Shown one piece after another: positions 1 through 42,201 of a stretch of DNA of 42,201 nucleotides. Numbering within the stretch: position 1 is the stretch's first letter; each line of letters opens with the position of its first letter. Below the pieces are notes generated by a model. The model had not been told where the DNA came from and did not search any database. It saw nothing but the letters and a program-made list of their open reading frames with translations. The stretch lies in IMG/VR virus record IMGVR_UViG_3300020034_000039, positions 1-42,201 of that record. One strand, given 5' to 3'. A program made the translations under genes and the position numbers. The DNA is from a virus.

Positions 1-153
1 GAGACCCGAAAACAATAATAAGGGCCGGGGCGGGATACCTCTTGACAAATGGATCAAAAAATATTTATGCTAAGCAAAGCAACACATAAATATTTTTTGA
101 TCCATTTGTCAAGAGGTATCCCGCCCCGGCCCTTATTATTGTTTTCGGGTCTC
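1..153. repeat. Perfect 69-bp inverted repeat with 15-nt loop at the window start
   Basis: Bases 1-69 are the exact reverse complement of 85-153, with bases 70-84 as loop. The match begins at the first base of the window. The arms carry GC-rich outer parts (about 21-35) and AT-rich inner parts. Each arm contains a TTGACA box directed towards the loop. A stem this long and perfect is far beyond an ordinary terminator. It could be a terminal hairpin (telomere-like), a single-strand origin or single-strand promoter, or an inverted-repeat assembly artefact. No protelomerase was recognised. Confidence 0.95.
42..71 (+). promoter_or_regulatory. Sigma70-like promoter inside the left palindrome
   Basis: TTGACA at 42-47 is followed by 18 bp and TATGCT at 66-71, so transcription would start near the loop and run right through the second arm towards the early genes. 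Because of the palindrome, the same -35 box also exists on the minus strand (107-112), firing left into the loop with a weaker -10 (TATGTG). The consensus match is good for the plus strand. Activity is inference. Confidence 0.5.
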
Positions 154-410
154 TATATCACATTATTTTATTGACATAACAGGGATTATTTATTTGTTTC
201 GCTATGCGCTTTATCTAGTCGCGATTGCATATGGCTTGCGGACGGTTTGCACTGGCTTTGCGCTTCGTCCCTACCTGCTATCATCCGGCCCCGGCATGTG
301 GCTTGCGGACGGTTTGAACTGGCTTTGCGCTACGCTATGGCAATGGTTCCCAATTCCTCACTTGACACTTGACGACCATTTCCATTAGTCTCGGTTTCAA
401 CATCGCAGTA
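154..410. other. Leader region between palindrome and first gene
   Basis: No convincing gene is present. There are two TTGACA boxes. The one at 171-176 lacks a good -10. The one at 362-367 has a 17-bp spacer to a mediocre TTAGTC at 385-390. A 33-bp direct repeat occupies 232-331. A 64-codon TTG-started frame exists at 194-388 but has no ribosome site and reads the direct repeat in two different frames, so I do not call it. The region probably carries control sites for the early operon. Confidence 0.5.
232..331 (+). repeat. 33-bp direct repeat, two copies
   Basis: Bases 232-264 and 299-331 match over 33 positions with a single difference (C at 250, A at 317). The copies start 67 bp apart, which is not a multiple of three, so this is not a protein repeat. 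They lie just before the early operon and could be protein-binding sites or a recent tandem duplication. Confidence 0.85.
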
Positions 411-433
411 ACGGCCCATAGCGGCCCCAAACT
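411..433 (+). promoter_or_regulatory. Early-gene leader element, copy 1
   Basis: This is the first of five near-identical 22-24-bp elements with core ACGGCCCATAGCGGCCCC followed by AAACT. It ends about 20 bp before the start codon at 454, just ahead of the AGGAG ribosome site. Two GGCC blocks could pair into a small hairpin around CATAGC. Confidence 0.8.
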
Positions 434-453
434 CGCAATAGGAGATTTACCCC

Positions 454-1104
454 ATGTTCAATACGATCCCTGATACAAAAGACTCGCTCCTCCTAACTGA
501 CATCTACAAACCAAAGCGGACAGCTGATTTCGTCGGACTGGAAAAGCCTAAAAAACTCGCCCTGGCACTGGCAAAAAAGCCCTTCAGCTCTTATTACATC
601 TTTCGCGGACCGTCTGGAATTGGAAAGACAACTTTCGCCTTTGCTATGGCTGAAGAGATTGGAGCGGAGGTGCATCATATTCCTTCAAAATTTTGCACTG
701 AAGCGGAGCTGGAGCGAACCCACAGTGAATGCTTTTATATGCCATCACAGGGAAAAAGATTTCATATGATTATCATCGACGAAGCGGACCTAATGACGAA
801 AGCATCGCGCGATTGTCTCCTTTCGATGATGGATGGAACGAGACCAGCTCCAGACACAATTATCGTCATGACATCAAATGACGTGGAAAAATTCGAAGAT
901 AGATTTATCTCACGATGCCAGTCTTACAACTTCAGCTCACAAGCCACGCAGAAAGACTCAGCAGCCTTACTCGCGCGCGTATGGGCCGCTGAAGCTCCAA
1001 AGGATGCAATCGCGCCAAACTTCGCGCGGATTGTAAAAGATGCCAGCTCTAATATCCGTATGGCTCTTAACGCACTTCAGCAAGAATTAACGCTTGTTTC
1101 GTAA
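454..1104 (+). CDS. Clamp-loader-like AAA+ ATPase (RFC small-subunit type)
   Basis: This 216-aa protein has the ordered motifs of an RFC/gp44/DnaX-type AAA+ module: Walker A GPSGIGKT (52-59), Walker B IIIDEAD (106-112), sensor 1 in MTSND (139-143) and the SRC arginine-finger motif (153-155). A short helical tail resembling a lid domain follows. Clamp loaders open sliding clamps at primer ends using ATP. It is shorter than typical RFC subunits (about 320 aa) and lacks the C-terminal collar domain, so it may act as an inhibitor, an alternative loader subunit or a helper of the host loader. No polymerase or clamp gene accompanies it. The start has a clear AGGAG 10 bp upstream and sits behind leader copy 1. 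The AAA+ assignment is firm; the clamp-loader role is inference. Confidence 0.85.
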   Translation: MFNTIPDTKDSLLLTDIYKPKRTADFVGLEKPKKLALALAKKPFSSYYIFRGPSGIGKTTFAFAMAEEIGAEVHHIPSKFCTEAELERTHSECFYMPSQGKRFHMIIIDEADLMTKASRDCLLSMMDGTRPAPDTIIVMTSNDVEKFEDRFISRCQSYNFSSQATQKDSAALLARVWAAEAPKDAIAPNFARIVKDASSNIRMALNALQQELTLVS

Positions 1105-1135
1105 AATTTGCTAACCATTTCACGTCATGTTCGTA

Positions 1136-1156
1136 TATAGTTATAGTTATAGTTAT
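1136..1156 (+). repeat. TTATAG hexamer repeat before the DUF932 gene
   Basis: About 3.5 tandem copies of TTATAG lie 10 bp upstream of leader copy 2. A similar tract occurs at 2988-3006, and its reverse complement lies in the divergent promoter at 39201-39224. The tracts contain -10-like hexamers and may be promoter or operator sequences. Confidence 0.7.
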
Positions 1157-1165
1157 TCAACGTTA

Positions 1166-1188
1166 ACGGCCCATAGCGGCCCCAAACT
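1166..1188 (+). promoter_or_regulatory. Early-gene leader element, copy 2
   Basis: The core is identical to copy 1 (ACGGCCCATAGCGGCCCC plus AAACT). It is placed 22 bp before the start codon at 1211 and followed by AGGAG. Confidence 0.8.
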
Positions 1189-1210
1189 TCACCAACAGGA
1201 GATTCCACAA

Positions 1211-2086
1211 ATGCGTTCCTTTAACTCATCCTTCGTCAACGTCCTAGATGCATCTCAGCTCCGTTCTCTAGTACCGTCCGCTTATGCAACGGCCCCACAT
1301 GCATCGCGTTCCTCTCGCTACGCTTACATTCCTACGTCTGAAGTGATCGACGGTTTGATGGCTGAGGGGTTCGCACCTTTTAAGGCTGTGCAATCCAAGT
1401 CCCGCATCGAAGGTAAAACAGAATTTACAAAACACATGATTCGGTTCCGCCATGCGGATGCTATCGCGCGCGCGGACGGCAATATTCCTGAAGTTGTGCT
1501 GATTAACTCGCATGATGGAACATCCGCTTATAAGCTGCTATCCGGTATCTTCAGAATGATTTGCACTAATGGTTTGATTGTTTGCGAAAAGAATCTTGGC
1601 GAGCTATCTATTCACCATAAGGGAAATATCGTTAATCAGGTGATCGAAGGTAGTTTCGAAATTATCGGACAATCTCAGAAAGCTCTCGGCACGATTGAAA
1701 ATTGGTCAGCGCTGCAACTCACGTCAGGGGAACAAAATGCATTCGCGGAAGCGGCCCATTCTCTCCGCTTCGCTGATTCAGACGGCAAAATTGATACTCC
1801 CATCACTGCGGCCCAATTGTTAACTCCGCGTCGTATGGCGGATCGGTCTGAAAATTCAGCCTGGACGCGTCCAGCACCTGACCTGTACCGCACTATGAAT
1901 GTAGTGCAGGAGAACGTCATACGCGGAGGATTGTCCGCGCGTGCAATGGGTGACGGTCGGACGCGCGGACGCATGGTAACTACGCGCGAAGTACGCGGGA
2001 TAGATCAGGATGTCCGCTTGAATCGCGCTCTCTGGCAGTTAGCAGAACGTATGGCGGAACTGAAGGGAGTTAAATCAGCGGCTTAA
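1211..2086 (+). CDS. DUF932 family phage/plasmid protein
   Basis: This 291-aa protein matches the DUF932 (phage/plasmid-like protein) pattern. Its central segment around residues 100-150 reads VVLINSHDGTSAYKLLSGIF and is followed by CTNGLIV and an HHKGN motif, which are hallmarks of that family. The molecular function of DUF932 is not established; members are common on conjugative plasmids and phages and are usually near replication or anti-restriction genes. I chose ATG 1211 rather than the upstream ATG at 1127. It has AGGAG at the right distance and follows leader copy 2, whereas the 1127 start would translate the TTATAG repeat and the leader. It is the second gene of the early operon. Confidence 0.85.
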   Translation: MRSFNSSFVNVLDASQLRSLVPSAYATAPHASRSSRYAYIPTSEVIDGLMAEGFAPFKAVQSKSRIEGKTEFTKHMIRFRHADAIARADGNIPEVVLINSHDGTSAYKLLSGIFRMICTNGLIVCEKNLGELSIHHKGNIVNQVIEGSFEIIGQSQKALGTIENWSALQLTSGEQNAFAEAAHSLRFADSDGKIDTPITAAQLLTPRRMADRSENSAWTRPAPDLYRTMNVVQENVIRGGLSARAMGDGRTRGRMVTTREVRGIDQDVRLNRALWQLAERMAELKGVKSAA

Positions 2087-2095
2087 CGCAGATGG

Positions 2096-2123
2096 AAGCG
2101 GAGACTGTGAAAAGTCTCCGCTT
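2096..2123 (+). terminator. Hairpin after DUF932 gene
   Basis: An 11-bp perfect stem (2096-2106 with 2113-2123) encloses a 6-nt loop 10 bp after the stop codon. No real U-tract follows, so it may be an attenuator or RNA-stabilising hairpin rather than a full terminator. It supports the next gene starting at 2203, not at an upstream ATG at 2092. Confidence 0.5.
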
Positions 2124-2164
2124 TAATGCGGCGGTATCGTCCAAAGCCGATACGCTAAACGTCA

Positions 2165-2186
2165 ACGGCCCATTGCGGCCCCAAAC
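2165..2186 (+). promoter_or_regulatory. Early-gene leader element, copy 3
   Basis: This copy is ACGGCCCATTGCGGCCCC plus AAAC, with one base changed in the spacer between the two GGCC blocks. It lies immediately before AAAGGAG and the start at 2203. Confidence 0.75.
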
Positions 2187-2202
2187 AAAAGGAGCATGTC
2201 TT

Positions 2203-2955
2203 ATGCCTCATTTCAAGTTTGCCTCTATCGCGCATTCATCAAAGTACGGCTATGCGTTCGATTCCTCTTCTTATAGCAACTCTGAAAGCCACTCTGAAAG
2301 CCATCCTAACTTTCGCCAATTTGAAACGTACGGTGACGGTCTCACCCAACATTCGGGTGACTGGAGTGTGACTCTTGAATACCTCACGGATTATCTTCAA
2401 TCCCTGGGAGCTGCGATGCTCACAAACGAAGAGTTGACAGATGCGGTTTCCTTCTTAGTAACTCGGCATCCTGACGCGGATAAAATCGCGTTTGCCGCGT
2501 CGGTCGTCTACAAAGATTCAGATGGGGAGTGGAGTAAACGTAGGTATTACTCTTCGCAATTGCAGAAGGTTGGCGGTCGGGCCAAAGAACATGATAACCG
2601 CTTCACTGAGCTAACGCGCTATCAGGATGGCTCACGTGCATCAATCTTCCGCATCGTTACATTGGAGTATGCATATGGTTTAGAGCGGTTTCAAAACGAT
2701 GAAGCAATCCGCGATTGGGCTTTTGCTCAAAAGAAGTTTGTTGAAATCGGTGAAGGTTTGCCCAAGTGGTTTGATGGCAATAACAGAAAACTCTGCAAAC
2801 TCCGTGATGCGCTTTCCGTTTGCCGCTTGTTGGCTGAGGCTTTGCGTAACCGTAACAATGCGGAGTCCATGCTTAATCATTACAAGCATTGCGTCTCCGT
2901 AGAAGCGGCCCAAGCTGCGGAGTCTGAAACTGTTATTGACATCCTGGCGTCCTGA
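2203..2955 (+). CDS. Unknown early protein, 250 aa
   Basis: I do not recognise this family. The protein has a serine-rich stretch near residues 18-33 containing a SESHSESH repeat, then a mixed alpha/beta body with no membrane segment, signal or cysteine cluster. The C-terminal third (about 190-235) is predicted-helical and rich in Leu, Arg and Asn. The start at ATG 2203 follows AAAGGAG by 8 bp and leader copy 3. The upstream in-frame ATG at 2092 would read through a hairpin and the leader and is rejected. It shares its leader with the clamp-loader-like and DUF932 genes, so it is probably expressed with them. Confidence 0.75.
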   Translation: MPHFKFASIAHSSKYGYAFDSSSYSNSESHSESHPNFRQFETYGDGLTQHSGDWSVTLEYLTDYLQSLGAAMLTNEELTDAVSFLVTRHPDADKIAFAASVVYKDSDGEWSKRRYYSSQLQKVGGRAKEHDNRFTELTRYQDGSRASIFRIVTLEYAYGLERFQNDEAIRDWAFAQKKFVEIGEGLPKWFDGNNRKLCKLRDALSVCRLLAEALRNRNNAESMLNHYKHCVSVEAAQAAESETVIDILAS

Positions 2956-2959
2956 TTTG

Positions 2960-2980
2960 ACGCGGAGAAATCCTCCGCGT
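2960..2980 (+). terminator. Hairpin after unknown early gene
   Basis: An 8-bp stem (2960-2967 with 2973-2980) with a 5-nt loop lies just past the stop at 2955. It is followed by an AT-rich TATAATCTAG stretch rather than a pure T-run. It may be a partial terminator or processing site. Its sequence class (CGCGGAG/CTCCGCG) resembles the hairpin at 2096-2123. Confidence 0.45.
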
Positions 2981-2987
2981 TATAATC

Positions 2988-3006
2988 TAGTTATAGTTAT
3001 TGTTAT
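2988..3006 (+). repeat. TTATAG-type repeat before leader copy 4
   Basis: This is a shorter version of the 1136-1156 tract (TAG TTATAG TTAT TGTTAT) directly upstream of leader copy 4. Recurrence in the same relative position argues for a regulatory function. Confidence 0.6.
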
Positions 3007-3008
3007 TG

Positions 3009-3032
3009 ACGGCCCCATAGCGGCCCCAAACT
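3009..3032 (+). promoter_or_regulatory. Early-gene leader element, copy 4
   Basis: The same core as copy 1 with one extra C in the first GGCC block. It is followed by GAAGGAG and the start at 3052. Confidence 0.78.
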
Positions 3033-3051
3033 CTGAAGGAGATTTCATAAA

Positions 3052-3300
3052 ATGATGTTCCTTACTCTTACCCCATCCAATAGCGAAAACGTTGCGGATT
3101 CCTATATGTTCGTCATCGGCAAAGATGTTGAAGCGGCCCAACCTTACCGTATGATCGGTTCGCCTATGCGCTTCGCATCCTTGCGCGATGCGGTAGAAGC
3201 GGCGGCATTCTGCGGTTATACGGTTTACCCTGACGGTCAGGTGATGTTCTTGCCTGACCTTGAACCCCAGTCATCTCTATTCCTCCGCGATGATGCATAA
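3052..3300 (+). CDS. Unknown small early protein, 82 aa
   Basis: The gene starts at ATG 3052 (a second ATG follows at 3055) with GGAG about 10 bp upstream and leader copy 4 before it. The product has no recognisable motif, signal or membrane span. A segment near residues 38-60 (MRFASLRDAVEAA, then GYTVYPDG) has the look of a small alpha/beta fold. It is acidic at the C-terminus. Function unknown. Because the gene shares the leader with four other early genes, co-regulation is likely. Confidence 0.7.
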   Translation: MMFLTLTPSNSENVADSYMFVIGKDVEAAQPYRMIGSPMRFASLRDAVEAAAFCGYTVYPDGQVMFLPDLEPQSSLFLRDDA

Positions 3301-3306
3301 ACGTTA

Positions 3307-3329
3307 ACGGCCCATAGCGGCCCCAAACT
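3307..3329 (+). promoter_or_regulatory. Early-gene leader element, copy 5
   Basis: Identical core to copies 1 and 2, including the preceding ACGTTA shared with copy 2. It is followed by AAAAGGAG and the start at 3348. Confidence 0.8.
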
Positions 3330-3347
3330 CTAAAAGGAGATTTCAAG

Positions 3348-3770
3348 ATGTCCGCTTTTGTCGTTTCAGATAATCATATTGATGCACTCGTTACGGTGGC
3401 AATTTTCGGCGTGTCCGGTCGAACTGCCACATCTGGAATGTGGTGCGGCCCTTACGTATTCAATAATCGCGCATCCGTCTATTCCGCTGATCGCCTGGGG
3501 GCGATGCTGCTAAACGAGAATGTTCTCAGCGTCCAAGCTCGCTATCCTAATGATTCCGTCCAAGTGACGAAATACACCTATCCCCTGGGTAACACTACGC
3601 CTTATATGTCCGCAGTAGCGGCGCTTAAGCTGGTTAAATGCTATGAATATCAGGCTTGCGAGCATGACGGCTGGGACACATCCGATGCGAAAAAGTTTTG
3701 CGCTGCTCTTACGGGAGCGCTCATTGACGCGTTGCCTGGGTATGACGCTGCTCCCTGGGCGCTCGACTAA
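3348..3770 (+). CDS. Unknown early protein, 140 aa
   Basis: The ATG at 3348 has AAGGAG 8-9 bp upstream and leader copy 5. The 140-aa product has no motif I recognise. It contains several Tyr/Trp residues and three Cys (LVKCYEYQACEHDGW and KKFCAAL) that could be structural. No signal peptide or transmembrane span. It is part of the early operon. Leader elements after this gene become degenerate (CATCCGGCCC near 3791 and CATCCGGCC near 4151). Confidence 0.7.
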   Translation: MSAFVVSDNHIDALVTVAIFGVSGRTATSGMWCGPYVFNNRASVYSADRLGAMLLNENVLSVQARYPNDSVQVTKYTYPLGNTTPYMSAVAALKLVKCYEYQACEHDGWDTSDAKKFCAALTGALIDALPGYDAAPWALD

Positions 3771-3823
3771 AACCGTTTGGGTCGGATCAATCATCCGGCC
3801 CGACAAAGAAGGAGAATTTTAAA

Positions 3824-4132
3824 ATGGATTACCGCGAAGGGATGCAGGTCTTACGGGCTGCGCGTCTCCACGCTCCGGCAATCGTTCAAATGAATGGTCA
3901 ATATTTTGTGTTTTCTCGGACGAAGTTAATCAGCTCCGGCGCATCCGTCTACGATGCGCTGGATGCTGGCGGCTTTCTGGTTCCCCAGAATGCTCCCACG
4001 CTGATCTTTACCGCGTATCAGCATGACGTAAACCTTGGCCAAGAAAAACAGGCGGTAGCGAAATCGTCCAAGATGGCGCAACGAATTGCGAATGCGCTTA
4101 ACGAATACATACCTGGAATCAGAAAGGTTTAA
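3824..4132 (+). CDS. Unknown early protein, 102 aa
   Basis: The ATG at 3824 is preceded by AAGGAG and a degenerate leader (CATCCGGCCC). The product is soluble, with two hydrophobic strands (IVQMNGQYFVF, then LIFTAYQHDV) and a basic C-terminal helix (KMAQRIANALNEY). I do not recognise the family. It continues the same transcription unit as the preceding genes. Confidence 0.65.
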   Translation: MDYREGMQVLRAARLHAPAIVQMNGQYFVFSRTKLISSGASVYDALDAGGFLVPQNAPTLIFTAYQHDVNLGQEKQAVAKSSKMAQRIANALNEYIPGIRKV

Positions 4133-4175
4133 CCGCGTCGGTCGGCGCGTCATCCGGCCAAAAGGAAAAATCAAA

Positions 4176-4469
4176 ATGTTCTACAAAATTGCTGCTCTCG
4201 CCTTGGTCTCCGCTGGTCTCACACTCCACGCGCAAACATCCACCACTCAATCCCACTGTGACAACTTTGGAAATTGCACATCCACCACTCAGTCTCAGCC
4301 CGATCCCTGGGCGGCGGCGCGTCAACGAAATCAGGAAATGGAAGAGTCCAATCGGCGCAATCAGGAAAGGCTTGCGGAGACTCAACGTCAACTAAACCAG
4401 CCTCGCATGTGTACCGTGTCCGTAATTGAGAATGGCGTGGTCGTCGTTAGATCGGCTCCCTGCCAGTAG
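4176..4469 (+). CDS. Small secreted Gln/Asn-rich protein, 97 aa
   Basis: The start at ATG 4176 follows AAAGGAAA and a degenerate leader. It gives a classic Sec signal peptide: MFYK, the hydrophobic run IAALALVSAGLTL, then HAQ as a probable cleavage site near residue 20. The mature part has a short repeated STTQS motif on both sides of a DNFGNC segment, a charged Gln/Arg/Glu-rich helix, and a C-terminal beta strand ending in APCQ. Four cysteines could form disulfides in the periplasm. An ATG 90 bp upstream would hide the signal peptide and overlap the previous gene, so it is rejected. Possible roles include lysis control, superinfection exclusion or envelope modification. None is proven. Confidence 0.75.
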   Translation: MFYKIAALALVSAGLTLHAQTSTTQSHCDNFGNCTSTTQSQPDPWAAARQRNQEMEESNRRNQERLAETQRQLNQPRMCTVSVIENGVVVVRSAPCQ

Positions 4470-4471
4470 CA

Positions 4472-4570
4472 ATGCTGCTCCTGAAACTCTGGCTTTACCC
4501 TTCGCTTTTCGGCGGTGCTGTCCTGCTCTTGGTCGCTCTCTACAACTTCATCCGTCAATTGTGGAACTAA
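4472..4570 (+). CDS. Mini membrane protein, 32 aa
   Basis: This ORF starts 2 bp after the stop of the secreted protein and encodes one long hydrophobic span (LYPSLFGGAVLLLVALYNF) with a Lys near the N-terminus and Arg/Trp at the C-terminus. Close coupling to a secreted protein suggests the pair acts at the inner membrane. No strong ribosome site is visible, so it would depend on translational coupling. It is the last gene of the plus-strand early operon, ending before a convergent hairpin. Confidence 0.5.
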   Translation: MLLLKLWLYPSLFGGAVLLLVALYNFIRQLWN

Positions 4571-4592
4571 ACCACTCCCAATTGACCGCAGA

Positions 4593-4799
4593 TTAGGGCT
4601 GGGAACGCTTCCCAGCCCTTCCGTTCGTCTTGGGTGGTGGTTTGTATCCTCCGGCGTCCGCTGGCGCGGCTGTGGGCGGTTTCTTCACTATCCGCATTCG
4701 GCTTCGCAACGCTCGGGCCTTGTCATCCTCTTCGCGGCATGGGCAACGGTGGCCGTTGGCGTTTCCTGATCCTCCGCATTGGTCGCAGTCGATTCGCAT
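4593..4799 (-). CDS. DnaJ-type zinc-finger mini protein, 68 aa
   Basis: The N-terminus reads MRIDCDQCGGSG followed by HRCPC, giving one CxxCxGxG knuckle and a second Cys pair of the DnaJ zinc-finger kind. The rest is basic and proline-rich. The ATG follows the upstream stop (TAA ATG), with GACGAGGAA before it. It is the last gene of the minus-strand accessory operon. It resembles the three-knuckle protein at 5129-5371. Such phage proteins are usually of unknown function; zinc binding is inferred. Confidence 0.7.
   Translation of the reverse strand: MRIDCDQCGGSGNANGHRCPCREEDDKARALRSRMRIVKKPPTAAPADAGGYKPPPKTNGRAGKRSQP
4595..4619. terminator. Hairpin at convergent gene junction
   Basis: A perfect 11-bp stem (4595-4605 with 4609-4619) and 3-nt loop sit where the early plus-strand operon meets the minus-strand module. 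It overlaps the stop codon of the minus gene at 4593. No long T-run on either side, so efficiency is uncertain, but position and stability suit a bidirectional terminator. Confidence 0.6.
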
Positions 4800-5474
4800 T
4801 TATTCCTCGTCCGTCAGTCCGTACCGTTCTTTAGTGCTTTCACCGCGTTTCCTCCACGGATTCGTCTCTGATCCAAAGTTCTCATCCCAATACCTGGCTA
4901 GTTCGGTGCGGTGTTTCGCTAGGGCTTTGTTCCAGCGGTAGAGCAACCGCGTCTGTGCCGCAAACGCGATTGCCACGCAGATGTAGAGAGTGGTGATCGC
5001 GTAACTCTTGGGGATGTGCCGGGCCACAAGTGGGCCGAAAAGAAACTGCGTGATCGTTGTTCCAAGGGCAAATCCTAGTCCGAGTGCGCCTATATAGAAA
5101 CGGTACTTGCTGGGGTATCCGTCCACGGTTATCGGCTCGCGGGGGGGGATAGGGGCGGTAGGTATCCCATCCCGTTGCAGGGGCCGCATGAGTGGTTCGT
5201 CTTTGCGTTCCATCCGCTCCCGTCGCAGCTCCCGCAAGCTGTCACAATTCCCTTCCCCTTGCACTTCGAGCATTTCGGGCTTGGCTTTCCCATCTTCGTC
5301 ATTCGTCGGCATCCGCATTTCCCTTTCTTTTCCGGCTGGAGTGCTGCTGCTGCTATGTCGCTGGTCTCCATAACCGTACCCTCCTGTGAAGTCGTGACAG
5401 TTACCGCAATATCCCCACCGTTCGTCTTCGTCGCTGTAGCTCGTCCGCCAGCATACGGGACAGGTGAAGCTCAT
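4800..5474 (-). CDS. Zinc-ribbon start read through into a two-span membrane protein
   Basis: From ATG 5474 (overlapping the upstream TGA as ATGA) the frame opens with CPVC and CGNC in a segment typical of small stand-alone phage zinc-ribbon proteins of about 35 aa. Instead of ending there it continues for 224 aa. The last 100 aa look genuine: a Pro-rich stretch, two membrane spans (YIGALGLGFALGTTI and ITTLYICVAIAFAA) and a charged tail. The middle part (about 5190-5371) is antagonised by another frame with three DnaJ-type knuckles. The likely real arrangement is a short zinc-ribbon gene, the embedded gene 5129-5371, and a membrane-protein gene starting at an internal ATG (5213 or 5189). A single fused protein cannot be excluded. 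Confidence 0.6.
   Translation of the reverse strand: MSFTCPVCWRTSYSDEDERWGYCGNCHDFTGGYGYGDQRHSSSSTPAGKEREMRMPTNDEDGKAKPEMLEVQGEGNCDSLRELRRERMERKDEPLMRPLQRDGIPTAPIPPREPITVDGYPSKYRFYIGALGLGFALGTTITQFLFGPLVARHIPKSYAITTLYICVAIAFAAQTRLLYRWNKALAKHRTELARYWDENFGSETNPWRKRGESTKERYGLTDEE
5129..5371 (-). CDS. Three-knuckle DnaJ-type zinc-finger protein, overlapping frame
   Basis: This 80-aa frame contains CSKCKGKG, CGSCDGSG and CGPCNGMG, three consecutive CxxCxGxG motifs as in the DnaJ cysteine-rich domain. Its ATG at 5371 has an excellent GGAGG 8 bp upstream. It lies entirely within the 4800-5474 reading frame but in another phase, so one of the two frames is not used over this stretch. Three intact metal motifs by chance are very unlikely. 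I consider this the real coding frame here. It ends at 5129, overlapping the start of the membrane-protein part. Confidence 0.75.
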   Translation of the reverse strand: METSDIAAAALQPEKKGKCGCRRMTKMGKPSPKCSKCKGKGIVTACGSCDGSGWNAKTNHSCGPCNGMGYLPPLSPPASR

Positions 5475-5689
5475 ACTGGCGGCTCTTCCTGGGGATCGTC
5501 CGGCTCTAACAGAATTTGCAAAGCGAAGGTCTTCGCATATTCCGCCATCCCAACGGTGTGAGTGTGGCCGCAGTTCGATCTGATACAGACATCGCCACTG
5601 GTATCCGTCCAAACAACCAAGACGGCCTCCGGCTCTCCATGCTGGCCAAATTTCTCCATCACGTTTATCAGCATCTCTGTGCCTGTCAT
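5471..5689 (-). CDS. Unknown protein, 72 aa
   Basis: The gene is bounded by ATGA overlaps on both sides (start 5689 with the upstream stop, stop 5471 with the downstream ATG), so it is tightly coupled. The product has a compact beta-rich core (AVLVVWTDTSGDVCIRSNCG) with two Cys and two His nearby (HTHTVGMAEYAKTF), possibly a small metal site. Similar short proteins are common in phage accessory operons without a known role. No membrane span or signal. Confidence 0.65.
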   Translation of the reverse strand: MTGTEMLINVMEKFGQHGEPEAVLVVWTDTSGDVCIRSNCGHTHTVGMAEYAKTFALQILLEPDDPQEEPPV

Positions 5690-6015
5690 TGGGTCGGTCC
5701 TTTTATCGGTCCATGCATCGGTTCGCTCATGAAGGTCTCGATGGGTTCGCGGTCCAGCTCGGCGCGGAACTTGCGAAACTCCAGCATGATCGCTGCTAGT
5801 GCGCCCTCGGGAAAGTCCACTCTGTCGAAGAATTTCACCATCATCGCGTCGGCCTCGATCCGCGCGGCCTGAACGAGAATGTCATTGGCTATATTCCGCG
5901 CTGCGGCCACGGTCAATTGTGCGCTAGCGTCGTCAAGCGTCAAGACGATATAGGGCTGCTTGTTGCGGACGGCTACGATTCCCTCCACGCTTATATTCTG
6001 TCGCTCGCTCGTCAT
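5686..6015 (-). CDS. Unknown protein, 109 aa
   Basis: The start is ATG 6015, which overlaps the upstream stop in ATGA. The longer frame up to 6117 would overlap the upstream gene and is rejected. The product has an N-terminal beta half (ISVEGIVAVRNKQPYIVLTLDD) and a long helical stretch (AAARNIANDILVQAARIEADAMMVKFFDR) and ends with a Met/Pro-rich tail. It is probably a small regulatory or DNA-associated protein, but no family is recognised. Confidence 0.65.
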   Translation of the reverse strand: MTSERQNISVEGIVAVRNKQPYIVLTLDDASAQLTVAAARNIANDILVQAARIEADAMMVKFFDRVDFPEGALAAIMLEFRKFRAELDREPIETFMSEPMHGPIKGPTQ

Positions 6016-6359
6016 CCTCGGCCTCCGCTGTGCCGGGTAGATACGTGAAAGCTTAACCATCTCCAGCGATTCCACGGCTTGATGTGCTGCGGTGGCCGCT
6101 CGTCGCAGTGTGGGCATGTGCAGGGTACGCCGATGTGATTACCGTAGCGTCGTGCCGTAAACAAATGCTGCGACTCGGGCGGCAAACAACCTCGGAGGTA
6201 AGTCATGTTCATACGCCACGCTGCGGCATAGTTCTTGGAATCTGCCGGAGGTAACTGCAATAAGGGCTTCGGGGATGCCATCTGTATGACCTTGCCAGTC
6301 TTCTTTGTGGCCGTTGCTGGGGGCTGCGATGGTGATGGTTTGCGCTTGGCTTGGCTCAA
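6012..6359 (-). CDS. Single C2H2-like zinc-finger protein
   Basis: The frame ends with CPHC, a 19-residue spacer and the segment WLSFHVSTRH, giving C-x2-C-x19-H-x4-H. The second half closely resembles finger 2 of the neighbouring three-finger protein (GLSVHVGTKH), pointing to a related finger. The end is fixed by an ATGA overlap with the next gene. The start is uncertain. TTG 6359 has a good GGAGAG site but overlaps the upstream gene by about 220 bp. ATG 6281 and ATG 6212 are shorter alternatives with weaker sites. The overlapping C-terminus of the upstream gene also looks genuine. Confidence 0.6.
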   Translation of the reverse strand: MSQAKRKPSPSQPPATATKKTGKVIQMASPKPLLQLPPADSKNYAAAWRMNMTYLRGCLPPESQHLFTARRYGNHIGVPCTCPHCDERPPQHIKPWNRWRWLSFHVSTRHSGGRG

Positions 6360-6786
6360 TTTCTCTCCTCTGGTTTATGTTGGGTCGTAGGGCTGTGATT
6401 TGGTCGTGCTTCTTACGTATATGCAGGGCTAGACCGCCTTGGTTCTTCCCCACAAATTCGCATCGTGGACACTGGAACGCGAAATTTTCGGCTTTTGGAT
6501 GATCTCCGGCCTTCATCTGCGCGGCTTTCAGTTGTTCGGCCATATGCTTGGTTCCAACATGGACGGAAAGACCTTGCGCGGTTTTGGCCGGGAATCCGCA
6601 GTAGGGGCATTGGTTCGGCTTCGGATTCGCTGGCGGCTGATTCGCTTTCAGATATTTATTAACCAGTACGGATCGTGATATGCCTCCAATGCCGTGAGCC
6701 TTCTGGCGGTGAACGGCCAACAATTGCGGGGTTGTGTAAATCATCGGGCAGTCGATACAGCTAAACATCTTTTTTTTAGTCGTCAA
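6139..6786 (-). CDS. Three-finger C2H2 zinc-finger protein
   Basis: The 215-aa product has three regular fingers, each C-x2-C-x12-H-x4-H: Cys10/Cys13/His26/His31, Cys60/Cys63/His76/His81 and Cys106/Cys109/His122/His127. The first and third fingers begin with an aromatic residue two before Cys1, as in eukaryotic C2H2 fingers. A basic, Gln-rich linker and a helical C-terminus follow. I choose TTG 6786: it has AAAGGAG at ideal spacing and overlaps the upstream TGA, whereas ATG 6768 lacks a site. It probably binds DNA or RNA as a regulator or counter-defence factor. Such multi-finger C2H2 arrays are unusual in phages. Confidence 0.8.
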   Translation of the reverse strand: MTTKKKMFSCIDCPMIYTTPQLLAVHRQKAHGIGGISRSVLVNKYLKANQPPANPKPNQCPYCGFPAKTAQGLSVHVGTKHMAEQLKAAQMKAGDHPKAENFAFQCPRCEFVGKNQGGLALHIRKKHDQITALRPNINQRREIEPSQAQTITIAAPSNGHKEDWQGHTDGIPEALIAVTSGRFQELCRSVAYEHDLPPRLFAARVAAFVYGTTLR

Positions 6787-7106
6787 GCGTTCTCCTTTTG
6801 GGCTTTCTCTTTTGCGCGTTGCCCCCACTCCATCCCCAGCCGAAAAGCCTCCTCCGGCGCGGGGTGGGTGCGGCCAAATATGGGGTGCTCGGTATCGAAC
6901 AATTCATATATCTTGTCTGCGAAGTCGGCGGGGTAGTAACCACAGTAATATCCGATGTTGTTTAGAACGATCTTCTTAGCCTCGGCGCGTTTGTACTCCA
7001 GCACCTTCACCATCTCGTCTACCTGCTCCTTGACGATGGCGGCGGCCTTGGCTTTGGTGAAGTCGTCGGCGGCGGCGAGCTGCATGATTTCACTAAGGCT
7101 TCGCAT
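6783..7106 (-). CDS. Unknown helical protein, 107 aa
   Basis: ATG 7106 has a strong AGGAGGAG site inside the end of the upstream gene, overlapping it by 14 bp. The product is mostly helical (ADDFTKAKAAAIVKEQVDE and EYKRAEAKKIVLNNIGYY) with a conserved-looking GYYPADFADKIYELFD segment. The C-terminus ends in a charged helix. No metal motif or membrane span. Function unknown. Confidence 0.7.
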   Translation of the reverse strand: MRSLSEIMQLAAADDFTKAKAAAIVKEQVDEMVKVLEYKRAEAKKIVLNNIGYYCGYYPADFADKIYELFDTEHPIFGRTHPAPEEAFRLGMEWGQRAKEKAQKENA

Positions 7107-7317
7107 CGGGCTTTCTCCTCCTGAATTGCTCGGCCTTCACGCAAGTAGCCCAATGCGAGACGGCGGGGCTGTCCATCTCTGCCATCGGGTTCATCGGCAT
7201 GGTCGCGCCTCGCGGCGTGTTCCACAGCTCCATCGGCTCTCCGCAAGGACATGTCTTCATGGCGGCAAACGTGTAGCCGTCCTCTAGCATCTCGGCTTTG
7301 GTCGCGGGGAATGGCAT
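7093..7317 (-). CDS. Small Cys-rich (zinc-ribbon-like) protein, 74 aa
   Basis: The ATG at 7317 overlaps the upstream TGA (TGATG), fixing the start. The product has CPCG near residue 23 followed by H and C in SHWATC, a plausible C-C-H-C metal site. Its middle is Met/Pro-rich (GATMPMNPMAEMD). The architecture resembles many small phage proteins that wrap one zinc. The role is unknown. Confidence 0.65.
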   Translation of the reverse strand: MPFPATKAEMLEDGYTFAAMKTCPCGEPMELWNTPRGATMPMNPMAEMDSPAVSHWATCVKAEQFRRRKPDAKP

Positions 7318-7787
7318 CAGATTTCTCCTTTCCAAACTCCGAAACTTGGATCGGGGCCGCTGGGTCTGCGCGGTTGGCGTGGTCGCTTTGGTTTGGCTTC
7401 TGTAGCGGCTTCGGCCTTTTCTTTTGCCCTGAAGTTATGCACTCTTATTCTGTTTTTTTCTAATGCAATTTGCCGTGTCGCCATCTCGCGGTATTTTCCA
7501 GCGTTCAGCACAATCCAACCTCCAGAGACGCGCTCTATTCTTCTACCCTCAAAATCTTGTTGCGGGTCGATCTTGTCGGGCGATTCTAGTATCTCGACGC
7601 ATCGAGCTGTTTCCTTTGGGGTTTTATTTGCCCTTCGTGCAAGATTGTGGATACTGCCGAACTTACAAAAGCCTGTCTCATCCATCGATGCCAGTAGCGT
7701 TACCCACACTCTTACAACTCCATCGTCTTCCAGCCATATCGAAGAATCTAAGATCGACGTAAATAACTTGTTGTACATGAGCAACAT
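7317..7787 (-). CDS. Winged-helix replication-organiser-like protein, 156 aa
   Basis: The N-terminal 100 residues follow the pattern of phage replication/organiser N-terminal winged-helix domains: KLFTSILDSSIWLEDDGVV, then a WVTLLASMDETGFC stretch, then SIHNLARRANKTPKETARC as the likely recognition helix and a GGWIVLNAGKYREM wing. The C-terminus is basic and Pro-rich, a likely DNA-binding tail. In related phages this domain recruits helicase loaders to the origin, but no DnaC/helicase gene is seen here. ATG 7787 or ATG 7778 may be used; neither has a good ribosome site. Domain call is by pattern, so moderate. Confidence 0.6.
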   Translation of the reverse strand: MLLMYNKLFTSILDSSIWLEDDGVVRVWVTLLASMDETGFCKFGSIHNLARRANKTPKETARCVEILESPDKIDPQQDFEGRRIERVSGGWIVLNAGKYREMATRQIALEKNRIRVHNFRAKEKAEAATEAKPKRPRQPRRPSGPDPSFGVWKGEI

Positions 7788-7867
7788 AATACCGAACCAT
7801 TACGTGTAATGCTATGTAATGTTTTGTCCGCCATCAAAGCATATGCAAATCATTAATACCCCCCAAA

Positions 7868-7890
7868 CCCCCCTTTTAGGAAAAGGGGGG
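7868..7890. terminator. C6/G6 hairpin in intergenic gap
   Basis: A perfect 10-bp stem (7868-7877 with 7881-7890) of six C and four T pairs with a 3-nt loop. A second C6 tract lies just left of it, so the minus strand shows two G6 runs. No T-run on either side. Possibly an attenuator or strong RNA structure between the 34-aa ORF and the winged-helix gene. Confidence 0.45.
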
Positions 7891-7898
7891 CGCGTTGG

Positions 7899-8003
7899 CT
7901 ACTCCCATGTTGCATCCTCTCCAATCGTGTACAGCAAAAACCTCCTCCACTTGGGCGGGATGAGGCATTGCAATTTCAACTCCTCGCCCCACACCAGATG
8001 CAT
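7899..8003 (-). CDS. Small coupled ORF, 34 aa
   Basis: The ATG follows the stop of the Rad50-like gene directly (TAA ATG), and the ORF encodes 34 aa with aromatic and basic residues (PPKWRRFLLYTIGEDATWE). Only a weak ribosome site is visible, so translation would rely on coupling. I do not recognise it. It fills what would otherwise be an unexplained gap. Confidence 0.4.
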   Translation of the reverse strand: MHLVWGEELKLQCLIPPKWRRFLLYTIGEDATWE

Positions 8004-9398
8004 TTACGCTTTGACACTTGCCGCGCCTTTCTTCTTCGCTGGCTTCTTCGTTACGGGCTTGTCGTCGCCTCCATGCTGCGGCTCCGGCTCATCGTTCACG
8101 GCCTTGACTTCGCCTTCTTCGAGGTACACGCCAACGTCTCCGGTTTCGTCCACAACCTCTACGAACAACTGGAAGTCTTCCTTCATGCACCTTTCTGCAA
8201 TGATCGCCATGCTTAAACTATCGAGCAAGCTACCATCCTTGATCCGCATCACGCGAAGCTCGGGGTTGTCTGCCATGCCGATAGCAACGCTGGCGCGTAT
8301 CTGATCGGCGTTCGATACCTGGCCAAACGGTAAGCCTTCAAAGATAACTTCCTCATTGCCGAACGCCAGGCCGGGGATGGGAAATTTGGCCTCTTCGATG
8401 GCCTTGGTCTGCTTGGTCTCCAGCTCGTCCAGCATGTCCGATATGGTGTCCACGCGCTTGCTGATGCCGTCAATCTCCTTTTGCAGCTCGTCACGCTGGC
8501 CGCGCTTGTCGATGGCTGCATTGACGATCCGTGCGGCGGTGATGGCTTCGGTGTAGTGCGCGGAGTTCTTCGGCTCCGGCAACGGCTCCCACTTTGCAAT
8601 AGTCTTCAGCGTTCCCGCGTAGATGGCTCTGTCTTCCTTGGCTTCGGCCTCCATTTGTGTGATCTGTGCGCGTAGGGCTTTGATCCTTTCTTCCTTGGCT
8701 TCGACGCTCTTTATCAGGTCGTCAGTCTTGCGGGTAATCTCCTCCCGCTGCCGCTTTTCGCGCTCGATCCGCGCGTTGTGCTCTCCCACCTCGCCCAGCT
8801 CTTTGAGTAGCTTGGCCTCGTCGCGCTTCTCCATCGGTAGATTGTCGGGAATCTGGATCGCATCGCGGCGGGTCTCCAGAGCCTTGATTTCCTTCTTCAG
8901 TTCGCGGCGTTTCAAATAGTCGGGATTCTTCTCGATGTTGAGCGAGTTGGGGTCAACATCGGGTAACACAATTTTGTAGAGCGTCCGAAACTGCTGCTCC
9001 GGCTCCATGCGGATAAACTCCAGCGGGTCGAAGCTGTTGGGGCCTACCAGTTTATTGAGAAATTCCTGGGGTCCTTGCAAGCGGCTCTTGCCATCGGTCG
9101 GTTCGACGGTCAGGAATCCGTTTTTCGATCCCCCTTCGGTGAAGCGGCGCCGGACGATCCATTCCGCCTTTCCATCATTGCCTATGCCAACCTCGATGAT
9201 GGATTTCTGTGCGCCTTTGCGGACGGGCTTGGATGGTACGTTGCGGGTTCCGCGCAAACACATTTCGATTGCGTCTAGCACACTGGTTTTGCCGCTGCCG
9301 TTGGCTCCGCTGATACGGTTTACAAATTCATTCGGCGTGATATCTATAACCCGTATCCGCTTGAAATCCTGAATTTTTAGGCCAATCACCCTCATCAT
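8004..9398 (-). CDS. Rad50/SbcC-like SMC-family ATPase, 464 aa
   Basis: The N-terminus shows the AAA_23 pattern: a conserved LKIQDFKRI beta-hairpin, then Walker A GANGSGKTS at 31-39. A long charged coiled-coil spans about 165-330. The C-terminal lobe carries SLLDSLSMAIIAERC and a hydrophobic FVEVVDE strand in the place of Walker B/D-loop elements. The lobe ends in a Lys/Pro-rich tail. Family members bind DNA ends or act with nucleases in recombination and repair. Size fits phage SbcC-like proteins. A dedicated Mre11/SbcD partner is absent; the adjacent endonuclease VII gene (stop immediately before this start) could be the functional partner. The canonical Walker B is not obvious, so I infer function from overall layout. 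Confidence 0.8.
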   Translation of the reverse strand: MMRVIGLKIQDFKRIRVIDITPNEFVNRISGANGSGKTSVLDAIEMCLRGTRNVPSKPVRKGAQKSIIEVGIGNDGKAEWIVRRRFTEGGSKNGFLTVEPTDGKSRLQGPQEFLNKLVGPNSFDPLEFIRMEPEQQFRTLYKIVLPDVDPNSLNIEKNPDYLKRRELKKEIKALETRRDAIQIPDNLPMEKRDEAKLLKELGEVGEHNARIEREKRQREEITRKTDDLIKSVEAKEERIKALRAQITQMEAEAKEDRAIYAGTLKTIAKWEPLPEPKNSAHYTEAITAARIVNAAIDKRGQRDELQKEIDGISKRVDTISDMLDELETKQTKAIEEAKFPIPGLAFGNEEVIFEGLPFGQVSNADQIRASVAIGMADNPELRVMRIKDGSLLDSLSMAIIAERCMKEDFQLFVEVVDETGDVGVYLEEGEVKAVNDEPEPQHGGDDKPVTKKPAKKKGAASVKA

Positions 9399-9944
9399 TT
9401 AGCTTCTCTCTTTCAGATACACAATTGCTGCTTCTAATGTTGCGATGTTGTCTTTGGCGAGGCCCAACATCAGATTGCATCTGTTACATAAAATTCCACG
9501 TACTTTGCTTGATTTATGACAGTGATCTATATGGAATCCTCTTCCTGCACTGTCTTTAAATTCTTCGATTTTGCAGATACCGCAGCCTCCTTGGTTTTTC
9601 AGAAGTTCATCAAACGACTCTGGGGTTAATCCATATCTTTTTAGCTGTTGCAATCTACTCTTGATGCGGATTTTTTCAGGGTTTCTATCTTTCCATTCTT
9701 TTGATCTTCTGGCGAGGTTGGCCCTGATTTGTGGGTTGGCATCTTTTTGTCGCTTTCGTTGTTCAGCTATTTTTGCTCTGTCCCTTATCGGTGGGTTAAG
9801 CCGATACTTTTCTTTGCGTTTTGCACTTAACACTTCAAAGTTTTTTTCACAGTATTCGCGGTGCGCCTGTCTTAATCTTTCTCGATTTTCAGCTCTATAT
9901 TCGCGATTGTAGGCACTGGTTTTTTCTTTGTCCTTATATCCCAT
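9399..9944 (-). CDS. Recombination endonuclease VII homologue, 181 aa
   Basis: The C-terminal half carries the endonuclease VII zinc/HNH signature: CGIC at 121-124, HIDHCH at 138-143 and CNRC at 153-156, followed by LGLAKDN and a final helix. The first 100 residues form a highly charged, Arg/Lys-rich extension with RAKIAEQRKR-type repeats that may bind DNA. T4 endonuclease VII cleaves Holliday junctions and branched DNA before packaging. The start overlaps the preceding stop (TGATG). A second resolvase, RusA, is encoded at 38760-39200. A free-standing HNH homing role is the alternative, but its in-operon position favours a phage housekeeping role. Confidence 0.85.
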   Translation of the reverse strand: MGYKDKEKTSAYNREYRAENRERLRQAHREYCEKNFEVLSAKRKEKYRLNPPIRDRAKIAEQRKRQKDANPQIRANLARRSKEWKDRNPEKIRIKSRLQQLKRYGLTPESFDELLKNQGGCGICKIEEFKDSAGRGFHIDHCHKSSKVRGILCNRCNLMLGLAKDNIATLEAAIVYLKERS

Positions 9945-10192
9945 CAGGCCTTCTTTGTTATCGAAATAACGGCTTGTTGAAACAGATAGTCATTTTTGGA
10001 CTTCTCGATGATGAGGTCAGTGATCGCCTTCTGTACTTCCCAATCTGCTTTGATCCCCGCAATGACTTCGTTGCGGCGCATGGTCTTTTTAATTTCTCTG
10101 CTGCCTTTCCAGTAGAGGTGGACCAAAAAGCAGACCATAGGGCTGAGGATTGCCATAGCAATAATGCCGAAAATTGCGTCGCCTACGCTCAT
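9944..10192 (-). CDS. Single-span membrane protein with cytoplasmic helical domain, 82 aa
   Basis: An N-terminal hydrophobic span (AIFGIIAMAILSPMVCFLVHLYW) is followed by a basic KGSREIKKTMRR stretch and a helical, amphipathic tail. The start overlaps the upstream gene by ATGA and its stop overlaps endonuclease VII by TGATG. It could be a holin-like or membrane-anchoring protein, but it lies far from the endolysin. I would call it membrane protein of unknown function. Confidence 0.65.
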   Translation of the reverse strand: MSVGDAIFGIIAMAILSPMVCFLVHLYWKGSREIKKTMRRNEVIAGIKADWEVQKAITDLIIEKSKNDYLFQQAVISITKKA

Positions 10193-10386
10193 CGTGTCCC
10201 CTCTTCAAAGTCCTCTTCCAGCGCGAGTAAGCGTCGGTGGTGGTCGGCTAGGTCGGTCTCATGGATGCGAGCAATCGCCATCGCATAGCGGCCCATGCGT
10301 TTAATCATCTTCTCGGCTTCGGTGTGGGCTACGGCAAGTTCCTGCATCGTGGCCGCGAGGGAATCCATGCGCTCATCTGGCGTCAT
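10189..10386 (-). CDS. Coiled-coil mini protein, paralogue of 39633-39917
   Basis: The 65-aa product is all-helical. Its core YAMAIARIHETDLADH with RRLLALE matches FAMVIARIHEDELASH with KRLEALE in the protein at 39633-39917, so the two are paralogues. It overlaps the RHH gene (ATGA) upstream and the membrane protein downstream. The second locus also starts with an RHH protein, suggesting a duplicated cassette. Function unknown. Confidence 0.7.
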   Translation of the reverse strand: MTPDERMDSLAATMQELAVAHTEAEKMIKRMGRYAMAIARIHETDLADHHRRLLALEEDFEEGTR

Positions 10387-10562
10387 CGCGTCCCTGCTTT
10401 CTTCTTGGGTGCTGGGGGGATGGGTTTGTGGCCATTCTCTAGATATTTCTCGATGGCTTCGGCAATGATGAAGCTGCGCGAACGTTTGCGCCGTTCGGCA
10501 ATTTCATCGACCTGGGATATGTAGTTGTCGGGGGCTGTAATACTGATCTTTTGCAGACTCAT
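10383..10562 (-). CDS. Ribbon-helix-helix (CopG-like) DNA-binding protein, 59 aa
   Basis: The sequence KISITAPDNYISQVDEIAERR then SRSFIIAEAIEKYLEN is a textbook ribbon-helix-helix: beta strand, helix A, turn with Arg-Ser, helix B. A Pro/Lys-rich tail follows. RHH dimers bind operators and usually autoregulate. It is the first gene after the terminator at 10602-10643, so it heads the minus-strand accessory operon, and the AT-rich stretch 10563-10600 is its likely promoter-operator. The ribosome site is weak (GCGGA close to ATG). It was too short to stand out by length alone, but the motif is clear. Confidence 0.8.
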   Translation of the reverse strand: MSLQKISITAPDNYISQVDEIAERRKRSRSFIIAEAIEKYLENGHKPIPPAPKKKAGTR

Positions 10563-10667
10563 TCCGCAATGGTATGACTCTATCCTACTTTATGCAAGCG
10601 CAAAAAAAAACAGCCGGGGAGTTTCCAAGGTAATCCCCGGCTGAAAACCATATTGTGTAGTTCGTGA
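10563..10667 (-). promoter_or_regulatory. Gap with candidate promoter-operator of the RHH operon
   Basis: Between the late-operon terminator and the RHH start the minus strand reads a T-rich stretch, then TTGCGC and TTGCAT, with AT-rich sequence (AAAGTAGGATAG) before the ATG. No perfect promoter is visible. The RHH protein would be expected to bind here. The left half of this gap holds the terminator. Confidence 0.35.
10602..10643 (-). terminator. Intrinsic terminator of the late operon
   Basis: On the minus strand a perfect 10-bp GC-rich stem (10634-10643 with 10611-10620) with a 13-nt loop is followed directly by nine T residues (10602-10610). This is a strong Rho-independent terminator, placed just after the coiled-coil gene at 10668. 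It separates the structural/lysis operon from the RHH-headed operon. Confidence 0.92.
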
Positions 10668-10871
10668 CTAACTGACCATAGAGTCTATATCTTCCTTATC
10701 CACGAGTCGGCCATGCTGCTCGTCCCACTCAAAGCCGGGGTGCTCAAGTTCTATGCTTCGGACGAGTGATTGCCGCTCGTTTATCGTCTGCTGCGTCTGC
10801 TGTTGCAGTATGTGAATCCGCAGGTTGTAATTCTCCATCTTCAGGCGTTCCACTTCGGTTAGCTCATTCAT
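10668..10871 (-). CDS. Coiled-coil protein after tail fibre, 67 aa
   Basis: The product begins MNELTEVERLKMENYNLR and is a helical heptad-type protein for about 45 residues, ending in a short GFEWDEQHGRLVD tail. Short proteins with this N-terminus occur in many phages, often near tail or replication genes, without assigned function. The start overlaps the tail-fibre stop in ATGA. It is the last gene before the late-operon terminator. Confidence 0.7.
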   Translation of the reverse strand: MNELTEVERLKMENYNLRIHILQQQTQQTINERQSLVRSIELEHPGFEWDEQHGRLVDKEDIDSMVS

Positions 10872-12664
10872 TCTTCATTTTCTCCTTTGCTCCCTGCCCT
10901 GGGGGTGTGGAGCATTTCCACTTCCAGCGGCTCGATGTCGGCGCGGACTGCCTTCACCTCCCAATAAAATTTCTGTGTTGGCACTCCCGACCAGACCTTG
11001 AATTTTCCATCCTTCACCCGCGAAGCTGCTAACGCCGAGATTGGATCATCCTCATCCTCAAAGAGCGCAGTTAGCAGGACAGTGCGGCACTCCTTCATAG
11101 TCAAAGCCTCGAAGTAATCCGGTAGGGTTATCTCTGCCCACCCTCCTGACGTCACGCTCTCGCCGCGATAATAGACTCCAGCTTCCGGCCCCTCGATACA
11201 TGCATGGATTAGGTCTTTGGTGTCGTCCAGCGGATGAGGAATCTTGAATGATTTTGCCCCACCTGAACTGATCGTGCCGCTCGCATAAAAATTCCCGGTG
11301 ACATTAACATTGACTACGAAGGTCGTCAGGGTTGGGAGGAATTGAACTATATTCGCCCCTGCGGATGCATCGCTCGATTGCGTTCGTATCCATCCGCTTC
11401 CTTGGGCAGTCGGACTCGCACCGCAAAAATCGATGAATCCTGAGCCGCTAGTCATGTTGAGGCGGATGCTGTTCGCCGCTGCGGGTGCGGCTCCATTTGC
11501 CGTCAATCCCGTCGCCTGAATGGGGGACGGAAGGACAAGTCCGGTGGAAGTCAGCGTACCCATGAGGGTCGTCACTCCGGCTGAGGTCACATCCCACCAG
11601 CGAAAACCCGTAGTCCCTGTGCCGCGCTGATTAAGAAATTCCGACATCCCTTGTGGTGCTCCATGATTCCAGCCTAGATATAGGCCGTTGCCACTAAAGG
11701 TTGCGGGAAAGCCGAAGATTGCGCCTGCCCCATTGCCGAATTGCGGAGAAGCATTAAAGGTATTGATTGCGCTGAAGGTATTGGCTGCGTTGAGTAATGC
11801 CATGTTCGCTGCGGCAATCGGAGCTCCCCACGCACTCCCCGTCGATACTGGGATACCCGCCGCTGGCCATGTGGCGAGCATGGCGGGGTCGATAGACGGG
11901 TTTTGCCAGTGATCCCCCAGCGAAACGGGAACGCCCGGTGTAGGCCATATCATGCCCTGCCCCGGCCCATCCGGTGTGTTGGCAAATGTGCGGACGGGTG
12001 AGCTAGCTACCAGACATGCCAAAAAATCTGCTGAGGCTGCTGACACTTCGTCATCTACGATGAGGTCTCCGGTTATATGTCCGTTCGCTGCGGTGATGGT
12101 GCCGGGGTGGTCGATGCTTACGCCACTTCCGATAAGCACGTTCGCTCCACTGGGGTTGATGAGAATGTCCTGATCGTAAGCTCCGCCGATGGTTTGGCCC
12201 GTAAGTTGAATTTGATTCGTACCGGGGTTAGTACCAATGAGGAGAACCTTCGCGCCTGTAACGGCGGGAGTCTGCCCGATAAAAATTTCTTCCGTTTCAA
12301 TCCCGCCATAGGCGTGTAGTTCGCCAACGATTGTTGCTGTTGCGCTTACCCCTAACGTTGCCACAAAGACGTTTCCGGTCTGAGTGAAGTCAGCCGGGAT
12401 ATAGTTGGGCGCAACCCATTCGTAGTTTTGGGCATTGTAGCCGCGTAGGTCGCTGAGGATGACGTTGCCACTGCCGTTGGTGACGGCTGTAATGTTGTCG
12501 GCGTTGGAGTAGCCGTGGGGGATGATGATGACGAACCCGCCCCCCTGAGCTACGGCAAAGTTAACTGCACTTTGTATGGTCGTAAGGTCGCTCTGTCCTA
12601 CATAGAGATTGCGGTTGATCTGCCGCGCTCCGATGGGGCCTATGGATGTCGGTGTCGTTGCCAT
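10868..12664 (-). CDS. Tail fibre / receptor-binding protein, 598 aa
   Basis: ATG 12664 has AAAAAGGAG upstream; the frame upstream to 12757 is rejected because it overlaps a mini gene. The N-terminal part (about 10-75) has a pectin-lyase-like opening (QSDLTTIQSAVNFAVAQGG) typical of beta-helix tailspikes. A long Gly/Ala/Thr/Asn-rich beta region follows. The C-terminus has a conserved domain starting SFKIPHPLDDTKDLIHACIE and EGPEAGVYYRGE, also found at the end of other fibre-like proteins. It is probably a trimerisation or attachment domain. The position near the end of the structural operon fits a fibre that determines host range. Enzymatic depolymerase activity is possible but no catalytic motif is evident. 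Confidence 0.8.
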   Translation of the reverse strand: MATTPTSIGPIGARQINRNLYVGQSDLTTIQSAVNFAVAQGGGFVIIIPHGYSNADNITAVTNGSGNVILSDLRGYNAQNYEWVAPNYIPADFTQTGNVFVATLGVSATATIVGELHAYGGIETEEIFIGQTPAVTGAKVLLIGTNPGTNQIQLTGQTIGGAYDQDILINPSGANVLIGSGVSIDHPGTITAANGHITGDLIVDDEVSAASADFLACLVASSPVRTFANTPDGPGQGMIWPTPGVPVSLGDHWQNPSIDPAMLATWPAAGIPVSTGSAWGAPIAAANMALLNAANTFSAINTFNASPQFGNGAGAIFGFPATFSGNGLYLGWNHGAPQGMSEFLNQRGTGTTGFRWWDVTSAGVTTLMGTLTSTGLVLPSPIQATGLTANGAAPAAANSIRLNMTSGSGFIDFCGASPTAQGSGWIRTQSSDASAGANIVQFLPTLTTFVVNVNVTGNFYASGTISSGGAKSFKIPHPLDDTKDLIHACIEGPEAGVYYRGESVTSGGWAEITLPDYFEALTMKECRTVLLTALFEDEDDPISALAASRVKDGKFKVWSGVPTQKFYWEVKAVRADIEPLEVEMLHTPRAGSKGENEE

Positions 12665-12677
12665 GTCGTACTCCTTT

Positions 12678-12782
12678 TTAGTTCTGCGCGGTGATCGCAA
12701 ATTTGACGATTGCAAACATGATGCCGATTCCTGTGAGTAGCCAGCACAAGCCTTCAAGCATCGTTCCTTGGTCTCTGGTCAT
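12678..12782 (-). CDS. Mini membrane protein upstream of the fibre, 34 aa
   Basis: The ATG overlaps the upstream stop (ATGA) and the ORF ends 13 bp before the tail-fibre start. The product is a charged head (MTRDQGTMLEG) and one hydrophobic span (LCWLLTGIGIMFAIVKFAI). Coupling and hydrophobicity argue that it is real. A holin-like or lysis-related role is possible because the lysis genes lie 1.2 kb upstream. Confidence 0.55.
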   Translation of the reverse strand: MTRDQGTMLEGLCWLLTGIGIMFAIVKFAITAQN

Positions 12783-13090
12783 GGCTGTACTCCCGAGGGT
12801 GGAACGTTCGCAATCAGAAATCCGCCCTGATCGGCGATGAAGTTCTGCACTGTAAGCGAATTGGGTGCGGGGTCAATCGGGGCGGCATTGACACAATTAT
12901 CCGGCCACATCATTGGATGATTGCCTACACCATCCTGGGTGAAGATGAAGGTGTAAAGCTGTCCCGGCGAGATGTTGATTACGCGTGGATGGGCGACGGT
13001 TGTGCTCATGTGAATAAACCAGCACACGGCTGCCAGACCATCAAACACCATCGATCCGGTCGAGTTGAGATTTTGGAATGGTCGGCTCAT
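12779..13090 (-). CDS. Tail-associated protein with domain duplicated from its neighbour, 103 aa
   Basis: The start is ATG 13090, overlapping the upstream TGA. Residues 40-90 (PGQLYTFIFTQDGVGNH, then WPDNCVNAAPIDPAPNS and TVQNF) match the C-terminus of the upstream protein (SGNLYTFIIQQDAAGGH, then WPTNLVNATPINPNPNS and TVQTF). The two genes therefore share a tandemly duplicated beta domain, typical of fibre or baseplate decorations. It probably belongs to the tail or fibre complex. Confidence 0.7.
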   Translation of the reverse strand: MSRPFQNLNSTGSMVFDGLAAVCWFIHMSTTVAHPRVINISPGQLYTFIFTQDGVGNHPMMWPDNCVNAAPIDPAPNSLTVQNFIADQGGFLIANVPPSGVQP

Positions 13091-13851
13091 CACAGATACC
13101 AAGTCCCTGCGCTGATTGGATAAAGGTTACTGGTGGCCATCACGAAGGTCTGCACCGTCCTGCTGTTGGGGTTGGGATTGATCGGTGTCGCGTTCACTAA
13201 ATTCGTTGGCCATGCGAACAGATGACCACCTGCCGCGTCCTGCTGGATGATGAAGGTGTAGAGATTGCCCGATACAGTGTCGGGCGCGGTAGAACTGGTC
13301 ACGTCACCTGTGAGGGTGACTCGAAACGCGGTATACACATCGCCGGGAAATTCCATAGTCTGACTCCACGGCAAAACAAGCAATTGATTCGTGACGAGCG
13401 GCGGCAAGGGCGGCGGCGGCTGGTTGGGGTCATAGGGCTGCAACTCGCCCAGGTTTACTTGCGAGCCTGCCGGAATGATGTAGGCAACTGTCTGCAAGAT
13501 GTCGCCGTTCTCATCCGCGAAGGTCACAGCATAATAGGTTCCAACTGGGTCAATGCCCGAGTTGCCGATGAGGTAGGTGGAGAAAAATCCTCCGCCTTCG
13601 TCGGTTGCTTCTTCCGTTGCCTTGGCTATAAATCCGGTGTCGATGATGCGCGGGATTTGGCTTCCGAATCCGGCCAACTGGAACGTCACTGAGCCTATAA
13701 CCGGAGTAAGCATCTGCGCTGCCGGGAACATTGGCGCACTCAGAACGTTGTACGTGTTTAAAAATACCTGCGATGCGCTTGGAGGTACGGGCACGGGTGT
13801 TGCTGTTGCCTTTGGCTCCTTTTCCATTCTCTTTGGTAATCCATTCGGCAT
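13090..13851 (-). CDS. Tail/fibre-associated protein, 253 aa
   Basis: The product has a basic, Pro-rich N-terminus, a central beta domain ending in a polyproline stretch (QPPPPLPPL), and a C-terminal domain shared with the next protein. The Pro linker between two beta domains is typical of modular appendage proteins. GAGGT lies 8 bp before ATG 13851. It sits between the lysis genes and the fibre. No enzymatic motif is visible. Tail-appendage role is inferred from composition and context. Confidence 0.6.
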   Translation of the reverse strand: MPNGLPKRMEKEPKATATPVPVPPSASQVFLNTYNVLSAPMFPAAQMLTPVIGSVTFQLAGFGSQIPRIIDTGFIAKATEEATDEGGGFFSTYLIGNSGIDPVGTYYAVTFADENGDILQTVAYIIPAGSQVNLGELQPYDPNQPPPPLPPLVTNQLLVLPWSQTMEFPGDVYTAFRVTLTGDVTSSTAPDTVSGNLYTFIIQQDAAGGHLFAWPTNLVNATPINPNPNSRTVQTFVMATSNLYPISAGTWYL

Positions 13852-13860
13852 CGCTTTACC

Positions 13861-14286
13861 TCACGCAAAAAAATCTATCTGTCCCACCTTGGCTATGCGC
13901 GGGTGGCTTTCAAGGTCGCTCAAAATGTTCTCTTTGAACCACGGCTGATTGATGTTGTGCAACACGGCATAGTAGAGCGATTTGTAATCTTCGTTATTCA
14001 CGTCGCCATCATCGGCGGTTCCGTAATACACGTCATCGATACTCAACAAAATTTGCCGGAATAGTGGGTCTCGCGGGTTGATTGCCGGAGGGTTTTCCTT
14101 AGTCGTTCCAACGTACTCCGGCGCGGTCTCGATCACCTTCATCCAATCGCCTCCATGCCATCCCGCGTCCACGCGATTCTTCAACACCTGGGCTACGGCT
14201 AACACTGCGGTTGCCGCGCCTTCGCTGTACGCCTCGTTGACCGCGAATTGAACGAGCTGGCCCTTGATGTAGTTCTCATACGTCAT
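13861..14286 (-). CDS. SleB-like cell-wall hydrolase, 141 aa
   Basis: ATG 14286 (GGGAGAAA upstream, ATGA overlap with the zinc-ribbon gene) starts a protein whose first half reads FAVNEAYSEGAATAVLAVAQ and VLKNRVDAGW. This fits the SleB/hydrolase_2 pattern in which a catalytic Glu in an early helix is followed by an AVA...NRV helix. Such enzymes are lytic transglycosylases that open peptidoglycan. It may act during entry as a virion enzyme or assist lysis alongside the GH108 endolysin encoded just upstream. The pattern match is short, so moderate confidence. Confidence 0.6.
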   Translation of the reverse strand: MTYENYIKGQLVQFAVNEAYSEGAATAVLAVAQVLKNRVDAGWHGGDWMKVIETAPEYVGTTKENPPAINPRDPLFRQILLSIDDVYYGTADDGDVNNEDYKSLYYAVLHNINQPWFKENILSDLESHPRIAKVGQIDFFA

Positions 14287-14423
14287 GCTTGTTTCTCCCA
14301 AACTTTTAGGGCATAGCAACAATTTATGCAGAGCTTCTCTAGGTTCACTGGATCAAAAAAAGTTCCGCTGCATGGCATCCCACATTTTTTGCAGGACACA
14401 ATTGGATTGGCTTGTTCATTCAT
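14283..14423 (-). CDS. Mini zinc-ribbon protein, 46 aa
   Basis: This ORF fits exactly between endolysin and hydrolase with ATGA overlaps at both ends. It encodes CKKCGMPC and a second CINCC cluster 20 residues later, a compact zinc ribbon. The product is too small for enzymatic function. It may be a regulator or structural clip in the lysis cassette. The double coupling makes it very likely to be translated. Confidence 0.72.
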   Translation of the reverse strand: MNEQANPIVSCKKCGMPCSGTFFDPVNLEKLCINCCYALKVWEKQA

Positions 14424-14953
14424 AGCTGTACTCGATTCTTCACCCATCCAAAGATGAAGCTTTCGTTGGCGCGGCGGCTCTCAGTGATCGCAAGGTAGCG
14501 GTCGCCCTGGGTGCAGTTGATCGCCTTCAGCAAAACCTCTTCGCCGTCCTTGCCTCGCGCCTTGATGAAGGTGTCAAGGGCTTGGCGGGTGCGCGGCCCT
14601 GTGATTCCGTCAACGGTCAGCTCCGGCTCTCTGCGATTGAAGGCGTTCAACCAACGTTGCAACGTTCGTCCTGCGAAGCCCGGTCCCATGTTTACCCCCA
14701 TGTCGGTGAGCTTCACGGCGATGGGCATGGAGGCAAGCGCGAGCTGTGCGAATCCCGGCTTGTGCCAGTAGTCGGCCTTGAGGATGCGGATAGCTTCGTC
14801 GCGAGGAAGGTCGCGCATGTGGCCCATGTATCCGTTGTCTCGGGCTACGCGCTCGGTGATGCCCCAATTCGTCGCGCCTCCCCGGTCGTCAGGATGGTCA
14901 ACGAATCCGCCTTCCTTGCCGAGTATTTCTTCGATGATGGTGTCGAGTGTCAT
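14420..14953 (-). CDS. Endolysin, GH108 N-acetylmuramidase
   Basis: The N-terminus has the glycoside hydrolase 108 motif KEGGFVDHPDDRGGATNWGI, in which Glu14 is the expected catalytic residue. The C-terminal half (about 95-177) matches the peptidoglycan-binding domain that accompanies this family (VDGITGPRTRQALDTF). Full length is 177 aa, usual for the family. It has no signal peptide, so it needs a holin to reach the wall. AAGGAG lies 6 bp before the ATG. Neighbours are a second wall hydrolase and mini membrane proteins. Confidence 0.9.
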   Translation of the reverse strand: MTLDTIIEEILGKEGGFVDHPDDRGGATNWGITERVARDNGYMGHMRDLPRDEAIRILKADYWHKPGFAQLALASMPIAVKLTDMGVNMGPGFAGRTLQRWLNAFNRREPELTVDGITGPRTRQALDTFIKARGKDGEEVLLKAINCTQGDRYLAITESRRANESFIFGWVKNRVQL

Positions 14954-15276
14954 TGCGCTCCTTCCCCTCGGAGAAGCGCTGCTACACTGGCAGAAGCTCC
15001 TTTCCGAGTGCGAGCACGGCTTAAAGATCGAACCGATCTTGAGACCGGGCTAACGGTCTTCAAGATCGGGACGAGGAAAGGAGACTGCAATGTGAAGAGA
15101 CGGGTTGTTAACTTCTCTTGGCTGCGGGTACGAATCCGGGTTCCTATCGACTGGAGACTCGTACTAGCAGTTACAGCATTGGTTAAGGTTCTACTCTCGT
15201 AGAGCCTCACCCCTGCCGGGGGTTCGCATCCCTCGGTAGGACTCTTAAACGATATCATGCCCCCTGAAATTCTCAT
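14950..15276 (-). CDS. Doubtful bridging ORF, 108 aa
   Basis: The frame starts with ATGA overlap at 15276 and ends with ATGA overlap at 14953, as a coupled gene would. The protein is Ser/Thr/Arg-rich with no recognisable fold (LTNAVTASTSLQS, then RSVRSLSRARTRKGASASV) and no good ribosome site. On the opposite strand lies a better-supported mini gene with hairpins. The same situation recurs at 24470-24754. I think the antisense plus-strand module is the functional element and this frame is open partly as its mirror, but the double overlap keeps it possible. Confidence 0.3.
   Translation of the reverse strand: MRISGGMISFKSPTEGCEPPAGVRLYESRTLTNAVTASTSLQSIGTRIRTRSQEKLTTRLFTLQSPFLVPILKTVSPVSRSVRSLSRARTRKGASASVAALLRGEGAQ
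15092..15202 (+). CDS. Antisense mini ORF, basic hydrophobic peptide, 36 aa
   Basis: GTG 15092 has AAAGGAG 8 bp upstream on the plus strand, opposite to all neighbouring late genes. The peptide has an Arg-rich amphipathic first half (VKRRVVNFSWLRVRIRV) and a hydrophobic end, WRLVLAVTALVKVLLS. The end resembles the plus-strand peptide at 24597-24686 (KIAVTLVALLRLL). Hairpins precede it (15024-15040, 15041-15061) and follow it (15187-15206, 15212-15240). The set looks like a small autonomous module inserted in the late operon. The peptide could be a membrane-active or toxin-like product. Function unknown. Confidence 0.5.
   Translation: MKRRVVNFSWLRVRIRVPIDWRLVLAVTALVKVLLS
15187..15240 (+). terminator. 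Tandem hairpins closing the 15.1-kb antisense module
   Basis: Hairpin one pairs 15187-15194 with 15199-15206 (8 bp, one G-T pair, loop TCTC) and includes the stop codon. Hairpin two pairs 15212-15222 with 15230-15240 (11 bp, two G-T pairs, 7-nt loop TTCGCAT). Only ACTCTT follows, so termination would be weak. The second loop looks like a tRNA T-loop, but no tRNA can be folded around it. Confidence 0.5.
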
Positions 15277-16001
15277 TGCACAAGTCCCTTCCTGATGGCG
15301 CGGTGGCTCTGGAGTTGTTGGCGATAGAGTTCGCTGGCGGGGTTGAGGACAACTGGCCCAAAGGCGCGGTCTACTTCTTCCTCGGTGATGATGTTTTTTA
15401 GAATCATTTGCAATAGAGCTGTGCGCCATCCGCGATACTTTTCCGCGATGGGTACGTTCCACTGATTGAAATGCATCACGCTCCACTCAGGGCCGCAAGG
15501 GTACTGAAGCGAGGACAAAAGCTTCACGCGGCGGGTCTCGGTTCTCTCATCCTTCACCCATCCGAATATGCCGATGCGTCCCTTTACGGCTTCATCGCCA
15601 AGCCAGATGCGGCCAACGTCGCGGGGCTTCTTCACCTGAACGGGTAAGCCTGTCACGTCGTCGGGCATGGTGACGTAGTACATGGGGGCTTCGATCCGCG
15701 CATCGACTCCGGCGCGTTGCAGCTTCCGCATCACGTCATGGGGGTGCAGGATGTTGACGACACGGCGTTCGACATTCTCCCTGCCCTGCCATCGTTCCTG
15801 GCCCTTCCAGCGCGCCTTAGCGGATACAGCATAGGCTTTGATGTAAGCCTTCTCTAGTGCCTCTTCCATCTGCGGCGTGGAGTCGCCGTCTTTCGCAAGG
15901 GAGTTGTAGTAGTCCTGGGCCTCCTGCGAGATAGACAACTCCTCGTCGTAGCTGGTGGTGACGCGCGGGAAGTTGGAATAAATCTGTCCGGCTTCGCGCA
16001 T
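15273..16001 (-). CDS. Unknown virion-module protein, 242 aa
   Basis: This 242-aa protein has mixed alpha/beta composition, with a charged helical N-terminal half and a C-terminal half containing VGRIWLGDEAVKGRIGIFGWVKDE. I do not recognise a family. It lies between the big internal virion proteins and the lysis cassette, and its ATG follows TAA of the small basic protein. In podophages this region often encodes minor tail or ejection-associated proteins. That role is inference from position. Confidence 0.6.
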   Translation of the reverse strand: MREAGQIYSNFPRVTTSYDEELSISQEAQDYYNSLAKDGDSTPQMEEALEKAYIKAYAVSAKARWKGQERWQGRENVERRVVNILHPHDVMRKLQRAGVDARIEAPMYYVTMPDDVTGLPVQVKKPRDVGRIWLGDEAVKGRIGIFGWVKDERTETRRVKLLSSLQYPCGPEWSVMHFNQWNVPIAEKYRGWRTALLQMILKNIITEEEVDRAFGPVVLNPASELYRQQLQSHRAIRKGLVQ

Positions 16002-16139
16002 TTACCTTCTCCTCTTACCGGGCTTGAGTCCCTTCATGTGCAGAGCTTTCCCGGTGGCTCCCATGCTCTTTCCGTTGGGTTCTGGTTTGACTGCGCGAAC
16101 CTTCTGCGTCCTCGGCTTCGGTCTCGTAATCCATGCCAT
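16002..16139 (-). CDS. Small very basic protein, 45 aa
   Basis: ATG 16139 with AGGAGGA upstream begins a Lys/Arg/Pro-rich peptide (MAWITRPKPRTQKVRAVKPE, ending GLKPGKRRR). The longer frame to 16289 would overlap the upstream gene and is rejected. It may be a DNA-associated or ejected virion peptide. No known family. It is coupled to 15273-16001 (TAA ATG). Confidence 0.65.
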   Translation of the reverse strand: MAWITRPKPRTQKVRAVKPEPNGKSMGATGKALHMKGLKPGKRRR

Positions 16140-16179
16140 TGTGCTTCCTCCTATGAAATCCATTTGGTTGTGTTCTCTC

Positions 16180-18708
16180 CTATTGTGGTGGTGGCGGTGG
16201 CGTCCTGCGCATAAACGCTGCTGCCAATAGCGGCCCTGCGATGCGCGGTGCAACGCCATTTCTAACTGCATAAATGAAGCTCTTGGCAAACACCGGGTCG
16301 CTGGCGATTCTTTGCGTGAGATGGCTTATCGTTCCGCTCACGGCTCCGGCTGTGGCCGCGCCTCCCAACGCTCCTACTCCTGCTCCTATTGCATGGCCTA
16401 GCCCATAACCCAGATAGCCTCCCGCAATTCCGCCTATGCCGTAGTGGTGGCGGCTCATCGCCCTTTGTATGCTGTGCAGCAAATCTCCCGTCGCTTGCTG
16501 CCGTGTGGAGTTGTCGAAAAGCTGCCCGATCTGTTTTGAGTTCAATATGCCTTCGCGTCCAATGGTGCGCTCCAGCACTTCGCGGTTCGTTCCCTTGTTG
16601 AGGAAGTTTTCTATCTGCTGGTTAAAGCCCTCGCTGGGGTCGAATATGCGCTGAAGGTTTTGTCCTCCCGCTGCGGCATCGGTAACATCGGCGCGGGTTA
16701 TGCCATTGAAATGCGATTGAATCAGGCTGTCATAGTTGCCCAATACCATACCGTCCTGATACCCGGCGCGGTGATAGTCCCATTCTGGAGAACTGAGCTG
16801 AGTTCGATGTTGGTTAAAGAGATTTTCCTGTGCTGTCTGGTTGTCTGAAAGCTGCTCTGCAAGTGCGGCCCGGTCTCCGGTGCGTCCCGCGCTGCGGAGT
16901 GCGCTCTGTAATGCCTTCTCCTGATTGCGTAGCTCCTGAAATCTTCCATTGCTGACTTCATTTGCTCTTGTCCAAAAAACTCCGTTCTCTCCTTTGAGTT
17001 GTTGCGCTGCATCTGCCAGACTGCCTGTATTCGCTACGGCATCAGCAACATTGGGTGCATCAAAATGCGGCTGGGCTGCTGCAAAGTCGTCCTGTCCGCG
17101 CTGCTGTCCCGCTGCATAGTTCTGCATCCCTCGGCTCTGGCTGGCGGCTTCGTCATCGAAGCTTCGAAGCTGTTCGCTTATGTCTGAGTGTGCGTTCTGG
17201 ATGGCTTGCCGCTGGCGCGTTCCCATGTCATCCCAGATAGCAGGGTCGCTCATTATGTTTTCGTACTGGCCTTGCTGTGCTCTCGCCCTGGCGATGCTCA
17301 TTTGCTGTCCGTCGCTGCCGAGAATGAGATTGCCTCCACCTGTGCGCTCCATCGTGGCCGGGGTGATTATCTCCGGCTGTCGATAGAGTTCCGCTCGCGC
17401 CTGTTGTATGGTCTCCGGCCCTGTCACGGCTCGCGTTGGTATACCTCGCGCCTGATCCAGTCTTTGCTGTGCCGGGGTGCGGGTGTCGGGTGATACCTGC
17501 GGCTCTATCACTCGCGGCGGTACAGCCTGAACCTGCGTTCCTGCCTGTTGTGCGGCGTCTTCCACGCTCTGTCCCGGTGCGGTCACTTCGGGGGCTTGGC
17601 CTCCTGTTGGCTGGAAGTTGGGATTTGGTACGGTCTCGGTTCCCGAGTATTGCGTCGAGGTAGGCGCAAACGTCGGCGGTCCTGCAACGTCTGTCGGCTC
17701 TGCCGCTGGTCCCACTGTGAATGTTGCTGGTGGCTGCTCTGGCGCTGGAAGTATTCTCGATGCATCTGTGATGGGTGTGGGCGCGGCTGGGGCTGCGGCT
17801 GGGGCTGCGTCCTGTATGGCGGCTCTGGCTGCAAGGTTTCGGTTGAGCGATCTTGCAACGGCGCGTTGGGCCATGTTGCCCAATGCTTCGTCTACGGCTC
17901 CGGTCGCGGCGTCGGGTGCGCCTCCTTCCAGTGGACGTAGATTTAGTTCTGTTCCTCCCGGCCTCGTGGGGAAGTCCGCGCCTTCTATAGGTGTAACTGT
18001 CGGTGCTTTTCCTTCGGCTGCGCTGCCCATCCCACGGAAAGCTCCCTCCAGTGCGCCTCCGACAAGTGCTTGCGTTCCTGCGCTTGCCAATGCCTCTTTC
18101 GCGGTTCCTCCATGTGCTAGGGTCTGCGCTCCCTGCACAGTTCCCTGTGTCGCCATCGTTCCCAGCGTTCCGGCTATATCTGGGTGTGTAGCTATGGCCT
18201 TGGCTAACCATGGCATCTTTTCCAGTAGCTTTACGTTCTGGCCGATCTTCACCATGCGCTCGCCCTGGCTCAGTGCCTTCAACTCGCCCTCACCTACCAT
18301 CCATTCCGCCATCGTTTCGATTGCGGCTCCGGTTGTCCCTGCCGTGGTGTCGCCTGAATCGGTCGGCTTGATGGGTTGCGCGGCCTGAGCTGCGTATCGT
18401 GCCGTGGTTGCGTCAAGGTCGGTGTTTCTGCTGAGGAACGATCCAACACCGGGAATGTTCTGGATTACTTTTCCAACTGTGGCGGGAACCTGTGCGAAAG
18501 ATCGGTCTGCGCCTTGCTCCGCTTGCGTGAACTGCTGCCCCAATTCATGCAGTGATGAGCGAAGGTTCGACATCACGGATGGCTGCGTGGTGTCGGGGAT
18601 AAAGTCGGGAATAAAGTCAGGATTGTTCCCTGTCCCGCTGCTGGCTGTTGAAGGCGGCGGGGGTGCGGTATCGGGAATGAAATCGGGTTGTGCCATATTT
18701 GGCGTCAT
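16180..18708 (-). CDS. Large internal virion (ejection) protein, 842 aa
   Basis: The N-terminus has a repeated PDFIPD motif (PDFIPDTAPP near residue 8 and PDFIPDFIPDTTQ near 29). The body is Ala/Gln/Gly-rich, with long helical regions and low-complexity Pro/Ala/Thr stretches. The C-terminus has Gly-rich hydrophobic segments (GIGGIAGGYLGYGLGHAIG and AGVGALGGAATAGAV) that could insert into membranes, and a poly-Pro end. Such composition and size fit podovirus ejection proteins that form a channel for DNA across the cell envelope. The start ATG 18708 overlaps the preceding stop. No lytic transglycosylase motif is evident. Confidence 0.7.
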   Translation of the reverse strand: MTPNMAQPDFIPDTAPPPPSTASSGTGNNPDFIPDFIPDTTQPSVMSNLRSSLHELGQQFTQAEQGADRSFAQVPATVGKVIQNIPGVGSFLSRNTDLDATTARYAAQAAQPIKPTDSGDTTAGTTGAAIETMAEWMVGEGELKALSQGERMVKIGQNVKLLEKMPWLAKAIATHPDIAGTLGTMATQGTVQGAQTLAHGGTAKEALASAGTQALVGGALEGAFRGMGSAAEGKAPTVTPIEGADFPTRPGGTELNLRPLEGGAPDAATGAVDEALGNMAQRAVARSLNRNLAARAAIQDAAPAAAPAAPTPITDASRILPAPEQPPATFTVGPAAEPTDVAGPPTFAPTSTQYSGTETVPNPNFQPTGGQAPEVTAPGQSVEDAAQQAGTQVQAVPPRVIEPQVSPDTRTPAQQRLDQARGIPTRAVTGPETIQQARAELYRQPEIITPATMERTGGGNLILGSDGQQMSIARARAQQGQYENIMSDPAIWDDMGTRQRQAIQNAHSDISEQLRSFDDEAASQSRGMQNYAAGQQRGQDDFAAAQPHFDAPNVADAVANTGSLADAAQQLKGENGVFWTRANEVSNGRFQELRNQEKALQSALRSAGRTGDRAALAEQLSDNQTAQENLFNQHRTQLSSPEWDYHRAGYQDGMVLGNYDSLIQSHFNGITRADVTDAAAGGQNLQRIFDPSEGFNQQIENFLNKGTNREVLERTIGREGILNSKQIGQLFDNSTRQQATGDLLHSIQRAMSRHHYGIGGIAGGYLGYGLGHAIGAGVGALGGAATAGAVSGTISHLTQRIASDPVFAKSFIYAVRNGVAPRIAGPLLAAAFMRRTPPPPPQ

Positions 18709-20567
18709 TGCCTATACCATCCCCTTCCCTGCGGCCCTACGCCGAAGTTATAGCCGGGGCGTGTCTGTCCCGCTGGCGGCGTCATCGGCGTGAATCCTTG
18801 TATTGCTGCCTGTCCTGTATTACCTGTTGCTGGCTGTGCCGGGTTCGCGGCGGCTGGCGGCTGCGCTGTGGCTCCCGGTGCTTTGGCTATCGCTCTCGCT
18901 CTGGCGGCGGTGTTGGGTCCAACTGGATCGCCATAATGGCGATAGTTGTCCTCTTCATCTATGAAGGTCTGTACAGAGTTCATTTGCCCCTGGGTGTATG
19001 CCTTCACTGCTGCGGGACCATTTTTAAAGTGATTCAGAACGCCATCATGGATGCCTTCGACTAGCCCGGCTGCGCGTGATCCATGCGCTCCCGCCGATGC
19101 TATGGCTAACTGGTCAACGGCTCCGTCTAAAGCTGCTAGGTCTGGATCGTTGGTTCCGGCTACCTTCTGCTGCCAGTTGGTTCCGAGGCTGTTAATGGTT
19201 CCTACAAGGTCCGGTCGCCGCGTCACGATGTCGTTAATGATTTGCCCGTTGTGCTGGATGTTGCGTGAGAGTCGCGCTGCTTTAGCGGCGTCGGCTGTTA
19301 TCACTCCAATTTTTTTAATGTTGATACCGGGTGTGCCGGGGTCGAAGTTTGATACAGGGGGATGGTTAGGATCGTCTATCGGCTGCGGCGTTCCTCCCGG
19401 CAATCCCGGCAATCCCGCTCTTGCCTTGGCCGCGTTCGCTCTGGCTTCTTCTCCTCTTCCTTGGGCCTCTCCTATCTGAGCTTGAACGAGTGGGGCTTTC
19501 TGCGTGGCCTCGGTCGCGGCTGTATTCGCTCGCGTCTGCGCGGCTCCTGCGGTTGTAGCTGCTGCCTGGGCTGCGGCAATCTGCTTTTGAACGCCGTTGT
19601 TATGCGTCCATATCGCCATCTCTCGGGTCGTATGATCGCCAATCGTTGTCGAATTAGCGTCAATATGCAAGGGATTTTCTATTGTTTTGGTGGGGTCTTT
19701 TGGATCGACATTCAGAACGGTAGTATCCCAATCCTTGTCATATTTCTGCTTGGCTTTGTCTGCCGTGATCGACCATCCGCTGACGCCTCCATCTGCGTTT
19801 CCATCTGGCATCGTCACTAATACGCTGCCATCTTTTCCCAAGTGGGCATCTACCGCGAGCGGGTTGGTGACGCCATAGGCGGCAAGCTGTTTCAAATCCT
19901 TGACGTTCGTGAACAGCGGCGTTGCCCCCATATCGGTCATTTTTTTTGTGAAGTCCACCATGTAATCGGCTTGCTTCTGGTTCCACTCCGTGGCCATGTG
20001 GTCGTTATCCCACGCTCCGGCTACCACTTGCTGATTAAGCCGGGCGTTTTGAGCGGCGCGAAGCTGCTGCTGGCTCATGTTCGCGGCTTCATTGTTGGCT
20101 GCATCAAGCTGCTGTTGAGGGAGTTTTTCTCCATATGCGGCTCCTGCGGCTACGGCTTTGGCGGCTCCTCCTGGGCCTTGTCCTGCTGCGAGTCCTCGTG
20201 CAGCTCCTCCGAGTGCGGCGGCGGCTACCCTGCCCCATTTCTCTCCGGTGGTAGATGGGTTGTGTTCGACCGATATGCTTCCATCGGGGTGTTTGGTGGC
20301 CACAATTGTCTTGTCGCCCCCAAGGATCGTTCCCACCGAATCGAGGATGCGACTAAGCCAGTTTTGATGGACGGCTCCGGCTGCTACTTCGGGATCGGCT
20401 GGAACCTCTGAGGGCGCAATGCTGCCCATAGGAGTCGGCATATCCGTTCCGGTAGCGGGTGCGGCGATGGCCGTGGGAACCCCTGTTGCGTCTCCTGTTG
20501 GCGCTACTGCTGCGAGGTTCGCCGGGATGTCTGGAGTTCCTAATGCGTCGGCTGCTGGGTCTGCCAT
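18705..20567 (-). CDS. Internal virion protein, 620 aa
   Basis: ATG 20567 has AGGAGG upstream. The product is Ala/Pro-rich at both ends, with a long alpha-helical, Gln/Ala-rich middle (KQIAAAQAAATTAGAAQTR and similar), a short Gly/Ala hydrophobic stretch (AAAALGGAARGLAAG) near 115 and no enzymatic motif. With 16180-18708 it forms a pair of large ejection-type proteins next to the tail genes, as in other podophages. The function is inferred from composition, size and order. Confidence 0.65.
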   Translation of the reverse strand: MADPAADALGTPDIPANLAAVAPTGDATGVPTAIAAPATGTDMPTPMGSIAPSEVPADPEVAAGAVHQNWLSRILDSVGTILGGDKTIVATKHPDGSISVEHNPSTTGEKWGRVAAAALGGAARGLAAGQGPGGAAKAVAAGAAYGEKLPQQQLDAANNEAANMSQQQLRAAQNARLNQQVVAGAWDNDHMATEWNQKQADYMVDFTKKMTDMGATPLFTNVKDLKQLAAYGVTNPLAVDAHLGKDGSVLVTMPDGNADGGVSGWSITADKAKQKYDKDWDTTVLNVDPKDPTKTIENPLHIDANSTTIGDHTTREMAIWTHNNGVQKQIAAAQAAATTAGAAQTRANTAATEATQKAPLVQAQIGEAQGRGEEARANAAKARAGLPGLPGGTPQPIDDPNHPPVSNFDPGTPGINIKKIGVITADAAKAARLSRNIQHNGQIINDIVTRRPDLVGTINSLGTNWQQKVAGTNDPDLAALDGAVDQLAIASAGAHGSRAAGLVEGIHDGVLNHFKNGPAAVKAYTQGQMNSVQTFIDEEDNYRHYGDPVGPNTAARARAIAKAPGATAQPPAAANPAQPATGNTGQAAIQGFTPMTPPAGQTRPGYNFGVGPQGRGWYRQ

Positions 20568-20576
20568 AAATCCTCC

Positions 20577-21191
20577 CTACAACTTGCTGAGTCCGATTCC
20601 TCCAGCCATACCCGCTGCGGAACCCAAGGCGCCAAAGGCGGCGTTCCAAGGGCTGTTGGAGGCGGCTGCGATGGCTGCGGCGGAGGTTGACGCGGCTGTT
20701 CCGGCTCCGGTCGCGCTGGTGCTGTAGCTGGTCGGGCTTAAAAGTCCCGCTGTCGAACCCAATATCCCCGCCGCTTGCTGCCAGTTTTGATACCCCTGCG
20801 CGTAGTTCGCTTGGGTAATCGTGTTTTGGCCCGACGCCCTTTGAGCTGCGGCTTGGTTCGTATTTTGCGCGAGAAGGGTGGAATCAACGCTTGAAGGTAG
20901 GAGCGTATTACCACCTCCACGCGCTGCAAGTATGTCAGCGGTGGCTTTTTGGGCTTGGGCATAGTCGGTCGCAACGCCTTCCGTGTTCTGGGTCTCCAAA
21001 GCGTTCTCTTCTGAGGGCGAAAATCCGGTCTGGCTCGGCCCTGCCTGAAGGATCGGGGTAAAGGCTGCGGTCAAGGCTCCGGTGATCGCCTGATTCTCCC
21101 CAAAGATGGTGCTGTATTGCTGGGTGAGGTTCGTGTAAAACTCCTGTTGCTCATTCGTAATGTCAGTTTGCTGTTGATTTGCTCCGCACAT
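20577..21191 (-). CDS. Virion protein, Gln/Ala-rich, 204 aa
   Basis: ATG 21191 follows GGGAAGGG; an upstream ATG at 21251 would overlap the acetyltransferase-like gene and is rejected. The N-terminal 60 residues are helical (TDITNEQQEFYTNLTQQYS), the middle is Gln/Asn/Ala-rich, and the C-terminus is a Gly/Ala hydrophobic stretch (AAFGALGSAAGMAGGIGLSKL). This is the third and smallest of the ejection-type proteins in a row, typical of podophage internal protein sets. Confidence 0.6.
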   Translation of the reverse strand: MCGANQQQTDITNEQQEFYTNLTQQYSTIFGENQAITGALTAAFTPILQAGPSQTGFSPSEENALETQNTEGVATDYAQAQKATADILAARGGGNTLLPSSVDSTLLAQNTNQAAAQRASGQNTITQANYAQGYQNWQQAAGILGSTAGLLSPTSYSTSATGAGTAASTSAAAIAAASNSPWNAAFGALGSAAGMAGGIGLSKL

Positions 21192-21196
21192 GACCG

Positions 21197-21700
21197 TCAC
21201 CCTTCCCTTCTTGTAGGCTGTGGCAACGCTTCCCAATGCTCCGTGTGGCATCCGGGGGGTACAAGTGGGGTAATTTCCCGTACCAGCTCTGACTGGCTCT
21301 CCCTGAAGCCAAGCCGTCGTTTGGCAAAAGCGTTCAATTCGGGGCCGTCGGTGTCAAAAATGATTTCGCGGAAACGGTTTTTCCTGAACATCGATTCAAT
21401 CCACGCAAATCCCTTCAATAAAGCGAGCCTGTTGCGGTGCTTTTCTTCCTTGGTATCTGAGGCTGCAAACTGGATTGACAATCTCACCGCAACCTGAGTC
21501 TTGAAATAGAGCTGGACGTGGCCCTGCTCGTCCTCCAAAGCCCATGCATCCTCACCCGGCACAAGCTTTAGGAAATAATCGGGCGTCATCCTGCCTTTAT
21601 GGAAAGCGTCGTTCTCTATAAGGCTGTCCAGAAAAACCCGGTCGCCTTCATTCATGGGCCGCACGACATATTGATCGAAGTGAAAATGCTGGTCACTCAT
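21197..21700 (-). CDS. GNAT-like protein in tail operon, 167 aa
   Basis: ATG 21700 (GGAGGC site, ATGA overlap) starts a protein with the layout of GCN5-type acetyltransferases: an initial VVRPMNEGDRVFLDSLI strand-helix, central beta strands (AWALEDEQGHVQLYF, RLSIQFA), a helix (LALLKGFAWIESMFRKNRF) and REIIFDTDGPELNAFAKRRLGF near the end. The canonical Q/R-x-x-G-x-G/A acetyl-CoA loop is not evident. Proteins of this fold between tail and internal-protein genes are common in podophages, where they are thought to be structural or assembly-related. Enzymatic activity is doubtful. Confidence 0.65.
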   Translation of the reverse strand: MSDQHFHFDQYVVRPMNEGDRVFLDSLIENDAFHKGRMTPDYFLKLVPGEDAWALEDEQGHVQLYFKTQVAVRLSIQFAASDTKEEKHRNRLALLKGFAWIESMFRKNRFREIIFDTDGPELNAFAKRRLGFRESQSELVREITPLVPPGCHTEHWEALPQPTRREG

Positions 21701-21957
21701 GAATTGCCTCCGTGTTGCACTGGAACGGTGCGGAATTGGGGGATGCTCCAGTTGCCATAGAACTGTGTGAGTGCGTCGTTGGTGGAGGCCATCAGGGGCA
21801 TTGAAGCGAGCATGAATGGACTCATATTGGGATAACCGGCCTGGGCCGGTGGGTCTCCCTTGGGGTCGGGGCTTTGCAAGGCCGTGTCCGTGGACTTCGG
21901 CGGGGCTTGCTGCCATCCATTCATGCTCACGTTTTGTGACTGCTTCACGCTGGGCAT
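21697..21957 (-). CDS. Small Pro/Gln-rich virion-module protein, 86 aa
   Basis: The start at 21957 overlaps the preceding TAA (TAATG), and the end overlaps the acetyltransferase-like gene. The sequence is Pro/Gln/Ser-rich and mostly disordered with a Met-rich hydrophobic patch (MSPFMLASMPLMAS). It could be an assembly linker or minor tail component. No family recognised. Confidence 0.6.
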   Translation of the reverse strand: MPSVKQSQNVSMNGWQQAPPKSTDTALQSPDPKGDPPAQAGYPNMSPFMLASMPLMASTNDALTQFYGNWSIPQFRTVPVQHGGNS

Positions 21958-24470
21958 TACTGGCTCCTGTACTCCTGCCACGTCTGGCCGAAAATGGTGT
22001 AGGTCAGCAGCTCATTTGCAGCATCTTCGGCTGGCCATGCAATATCCATCTGGAAGTGTCTGCACCACGCCGGATTCTGGCTCTGCATATAGTGGTAACG
22101 GTCGCTGTAAAGGGTCTCGCTGGGGGGTAGATTGGTTGGGTCTTGGCGGGTTCTTCCAAGCGGTTCAAAGGGGGCTGTGGGGGTCGCGAAAATCTCTCCC
22201 AAAAGCACGGATAATGCCGCTCTGGAACCTAGCTTTCTAGCCTCCAAAGTGATGAACGCGAGGGCCGCTAATTCGCCGGGGTGAGCCAGTACGATTGACC
22301 CGAAAGTAGCGTGGCAAATGTAGGGGATTCCTACGTCTGTATTCACCGTTAAATCGCGCATCCTGATCGGCCCTCCGGCTGCTCCCGGCCCTATCAAAAG
22401 GCGGTTGGTTCCCGGTAGAATTTCGACCGATTGGACGGCACTTGAGGGGGCTACAAGGGTGGCTTTTGGAGACCAGTTCAGGCCCGTTTCAGGGGCCGTT
22501 GTCGCGCTCATTCTGTACCACGAACCTACCCCGTCATCGACGTAAAGGGCGTTCTCTTTGCTCGATTGCGAGTGATAAGTAACGTAGGCGGTGGCTGAGT
22601 TAAACTCCTCTTCCAGCTTGTCGGCAATGGGGAATCCTACCTCCGTAATCCCGGCTGAGGGGTCCATTGCGATAAGCATGTTTGTTCCCGTCAGCATGTA
22701 CGGCGTCGTCAGGTGGGTGGTGAAAGCGTCGTAATGCAGTAGCGGGATGCCGTCGATAAAGGTGGTCTGGTAGAGCGGGTCGGCGTCGGTTCCAGTGCCA
22801 AGAATGATGTAGCTGTCCCGCACCGTCATAATGACGAGACCCAACGGTGAGACCCAATACCGGATGATCTTCGATTGACTGGTAAAGGTGGTATTGAATC
22901 CCGCGTTTCCGCTGCTGGTGCTGGCTATGGCGTCGGGGCCGCTCGATACATGGGTGACGTTCCCCACGGCAACGAAGAAGCGTTGCAGATGGTAGGCCAT
23001 GCACGTAGCTCCGGCTGGCAGCGGCGTACCTTGTCCGTTAACCTGTGCCTGAATTTCAGGGTTCAAATCGCTGTCGGGTGTGTTATCAACATAGGTCCAC
23101 GTCTGCCCTGCGCCGGGGTTGGGTATTACGCTGTCATAAATAAAAGTCGATCCACCCTGGGCGTAGCGGTAGATGTAGATTTGGTCTACTTGAGGGTCGT
23201 TCGAACCTGCGCCTTGGATGGTCACTTGATTTCCCAGCAGAACCGTTAACGGGGTGCTGGCCGGACTCATGTTGCTGATGTCGCCTGTGATCGAGTTCCT
23301 ATAGGCGTATCCCCATTGCGTTATAGCGGTACTGGCCACGGCCCACGGCCCGGCGTTGACCCATATCATGCTGCCATCGGTGGTGAACGATCCTAGTTCT
23401 GTTCCCCATGTCACAGTGCCGGAGGCAGCGGTGACTCCGCTTTGCTGAACGTTTTGCAGGTTGCCGTTACTGTCCAGAATTTGCGTGACGGATGTGATGG
23501 TGATACCGGGGCCGATGCTGGCCCATATCATCATCGGGCCAATGTTGATCCATGTAACTCCACCGTCGCTGACCTGTAGGCCAACGCCTGTAATCCAATT
23601 CGGTCGGGTCGCTCCGCTGGTTCCCGCTGTCATCACAACGAAGGTGGAGAAGACATCGGAAGGCAACGATTCCGCTATGACGATGCTTCCAGCGGCATAG
23701 GCATGATTGGATAGCCATGACGCATTGCCGTTGTTGACCCATGTAACCGTTCCGTCAGTTGTAGTTCCTCCGGTGGTCGCGTTCCATGTCGGCTGTGCGG
23801 CTCCGGTGACTCCAGTCCCGGCGAATACCTGCGAGTTCCCATTGGTGTCGAACAGGATCATCCCATTGCGATAGGGATTATGGGTCTCATAGGCGGTATC
23901 GGGCTGGCGCGATGGCGGCGGGTTGGGACGCGGAGCCTGGGTTGCAAGCGGGGCTGTCGTTGGGGCTGCTATACCCCAATTCCAAACGGCGTTATTGGTA
24001 TAGTTCCACTGCTTATTGTCTACCCCGTTCGTAAAGTACAGCGTGTTGCCGAGACCGAGAAAGAACGTTGGCCCTGCTCCGGCTGATTTCGTCCAGATGG
24101 CATTGTGTGTGCTTGGCCCGGTGGCGTCGTAGACGGTCGCGGCGGTGTCGGCCATCACGCGGATTACTTCATCGGTCAGCGTGAAGGTGTTGAAGGGATA
24201 GAAACGATTGATCGGCGGAAAGGTCTGCGTGTTGTAGACGCTGGTTCCGCGCCTCCGTTTTAGGGTGAGCTGCGAACTTAGCTCGGTGTTGAGTCCGGCA
24301 ATGATGGAGTCTTGCAGACCAAGCCCATACTTCTCCATGTTGGTGCTCACCGAGGCATCGGTGAGTGGGCTGCGGTTCGTCCACAGCCCGGTGAACATGC
24401 GATTGGTATGGAGGGGCGCGAAGCTGGTAGGCTCCGATGCTCCTCCCGCCTGTTGGATCGCGTTCGCCAT
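21957..24470 (-). CDS. Tail nozzle/tubular protein (T7 gp12-like), 837 aa
   Basis: The protein is a large beta-rich polypeptide. After an N-terminal NRMFTGLWTNRSPLTD segment typical of podophage tubular/nozzle proteins, three Trp-rich repeats follow at about 195-250, 251-312 and 325-374. Each ends in a variant of TDGTVTWVNNG, like small Ig- or carbohydrate-binding modules. The C-terminal half shows propeller-like strands (SYIILGTGTDADPLYQ, KENALYVDDGVGSWYRMS). In T7 the equivalent forms the six-fold nozzle of the short tail. ATG 24470 has GGAGGTT upstream. Inserted repeats may mediate host-surface contact. Confidence 0.75.
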   Translation of the reverse strand: MANAIQQAGGASEPTSFAPLHTNRMFTGLWTNRSPLTDASVSTNMEKYGLGLQDSIIAGLNTELSSQLTLKRRRGTSVYNTQTFPPINRFYPFNTFTLTDEVIRVMADTAATVYDATGPSTHNAIWTKSAGAGPTFFLGLGNTLYFTNGVDNKQWNYTNNAVWNWGIAAPTTAPLATQAPRPNPPPSRQPDTAYETHNPYRNGMILFDTNGNSQVFAGTGVTGAAQPTWNATTGGTTTDGTVTWVNNGNASWLSNHAYAAGSIVIAESLPSDVFSTFVVMTAGTSGATRPNWITGVGLQVSDGGVTWINIGPMMIWASIGPGITITSVTQILDSNGNLQNVQQSGVTAASGTVTWGTELGSFTTDGSMIWVNAGPWAVASTAITQWGYAYRNSITGDISNMSPASTPLTVLLGNQVTIQGAGSNDPQVDQIYIYRYAQGGSTFIYDSVIPNPGAGQTWTYVDNTPDSDLNPEIQAQVNGQGTPLPAGATCMAYHLQRFFVAVGNVTHVSSGPDAIASTSSGNAGFNTTFTSQSKIIRYWVSPLGLVIMTVRDSYIILGTGTDADPLYQTTFIDGIPLLHYDAFTTHLTTPYMLTGTNMLIAMDPSAGITEVGFPIADKLEEEFNSATAYVTYHSQSSKENALYVDDGVGSWYRMSATTAPETGLNWSPKATLVAPSSAVQSVEILPGTNRLLIGPGAAGGPIRMRDLTVNTDVGIPYICHATFGSIVLAHPGELAALAFITLEARKLGSRAALSVLLGEIFATPTAPFEPLGRTRQDPTNLPPSETLYSDRYHYMQSQNPAWCRHFQMDIAWPAEDAANELLTYTIFGQTWQEYRSQ

Positions 24471-24754
24471 CAGGCAACCTCCATGTAAACTGGAGGTACT
24501 TCTTTTCTAGGCGGCATGTTTTTGGAGACAAAAACAAAGCCGAAAGCTAACCGTCGTGGGTTAGCTTCCGGCTTCATAGAAAGGAGGTGGTTTTTTGTGA
24601 GATTTGAAGTCGTACTCTCAGAAAAGGAGTTAAGCCTTATTCTGAAAATTGCGGTTACATTAGTCGCGCTGCTGCGGCTTCTGTAGCCCTCAACCTCCCC
24701 ATACGGTGACCGCCGTGTGGGGAGTTCTTTTTGTATTGTATCAAAGCGTCTCAT
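24470..24754 (-). CDS. Doubtful bridging ORF, 94 aa
   Basis: The frame begins with an ATGA overlap at 24754 and ends in TGATG at the tail-gene start, so it looks coupled at both ends. However it has no strong ribosome site, runs through a minus-strand terminator and is antisense to a convincing plus-strand module. The protein has no recognisable motif. Its middle (YRSRSSATNVTA) resembles the equivalent region of the doubtful ORF 14950-15276 (YESRTLTNAVTA), as expected if both mirror related plus-strand genes. Probably not a gene. Confidence 0.25.
   Translation of the reverse strand: MRRFDTIQKELPTRRSPYGEVEGYRSRSSATNVTAIFRIRLNSFSESTTSNLTKNHLLSMKPEANPRRLAFGFVFVSKNMPPRKEVPPVYMEVA
24528..24574 (-). 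terminator. Intrinsic terminator inside the late operon
   Basis: On the minus strand 24559-24574 pairs with 24537-24552 (15 bp with one mismatch, 6-nt loop), followed by TTTGTTTTTG. It would end or attenuate transcription between the 236-aa protein gene and the large tail gene. It may shield the late mRNA from, or adjust expression around, the antisense module at 24597. Confidence 0.75.
24597..24686 (+). CDS. Antisense mini ORF, hydrophobic peptide, 29 aa
   Basis: GTG 24597 has a perfect AAGGAGG 9 bp upstream on the plus strand. The peptide reads VRFEVVLSEKELSLILK, then IAVTLVALLRLL, with an amphipathic first half and a hydrophobic end. It ends in TAG followed by CCCTCAACC and a terminator. 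The peptide at 15092-15202 has the same plan: GTG start, similar AVT...LL end, TAG followed by AGCCTCACC, then a hairpin. Complete plus-strand signals within a minus-strand operon suggest an independent moron-like module. Function unknown; a membrane-active peptide is one possibility. Confidence 0.6.
   Translation: MRFEVVLSEKELSLILKIAVTLVALLRLL
24695..24732 (+). terminator. Plus-strand intrinsic terminator of the 24.6-kb antisense module
   Basis: Stem 24695-24706 pairs with 24713-24724 (12 bp, one G-T), loop of 6, followed by TTCTTTTT (24725-24732). This is a strong Rho-independent terminator for plus-strand transcription, 8 bp after the mini-ORF stop. On the minus strand no such T-run exists. 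Confidence 0.88.
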
Positions 24755-25461
24755 TGTTGCCTCGCGGTGACGCCTTGCTGGGTAGTGAGCTGCGAGCGTT
24801 CCTGTGCGCTCATCACCTGGAGGAAGTTGCCAAGGAAGATGTTTCGCTCAAGCGCGGTCAAGCCTTCCTGTGCGCCTAGCAAATGGGCTGTAAATCGCTG
24901 GCCAAAGATGGGGAATCGGGCGTCTTTCGTAAGCAGACTGACGAAGGAGAGAAACCCCCAATCGTAGATATATCCGTTGTGATCGGGGATCGGCCTCCAA
25001 GTGTTCGCCATCGACGACATCAGAACCGGAGCCTTCTGGTAGAAGCCGTCTACTTGGTAGGTCTCGGCGTCTGGCGGCATGGAGTTGAGCCGGAAGGTCA
25101 CGCCTCCTTGGTCATCGATGAGGTTGGCGGCGATGCTGCCGGGTCTCTTCTTCACGCTCTCTGCCGCTAGGCTCTGCTGAATCTCAATCTCCTTGACAAC
25201 GCCGGTGCTGTCGGTCAGTGTCGCGCGTTCCAAAAATCCAAAGTCGGGGATGATGAGGTAGTAGTCCTGATCGTTCGGCTCGGTCGGAAAGCTAAACTCG
25301 CCACGGTTGAAGTTCCACTTGAACGGCGGCCCAAGTATGGTTTGCTTGGTGAGGTTGGCGGCGGTGACGGCGGGTTCGCTGTTGGAGATATTCACGGGCT
25401 GATAGCCGATGAAGGGCAACGCGAATAACGCGCTCGATTGCAGATTGCGTGTGGTGCTCAT
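24751..25461 (-). CDS. Head-tail region protein, 236 aa
   Basis: ATG 25461 follows GGGTGGAG and overlaps the upstream stop (ATGA); the long frame upstream to 26040 is the mirror of another gene. The product is mixed alpha/beta, with an N-terminal hydrophobic stretch (SALFALPFIGYQPVNIS) and motifs such as PIPDHNGYIYDWGFLSFVSL in the C-terminal half. The position between the 327-aa adaptor-like protein and the tail nozzle suggests a connector or tail-tube component. No family recognised with certainty. Confidence 0.6.
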   Translation of the reverse strand: MSTTRNLQSSALFALPFIGYQPVNISNSEPAVTAANLTKQTILGPPFKWNFNRGEFSFPTEPNDQDYYLIIPDFGFLERATLTDSTGVVKEIEIQQSLAAESVKKRPGSIAANLIDDQGGVTFRLNSMPPDAETYQVDGFYQKAPVLMSSMANTWRPIPDHNGYIYDWGFLSFVSLLTKDARFPIFGQRFTAHLLGAQEGLTALERNIFLGNFLQVMSAQERSQLTTQQGVTARQQ

Positions 25462-26441
25462 CTCCACCCCCAGCGGTAGGGAAGTGGCCCGGTGTCCCAC
25501 GATTGCATCGGAGCCATAGCCGGGCGGTCGGGGAAGTATCCTTTGCTCTCGTCCTCGCGGTCGTCGCCTCGCGCGGCGGCATCGACGGCGGTGAACCAAT
25601 CCGCCTTCATCGCCTGGAATCGCGCCTTGACGCTGGGGTTGGAGCTGTAGCGGTGGGCATAGGCCACGCATCCATCGCGGAACCATTTCGCATGGTCGTC
25701 GGGGATCGGGTCTAGCTTCTGCTGCATGGTGGTGAAGATTGGGGCCTTCTTCTGCGCGTACAAACGCATCAGCCAAACATTTCCCGTCTGCGGCGGTCGC
25801 GGCCTGATGCGGATACCCTGGGCGTCGGGATCGACAACCTCCCACGCGCATGTGCCGTCCTGAATGATGTCTCCCGGCAGCGCGAGTATCCCTGCATCGG
25901 GTTCGACTAATCCGGTCGTTCCCCACTCCACCAGCACAAGAATGTTGCCGCTGGGATCGAGAATGTTGGTGTAGGGGTTCTCGGGATTGGGTAGACCCGT
26001 TCCGATGGGATAGGTATAGACGATGCCCGGTCCCGGCCAAAGGTTCTGTTCCAACAGGCGGTTATAAAACCAGCAAAATTGGAACGGCCATCCTCCTAAC
26101 GCGCTCTCTTCGGCTAGGTCTCTGACGGCGTATACGGGTGCATCGGGCGGGGGTACGGTGGAGTTGTTGATATCGACGCGACGGCCATTCTCCACCCATC
26201 CGATATTGGTGAGGTTCATCGCGTAGTCCTGCTGATAGCTGGTAAGCGGGAAGGGGGGAATTTTGATCCGGTTCCACTTCCACGGAAAGCGCACGGAGAT
26301 AAACTCGCTCATCGCATCATTGGCAATGGTCAAAGCTGGCTCGTCCGCGAATCCTCCGGTGTTGTTGAAGATCGGATTCAGGTCGCCAATCGCTGAAACT
26401 CCATCCATGATGGATTGCAGCATTATTGTTGAGTTCCCCAC
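25458..26441 (-). CDS. Head-tail adaptor / tail tubular A-like protein, 327 aa
   Basis: GTG 26441 has GGAGG 7 bp upstream and is preferred over ATG at 26423, which has no site. The N-terminal half has FISVRFPWKWNRIKIPPFPLTSYQQDY, the kind of segment seen in phage adaptor proteins (gp11-type) that join the portal to the tail nozzle. Between residues 150 and 215 there is a Trp/Pro-rich beta insertion resembling the repeats of the nozzle protein. The C-terminal part has helical HAKWFRDGCVAYAHRYS, typical of the adaptor C-terminus. Order fits: capsid, adaptor, nozzle. Confidence 0.68.
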   Translation of the reverse strand: MGNSTIMLQSIMDGVSAIGDLNPIFNNTGGFADEPALTIANDAMSEFISVRFPWKWNRIKIPPFPLTSYQQDYAMNLTNIGWVENGRRVDINNSTVPPPDAPVYAVRDLAEESALGGWPFQFCWFYNRLLEQNLWPGPGIVYTYPIGTGLPNPENPYTNILDPSGNILVLVEWGTTGLVEPDAGILALPGDIIQDGTCAWEVVDPDAQGIRIRPRPPQTGNVWLMRLYAQKKAPIFTTMQQKLDPIPDDHAKWFRDGCVAYAHRYSSNPSVKARFQAMKADWFTAVDAAARGDDREDESKGYFPDRPAMAPMQSWDTGPLPYRWGWR

Positions 26442-26453
26442 TTCCCACCTCCG

Positions 26454-27032
26454 CTACTTCGCTACTGCTTGGGCTTCCCGCTCCTGCCGCGCCTTCAGCC
26501 GCTTCGCCATCTCGTCGCGGTTTTTCTTCACCGCTTCGGGGCTGTGCGATGCGATTGCGGCCTGTGCTGTCTCCATCGAAACCTCGCGGAGATAGTCGGG
26601 GTCTTGCAGGTAAGCCATTCCGTCGATCACGCGGCGGTTCTGCGCTACCTGCATGGCGTTGAGCTGGTCGTTGGCGGCTTCGTTGCGCTGGGCCTGACGG
26701 AGCAGGTAGGCGCGGCGGTCGCGGTGGGCTATGGGCATGGTGGGATTTTCGGGATCATGTGCGCCTTTGTCGGGATCGCCCTCGGGGTACTCGGTGACTG
26801 GCCCCGGCTCCGGCAGTTCCGGTTCGGTGTCTTCGAGGTCTTCCTCGGTATCGTCGGCAAAGGCTTTGTTGCTCTTGGCCGCATCGGTCTGCCGCTGCTT
26901 GACGATCTTCATAATGTCTTTCGCCTGGGCGGGATCGTCCTTGCTTGGCTTGCTGCGCTGGGCTACGGCGTTCTCTCCGCTACCAGCTCCGCGCGGGTCT
27001 CTCGGTGGGGACTGTGTTGTATCTGCGCTCAT
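26454..27032 (-). CDS. Acidic/basic disordered virion-module protein, 192 aa
   Basis: The product starts with a Ser/Pro/Lys-rich disordered region, has a highly acidic stretch (FADDTEEDLEDTEPELPEPG) and ends in a charged helical half (RRAYLLRQAQRNEAANDQLNA and NRDEMAKRLKARQERE). Such composition is common in head-associated, scaffold-like or chaperone proteins. It lies between the zinc-binding protein and the adaptor. No family recognised. Confidence 0.6.
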   Translation of the reverse strand: MSADTTQSPPRDPRGAGSGENAVAQRSKPSKDDPAQAKDIMKIVKQRQTDAAKSNKAFADDTEEDLEDTEPELPEPGPVTEYPEGDPDKGAHDPENPTMPIAHRDRRAYLLRQAQRNEAANDQLNAMQVAQNRRVIDGMAYLQDPDYLREVSMETAQAAIASHSPEAVKKNRDEMAKRLKARQEREAQAVAK

Positions 27033-27087
27033 GGCTGCCTCTCGCTTTCTTTTGGTTTATGTAACGTGGACGGTTACACGCTCGCAG

Positions 27088-27558
27088 TTAGGCTGCGGGT
27101 GCGTTGCTGGTAATCTCGAACAGCCTTGCTCCGCTGGTCTCGTTGTCGGTGGGAAATTCGGTCGCGGCGCGATACTCGATGTAGAGGCGTTTATATTCCT
27201 TCCTCTCTTCGCTCGTGCCGTTCCGCAGTGCAAGTGGTGGCGGCTCCCAAAGCCGTCCGCATCGCTGACAGACGACAATCATGGGGCCATGGCTGAGGAT
27301 GTGTTTTACAACGGCGTAATCACTATCGTTGCCGTTGAACCAGTTTTCCTTGCCCTTGCCGCCTTTTTTGTGAACGCATATCTCCTGCGCCTGTTGCTCG
27401 ATTACGGCGATGCGTTTCAGCGCGATCTGCTTGTCCGTGATGCGCCGGAGCTGCATGGTCTTATCCCGCCGCATCTTCGCTACGCGCTCGCGGGTCTCCT
27501 CAAGCTGTAGCTGCTCCATCTCGTCCAGAATTTTTGCTTTGTCCAGTTTTTCCGTCAT
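27088..27558 (-). CDS. Coiled-coil protein with zinc-binding segment, 156 aa
   Basis: Residues 1-60 form a charged coiled coil (KILDEMEQLQLEETRERVAK and following). Around 60-100 there is a CVHKKGGKG segment and a CQRCGRLWEPP pair, giving a C-H...C-C potential zinc site. The C-terminus is short and mixed. ATG 27558 has AAAGGGA upstream, in a leader carrying an unusual foldable structure (27578-27638). The gene follows the major capsid gene. Role unknown. Confidence 0.62.
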   Translation of the reverse strand: MTEKLDKAKILDEMEQLQLEETRERVAKMRRDKTMQLRRITDKQIALKRIAVIEQQAQEICVHKKGGKGKENWFNGNDSDYAVVKHILSHGPMIVVCQRCGRLWEPPPLALRNGTSEERKEYKRLYIEYRAATEFPTDNETSGARLFEITSNAPAA

Positions 27559-27577
27559 ATCGTCCCTTTCGGTTAGT

Positions 27578-27638
27578 GAGAGAAGGGTGGACTCGAACCA
27601 CCTGTAGCCTCTGCTTCTTCTCTCGTGGCTTCAGGTGG
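27578..27638 (-). ncRNA. tRNA-minihelix-like leader structure with two exclusive folds
   Basis: On the minus strand an 8-bp stem (27617-27624 with 27578-27585) and a 5-bp T-arm mimic with loop TTCGAGT (27598-27602 with 27586-27590) are joined by 14 nt, like the acceptor/T half of a tRNA without D and anticodon arms. The CAGGTGG strand can instead pair with an upstream CCACCTG (27632-27638). The folds exclude each other and sit just before the ribosome site of 27088-27558. It could be a regulatory leader, a tRNA mimic or an attP-like tRNA 3' end remnant. RNA function unproven. Confidence 0.45.
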
Positions 27639-27641
27639 AGT

Positions 27642-27666
27642 GGGACGGGAGGGCAAATCCCGTCCC
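27642..27666 (-). terminator. Hairpin after major capsid gene
   Basis: A perfect 8-bp stem of GGGACGGG/CCCGTCCC with a 9-nt loop lies 28 bp past the capsid stop codon. No T-run follows, so it is probably an mRNA 3' end stabiliser or a partial terminator that sets the high capsid-to-downstream ratio. This is an inference. Confidence 0.5.
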
Positions 27667-27694
27667 CGCTGTTGCTCGAAAACAGCCTCCAGCT

Positions 27695-28858
27695 CTAGGT
27701 CACTGCTGACACAGAATCGATGTAGCGGATACGTTGAACGGGGTCGGGTGGAAGGGTCGCGGTGTACATGGTGTTGTAGCTCGCGAAGCCCCCAATCATT
27801 CTTGATGGATCGTAGCCACTCGGCTCCGATAGTCTTCGTACCCAGATGGCCAAATTTCTCCAGTCGCCATCGCCTATCTGCGTGTTCTCCCGCGCTCCGA
27901 AAGACACTCCAATCAACCCGTCGCGGCCTACAACGTAGGTTCGCAACGCGGTGAATGTAGTGGTGTCATAGTTGGGAGTCTGGTGAACAAGCGTGCTCTG
28001 GAAGAAGCTGACTCCACCCCAGTCGATCAAGGGAATGGTGTCGCCGTCAGGACTTGCGAGTTCGGTCAACCGCTCATTGCCCTGTGGTGTGCGCTTCACC
28101 ACGTCCACCAAAGAGTTGTTGGTTTTATCGAGCCAGATATCCCCAACAATGTGAGGGTGCATGACTCCGGTGTAACGTCCTTCCGCAAAGGGAAGGGCAT
28201 TGACTCCGGCAAGTGACTGCGCGGCGATAATGATATCGTCCGAAGTCATGGGGTCGGCGGCGGGTTTTTCTATCGCTACTGACGGGTCAATAACGCTGGC
28301 TCCATCCGCCGTGTTCTGGAGAATGGTGTTGATGACCTGGGCCATGCGATAGGCCATCTGAACGCCAAGAGCCTCTAGGGTGGGATCGATGGCAGTCTGG
28401 AGAGCATACGTTGATATGTTCATGTAGTCGGCGTAATTGCCCATGATGGACGTGTTAGAAACTACGGTCGCGGTGAGACCCGTTTGGATCGTGCCTTCAG
28501 GTGCCTGGGTGATCGGCGGGGCCGGAAGATTCTGGTACATGTAGAGCACGAGACGATTACCCGAGTTCTCCTCGATGGCGCGTCGAGACGTGCATCTGAC
28601 CCACGGAGTATTCGCTTTTAAGTTCTCCACAAAGATTTTGTCGTAGGTGGTAACGACAGACTGCGGGAGATTCGTCGTGAGGTTCGACGCCGGACTGACG
28701 CCAACACACAACACGCCGTTGGCCGCATGAGTCCGACCAACGTTGCCCGTATAGAAGTAAGCAGAGCCGCCGAGGGCGCACACAAACTCTATGAACGGAA
28801 CCAGATATTTCTCAAAGAACGTTCTGCCGCGTTGTGCGGCAACTGAAGTTGATCGCAT
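27695..28858 (-). CDS. Major capsid protein, N4-gp56 type, 387 aa
   Basis: The central region PPITQAPEGTIQTGLTATVV, then IMGNYADYMNISTYALQTAI, follows the diagnostic pattern of N4-gp56 family capsid proteins (pro-glu-gly-thr segment, then a YADY/S motif and a long spine helix AYRMAQVINTIL). The length fits the family. It lies directly downstream of the scaffold and follows GGGGGACGG upstream of ATG 28858. HK97-fold shells of this type occur in N4-like and other podo- and siphophages. Assignment is by pattern, not alignment. Confidence 0.83.
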   Translation of the reverse strand: MRSTSVAAQRGRTFFEKYLVPFIEFVCALGGSAYFYTGNVGRTHAANGVLCVGVSPASNLTTNLPQSVVTTYDKIFVENLKANTPWVRCTSRRAIEENSGNRLVLYMYQNLPAPPITQAPEGTIQTGLTATVVSNTSIMGNYADYMNISTYALQTAIDPTLEALGVQMAYRMAQVINTILQNTADGASVIDPSVAIEKPAADPMTSDDIIIAAQSLAGVNALPFAEGRYTGVMHPHIVGDIWLDKTNNSLVDVVKRTPQGNERLTELASPDGDTIPLIDWGGVSFFQSTLVHQTPNYDTTTFTALRTYVVGRDGLIGVSFGARENTQIGDGDWRNLAIWVRRLSEPSGYDPSRMIGGFASYNTMYTATLPPDPVQRIRYIDSVSAVT

Positions 28859-28882
28859 GTGACCGTCCCCCTGCGGGAAAGA

Positions 28883-29761
28883 TCACGAACCCATAGCATC
28901 GACCGCTTGCCTAAAGCCCGGCTCGTTCTGCAACTTGCTTTGGTATTCCGCCCTAGACATTTGTTCGATATCGGCTCGTGTGTACGTCTTCTTACGAGCT
29001 GGCGGGGGGGGCAATGCGGACGCATCCACGTTGCGTATACCCGTCGCTATGCTTCTAGGTCTAGGAGAGGGGGCTGGCGCAGGCTCCGGCTTTCCGTTCG
29101 GTGATGCGATTGGTGGTGTGGCTACGGCTGGTGCTGAATTGCTGCTGCTGCTGCTTCCGTCCTCGCGGTCGGGTTCGGTTGCTACCTTGCCTTCAATTGG
29201 CCACGGCTCGATATCACCTCGCTCTTTCAGCGTGTTGTACGCAATCGCAAGGTTGTTACGGGTTACTTCCCAGCCGTTGGCTTTCAGTTCGTCGAACAGG
29301 GCAAACATGTTTTTGTCCGTCGGATAATATTCGGGAACGTCATCGCGGAACGCAAAAGCTTCGGCGCGGATAAACTCGTCCGATTGCTTCTTATCGTCCT
29401 CTAACGCTTTTTCCGCCATCTCCTCTAACGGAACCTTGGTTGTCGAGTTCACGATTTCTTGTATTGCACCTACAACTTTGTCGGGATCGTTGATCTCTGA
29501 CGCGAGCCGGAATTTGTCGTCTGCGCTCAGAATTTTGGTTTGCGGCTTCAGCGACTTCCTTCCTTTGTCGGGATGGATTCGTTTGTACAGCCGTGCTATC
29601 TCTCGATTCGCTGAGGTCTGCCCCACAAGCAATTTGTCTGCTACTTCATCGATAGTCTTGCCCTTGAATACCGATACAGGTGTGCCGTCTGCATTTTCTA
29701 CAATAGCGGTGATATCACCGTTGTCATCGGGCTGCTTGTCGTTCAACCATCTATATTCCAT
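28883..29761 (-). CDS. Scaffolding protein, 292 aa
   Basis: The protein is acidic and helical in the first 200 residues, with a DEVADKLLVGQTSANREIARL segment. It then has a Ser/Pro/Ala-rich disordered linker, and ends in a Lys/Arg-containing tail (KKTYTRADIEQMSRAEYQSKL) as scaffold C-termini that contact the capsid do. It sits immediately before the capsid gene in the transcription order. GGAGAAGG precedes ATG 29761. No protease gene was seen, so scaffold is probably released intact. Confidence 0.75.
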   Translation of the reverse strand: MEYRWLNDKQPDDNGDITAIVENADGTPVSVFKGKTIDEVADKLLVGQTSANREIARLYKRIHPDKGRKSLKPQTKILSADDKFRLASEINDPDKVVGAIQEIVNSTTKVPLEEMAEKALEDDKKQSDEFIRAEAFAFRDDVPEYYPTDKNMFALFDELKANGWEVTRNNLAIAYNTLKERGDIEPWPIEGKVATEPDREDGSSSSSNSAPAVATPPIASPNGKPEPAPAPSPRPRSIATGIRNVDASALPPPPARKKTYTRADIEQMSRAEYQSKLQNEPGFRQAVDAMGS

Positions 29762-29777
29762 ATGCCTTCTCCGAGTT

Positions 29778-30167
29778 TCAAATGCCCATGTAGTCCTCTT
29801 CTGTCGGCGGAGTTTTCAGCGGATCGAGCACGTTCTCGGCCCATTTCTCTGCTGCCGTCAGTTCGGGTACAGCGGGTTTAGGTGCAACACTTTCCAGATA
29901 GAGAGAGGTTTCATTAAGGATTTTTTCTTGGAAATGCGTGAAGATTCGCCATGCTGCCTGGGCTAATTGATGATTCGCTAACACTGCCGCTTTTTCTGCT
30001 ACAGGCGTGTTAATTAACTTGGTCTCGATTTCAATGCAGCATTGCTCCATCACGTCCAGCGCATCCGGCCAAACGTCACTCCCATACAACCCGGCGAGCC
30101 GCGCTCGCTGTACGGGTTTGAGGCTCGCGGTGACTCCGAATCTGCGTTTGGTGCGAATGTCGTTCAT
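29778..30167 (-). CDS. Unknown head-module protein, 129 aa
   Basis: ATG 30167 with GAGGG upstream overlaps the previous stop (ATGA). The longer frame to 30389 is the antisense mirror of the upstream gene. The product is helical with a QRARLAGLYGSDVWPDALDV segment and a C-terminal AAEKWAENVLDPLKTP. It lies between the 101-aa winged-helix-like protein and the scaffold. It could be a small terminase or head-completion component, but no pattern confirms that. Confidence 0.55.
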   Translation of the reverse strand: MNDIRTKRRFGVTASLKPVQRARLAGLYGSDVWPDALDVMEQCCIEIETKLINTPVAEKAAVLANHQLAQAAWRIFTHFQEKILNETSLYLESVAPKPAVPELTAAEKWAENVLDPLKTPPTEEDYMGI

Positions 30168-30469
30168 GCGGCCCTCGCGTAAAAGCGGAATGGCCGTGGA
30201 TACTCCCGGCCTAAGTCCCATGAGTCGTAGATGAGACCGCGCGACCGTAACGAGTTGACTGCGGCTCGCATGATCCCCCCGGTCATGCTGTAGCTCAGTT
30301 CGCGTGAGTCGTCTGATCGCGCGTTTCCTAGCCCCATCTGCCGCAACATCGCGGACAATTCGGTGTGCGTCTTGCCCTCGCCGGAACATGCCTCGATGAT
30401 CGCGGCGTCAATCTCGTCGCGCCGCTTCGAGTAGCCTTTCTCATCGAGGATTGTCCAGTCCGGCATCAT
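30164..30469 (-). CDS. Winged-helix-like protein, 101 aa
   Basis: The helices RRDEIDAAIIEACSGEGKTHTELSAML and RAAVNSLRSRGLIYDSW followed by a beta tail resemble a winged-helix domain. The start ATG 30469 (or 30466) overlaps the previous stop as ATGATG. Such a protein in the head operon could be a transcription regulator or a small terminase-like DNA-recognition protein; the genome otherwise lacks an identifiable small terminase. This is speculation from fold pattern. Confidence 0.55.
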   Translation of the reverse strand: MMPDWTILDEKGYSKRRDEIDAAIIEACSGEGKTHTELSAMLRQMGLGNARSDDSRELSYSMTGGIMRAAVNSLRSRGLIYDSWDLGREYPRPFRFYARAA

Positions 30470-30600
30470 GTATTTTTGACCTGCGCTTCTTCCTCTTCTT
30501 CGTCCTCTTCAGCATCCTTTTTTTTCTTTTCGGCCTGACCTTCCTTTTCCTGCGGGTCATCCGGTTTCTTGTTGGGATCGTATTTGGGGTCGGACATCAT
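30466..30600 (-). CDS. Charged low-complexity peptide, 44 aa
   Basis: ATG 30600 has GGAGG upstream. The peptide is extremely charged, Lys-rich then Glu-rich (EKKKKDAEEDEEEEEAQ), and disordered. It overlaps the upstream zinc-ribbon gene by 44 bp in another frame. Probably a real small gene because of the ribosome site and coupling to the following gene. Function unknown. Confidence 0.55.
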   Translation of the reverse strand: MMSDPKYDPNKKPDDPQEKEGQAEKKKKDAEEDEEEEEAQVKNT

Positions 30601-30775
30601 CGCTATCCTCCATTCGGTTGAGTCGTACTTGTTCGGTTCGGTTCGGGATCGCATCTCCGCAACAGCCGCAGAAGCCTCCCATCAGGCCATTCCGCGTTCC
30701 GCAGCGGCAAATTTCATAAGGTATGAAACGGACGCTTCCGGCAAAGGTGAGGTATGGACGAATCAGCGTTGCCAC
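30557..30775 (-). CDS. Small zinc-ribbon protein, 72 aa
   Basis: The product has CRCG and CGCCG separated by about 10 residues (RNGLMGGF), a compact zinc ribbon. I prefer GTG 30775, which has GGAGG 7 bp upstream, over ATG 30793, which lacks a site. It overlaps both neighbours, consistent with the crowded head operon. Role unknown. Confidence 0.6.
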   Translation of the reverse strand: MATLIRPYLTFAGSVRFIPYEICRCGTRNGLMGGFCGCCGDAIPNRTEQVRLNRMEDSDDVRPQIRSQQETG

Positions 30776-30984
30776 TGGCTCACCTCCGCGCATAAACGGT
30801 CTAGGCCGGGATTGATCTCTGTCGATAGGGCTATATCGGAAAAGTTGTAGTAGTCGGCATATTGGCCGATGGTGGTGTAAATTTTTATGCCCCAGCCATC
30901 ACGCGGCGCAAAAAAATAGGTTGGCTTGACGATCACAGCGGGGGCCACGAATCCCATCATGGAAAGAAAGCTGCGGCGGTTCAC
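30763..30984 (-). CDS. Tat-signal-like protein with capsid-like segment, 73 aa
   Basis: The N-terminus MNRRSFLSMMGFVAPAVIV carries a twin-arginine motif (RRSFL) and a hydrophobic stretch, as in Tat signal peptides. The C-terminal part GQYADYYNFSDIALSTEINP and GLDRL resembles the capsid segment GNYADYMNISTYALQTAIDP with TLEAL. The gene starts with GTG 30984 overlapping the portal stop (GTGA), preceded by a perfect GGAGG. An exported or membrane-anchored fragment of capsid-like sequence is odd. It could be a superinfection or capsid-assembly factor, or the Tat motif may be coincidental. Confidence 0.6.
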   Translation of the reverse strand: MNRRSFLSMMGFVAPAVIVKPTYFFAPRDGWGIKIYTTIGQYADYYNFSDIALSTEINPGLDRLCAEVSQWQR

Positions 30985-33104
30985 TGTCCACCTCCAGACG
31001 GGCCGAAGAACTGGCTGGAGTTAATCGCGTGGGTGTCGGCGGTGCGTTCGGCGAAGCTGGCGGCACGTTGCAGCGGCGATTCGATAACGCTCTGGTGGGT
31101 CTTGTCCACGGCATCGACGGCGATCCGTCCCGCGATCTTCTTGTCTTCCAGCGCCATCTTGAATTGCTGCTCTTGCTGCTGCTGTGCGGTGGCTGCCTGG
31201 GCCTTCACTACACCCGGCGATTGCGAGACCATCATCTGCGCTTCCTGCGGGGTCATCTGCACAATCAGGTCTTTTTGGTTCTTCCACTCCGACATATCCA
31301 GCACCATGTTGACGAGTTCCAGCGCGTTTACCTTCCATCCGGTTTGTCCTAGCTGCTGTACGAGAGCCTGATTGCCCAACACCTCCAGTAGGAAGGGAAG
31401 GGCTTGCGCCATGCGGTTGCGAGCCGCGAGCCGAGTACCCGCCAACGTGTCGAACTTGACGGGCGCATCCATAAAGTCTCCGAAGTCAACTACAAGATCC
31501 TGTGCCCTGTCGCCAAGAATCGCGCGGATTTCGGAGATGGGCATAAACTCCTTCACCATCGCCCATAGAAATTTGAGATAGGGAATAAAAACCCCGTCGA
31601 TGAATCGTTCGACGGGGCTTTGCAGCCGTCCGCTGGATGCGGCACTTATCATTCCGGCTCCCGTACCGGAACGTCCGATACTGGAGCCGCGACCGGGGAG
31701 AGAACCTTGGACGCTGGCCTGATCCGCTCCGGTCGCGCCTTCGGAGCTGGAGATAGCCGCCTGTATCGCTCGCCATGCGTCGGCGGGTACTTGCGGTTGT
31801 GGCACAAGCGAGATAGCGCGGCTGGCGTCCTGACCTTCCACAACGCGGATGCCCCCGAGGCGTCGGCGTTGATCCTGAGTAGGCACATTGGCTCCGCGAA
31901 GGATGGTGTACTCGGGATTGACTGCGAAGGCCAGGATGTCAAGGATGGCGTTTATCATGCCCTGCTCTACACGCTGGTCGGCTCCGGCGATCCGGCCTAT
32001 CCCCATCCCGTACCCGGCGTTATCGATGTCCCAATAGTTCGCGGCGAAGAACGGTTTGTCGGGCATCCGGTGAGGGCCGTTGCGGAGCACAACTTTCTTT
32101 TGCAACACCACCCGCACATCGGTCTCGCTCCACCACTCCAAAATCTCCATCGGCTGCAATAACGGGTCTTCGGAATACTCGAAGTCTTCCCGTGCGGCAT
32201 GGTGGATGCTGGAGTTCGATTGCATCGCCTCTTCTACCCCGCCGATGCCTTCGGTCTGCTCGGTGGAGTCGGGCCGGAAGATGAAGCGCAAAACTTCGTC
32301 CGAGGGGATGTCATAGCTCGGGTTGTCGCGGAGCTTGGTCAGGTCGTCGTAGTTCACCCAGCGGCGGCGGATGATGAATCGGGCTTTCCATATCTGGTTG
32401 GGGCTGTTCCATGTGGGATCGATGAAGACGGTTCCCAGCTCGCACTTCTCAAAAACCGGCCGATTTTTCGTTATCTCGACATCGACCACTTCAAACTCAT
32501 CCGATTGCTTGGTAAACACCGTCATGGGATCGCCAAGCGGCATACTCACCTGGGCCGGGGCTTGCTTGCGCTGATAGCGGCTCTCGACGCGGGTTATGGT
32601 CTCCCACCCTCCCATGTAGATCACGGTTCCCTGATTGACCATCCCTTGAATGCCATAGCTGGCTTCCTGCTTCATGTGGATGTCGTCAATCAGTTCGGAA
32701 ATCAGCTCCGTCCACGCTCGCGCCGTGTCCTGCTTCACCGAGGGCCGGGGCCGGATCATGAACGGCGTCGGGTCAGAAAAAATCGCCCCTGTGATTGCGG
32801 GGGCGATGGAATTTGTTTGTTTGGCGACCGTGTACCTTGACACGTTCGCACGAGCCACTGCGGAGCCTTCAAAGACACTGAGGCTGCGCGGCGATTGATA
32901 GAGTAAGTCCGTCTCCGTCCACATCAGCGGCCAACGGCGGTCGTTTAGCCAGGTGTTAGCGCGGTTGAAGTCCTGCACCACAATGGAGAGGACGGCTTGA
33001 TCTGTGTACTTCGGATCGACGGCGGGATCGGTGGAGGTTTGGACGTCCTCCATGAGTACGGGGCGACTCCAAACACCGTCCGATATAAGGGTCGCAGTGG
33101 CCAT
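30981..33104 (-). CDS. Portal protein, 707 aa
   Basis: Length and pattern fit podovirus portals. There is an N-terminal helical/Trp-rich part (DDRRWPLMWTETDLLY), a long mixed wing domain, and a segment typical of portal stems (MPDKPFFAANYWDIDNAGYG). A long Gln-rich helical C-terminal barrel region follows (AQMMVSQSPGVVKAQAATAQ and onward). It is the first gene of the minus-strand head operon after the HNH cassette. GAGG lies 5 bp before ATG 33104. The portal forms the dodecameric DNA entry channel and motor dock. Confidence 0.8.
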   Translation of the reverse strand: MATATLISDGVWSRPVLMEDVQTSTDPAVDPKYTDQAVLSIVVQDFNRANTWLNDRRWPLMWTETDLLYQSPRSLSVFEGSAVARANVSRYTVAKQTNSIAPAITGAIFSDPTPFMIRPRPSVKQDTARAWTELISELIDDIHMKQEASYGIQGMVNQGTVIYMGGWETITRVESRYQRKQAPAQVSMPLGDPMTVFTKQSDEFEVVDVEITKNRPVFEKCELGTVFIDPTWNSPNQIWKARFIIRRRWVNYDDLTKLRDNPSYDIPSDEVLRFIFRPDSTEQTEGIGGVEEAMQSNSSIHHAAREDFEYSEDPLLQPMEILEWWSETDVRVVLQKKVVLRNGPHRMPDKPFFAANYWDIDNAGYGMGIGRIAGADQRVEQGMINAILDILAFAVNPEYTILRGANVPTQDQRRRLGGIRVVEGQDASRAISLVPQPQVPADAWRAIQAAISSSEGATGADQASVQGSLPGRGSSIGRSGTGAGMISAASSGRLQSPVERFIDGVFIPYLKFLWAMVKEFMPISEIRAILGDRAQDLVVDFGDFMDAPVKFDTLAGTRLAARNRMAQALPFLLEVLGNQALVQQLGQTGWKVNALELVNMVLDMSEWKNQKDLIVQMTPQEAQMMVSQSPGVVKAQAATAQQQQEQQFKMALEDKKIAGRIAVDAVDKTHQSVIESPLQRAASFAERTADTHAINSSQFFGPSGGGQ

Positions 33105-33313
33105 AAAGCCTCAAAACCGATAGGGGTGTCGGGTTCGGGTCTAGACTTCGGCCACTTCCGCAAATAACTGGCATCGTGGGGGGCACGATGCTTTCGTGAA
33201 GCAATGGGAGAAATGTACGCCAAGTTACTAAAGTTTGAAAGTTGATTGTTAGGGTTTTCGCTTTTGTTTTGCTAGAATGGCGACACATCAAGTCCAGCCT
33301 TGGAGGGCTGAAA
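33105..33313. promoter_or_regulatory. Intergenic region with extended -10 promoter and hairpin
   Basis: The gap between the portal (minus) and the HNH gene (plus) contains a perfect 8-bp hairpin with G5 loop at 33171-33191. It also contains a plus-strand extended -10 element TGCTAGAAT (33270-33278) with no good -35. A small CAGCC...GGCTG hairpin overlaps the ribosome site before ATG 33314. No clear minus promoter for the portal is visible. The HNH cassette therefore appears to carry its own promoter. Confidence 0.55.
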
Positions 33314-34006
33314 ATGACCAACCTGCGTATACAGGATGTTGTGCCGCCATCTCAATACTACCTTTTCCCTTCATCCTCTAAATCTCGTCGATCCATCATT
33401 CTTAAGGGAACCCCTTACGGTAAATACACCGTCATCGACGGCGAGCGTTACATCCAAGTTGGCAAGCATCTCTATCGAGCCTGTCTCGTCCGGTGTATCT
33501 GCGGCACTGAGCGCGAAGTCGCCAATATGAATTTGAAGAGTGGCAATAGCGGTTCGTGCGGATGCAATCGCTATGACCGAAAACCTAATTCTGAATGGAT
33601 GGTTTTATTCGCTCAATTAAAGAATCGCGCTCGTAGAGGCGGTCGCCTTTGCAAATTAAACCTGAAGCAATTCAAATTTATTAGCAAGATGGACTGCTCT
33701 TACTGTGGTGCTGCTCCTTGCAATCGCTTCCACCGTTTAATCACGGTCTATGTCGATGGCAAGGCGAAGCGCATCAGTGACAACTCAAACCCTATGTTTT
33801 ATTCGGGGATTGATAGGGTTGACTCATCGGGTGACTATGTAGCCGGGAACATTTTGCCGTGTTGTTTTTTTTGCAACAGAGCTAAAGACGACTGGCCTCT
33901 CGTGGAATTTTTAGAGCGATTGAAGCGATTCGGTTCCACGCTGGAAATTACTCCAATTCTCCTCTTGGCTGAAACTGTTGCCGCTCACCTGGAGAAAATA
34001 AAATGA
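33314..34006 (+). CDS. HNH endonuclease (homing type), 230 aa
   Basis: The N-terminal part has VRCICGTEREV and SGNSGSCGCNR, a Cys-rich DNA-binding segment often found in phage HNH proteins. The catalytic part has CSYCG, then YSGIDRVDSSGDYVAGNILPCC followed by FFCNRAK, the known GIDRID-type HNH arrangement. GGAGGG precedes ATG 33314 and an extended -10 promoter lies upstream. It is on the opposite strand, between terminase and portal, a classic homing endonuclease location. It probably cuts alleles lacking the cassette and spreads by repair. Confidence 0.85.
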   Translation: MTNLRIQDVVPPSQYYLFPSSSKSRRSIILKGTPYGKYTVIDGERYIQVGKHLYRACLVRCICGTEREVANMNLKSGNSGSCGCNRYDRKPNSEWMVLFAQLKNRARRGGRLCKLNLKQFKFISKMDCSYCGAAPCNRFHRLITVYVDGKAKRISDNSNPMFYSGIDRVDSSGDYVAGNILPCCFFCNRAKDDWPLVEFLERLKRFGSTLEITPILLLAETVAAHLEKIK

Positions 34007-34365
34007 GCTGGCGCAACCCTGCTACTTCGTTTAGGTGTGATGGAAAGAATCGCTATCGCAATGCGCAAAAAGCTATGAAGTTCGCTCGTCAAGCGTCTGT
34101 TCGCGCCGGGCATCCAATCCTTGAGTATCCGTGCCCCGATTGTGGCTTCTGGCATATTGGCCGCGCTCCTCGATCACAGCTCATTGCTCATGAGCAGGAG
34201 TTGGAACGGATTAGTCGTGCGCTCGAAAAGGCTGTCGTGGGGCCGGAAGGTTCATGTCCGTTTTGCACCCGCGAAAAATGTTGTGGTGCTGACGAATGCA
34301 AGAAGCGGCGGAATAATTGGTACAGGCAGGGACGGGTAGCGTTAGGTTGGAGGAAATCACTCTAG
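34003..34365 (+). CDS. Zinc-binding protein in HNH cassette, 120 aa
   Basis: The start overlaps the HNH stop as ATGA, so the two are coexpressed. The product has CPDCGFWHIG, then a Glu-rich helix and a second cluster CPFCTREKCCGADEC, together a two-part zinc-binding protein. It ends with a basic tail (RQGRVALGWRKSL). Its TAG stop is followed in the same frame by a remnant of another HNH enzyme. It may be an accessory or DNA-recognition partner of the HNH protein. Confidence 0.7.
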   Translation: MSWRNPATSFRCDGKNRYRNAQKAMKFARQASVRAGHPILEYPCPDCGFWHIGRAPRSQLIAHEQELERISRALEKAVVGPEGSCPFCTREKCCGADECKKRRNNWYRQGRVALGWRKSL

Positions 34366-34572
34366 CCCTGGCATCCAAACGGCAATGTTGTGCCGTGCTG
34401 CAAGTTCTGCAATTTTGCAAAAATGGATTCTACGCTCGCTGAGTTTCTGGAGAGAATTGCTCGGTTTGGATCACGGCTCACCGAAAGCGACGTGTACGCC
34501 ACGGCTGAAAATATTAGAGCGATTAGCGCTCTAAACCAGGAATCCAAACCTCAAACCCTTGTGAGGTCATAG
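34366..34572 (+). pseudogene. Truncated second HNH endonuclease (C-terminal remnant)
   Basis: In frame after the TAG at 34363, the sequence reads GNVVPCCKFCNFAKMDSTLA and EFLERIARFGSRL. It matches the C-terminus of the intact HNH protein (GNILPCCFFCNRAKDDWPLV, EFLERLKRFGSTL). Only the last third of the enzyme is present, without the catalytic GIDRVD part. Its tail overlaps the terminase stop antisense. It looks like the scar of an earlier homing insertion or a recombination between two HNH copies. Confidence 0.72.
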
Positions 34573-36256
34573 TTTCATCTTCCAACCTCGGCTCCTCCAC
34601 TATGACCTCTTCCGGCTCCGGCTCCGGTCGGGCATAGGCTCCGCGTCCGTAAATCATGTTGTATTTGTCTCTCTCCCGCGCCATCTCCCACGCGCTCTCT
34701 TCTTCGCTGTTCTCGGCGGCGATGGACTGCGGCAGGTTCGCGGCCACTTGTGCGACCACATCCGGCAAACCGTTTTCGTCGATCATGCCGTACTGAACGA
34801 ATCCCTGAATCAACGGCTTCAGCTTCACAATACCGTTTGAGAACATCAGCCGTGACGATGCGATATCGGCCTCGATGTTGCGGATGAAGATGTCGCGCTC
34901 GCCGGAGTCCTCGACATATGGCGTCCAGTTGATATGCACGTCCCAGCCCACGGTCAGCGCGTAGTTGTGGATTGTCGGTTGCATCAGCCGCGCACCTGGG
35001 CTTTCCTCGATGGAGACCTCATGCAGCCCATACTTCCGCGCAGACGTGACAATCATTCGCGCCAATTCTGATGGCTTGTAATGGCCATGCATCACCTCCG
35101 CGATTGTCATGCGATTGCGGTGCATAACCCCTACGGCTCCGTTGGTCGTCTTCCATCGCATCTTGCGACACTCCATCCTCCAGTGGATGAAGGTCTCGCC
35201 TTCGACGGGTACGCGATCCTCGTCAATCATGGCCTCCAGCATTTGCATCTCGGAAAACACCACCTCGGCTGATCCATAGGTATCGAGCATCAGTTGAGAC
35301 ATAAACGATTCATACCCGCCTTCGTACTCCTCGCGGAGATAGTCGTAGGGCAGGATCGACGGAAACAGCAGCTCCACGTCTTCCTCGTCGGGGAATCCGT
35401 TGGGGTCAAGCCGTTCGCCACTCTTCAGCCGCATGGCTGGCTTGTAGACGCGACGGTAGGTTCCCGGCCTCGCGTTCAATACCTCTTCCGCAAACACATC
35501 CCCCGGCCCATAGCAGGTTCCAATCTTCAGCTCGATCCCGGTGGGCTTCAGAATCTTCCGGCTCAGTTTGTAGCGTTTCGATATCTTCAGCCGGGCGTCA
35601 TAGGTCTCTGAGTTGCGATTGTCGTGTACGTCGTCGATCACCAGAATGTCGGGATGCCATCCAGTCGTTGACGATCCCAGCGAGTTGCCCCATAGCAACG
35701 GCTCTTTGATCTTGGGTTCCGTCTGCCGCAGAGCTGCGGTAAAGGTTCCGGTCTCCGGCTCCAGGTCGATGCATAACTCAGGGAACAGGGCTTGAAACAG
35801 TGTCGGCGGTCGATTTTTGGGTTTGTAGAAATGCGCCGATATCTCATCCACTAGCGCGAAGGCTAATTTCTTCGACGCGCACATTATCAGGATGGCGATG
35901 GTGAAGAAGTAATGCAGGATGTATTGGATGATGTTGGCGGCGTCCAGCGTCGTCTTGAACGTGCCGCGCGGGTAGAGCAGGGAATTGCGCCGGGCTATCC
36001 CGTCACTCAGTTGCGAGACGTTTTTGTTCGGGTCTTTCTCGGGGAAGAACGCAATAGCTTCATGGTGAACGTCCTCGGTGATCTGGCAATAACCTAGAAC
36101 GTAGCAAAGCGCGAGCAAGTTGAATTTGCATAGCCGCCTCCCGTCCTCGCGCAGCTCCTCATCCTCTTGCGTTAAGACGGTAAGTTCCGCTCGCCAAGCC
36201 TTGTTATCGGCCTTCTCCTGCGTTGGATCGCGTAGCTTGCGCCAGTTGAAATGCAT
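34523..36256 (-). CDS. terL: Terminase large subunit, 577 aa
   Basis: The ATPase half has a deviant Walker A, LLYPRGTFKTT (residues 93-103), as in many TerL proteins. Walker B is DILVIDDVHD (203-212), followed by a motif III-like segment (IELKIGTCYG). The C-terminal half should hold the RNase H-like nuclease. Candidate acidic residues include the VSIEESPGARL and VVFSEMQMLE segments. An acidic tail follows (EPEPEEVIVEEPRLEDE). TerL packages DNA through the portal and cuts it at initiation and headful or site-specific ends. ATG 36256 overlaps the upstream TGA. The HNH cassette separates it from the portal. Confidence 0.85.
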   Translation of the reverse strand: MHFNWRKLRDPTQEKADNKAWRAELTVLTQEDEELREDGRRLCKFNLLALCYVLGYCQITEDVHHEAIAFFPEKDPNKNVSQLSDGIARRNSLLYPRGTFKTTLDAANIIQYILHYFFTIAILIMCASKKLAFALVDEISAHFYKPKNRPPTLFQALFPELCIDLEPETGTFTAALRQTEPKIKEPLLWGNSLGSSTTGWHPDILVIDDVHDNRNSETYDARLKISKRYKLSRKILKPTGIELKIGTCYGPGDVFAEEVLNARPGTYRRVYKPAMRLKSGERLDPNGFPDEEDVELLFPSILPYDYLREEYEGGYESFMSQLMLDTYGSAEVVFSEMQMLEAMIDEDRVPVEGETFIHWRMECRKMRWKTTNGAVGVMHRNRMTIAEVMHGHYKPSELARMIVTSARKYGLHEVSIEESPGARLMQPTIHNYALTVGWDVHINWTPYVEDSGERDIFIRNIEADIASSRLMFSNGIVKLKPLIQGFVQYGMIDENGLPDVVAQVAANLPQSIAAENSEEESAWEMARERDKYNMIYGRGAYARPEPEPEEVIVEEPRLEDETMTSQGFEVWIPGLER

Positions 36257-36462
36257 CAGGCATCATCCCGTACCAGCAATATCTCTTCTTCAGGGCGGTC
36301 GAAGAGTTCGCGGAACACTTCTTTCTTATGGGGTTCTCTTACTGCAATGCGATGCACGAAAACATAACACTGTGTATCGTCCTCTGCCACAGCGTTCCAT
36401 ACCCGGCACTCCACCCCGAGCATATCGACAATGATATCGGTTGACTCCATGCAAATTTTCAT
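36256..36462 (-). CDS. Unknown small protein, 68 aa
   Basis: Bounded by TGATG overlaps at both ends. The product is beta-rich with CRVWNAV and DTQCYVFVHRIAVRE segments and an acidic end (FDRPEEEILLVRDD). No metal motif apart from scattered Cys. Unknown function. It belongs to the coupled small-gene string upstream of terL. Confidence 0.6.
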   Translation of the reverse strand: MKICMESTDIIVDMLGVECRVWNAVAEDDTQCYVFVHRIAVREPHKKEVFRELFDRPEEEILLVRDDA

Positions 36463-36644
36463 CAGGCGTTCCCTTCACCACCAACATGACGATTGAATCC
36501 GCGCTCCATCGCGGCGGGGTCTTTCAGGCCGCAATCGAAACACACCTGTTCGCCTTTCGGCCCATAGGGCCTACACTCCGTCCACTTGCCGCACAGTTCG
36601 CAAGCTCTGTCCGGTTCTTCCTGAATGAATCCGCGTCCGCTCAT
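36462..36644 (-). CDS. Zinc-ribbon protein, 60 aa
   Basis: The sequence CELCGKWTECRPYGPKGEQV followed by CFDCG gives a treble-clef or ribbon-type CxxC...CxxC zinc site. Ends overlap its neighbours by ATGA/TGATG. Similar small proteins are widespread in phage accessory operons. Function unknown. Confidence 0.68.
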   Translation of the reverse strand: MSGRGFIQEEPDRACELCGKWTECRPYGPKGEQVCFDCGLKDPAAMERGFNRHVGGEGNA

Positions 36645-36913
36645 CGTTCATCTCCCTTCAAAATGCTCTCTCCAACTTCATCGAGCATGTCCTCCACCAT
36701 CATGTCGTAATAGGTGTCGGGATGTATCCATGCGGTAAAGCGGCACTCGTCACAGTGAACGAAGACGATATAGCCTCCACCTTCCTTTTGCAGTGATGCC
36801 TTCGGCTCATGCTTCGCGCATAACGGCATCACGTTCTTTCCCGCCAGTGAACCTACGAGGCTTTTCATGTCGGCCACGGTCAGCAAATCTGCGAGTTTGA
36901 ATATGTCGGTCAT
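36641..36913 (-). CDS. Zinc-binding protein, 90 aa
   Basis: The C-terminal half has C...H (MPLCAKHEP) and CDEC with a preceding His (VFVHCDEC), a plausible zinc site of the type seen in CHC2-like ribbons (compare GGGYIVFVHC). An acidic helical tail follows. The ATGA overlap with the upstream gene fixes the start at 36913. It might be a reduced primase-type zinc domain, but no catalytic TOPRIM is present. Confidence 0.6.
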   Translation of the reverse strand: MTDIFKLADLLTVADMKSLVGSLAGKNVMPLCAKHEPKASLQKEGGGYIVFVHCDECRFTAWIHPDTYYDMMVEDMLDEVGESILKGDER

Positions 36914-37164
36914 TGGATTCGCCTTAACTCGGGGTCAATCTTGACGTGAACGATGCACCTGTCGCCTACGCGCTCCAGCCGATACCATTTTGCGGGATCG
37001 GGGTTCGCAAGCTCATGGAGGAATTGTGGAATGATTTCAAAGGTCACGCGCATCCCATCGATAATCAGCGCGTTATCTTCAATCTGTACTGTTGCTCGTT
37101 TCACAATTCCTCCTAAGCCTTCACGGACAAACGTCATACCTGGAATCTCGATGGTGTAGGCCAT
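36910..37164 (-). CDS. Unknown beta-rich protein, 84 aa
   Basis: The start at ATG 37164 comes 1 bp after the upstream TGA. The extended frame to 37206 overlaps the membrane protein and is rejected. The product is made of short strands (IVKRATVQIEDNALIIDGM, RVTFEII and CIVHVKIDPE). It may be a small OB- or SH3-like protein. No family recognised. Confidence 0.6.
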   Translation of the reverse strand: MAYTIEIPGMTFVREGLGGIVKRATVQIEDNALIIDGMRVTFEIIPQFLHELANPDPAKWYRLERVGDRCIVHVKIDPELRRIQ

Positions 37165-37165
37165 G

Positions 37166-37381
37166 TCACACCGTTTTCGGACGCACCCATTGATGCCCCA
37201 GCGCAATCGCCAGTGGAATCACGATCAATTCGGTTATCTCTTGGGCTAGTGCGGGAAGGTGATTGAAATTGGCGAAGATGGCGTGATGAAACTCGCCGTT
37301 GTGGTTATAAAGCAGGGTTAGGGCGATCCAAAGCCCGGCGATGATCTTGGTGAGGATTGGAAAGGACGCGAGCCAGCGCAT
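37166..37381 (-). CDS. Two-span membrane protein, 71 aa
   Basis: Two hydrophobic segments (ILTKIIAGLWIALTLLYN and ITELIVIPLAIALGHQWV) flank a polar loop, and both ends are basic. Size and topology fit a class II holin, but it lies 22 kb from the endolysin, in the string of small genes upstream of terL. The adjacent gene starts 2 bp after its stop. Alternative roles are membrane anchoring of replication or exclusion. Confidence 0.6.
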   Translation of the reverse strand: MRWLASFPILTKIIAGLWIALTLLYNHNGEFHHAIFANFNHLPALAQEITELIVIPLAIALGHQWVRPKTV

Positions 37382-37389
37382 AGAGCCTC

Positions 37390-37662
37390 CTAGATTCGAC
37401 GGATGGCTAACCGACTGACCACAACAATTGCGCCATCCTCAAATTCGACCTGGATTCTGGAGGATGCCGTGCGATCTGGGTTGACGACACGGCATCTCTG
37501 CCCTTTGCGCCCCATCACGTCCCAAAAGAGGTAGTGAGGGAAGGGTTTCGGAGTGCTTTCCGTTGGGGTTTGAGCGGCCCCCAACTTCAGCATACCGCCC
37601 TTAAATATACGGTCTACCTGCTTCTCTTCGCTACTCCTATCCCGCCGCAGCATCCTTTTCAT
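37390..37662 (-). CDS. Unknown basic protein, 90 aa
   Basis: ATG 37662 overlaps the preceding TGA (ATGA); the long frame to 37791 overlaps the upstream gene and is rejected. The N-terminus is basic (MKRMLRRDRSSEEKQVDRI). The C-terminal half is beta-rich and looks SH3-like (GRKGQRCRVVNPDRTASS, RIQVEFEDGAIVVVSR). Function unknown. Confidence 0.6.
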   Translation of the reverse strand: MKRMLRRDRSSEEKQVDRIFKGGMLKLGAAQTPTESTPKPFPHYLFWDVMGRKGQRCRVVNPDRTASSRIQVEFEDGAIVVVSRLAIRRI

Positions 37663-37973
37663 GTTTTCAGGGTCTCTTTGCCTTCCTTCATCACACATGG
37701 AAGGCACAGTATTCGCGTTGGGAACGCTTGCCGCGCCTTCCACGCCTCCTGCGTGGACGGTGACATCCAAACCAACGCTCCGCACTCGCATTGGACCTGT
37801 TTGGAGCCTTCGACTCCGCCATGATCGGGGCCACAGATGATGATTATCTCTTCGTCATCGGGCATATCGTCTGTGCTTTTCAGCCGTCCCTCTTCGATGG
37901 CTTTCCTCAGCGCGGCGTGCAGCTCGGGCCGCTCCCGCAGAATCTTCCTTATCGCCTCACGTTCGGTTGGCAT
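37659..37973 (-). CDS. Zinc-binding protein, 104 aa
   Basis: An N-terminal helical region (EREAIRKILRERPELHAALRK) is followed by an acidic patch and two Cys pairs (CECG and CLPC) 20 residues apart, a treble-clef-like site. It overlaps the next gene by ATGA. It is one of the many small zinc proteins of this module. Role unknown. Confidence 0.65.
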   Translation of the reverse strand: MPTEREAIRKILRERPELHAALRKAIEEGRLKSTDDMPDDEEIIIICGPDHGGVEGSKQVQCECGALVWMSPSTQEAWKARQAFPTRILCLPCVMKEGKETLKT

Positions 37974-37994
37974 TTTTGAAACTCCTCGTGTTCT

Positions 37995-38099
37995 CTACGC
38001 CGGGTCGCCAAGCTCCATCCGCCGCAGATTGCCGGACTCGATCACAACAATCAAAACGCTACGCATTTCTGAATCCATATTGAGCATCGCTGCGATCAT
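37995..38099 (-). CDS. Small coupled ORF, 34 aa
   Basis: ATG 38099 has AAAGGG upstream and overlaps the stop of the 22-aa membrane peptide (ATGA). The peptide reads MIAAMLNMDSEMRSVLIVVI, then ESGNLRRMELGDPA, with one hydrophobic patch. Position and coupling support it; function unknown. Confidence 0.45.
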   Translation of the reverse strand: MIAAMLNMDSEMRSVLIVVIESGNLRRMELGDPA

Positions 38100-38164
38100 T
38101 TTTGCCCTTTCATAATCCCGCAGACAACAACGTAAACGATCCACACTATGAGACCAATCATCAT
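38096..38164 (-). CDS. Micro membrane peptide, 22 aa
   Basis: ATG 38164 overlaps the upstream TGA, and the stop overlaps the next ATG. The peptide is one hydrophobic span (MMIGLIVWIVYVVVCGI) with a basic tail (MKGQK). Such micro-proteins can be holin-like or toxin-like. With no ribosome site of its own visible, it would depend on coupling. Low but real evidence. Confidence 0.42.
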   Translation of the reverse strand: MMIGLIVWIVYVVVCGIMKGQK

Positions 38165-38331
38165 CGCTTGCATACCTCATCTACTCCCATTGAAAGAATC
38201 TCGATGTTCGGCGGCAAATCGAGTGCGTCATGGATGATACGAATGAGCGAGAGCGGCGTTAAATATCCGGCCTCGCTGTTCCATTCATCCGTGATGACCA
38301 TGACCACCTTCCACTTCTTCTTTTTCGGCAT
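38161..38331 (-). CDS. Small Lys-rich protein, 56 aa
   Basis: ATG 38331 has GGAAAGGG upstream, overlapping the end of the previous gene by 47 bp. The product begins MPKKKKWKVVMVITDEWN and has a helical end with PPNIEILSMGVDEV. Unknown function. The longer frame to 38400 is rejected because it reads the previous gene in another frame without a ribosome site. Confidence 0.55.
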   Translation of the reverse strand: MPKKKKWKVVMVITDEWNSEAGYLTPLSLIRIIHDALDLPPNIEILSMGVDEVCKR

Positions 38332-38680
38332 CCCTTTCCTCCTCGGCGGGTTCGTCCAGCTTGGCTTTCTTGTTGGCTCTGCGGGTCTCGACCACGGCAA
38401 CTTTCACCTGATCCTCCCGCCAGCGGCGAAACAACTCTTCGTCCTCGGCGTTCTGCGGTCGGCGTCTCCACTGCTGGTAGGACTTGCGTTGCTCCGGTGT
38501 GCTGGGCTTGTAGCAGTAGCGGCATACCACATGATCGCGGCGGCTGCGTCCGTATTCCTTGCGCTTCTTCGTGCACTCGGGGCTACAGCAAATAGCATCC
38601 CACCTGCGCTCCGGTGGAATCTCCTTTTTGCAAACCACGCAATGCATCCGTACCCCGCTGTAGTCGTCTGTTCTGCTCAC
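38285..38680 (-). CDS. Double zinc-ribbon protein, 131 aa
   Basis: GTG 38680 overlaps the stop of the upstream membrane peptide. The product has CVVC, CCSPEC and CRYC clusters in the first 60 residues, giving one FCS- or MYM-like knuckle plus a ribbon, then a basic helix and an acidic Glu/Lys-rich tail ending in GHGHHG. It probably binds nucleic acid or protein through the zinc part. Function unknown. Confidence 0.65.
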   Translation of the reverse strand: MSRTDDYSGVRMHCVVCKKEIPPERRWDAICCSPECTKKRKEYGRSRRDHVVCRYCYKPSTPEQRKSYQQWRRRPQNAEDEELFRRWREDQVKVAVVETRRANKKAKLDEPAEEERDAEKEEVEGGHGHHG

Positions 38681-38763
38681 CTTTTCCGTCCCTTCACGTC
38701 AAGTATTCCGTTTACAACACCCACCACAACTCCGGCCAACAACAACGCTAAAAAGATAATCAC
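38677..38763 (-). CDS. Mini membrane peptide, 28 aa
   Basis: GTG 38763 overlaps the RusA stop as GTGA, and the end overlaps the next gene's GTG as GTGA, an exact fit for a coupled gene. The peptide is a hydrophobic span (VIIFLALLLAGVVVGVVNGI) with a basic tail (LDVKGRKR). It is the second micro membrane protein in this string. Function unknown. Confidence 0.55.
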   Translation of the reverse strand: MIIFLALLLAGVVVGVVNGILDVKGRKR

Positions 38764-39200
38764 TCGTCCTCCATTCGGGTCACAAAATACTCGGTTCGCG
38801 GGTTGGTTCTCTCGTCTTTGTGGACGACACACTTGCTATGCTCGCCGTCCACGGCGGCGTCGGAATGGATCGCTCCGCAATGCACTAGAGCATCCAGACC
38901 GCACTTCCAAAAATTGTCGAAGTCTCCGCGTCCTTTCGGCGGTAGATACACGTCGATGCGGACTCCGTAGTGAACCTTGCGGCGTTCGGCGTCGGTCGCT
39001 GGAGACACGGTGCGGCCTCGCGCAAAGATGGCTACCGCCTCGTAGTACGCTCTTGCCTCCTTGGTGAGTTTGAATCCTAAATGCAAAGAGCTATCGCGTC
39101 CCACATACTTACAGGGTTTCTTGTAATGATTTCCAGATATAGGCACAAGGTGGGGAACCGTAAAAGCTACAACTTTTTCGATATTGGTAGACAGAACCAT
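38760..39200 (-). CDS. rusA: RusA-family Holliday junction resolvase, 146 aa
   Basis: The signature RGDFDNFWKCGLDALVHCGA then IHSDAAVD (residues 91-118) matches RusA, with Asp93, Asp95 and Asp114 as candidate metal ligands. RusA homodimers cut four-way junctions and resolve recombination or replication intermediates. It is the first gene of the minus-strand string leading to terL. ATG 39200 has no ribosome site and lies next to a promoter-like stretch, so the mRNA may be leaderless. A second junction nuclease is encoded at 9399-9944. Confidence 0.88.
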   Translation of the reverse strand: MVLSTNIEKVVAFTVPHLVPISGNHYKKPCKYVGRDSSLHLGFKLTKEARAYYEAVAIFARGRTVSPATDAERRKVHYGVRIDVYLPPKGRGDFDNFWKCGLDALVHCGAIHSDAAVDGEHSKCVVHKDERTNPRTEYFVTRMEDE

Positions 39201-39224
39201 TGAATATAAATATAACTATACATT
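39188..39224. promoter_or_regulatory. Compact divergent promoter between rusA and RHH gene
   Basis: The two divergent starts (39200 minus, 39225 plus) are only 24 bp apart. On the plus strand TAGACA (39188-39193), 17 bp and TATAAC (39211-39216) form a good promoter ending about 8 bp before the ATG. On the minus strand TATATT-like sequence ends just before the rusA ATG, and the TATAGTTAT motif of the early leaders appears in it. Both genes lack ribosome sites, fitting leaderless transcripts. An RHH dimer could bind here. Confidence 0.65.
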
Positions 39225-39464
39225 ATGAGCCTAAGAAAACAACCACGAAAAGCAGGTCATGGGACGGGGCAGGTCAGCCTGAAGACTGAGGGCCATGTCA
39301 TTCAGACCATCCGCATGAGAGTGGAAGATAACAACAAAGTTCGACGTGCGGCTGAGTTGGCCGATATGTCAATAAACTCCTGGGCTGCGGATGCGCTCCG
39401 CGAAGCCGCAACCTTGGCACTCACAAAGAAAAGGACAACAAAAAATGGCAAAGCCAGCTCCTAA
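39225..39464 (+). CDS. Ribbon-helix-helix protein, 79 aa
   Basis: A basic N-terminus is followed by HVIQTIRMRVEDNNKVRRAA and a helix ending SINSWAADALREAATL, an RHH/Arc-type fold (beta strand TIRMRV, then two helices). It heads the plus-strand replication operon and probably autoregulates from the adjacent promoter. Downstream lies the paralogue of the coiled-coil protein found next to the other RHH gene (10383-10562). A start at 39225 without a ribosome site suggests leaderless translation. Confidence 0.75.
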   Translation: MSLRKQPRKAGHGTGQVSLKTEGHVIQTIRMRVEDNNKVRRAAELADMSINSWAADALREAATLALTKKRTTKNGKASS

Positions 39465-39633
39465 GCAGAACGTTCAACTTCAGGGATTCTCCCTCTCTCA
39501 GCCCATTGCCGATCCTCGCAATGAGTTGTTTTACCTACTTGGATATCTCCGTGGCCGCGACGCCGATACTTCGGTACGCATCGCGGAGCTCGTCATCGAA
39601 CTTTTACCCCCGCCCCAGCCGGAGGTTGAATAA
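39445..39633 (+). CDS. Unknown small protein, 62 aa
   Basis: ATG 39445 with AAAGGA upstream overlaps the RHH gene by 20 bp; the frame from 39391 overlaps it further without a site. The product has a basic/Gln-rich start (MAKPAPKQNVQLQGFSLS) and a helical half (ELFYLLGYLRGRDADTSVRI). The stop overlaps the next ATG (TAATG). Function unknown. Confidence 0.6.
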   Translation: MAKPAPKQNVQLQGFSLSQPIADPRNELFYLLGYLRGRDADTSVRIAELVIELLPPPQPEVE

Positions 39634-39917
39634 TGGCGACTATTGACGAACGACTCGAAAAACTAGCTCGCTCTCTCGAAACCTTGGAACAGACAGAGAC
39701 TCGCCACAATGAAGCTGCCGATAACCGAATGACCCGAATCGAAAATGATCTGGGTACGCTTGTCCGAACTGTCAATGACTTGGGCCAGACTGTAAATGGC
39801 TTGGCTTTGACCCTGAAGCGGATCGGAAAGTTTGCAATGGTGATCGCCCGTATTCATGAAGATGAACTAGCCTCCCACAGTAAACGCCTGGAAGCGTTAG
39901 AAGCGGAGTTTGAATAA
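39633..39917 (+). CDS. Coiled-coil protein, paralogue of 10189-10386
   Basis: This 94-aa protein is all-helical with heptads (MATIDERLEKLARSLETLEQ and following). Its C-terminal IGKFAMVIARIHEDELASH segment matches the protein at 10189-10386. The longer N-terminus here adds two coiled-coil repeats (VRTVNDLGQTVNGLALTLKR). Starts and stops overlap neighbours by TAATG. It may oligomerise or partner with the RHH protein. Unknown role. Confidence 0.72.
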   Translation: MATIDERLEKLARSLETLEQTETRHNEAADNRMTRIENDLGTLVRTVNDLGQTVNGLALTLKRIGKFAMVIARIHEDELASHSKRLEALEAEFE

Positions 39918-40219
39918 TGTCAACATCGCTCTACAGAACAGACGGGACAATCGTTCCCATTGCTCCCTCTGGCGTTCGTTGGACGCTGGAGGAGTTGCAG
40001 GGTCTAGTCGGCGGCTACATCGAGACCGTTAGCACCATCGACGGGCGAATTATGATCGTCAACGAAGAGGGCAAGATTCAAAAGCCCATGCTGCCGCTCA
40101 ACATCGAAGCAACGCGCATCTACCGTCACGGTCGCGTCGATCCGATTGTCGGCCCTGCCGTCGTTGTTGATAGCCTTCAGGAGTTGAACGCGCCGGAGGA
40201 GGATGAGGATGAAGGATAG
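39917..40219 (+). CDS. DUF3846-like protein, 100 aa
   Basis: The segment LQGLVGGYIETVSTIDGRIM, followed by IVNEEGKI, PLNIEATRIYR and DPIVGPAVVVDS, matches the pattern of DUF3846, a small domain common in phages and mobile elements. The function of that family is unknown. An acidic tail (PEEDEDEG) ends the protein. It is tightly coupled in the RepA operon. Confidence 0.7.
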   Translation: MSTSLYRTDGTIVPIAPSGVRWTLEELQGLVGGYIETVSTIDGRIMIVNEEGKIQKPMLPLNIEATRIYRHGRVDPIVGPAVVVDSLQELNAPEEDEDEG

Positions 40220-40466
40220 TGCGAGACCTATTGACCATTGGGACGATTACTTAACGCGCATACCGGGGTCTGGGATAGTCGCACTTGGCGATAAATCTTT
40301 AGAGCGCGTGTGCGCGCACACCTTCTTGATGGGTATGCACGCTGGGCTAAATTATTTATGCGACAACGCCGCTCTTGATGAAGATTTTCTTGAGCGAATA
40401 GAGTCTCTTCAGAAGGATACTTTGGAGGATGCGGAAAAGTTATATGCGATTTGGAGGCGTGGATAA
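40203..40466 (+). CDS. Unknown helical protein, 87 aa
   Basis: The start overlaps the previous gene by 17 bp and has GAGGATGAGG upstream; a second ATG lies at 40209. The product is helical with SLERVCAHTFLMGMHAGLNY and a charged C-terminus. Its stop overlaps the RepA start (TAATG), so it may set the rate of RepA translation. No family recognised. Confidence 0.6.
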   Translation: MRMKDSARPIDHWDDYLTRIPGSGIVALGDKSLERVCAHTFLMGMHAGLNYLCDNAALDEDFLERIESLQKDTLEDAEKLYAIWRRG

Positions 40467-41413
40467 TGTCGATCTTCGATGAAGCAGCCCCAATGCCGAT
40501 TAGCGCGGTTGGTGAGCGTTATTGGAATACGGTTGCGACGATGGGGGAGCCTACCGTTGATGAGATTCGGTACATGCACGTCATCTTCGCGCAGACCGGA
40601 TTTCCCTATAGTGAGGTTCCATTTGGACAGCCCTTCCAACGGAGAAATGGAAGTGCTGTCCTTGGTCTCACCCCTGGGTATTTGATGAACCCCCTGACGC
40701 GGCGGCTTGAGCTTCAGGGGTTGCCTTACGGCTCGATCCCGCGCCTCTTGATGATTCACATTTGCAACGAAGCGAAGCGTACCAGCAAGAGAAGTATTGA
40801 CATGAATCGAAGCGTGACAAAGTTTCTGAAGGACGATCTTTTAATTAGTCCTTCAGGTGGCGTGAGAGGGGGTTTGACAGCGTTCAAAAAGCAGATGAAC
40901 CGGGTCGCGGCTACGCCTATGACTATCGGCCTGAACTATCTTACTGGCCGGGGTGGTCGTGGGGCCGCGACGTTCAAGCCTACCCCTGCGATTGTCGAGT
41001 ACAAAGTTTGGGATGAAGACAGCCTTGTTGACAAACCGATGTGGCATACGGAGGTCACTCTTTCCGAGTCTTTTTTTGATGGGGTTCTTCACCATTCAGT
41101 CCCGCTCGATGATAGGGCGATTCAGGCTTTGCGGAAGTCTCCCCTTCAACTTGATGTCTATTTCAATCTCGCCCAGCGACTTCCACGGATGCGCGGAAAT
41201 GAGGTTCAAAAGATTTCATGGGCGAGATTGAGAGAGCAGATTGGACAGGAGTATGCAGAGTTGAAGATGTTTAGATTCAGATATTTGCAAGCTTTAGAGA
41301 AAGTAAAGCGCGTTTACCCTGATGCGAATATCACCTATAATGCTGATGGTATTGAACTTAGACGTTCAAAACCACCCATCCCATCAAACCTTCTGCTACC
41401 ATTCGGAGAGTAG
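40466..41413 (+). CDS. repA: RepA-family plasmid replication initiator, 315 aa
   Basis: The middle of the protein, GYLMNPLTRRLELQGLPYGS then IPRLLMIHICNEAKRTSKRS and LLISPSGGVRGGLTAFKKQM, matches the plasmid-encoded RepA family (single-strand-independent, iteron-type initiators). ATG 40466 has GGAGGCG upstream; earlier in-frame Met at 40451 lies in the previous gene. Directly downstream are three 20-bp iterons and DnaA boxes, as expected for a RepA target. RepA would bind iterons, melt the origin and recruit the host helicase. This marks the element as a phage-plasmid or a satellite with an episomal state. It is the only clear replication initiator here. Confidence 0.85.
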   Translation: MSIFDEAAPMPISAVGERYWNTVATMGEPTVDEIRYMHVIFAQTGFPYSEVPFGQPFQRRNGSAVLGLTPGYLMNPLTRRLELQGLPYGSIPRLLMIHICNEAKRTSKRSIDMNRSVTKFLKDDLLISPSGGVRGGLTAFKKQMNRVAATPMTIGLNYLTGRGGRGAATFKPTPAIVEYKVWDEDSLVDKPMWHTEVTLSESFFDGVLHHSVPLDDRAIQALRKSPLQLDVYFNLAQRLPRMRGNEVQKISWARLREQIGQEYAELKMFRFRYLQALEKVKRVYPDANITYNADGIELRRSKPPIPSNLLLPFGE

Positions 41414-41415
41414 AG

Positions 41416-41590
41416 TTTTCCACAGAAACCTGTGCATAACCATAAGTTTTCCACGCTGAAACTGAAACCGCGTCATTTCGCGGTTTTTGGAGTTTTCCAC
41501 GCTGAAACTGAAACCGATCCACGCTGAAACTGAAACCGCTTAAAGGAAGCCTGTATTTAACCTGTATTTAGGGTAAAGCCCTGTATCAGG
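41416..41590. other. Iteron-type origin of replication
   Basis: Immediately after repA there are a DnaA-box-like TTTTCCACA (41416-41424) and a perfect DnaA box on the minus strand (TTATGCACA, 41431-41439). Three identical 20-bp iterons CCACGCTGAAACTGAAACCG follow at 41451-41470, 41497-41516 and 41519-41538 (22-bp spacing between the last two). Short repeats CCTGTATTTA lie at 41550-41559 and 41561-41570, with a partial third at 41580. The AT-rich tract 42060-42201 could be an unwinding element but is distant. The arrangement fits a RepA-dependent origin. Confidence 0.85.
41465..41488 (+). terminator. Intrinsic terminator of the repA operon, overlapping iteron 1
   Basis: An 8-bp stem (41465-41472 with 41479-41486) with a 6-nt loop is followed by TT, within GGTTTTTGG. 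The stem shares its left side with the end of the first iteron. RepA binding could therefore influence read-through. Moderate terminator. Confidence 0.6.
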
Positions 41591-41647
41591 GGCGGCGGGG
41601 ATGTGTAAAACCCGCAACCGCCAAAACGCCGCAGCGGAGGAGGATGC

Positions 41648-41935
41648 ATGAAAGACCGGATCGGGAACAAGTTGGAAGTCGGAGACCGGGTTTTGGTGTC
41701 ACTGCCGGAGTCTGCCATCCTGGGCTTCGTCGCGGAAGTGAAGGAAACGGGGATGGTGGCGCGAGTGCGGGGCGGTGGAGCGGACACGGCTCCCGGTCAC
41801 GTCATGGTCTCCTGCGTGATCGCGCTGCCCGTTGACAGCCTCATGGACGCGGTTGCTCAAGCCGTGAAGGTCTACGACCCCTCTAGGGCGTCGGAGCCAT
41901 CAAAAGGTACGCTAGATGCTCCCAAGCCGAACTAA
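41648..41935 (+). CDS. Unknown SH3-like small protein, 95 aa
   Basis: ATG 41648 follows GGAGGAGG. The first 60 residues (NKLEVGDRVLVSLPESAILG, then FVAEVKETGMVARVRGGG) read as a small SH3-like barrel with GDRV and short strands. A Pro/Ser/Lys-rich tail follows. It is an isolated gene between the origin and the right end, transcribed away from repA. Role unknown, possibly plasmid maintenance. Confidence 0.7.
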   Translation: MKDRIGNKLEVGDRVLVSLPESAILGFVAEVKETGMVARVRGGGADTAPGHVMVSCVIALPVDSLMDAVAQAVKVYDPSRASEPSKGTLDAPKPN

Positions 41936-42147
41936 TCGCACCTGAAGCATTGGGAAGCGTTGCCACAGCCTATTCAAAAACTATGAAGACGGCATAAAAC
42001 AGGGTCTCGCGCGTAGGCATAAAGAGCGAACGGGCTTGACAACAGTAAAGTATTGTGTCAAGTAGAGCAGATAAGTAATCCAATCACGTAACAAATAAAT
42101 AAAATAGACAAAGAGAAGAGAAAAATGCTAGCTTAGGAACAGAAAAG
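41936..42147. other. AT-rich right-end region without genes
   Basis: No gene. The first 100 bp are mixed. From about 42035 an inverted CTTGACA...TGTCAAG (42035-42041 and 42056-42062, 14 bp apart) resembles an operator or paired -35 boxes. The same CTTGACA occurs in both arms of the left palindrome. From 42060 the DNA becomes A-rich with no clear promoter. It may be an unwinding or regulatory zone. Confidence 0.55.
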
Positions 42148-42201
42148 TTTTTTATTAAATTTTTCACCTCACCGGGAGAACTGTCAAAATTTAATAAAAA
42201 A
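42148..42201. repeat. AT-only 16-bp inverted repeat ending at the last base
   Basis: Bases 42148-42163 are the exact reverse complement of 42186-42201, with a 22-nt loop. The match ends exactly at the window end, just as the left palindrome begins at base 1. The stem is composed only of A and T, so it could be a terminator-like hairpin, a terminal structure or a coincidence of cut position. If the genome is circular, the two palindromes would lie side by side. Confidence 0.9.

Follow-up and report, generated by a model that had tools for sequence, protein, structure and literature searches.

The DNA analyzed here is the 42,201-base IMG/VR virus record IMGVR_UViG_3300020034_000039, which we call the window; the records compared carry G-numbers, the window being G000. 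Our starting point was a claim concerning positions 40466-41590, where an earlier note had described a plasmid-type RepA with iterons in a phage genome. The gene at this locus encodes a protein of 315 aa that matches the Pfam family RepA_C (PF04796; E 6e-20, 72.7 bits against a curated cut-off of 26) and resembles RepA in 903 plasmid records, the best of them at ~37% identity across 94% of its length. Its predicted structure (mean pLDDT 74) lies nearest to the iteron initiators RepE and Pi in the PDB (Foldseek probability up to 0.98, E only near 0.01); a search of PDB sequences with the RepA profile returned no relative, and the fold search alone gave one. The assignment to the RepA family thus stands, as does the DnaA box, of which two were found with the form TTWTNCACA (Table 1). 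The iterons are indeed three identical copies, where none is expected by chance, and they measure 21 bp rather than the 20 bp first reported.

Table 1. Annotated features of the window. All telomere, hairpin and promoter designations are putative.
Feature	Position	Strand	Remarks
Left fold-back copy (read-around of putative left hairpin)	1-69	+	Perfect 69-nt complement of 85-153
Outward promoter, left tip	42-71	+	-35 TTGACA (42-47), 18 nt, -10 TATGCT (66-71) ending in loop
Left hairpin loop, 15 nt	70-84		CTAAGCAAAGCAACA
Left telomere stem as genome sequence	85-153	+	Contains CCCGCCCC block, conserved at relatives' left tips
Clamp-loader-like AAA ATPase, first gene from left end	454-1104	+	phrog_5846, phrog_168; dnaX-like
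DUF932 phage/plasmid-like protein	1127-2086	+	PF06067, E 3e-41
SbcC/Rad50-like N-terminal ATPase	8004-9398	-	phrog_1499; kept in 13/13 long relatives
GH108 endolysin	14420-14953	-
Major capsid protein, remote N4-gp56 type	27695-28858	-	phrog_1357
Portal protein, SU10 type	30981-33104	-	PF23899
Terminase large subunit	34523-36256	-	phrog_38
RusA-like Holliday-junction resolvase, candidate telomere resolvase, 146 aa	38760-39200	-
Small putative DNA-binding protein, divergent from resolvase	39225-39464	+	Weak HicB/antitoxin-type Pfam matches
RepA initiator (RepA_C family)	40466-41413	+	Pfam, plasmid RepA matches, predicted fold
DnaA box	41416-41424	+	TTWTNCACA
DnaA box	41431-41439	-	TTWTNCACA
Iterons, 3 identical 21-bp copies	41450, 41496, 41518 (span 41450-41538)	+	TCCACGCTGAAACTGAAACCG; spacing 46, 22
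Right-terminal 95-aa protein	41648-41935	+	Conserved in 12/13 long relatives
Outward promoter-like site near right end	42105-42134	+	TAGACA, 18 nt, TAGCTT
Right telomere stem	42148-42163	+	Perfect 16-nt inverted repeat
Right hairpin loop, 22 nt	42164-42185
Right fold-back copy, to last base	42186-42201	+

The virion and lysis module described earlier could be recognized as terminase, portal, capsid and endolysin genes. Among the ORFs of the window, scanned against Pfam, no integrase, DNA polymerase or primase was recognized, in line with the earlier reading. The capsid protein reached 25.9 bits (E 5.5e-6) against TIGR04387, under the cut-off of 60, and is thus a remote relative of the N4-gp56 family rather than a member. 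Two features had been missed by the earlier note: the clamp-loader-like AAA protein at the left, whose gene is present in 12 of the 13 long relatives, and fold-backs at both contig ends. The gene for the small putative DNA-binding protein recurs in 11 of the 13, and the structure model of the 95-aa protein was of low confidence and gave no useful match. Other observations concern the remainder of the genome. Five leader-like blocks, AACGGCCCATAGCGGCCCCAAAC, are spread among the + strand genes on the left, most of them immediately ahead of a gene (389-433, 1144-1188, 2143-2187, 2988-3032, 3285-3329), and are probably a shared upstream or ribosome-binding region. A protein with several C2H2 zinc fingers, unusual for a phage, is encoded at 6139-6828. 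The homologue of recombination endonuclease VII at 9399-9944, matched in none of the 13 long relatives, is possibly a second junction-cutting enzyme beside the RusA-like one. Finally, a 34-nt inverted repeat (91%) links the virion block to the right end (21214-21247 and 41939-41972), and part of it also occurs in relatives.

A plasmid joined to a phage by mis-assembly could be ruled out. When we searched with RepA, two close relatives emerged, each on a contig that also encodes the capsid. Among 20 records reached via the capsid and RepA, RepA_C exceeded its cut-off in ten, nearly always close to a contig end, and repA accompanied the gp56-type capsid in the same place in at least ten related contigs. 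This synteny, together with iterons matched to RepA, excludes a chimeric junction. The pairing of a plasmid-type origin with a gp56-type podovirus module, which the earlier note had thought unusual, is therefore genuine and repeated in relatives, with the reservation that the capsid is only a remote kin of N4 gp56. Among 50,697 phage records, the window-type RepA was detected in a single one, an unannotated record of 3.9 kb.

The position held by RepA is an exchangeable initiator slot, and the rest of the phage is unchanged by the swap. Two relatives, G008 and G010, have an HTH_36 protein there, accompanied in G010 by a DnaC/IstB-type loader; G014 carries a gene similar to phage replication protein O, and in G004 and G009 weakly matching helix-turn-helix proteins replace RepA. 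The origin changes along with the initiator. In RepA_C relatives the iterons have diverged in sequence, and they keep a near-constant spacing (about 46 and 22) downstream of repA, plus a DnaA-type box; relatives with other initiators (G004, G008, G009, G010) have neither iterons nor such a box downstream. Such joint change is the mark of a working origin, and from this anatomy we consider it very likely that RepA and the iterons start replication through the host replisome. As judged from its family and the layout of the site, RepA would bind the iterons and, with host DnaA, open the adjacent origin and load the host replisome. The locus resembles that of RepA_C iteron plasmids, such as those of Xanthomonas citri, in its RepA (the ~37% match) and in the iterons and DnaA boxes downstream of repA. 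Unlike this genome, those plasmids lack virion genes, and no partition or mobilization genes were found here. Relatives keep this gene order with a different initiator, so finding RepA is not enough to show a plasmid stage.

We examined the ends of the window together with those of the related contigs. The first 153 bases fold with a z-score of -26.7; this value and the perfect 69-nt arms led us to reject chance inverted repeats at the window ends. Fold-backs also occur at both ends of G008, at the left end of G007, at the right end of G004 and at both ends of G029, where the right stem contains mismatches; the left loops of G007 and G008 are 14 nt long. Overall, 14 contigs share the left tip and 12 the right tip. 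Ten contigs break off within or at the equivalent left loop (G003, G004, G006, G009, G013, G021, G041, G045, G048, G053), and the 12 right ends terminate just past a shared promoter-like motif. A search of the whole viral collection, 2.9 million contigs, for the left-tip motif gave five occurrences, all records already in our comparison set rather than new members, and all five lay within ~80 nt of a contig end, with none internal. By inspection, eight contigs of 40.9-44.7 kb (G000, G004, G006, G008, G009, G013, G021, G029) span the genome from tip to tip, and 13 long relatives share one gene order and permutation, which begins with the clamp-loader gene on the left and finishes with the 95-aa gene on the right. 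Direct terminal repeats and circular permutation were discarded as explanations, as no repeat was found in the window and the gene order is fixed. We are highly confident that the genome is linear with fixed ends. In most relatives, sub-terminal GC-rich repeat arrays lie beside the left telomere (154-420 in the window), with a sequence that differs in each genome.

Fold-backs can also arise as artefacts, as in G016 (L063:1-95), where one lies at an internal contig end at which the otherwise identical G011 has ordinary sequence. We therefore measured their base rate: of the 22 shared termini, 7 have fold-backs, no more than roughly one in three, compared with 2 of 51 other contig ends (one-sided Fisher p = 0.002). 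Common positions and loop sizes across different metagenomes do not fit random snap-back. Judging by the fold-back contig ends at shared positions in the assemblies, both ends are probably covalently closed hairpins, and the genome looks linear and hairpin-ended rather than circular.

The left loop, moreover, seems to occur in both orientations. Over six uncorrected comparisons between genomes, based on few and short loops, the G004 loop resembled the loops of G007 and G008 in reverse-complemented form (p = 0.006 and 0.002), and the window's own loop showed no significant match to these two (p = 0.12-0.16). The short loop remnant in G003 also matches the G007/G008 reverse complement, and the G009 loop fits better when reverse-complemented. 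Copying of a hairpin followed by its excision from a cruciform would be expected to yield loops in flip and flop forms, whereas an open end would not.

A candidate for the cutting enzyme lies to the left of repA. Structures of E. coli RusA are found by the family profile of the RusA-like protein (E about 1e-7). The protein's residues D93, D95, K99 and D114, unchanged across all 15 sequences compared, align with E. coli D70, D72, K76 and D91, which we take to be the catalytic residues. RusA was detected in 22 of 33 records. Otherwise, the slot is occupied by DUF1064 in G004, G023 and G057, by a DUF1064-type protein (identified by eye) in G048, by a diverged RusA in G022, and by a protein that Pfam does not recognize in G026 and G027. 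DUF1064 is presumably a family of PD-(D/E)XK nucleases; that unrelated nucleases of the junction type replace one another at this position speaks for the activity being required. Both RusA and DUF1064 are common phage proteins, and other roles are possible. The ResT/TelK catalytic domain of protelomerases (PF16684) was absent from two sets of 21 and 24 records at E <= 1, a search that a strongly diverged protelomerase could escape. No ligase was found in the window.

The tips also carry sigma70-like promoter sequences. At 14 left tips, TTGAC-like and TATGCT-like hexamers 16-18 nt apart read outward, and by a mechanical scan the -10 box ends at the loop in 10 of the 14. Together they scored 118, whereas 300 shuffles averaged 103 and never exceeded 113. 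At the right, a comparable pair with 17-18 nt spacing is present in 11 of 12 ends, a descriptive count, as the pattern was drawn by eye from those same ends.

Taken together, the fold-backs, the shared tips, the lack of a recognizable protelomerase and the junction nuclease point to a linear genome with closed hairpin telomeres, resolved in the manner of poxviruses and rudiviruses rather than by an N15-style protelomerase. Under this model, forks would pass round the hairpins and yield head-to-head copies joined by long inverted repeats; outward tip promoters would help these junctions extrude into cruciforms; a junction nuclease encoded by the phage (in the window RusA, in certain relatives DUF1064) would cut them; and host ligase would close the nicks, so that each new hairpin could have its loop either way round. 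That the ends are regenerated by such a nuclease acting on extruded junctions is, in our estimate, nearly an even call, falling slightly on the side of doubt. We more tentatively propose that the tip promoters assist resolution or drive early transcription; alternatively, transcripts initiated at the tip could round the loop and read into the + strand genes beyond, beginning with the one at 454. Hairpin telomeres are a target of host Mre11-Rad50/SbcCD, against which N15 is protected by its TelN (PMC12624138); for this reason we speculate that the SbcC/Rad50-like ATPase may bear on hairpin protection by interfering with host SbcCD.

The earlier note had read RepA and the iterons beside the virion genes, with no integrase, as suggesting an episomal temperate state, and the window does combine a plasmid-type origin with virion genes, one of the marks of a phage-plasmid. 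A temperate phage whose prophage is kept by RepA as an episome, possibly linear and of the N15 kind, would account for this genuine origin, for the lack of an integrase (none over the cut-off in 27 records) and for the linear, hairpin-like ends. ParA-like AAA_31 genes also speak for it: they occur in 2 of 27 records, the more distant G024 (L305) and G022 (L306), and could mean that these two do have a plasmid stage. They are absent from the window, however, and so is an HTH_3 repressor; we found no CI-type repressor, HTH_3 being present in 3 of 33 records, and no ParB_N in any of 33. No protelomerase appeared in the 45 records, whereas telomere phages are defined by this enzyme together with SopA/SopB (PMC12042878). 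Nor did prophage or plasmid relatives come to light: a scan of 84,980 species genomes for terminase and portal, which relies on exact peptide stretches and reaches fairly close relatives only, gave none, and 72,556 plasmids contained no capsid relative. Given also the exchange of the initiator for O-like proteins, the step from RepA to an episome is not supported. We regard a plasmid prophage stage as a minority possibility, and the phage-plasmid explanation as a whole as unlikely.

The same initiator swaps, with O- and DnaC-type genes, would suit a purely lytic phage with a borrowed RepA and ordinary open ends (cos, terminal protein or short repeats), its fold-backs being snap-back artefacts of the library. 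Such an artefact is proven in G016, and Tunturi_3, the sole isolate related in both terminase and portal, is one of a group of viruses in which lytic infection was observed (PMC11924767). Yet the enrichment of fold-backs at shared tips, the loops of 14-15 nt at homologous places in three genomes, their seemingly double orientation, the mismatches in the right stem of G029 and the lack of a direct terminal repeat all weigh against open ends, and we consider this explanation distinctly improbable. A circular genome in which one long palindrome breaks every assembly would likewise leave inverted repeats at both contig ends, as assemblies do break at long perfect palindromes. Breaks would then be expected at the outer edges of the palindrome, but the contigs read across the stem and break off at or within the loop; moreover, in no contig are the two ends joined, and the left-tip motif was confined to the neighborhood of contig ends. 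A circle is thus scarcely credible. The explanation we prefer, in which the window covers nearly the whole linear genome, from end to end, of a soil podovirus that starts replication from RepA, has closed hairpin ends and resolves them with a phage junction nuclease, stands as a whole at an even balance of belief and doubt.

Several known systems share parts of this arrangement. Like the N15-type telomere phages (N15, PY54, phiKO2, NAR688), the window appears to represent a tailed phage with linear, hairpin-ended DNA, its own initiator and no integration. The virion DNA of N15-type phages has other ends, whereas here the virion genes lie between both telomeres on one fixed map. Their protelomerase and SopA/SopB (PMC12042878) also set them apart from this genome, in which none of these was found. 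Poxvirus telomeres are hairpins with unpaired bases that exist in flip and flop forms, have an adjacent promoter-like element and are processed by a Holliday-junction resolvase (PMC8956199). These four features would have counterparts here, going by the assemblies, in an unrelated virus with unrelated enzymes, a RepA/iteron origin and the host replisome; the promoter parallel is one of arrangement, not of kinship. The rudivirus SIRV2 likewise has a linear genome of a similar size class with hairpin ends, as proposed here, and a junction resolvase for which a role in cutting concatemers has been proposed; in vitro, its hairpin four-way junctions are cleaved to nicked hairpin ends that a ligase can seal (PMC3157427). 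SIRV2 differs in being archaeal and rod-shaped, and in its replication protein and resolvase family.

With regard to the host, the sole isolate with a related portal is Tunturi_3, a Tunturiibacter phage, a podovirus whose host is an acidobacterium (PMC11924767). The portal (36%) and terminase (25%) link the two podoviruses; unlike the window, Tunturi_3 measures 97.6 kb, was deposited as circular, and has primase/helicase and UvsX-like genes. The kinship of the portals tentatively suggests an Acidobacteriota host.

Extended to its relatives, our reading would describe a clade of soil podoviruses with linear genomes and hairpin telomeres produced by junction resolvases (RusA or DUF1064) without a protelomerase, in which host-type promoters at the hairpin tips would aid junction resolution or transcribe past the loop into the first genes; this is a tentative generalization, which we hold with somewhat less than even confidence. 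The literature consulted treats the protelomerase as both the defining mark of telomere phages and the handle by which they are searched for (PMC12042878), and our search for hairpin-ended phages without one returned nothing relevant from the open-access literature, with subscription papers and preprints outside its scope. The initiator swaps mean that a plasmid initiator is an exchangeable part of a phage, and that RepA alone is no proof of a plasmid lifestyle. If the clade does have hairpin ends without a protelomerase, tailed phages would possess a second way of making hairpin telomeres, and the phages that use it would have gone unseen in protelomerase-based searches. Tailed bacterial viruses would also be shown to have telomeres of the poxvirus kind, in which the junction-resolution model of poxviruses and rudiviruses could be tested with a RusA-type enzyme, a short palindrome and a sigma70 promoter.
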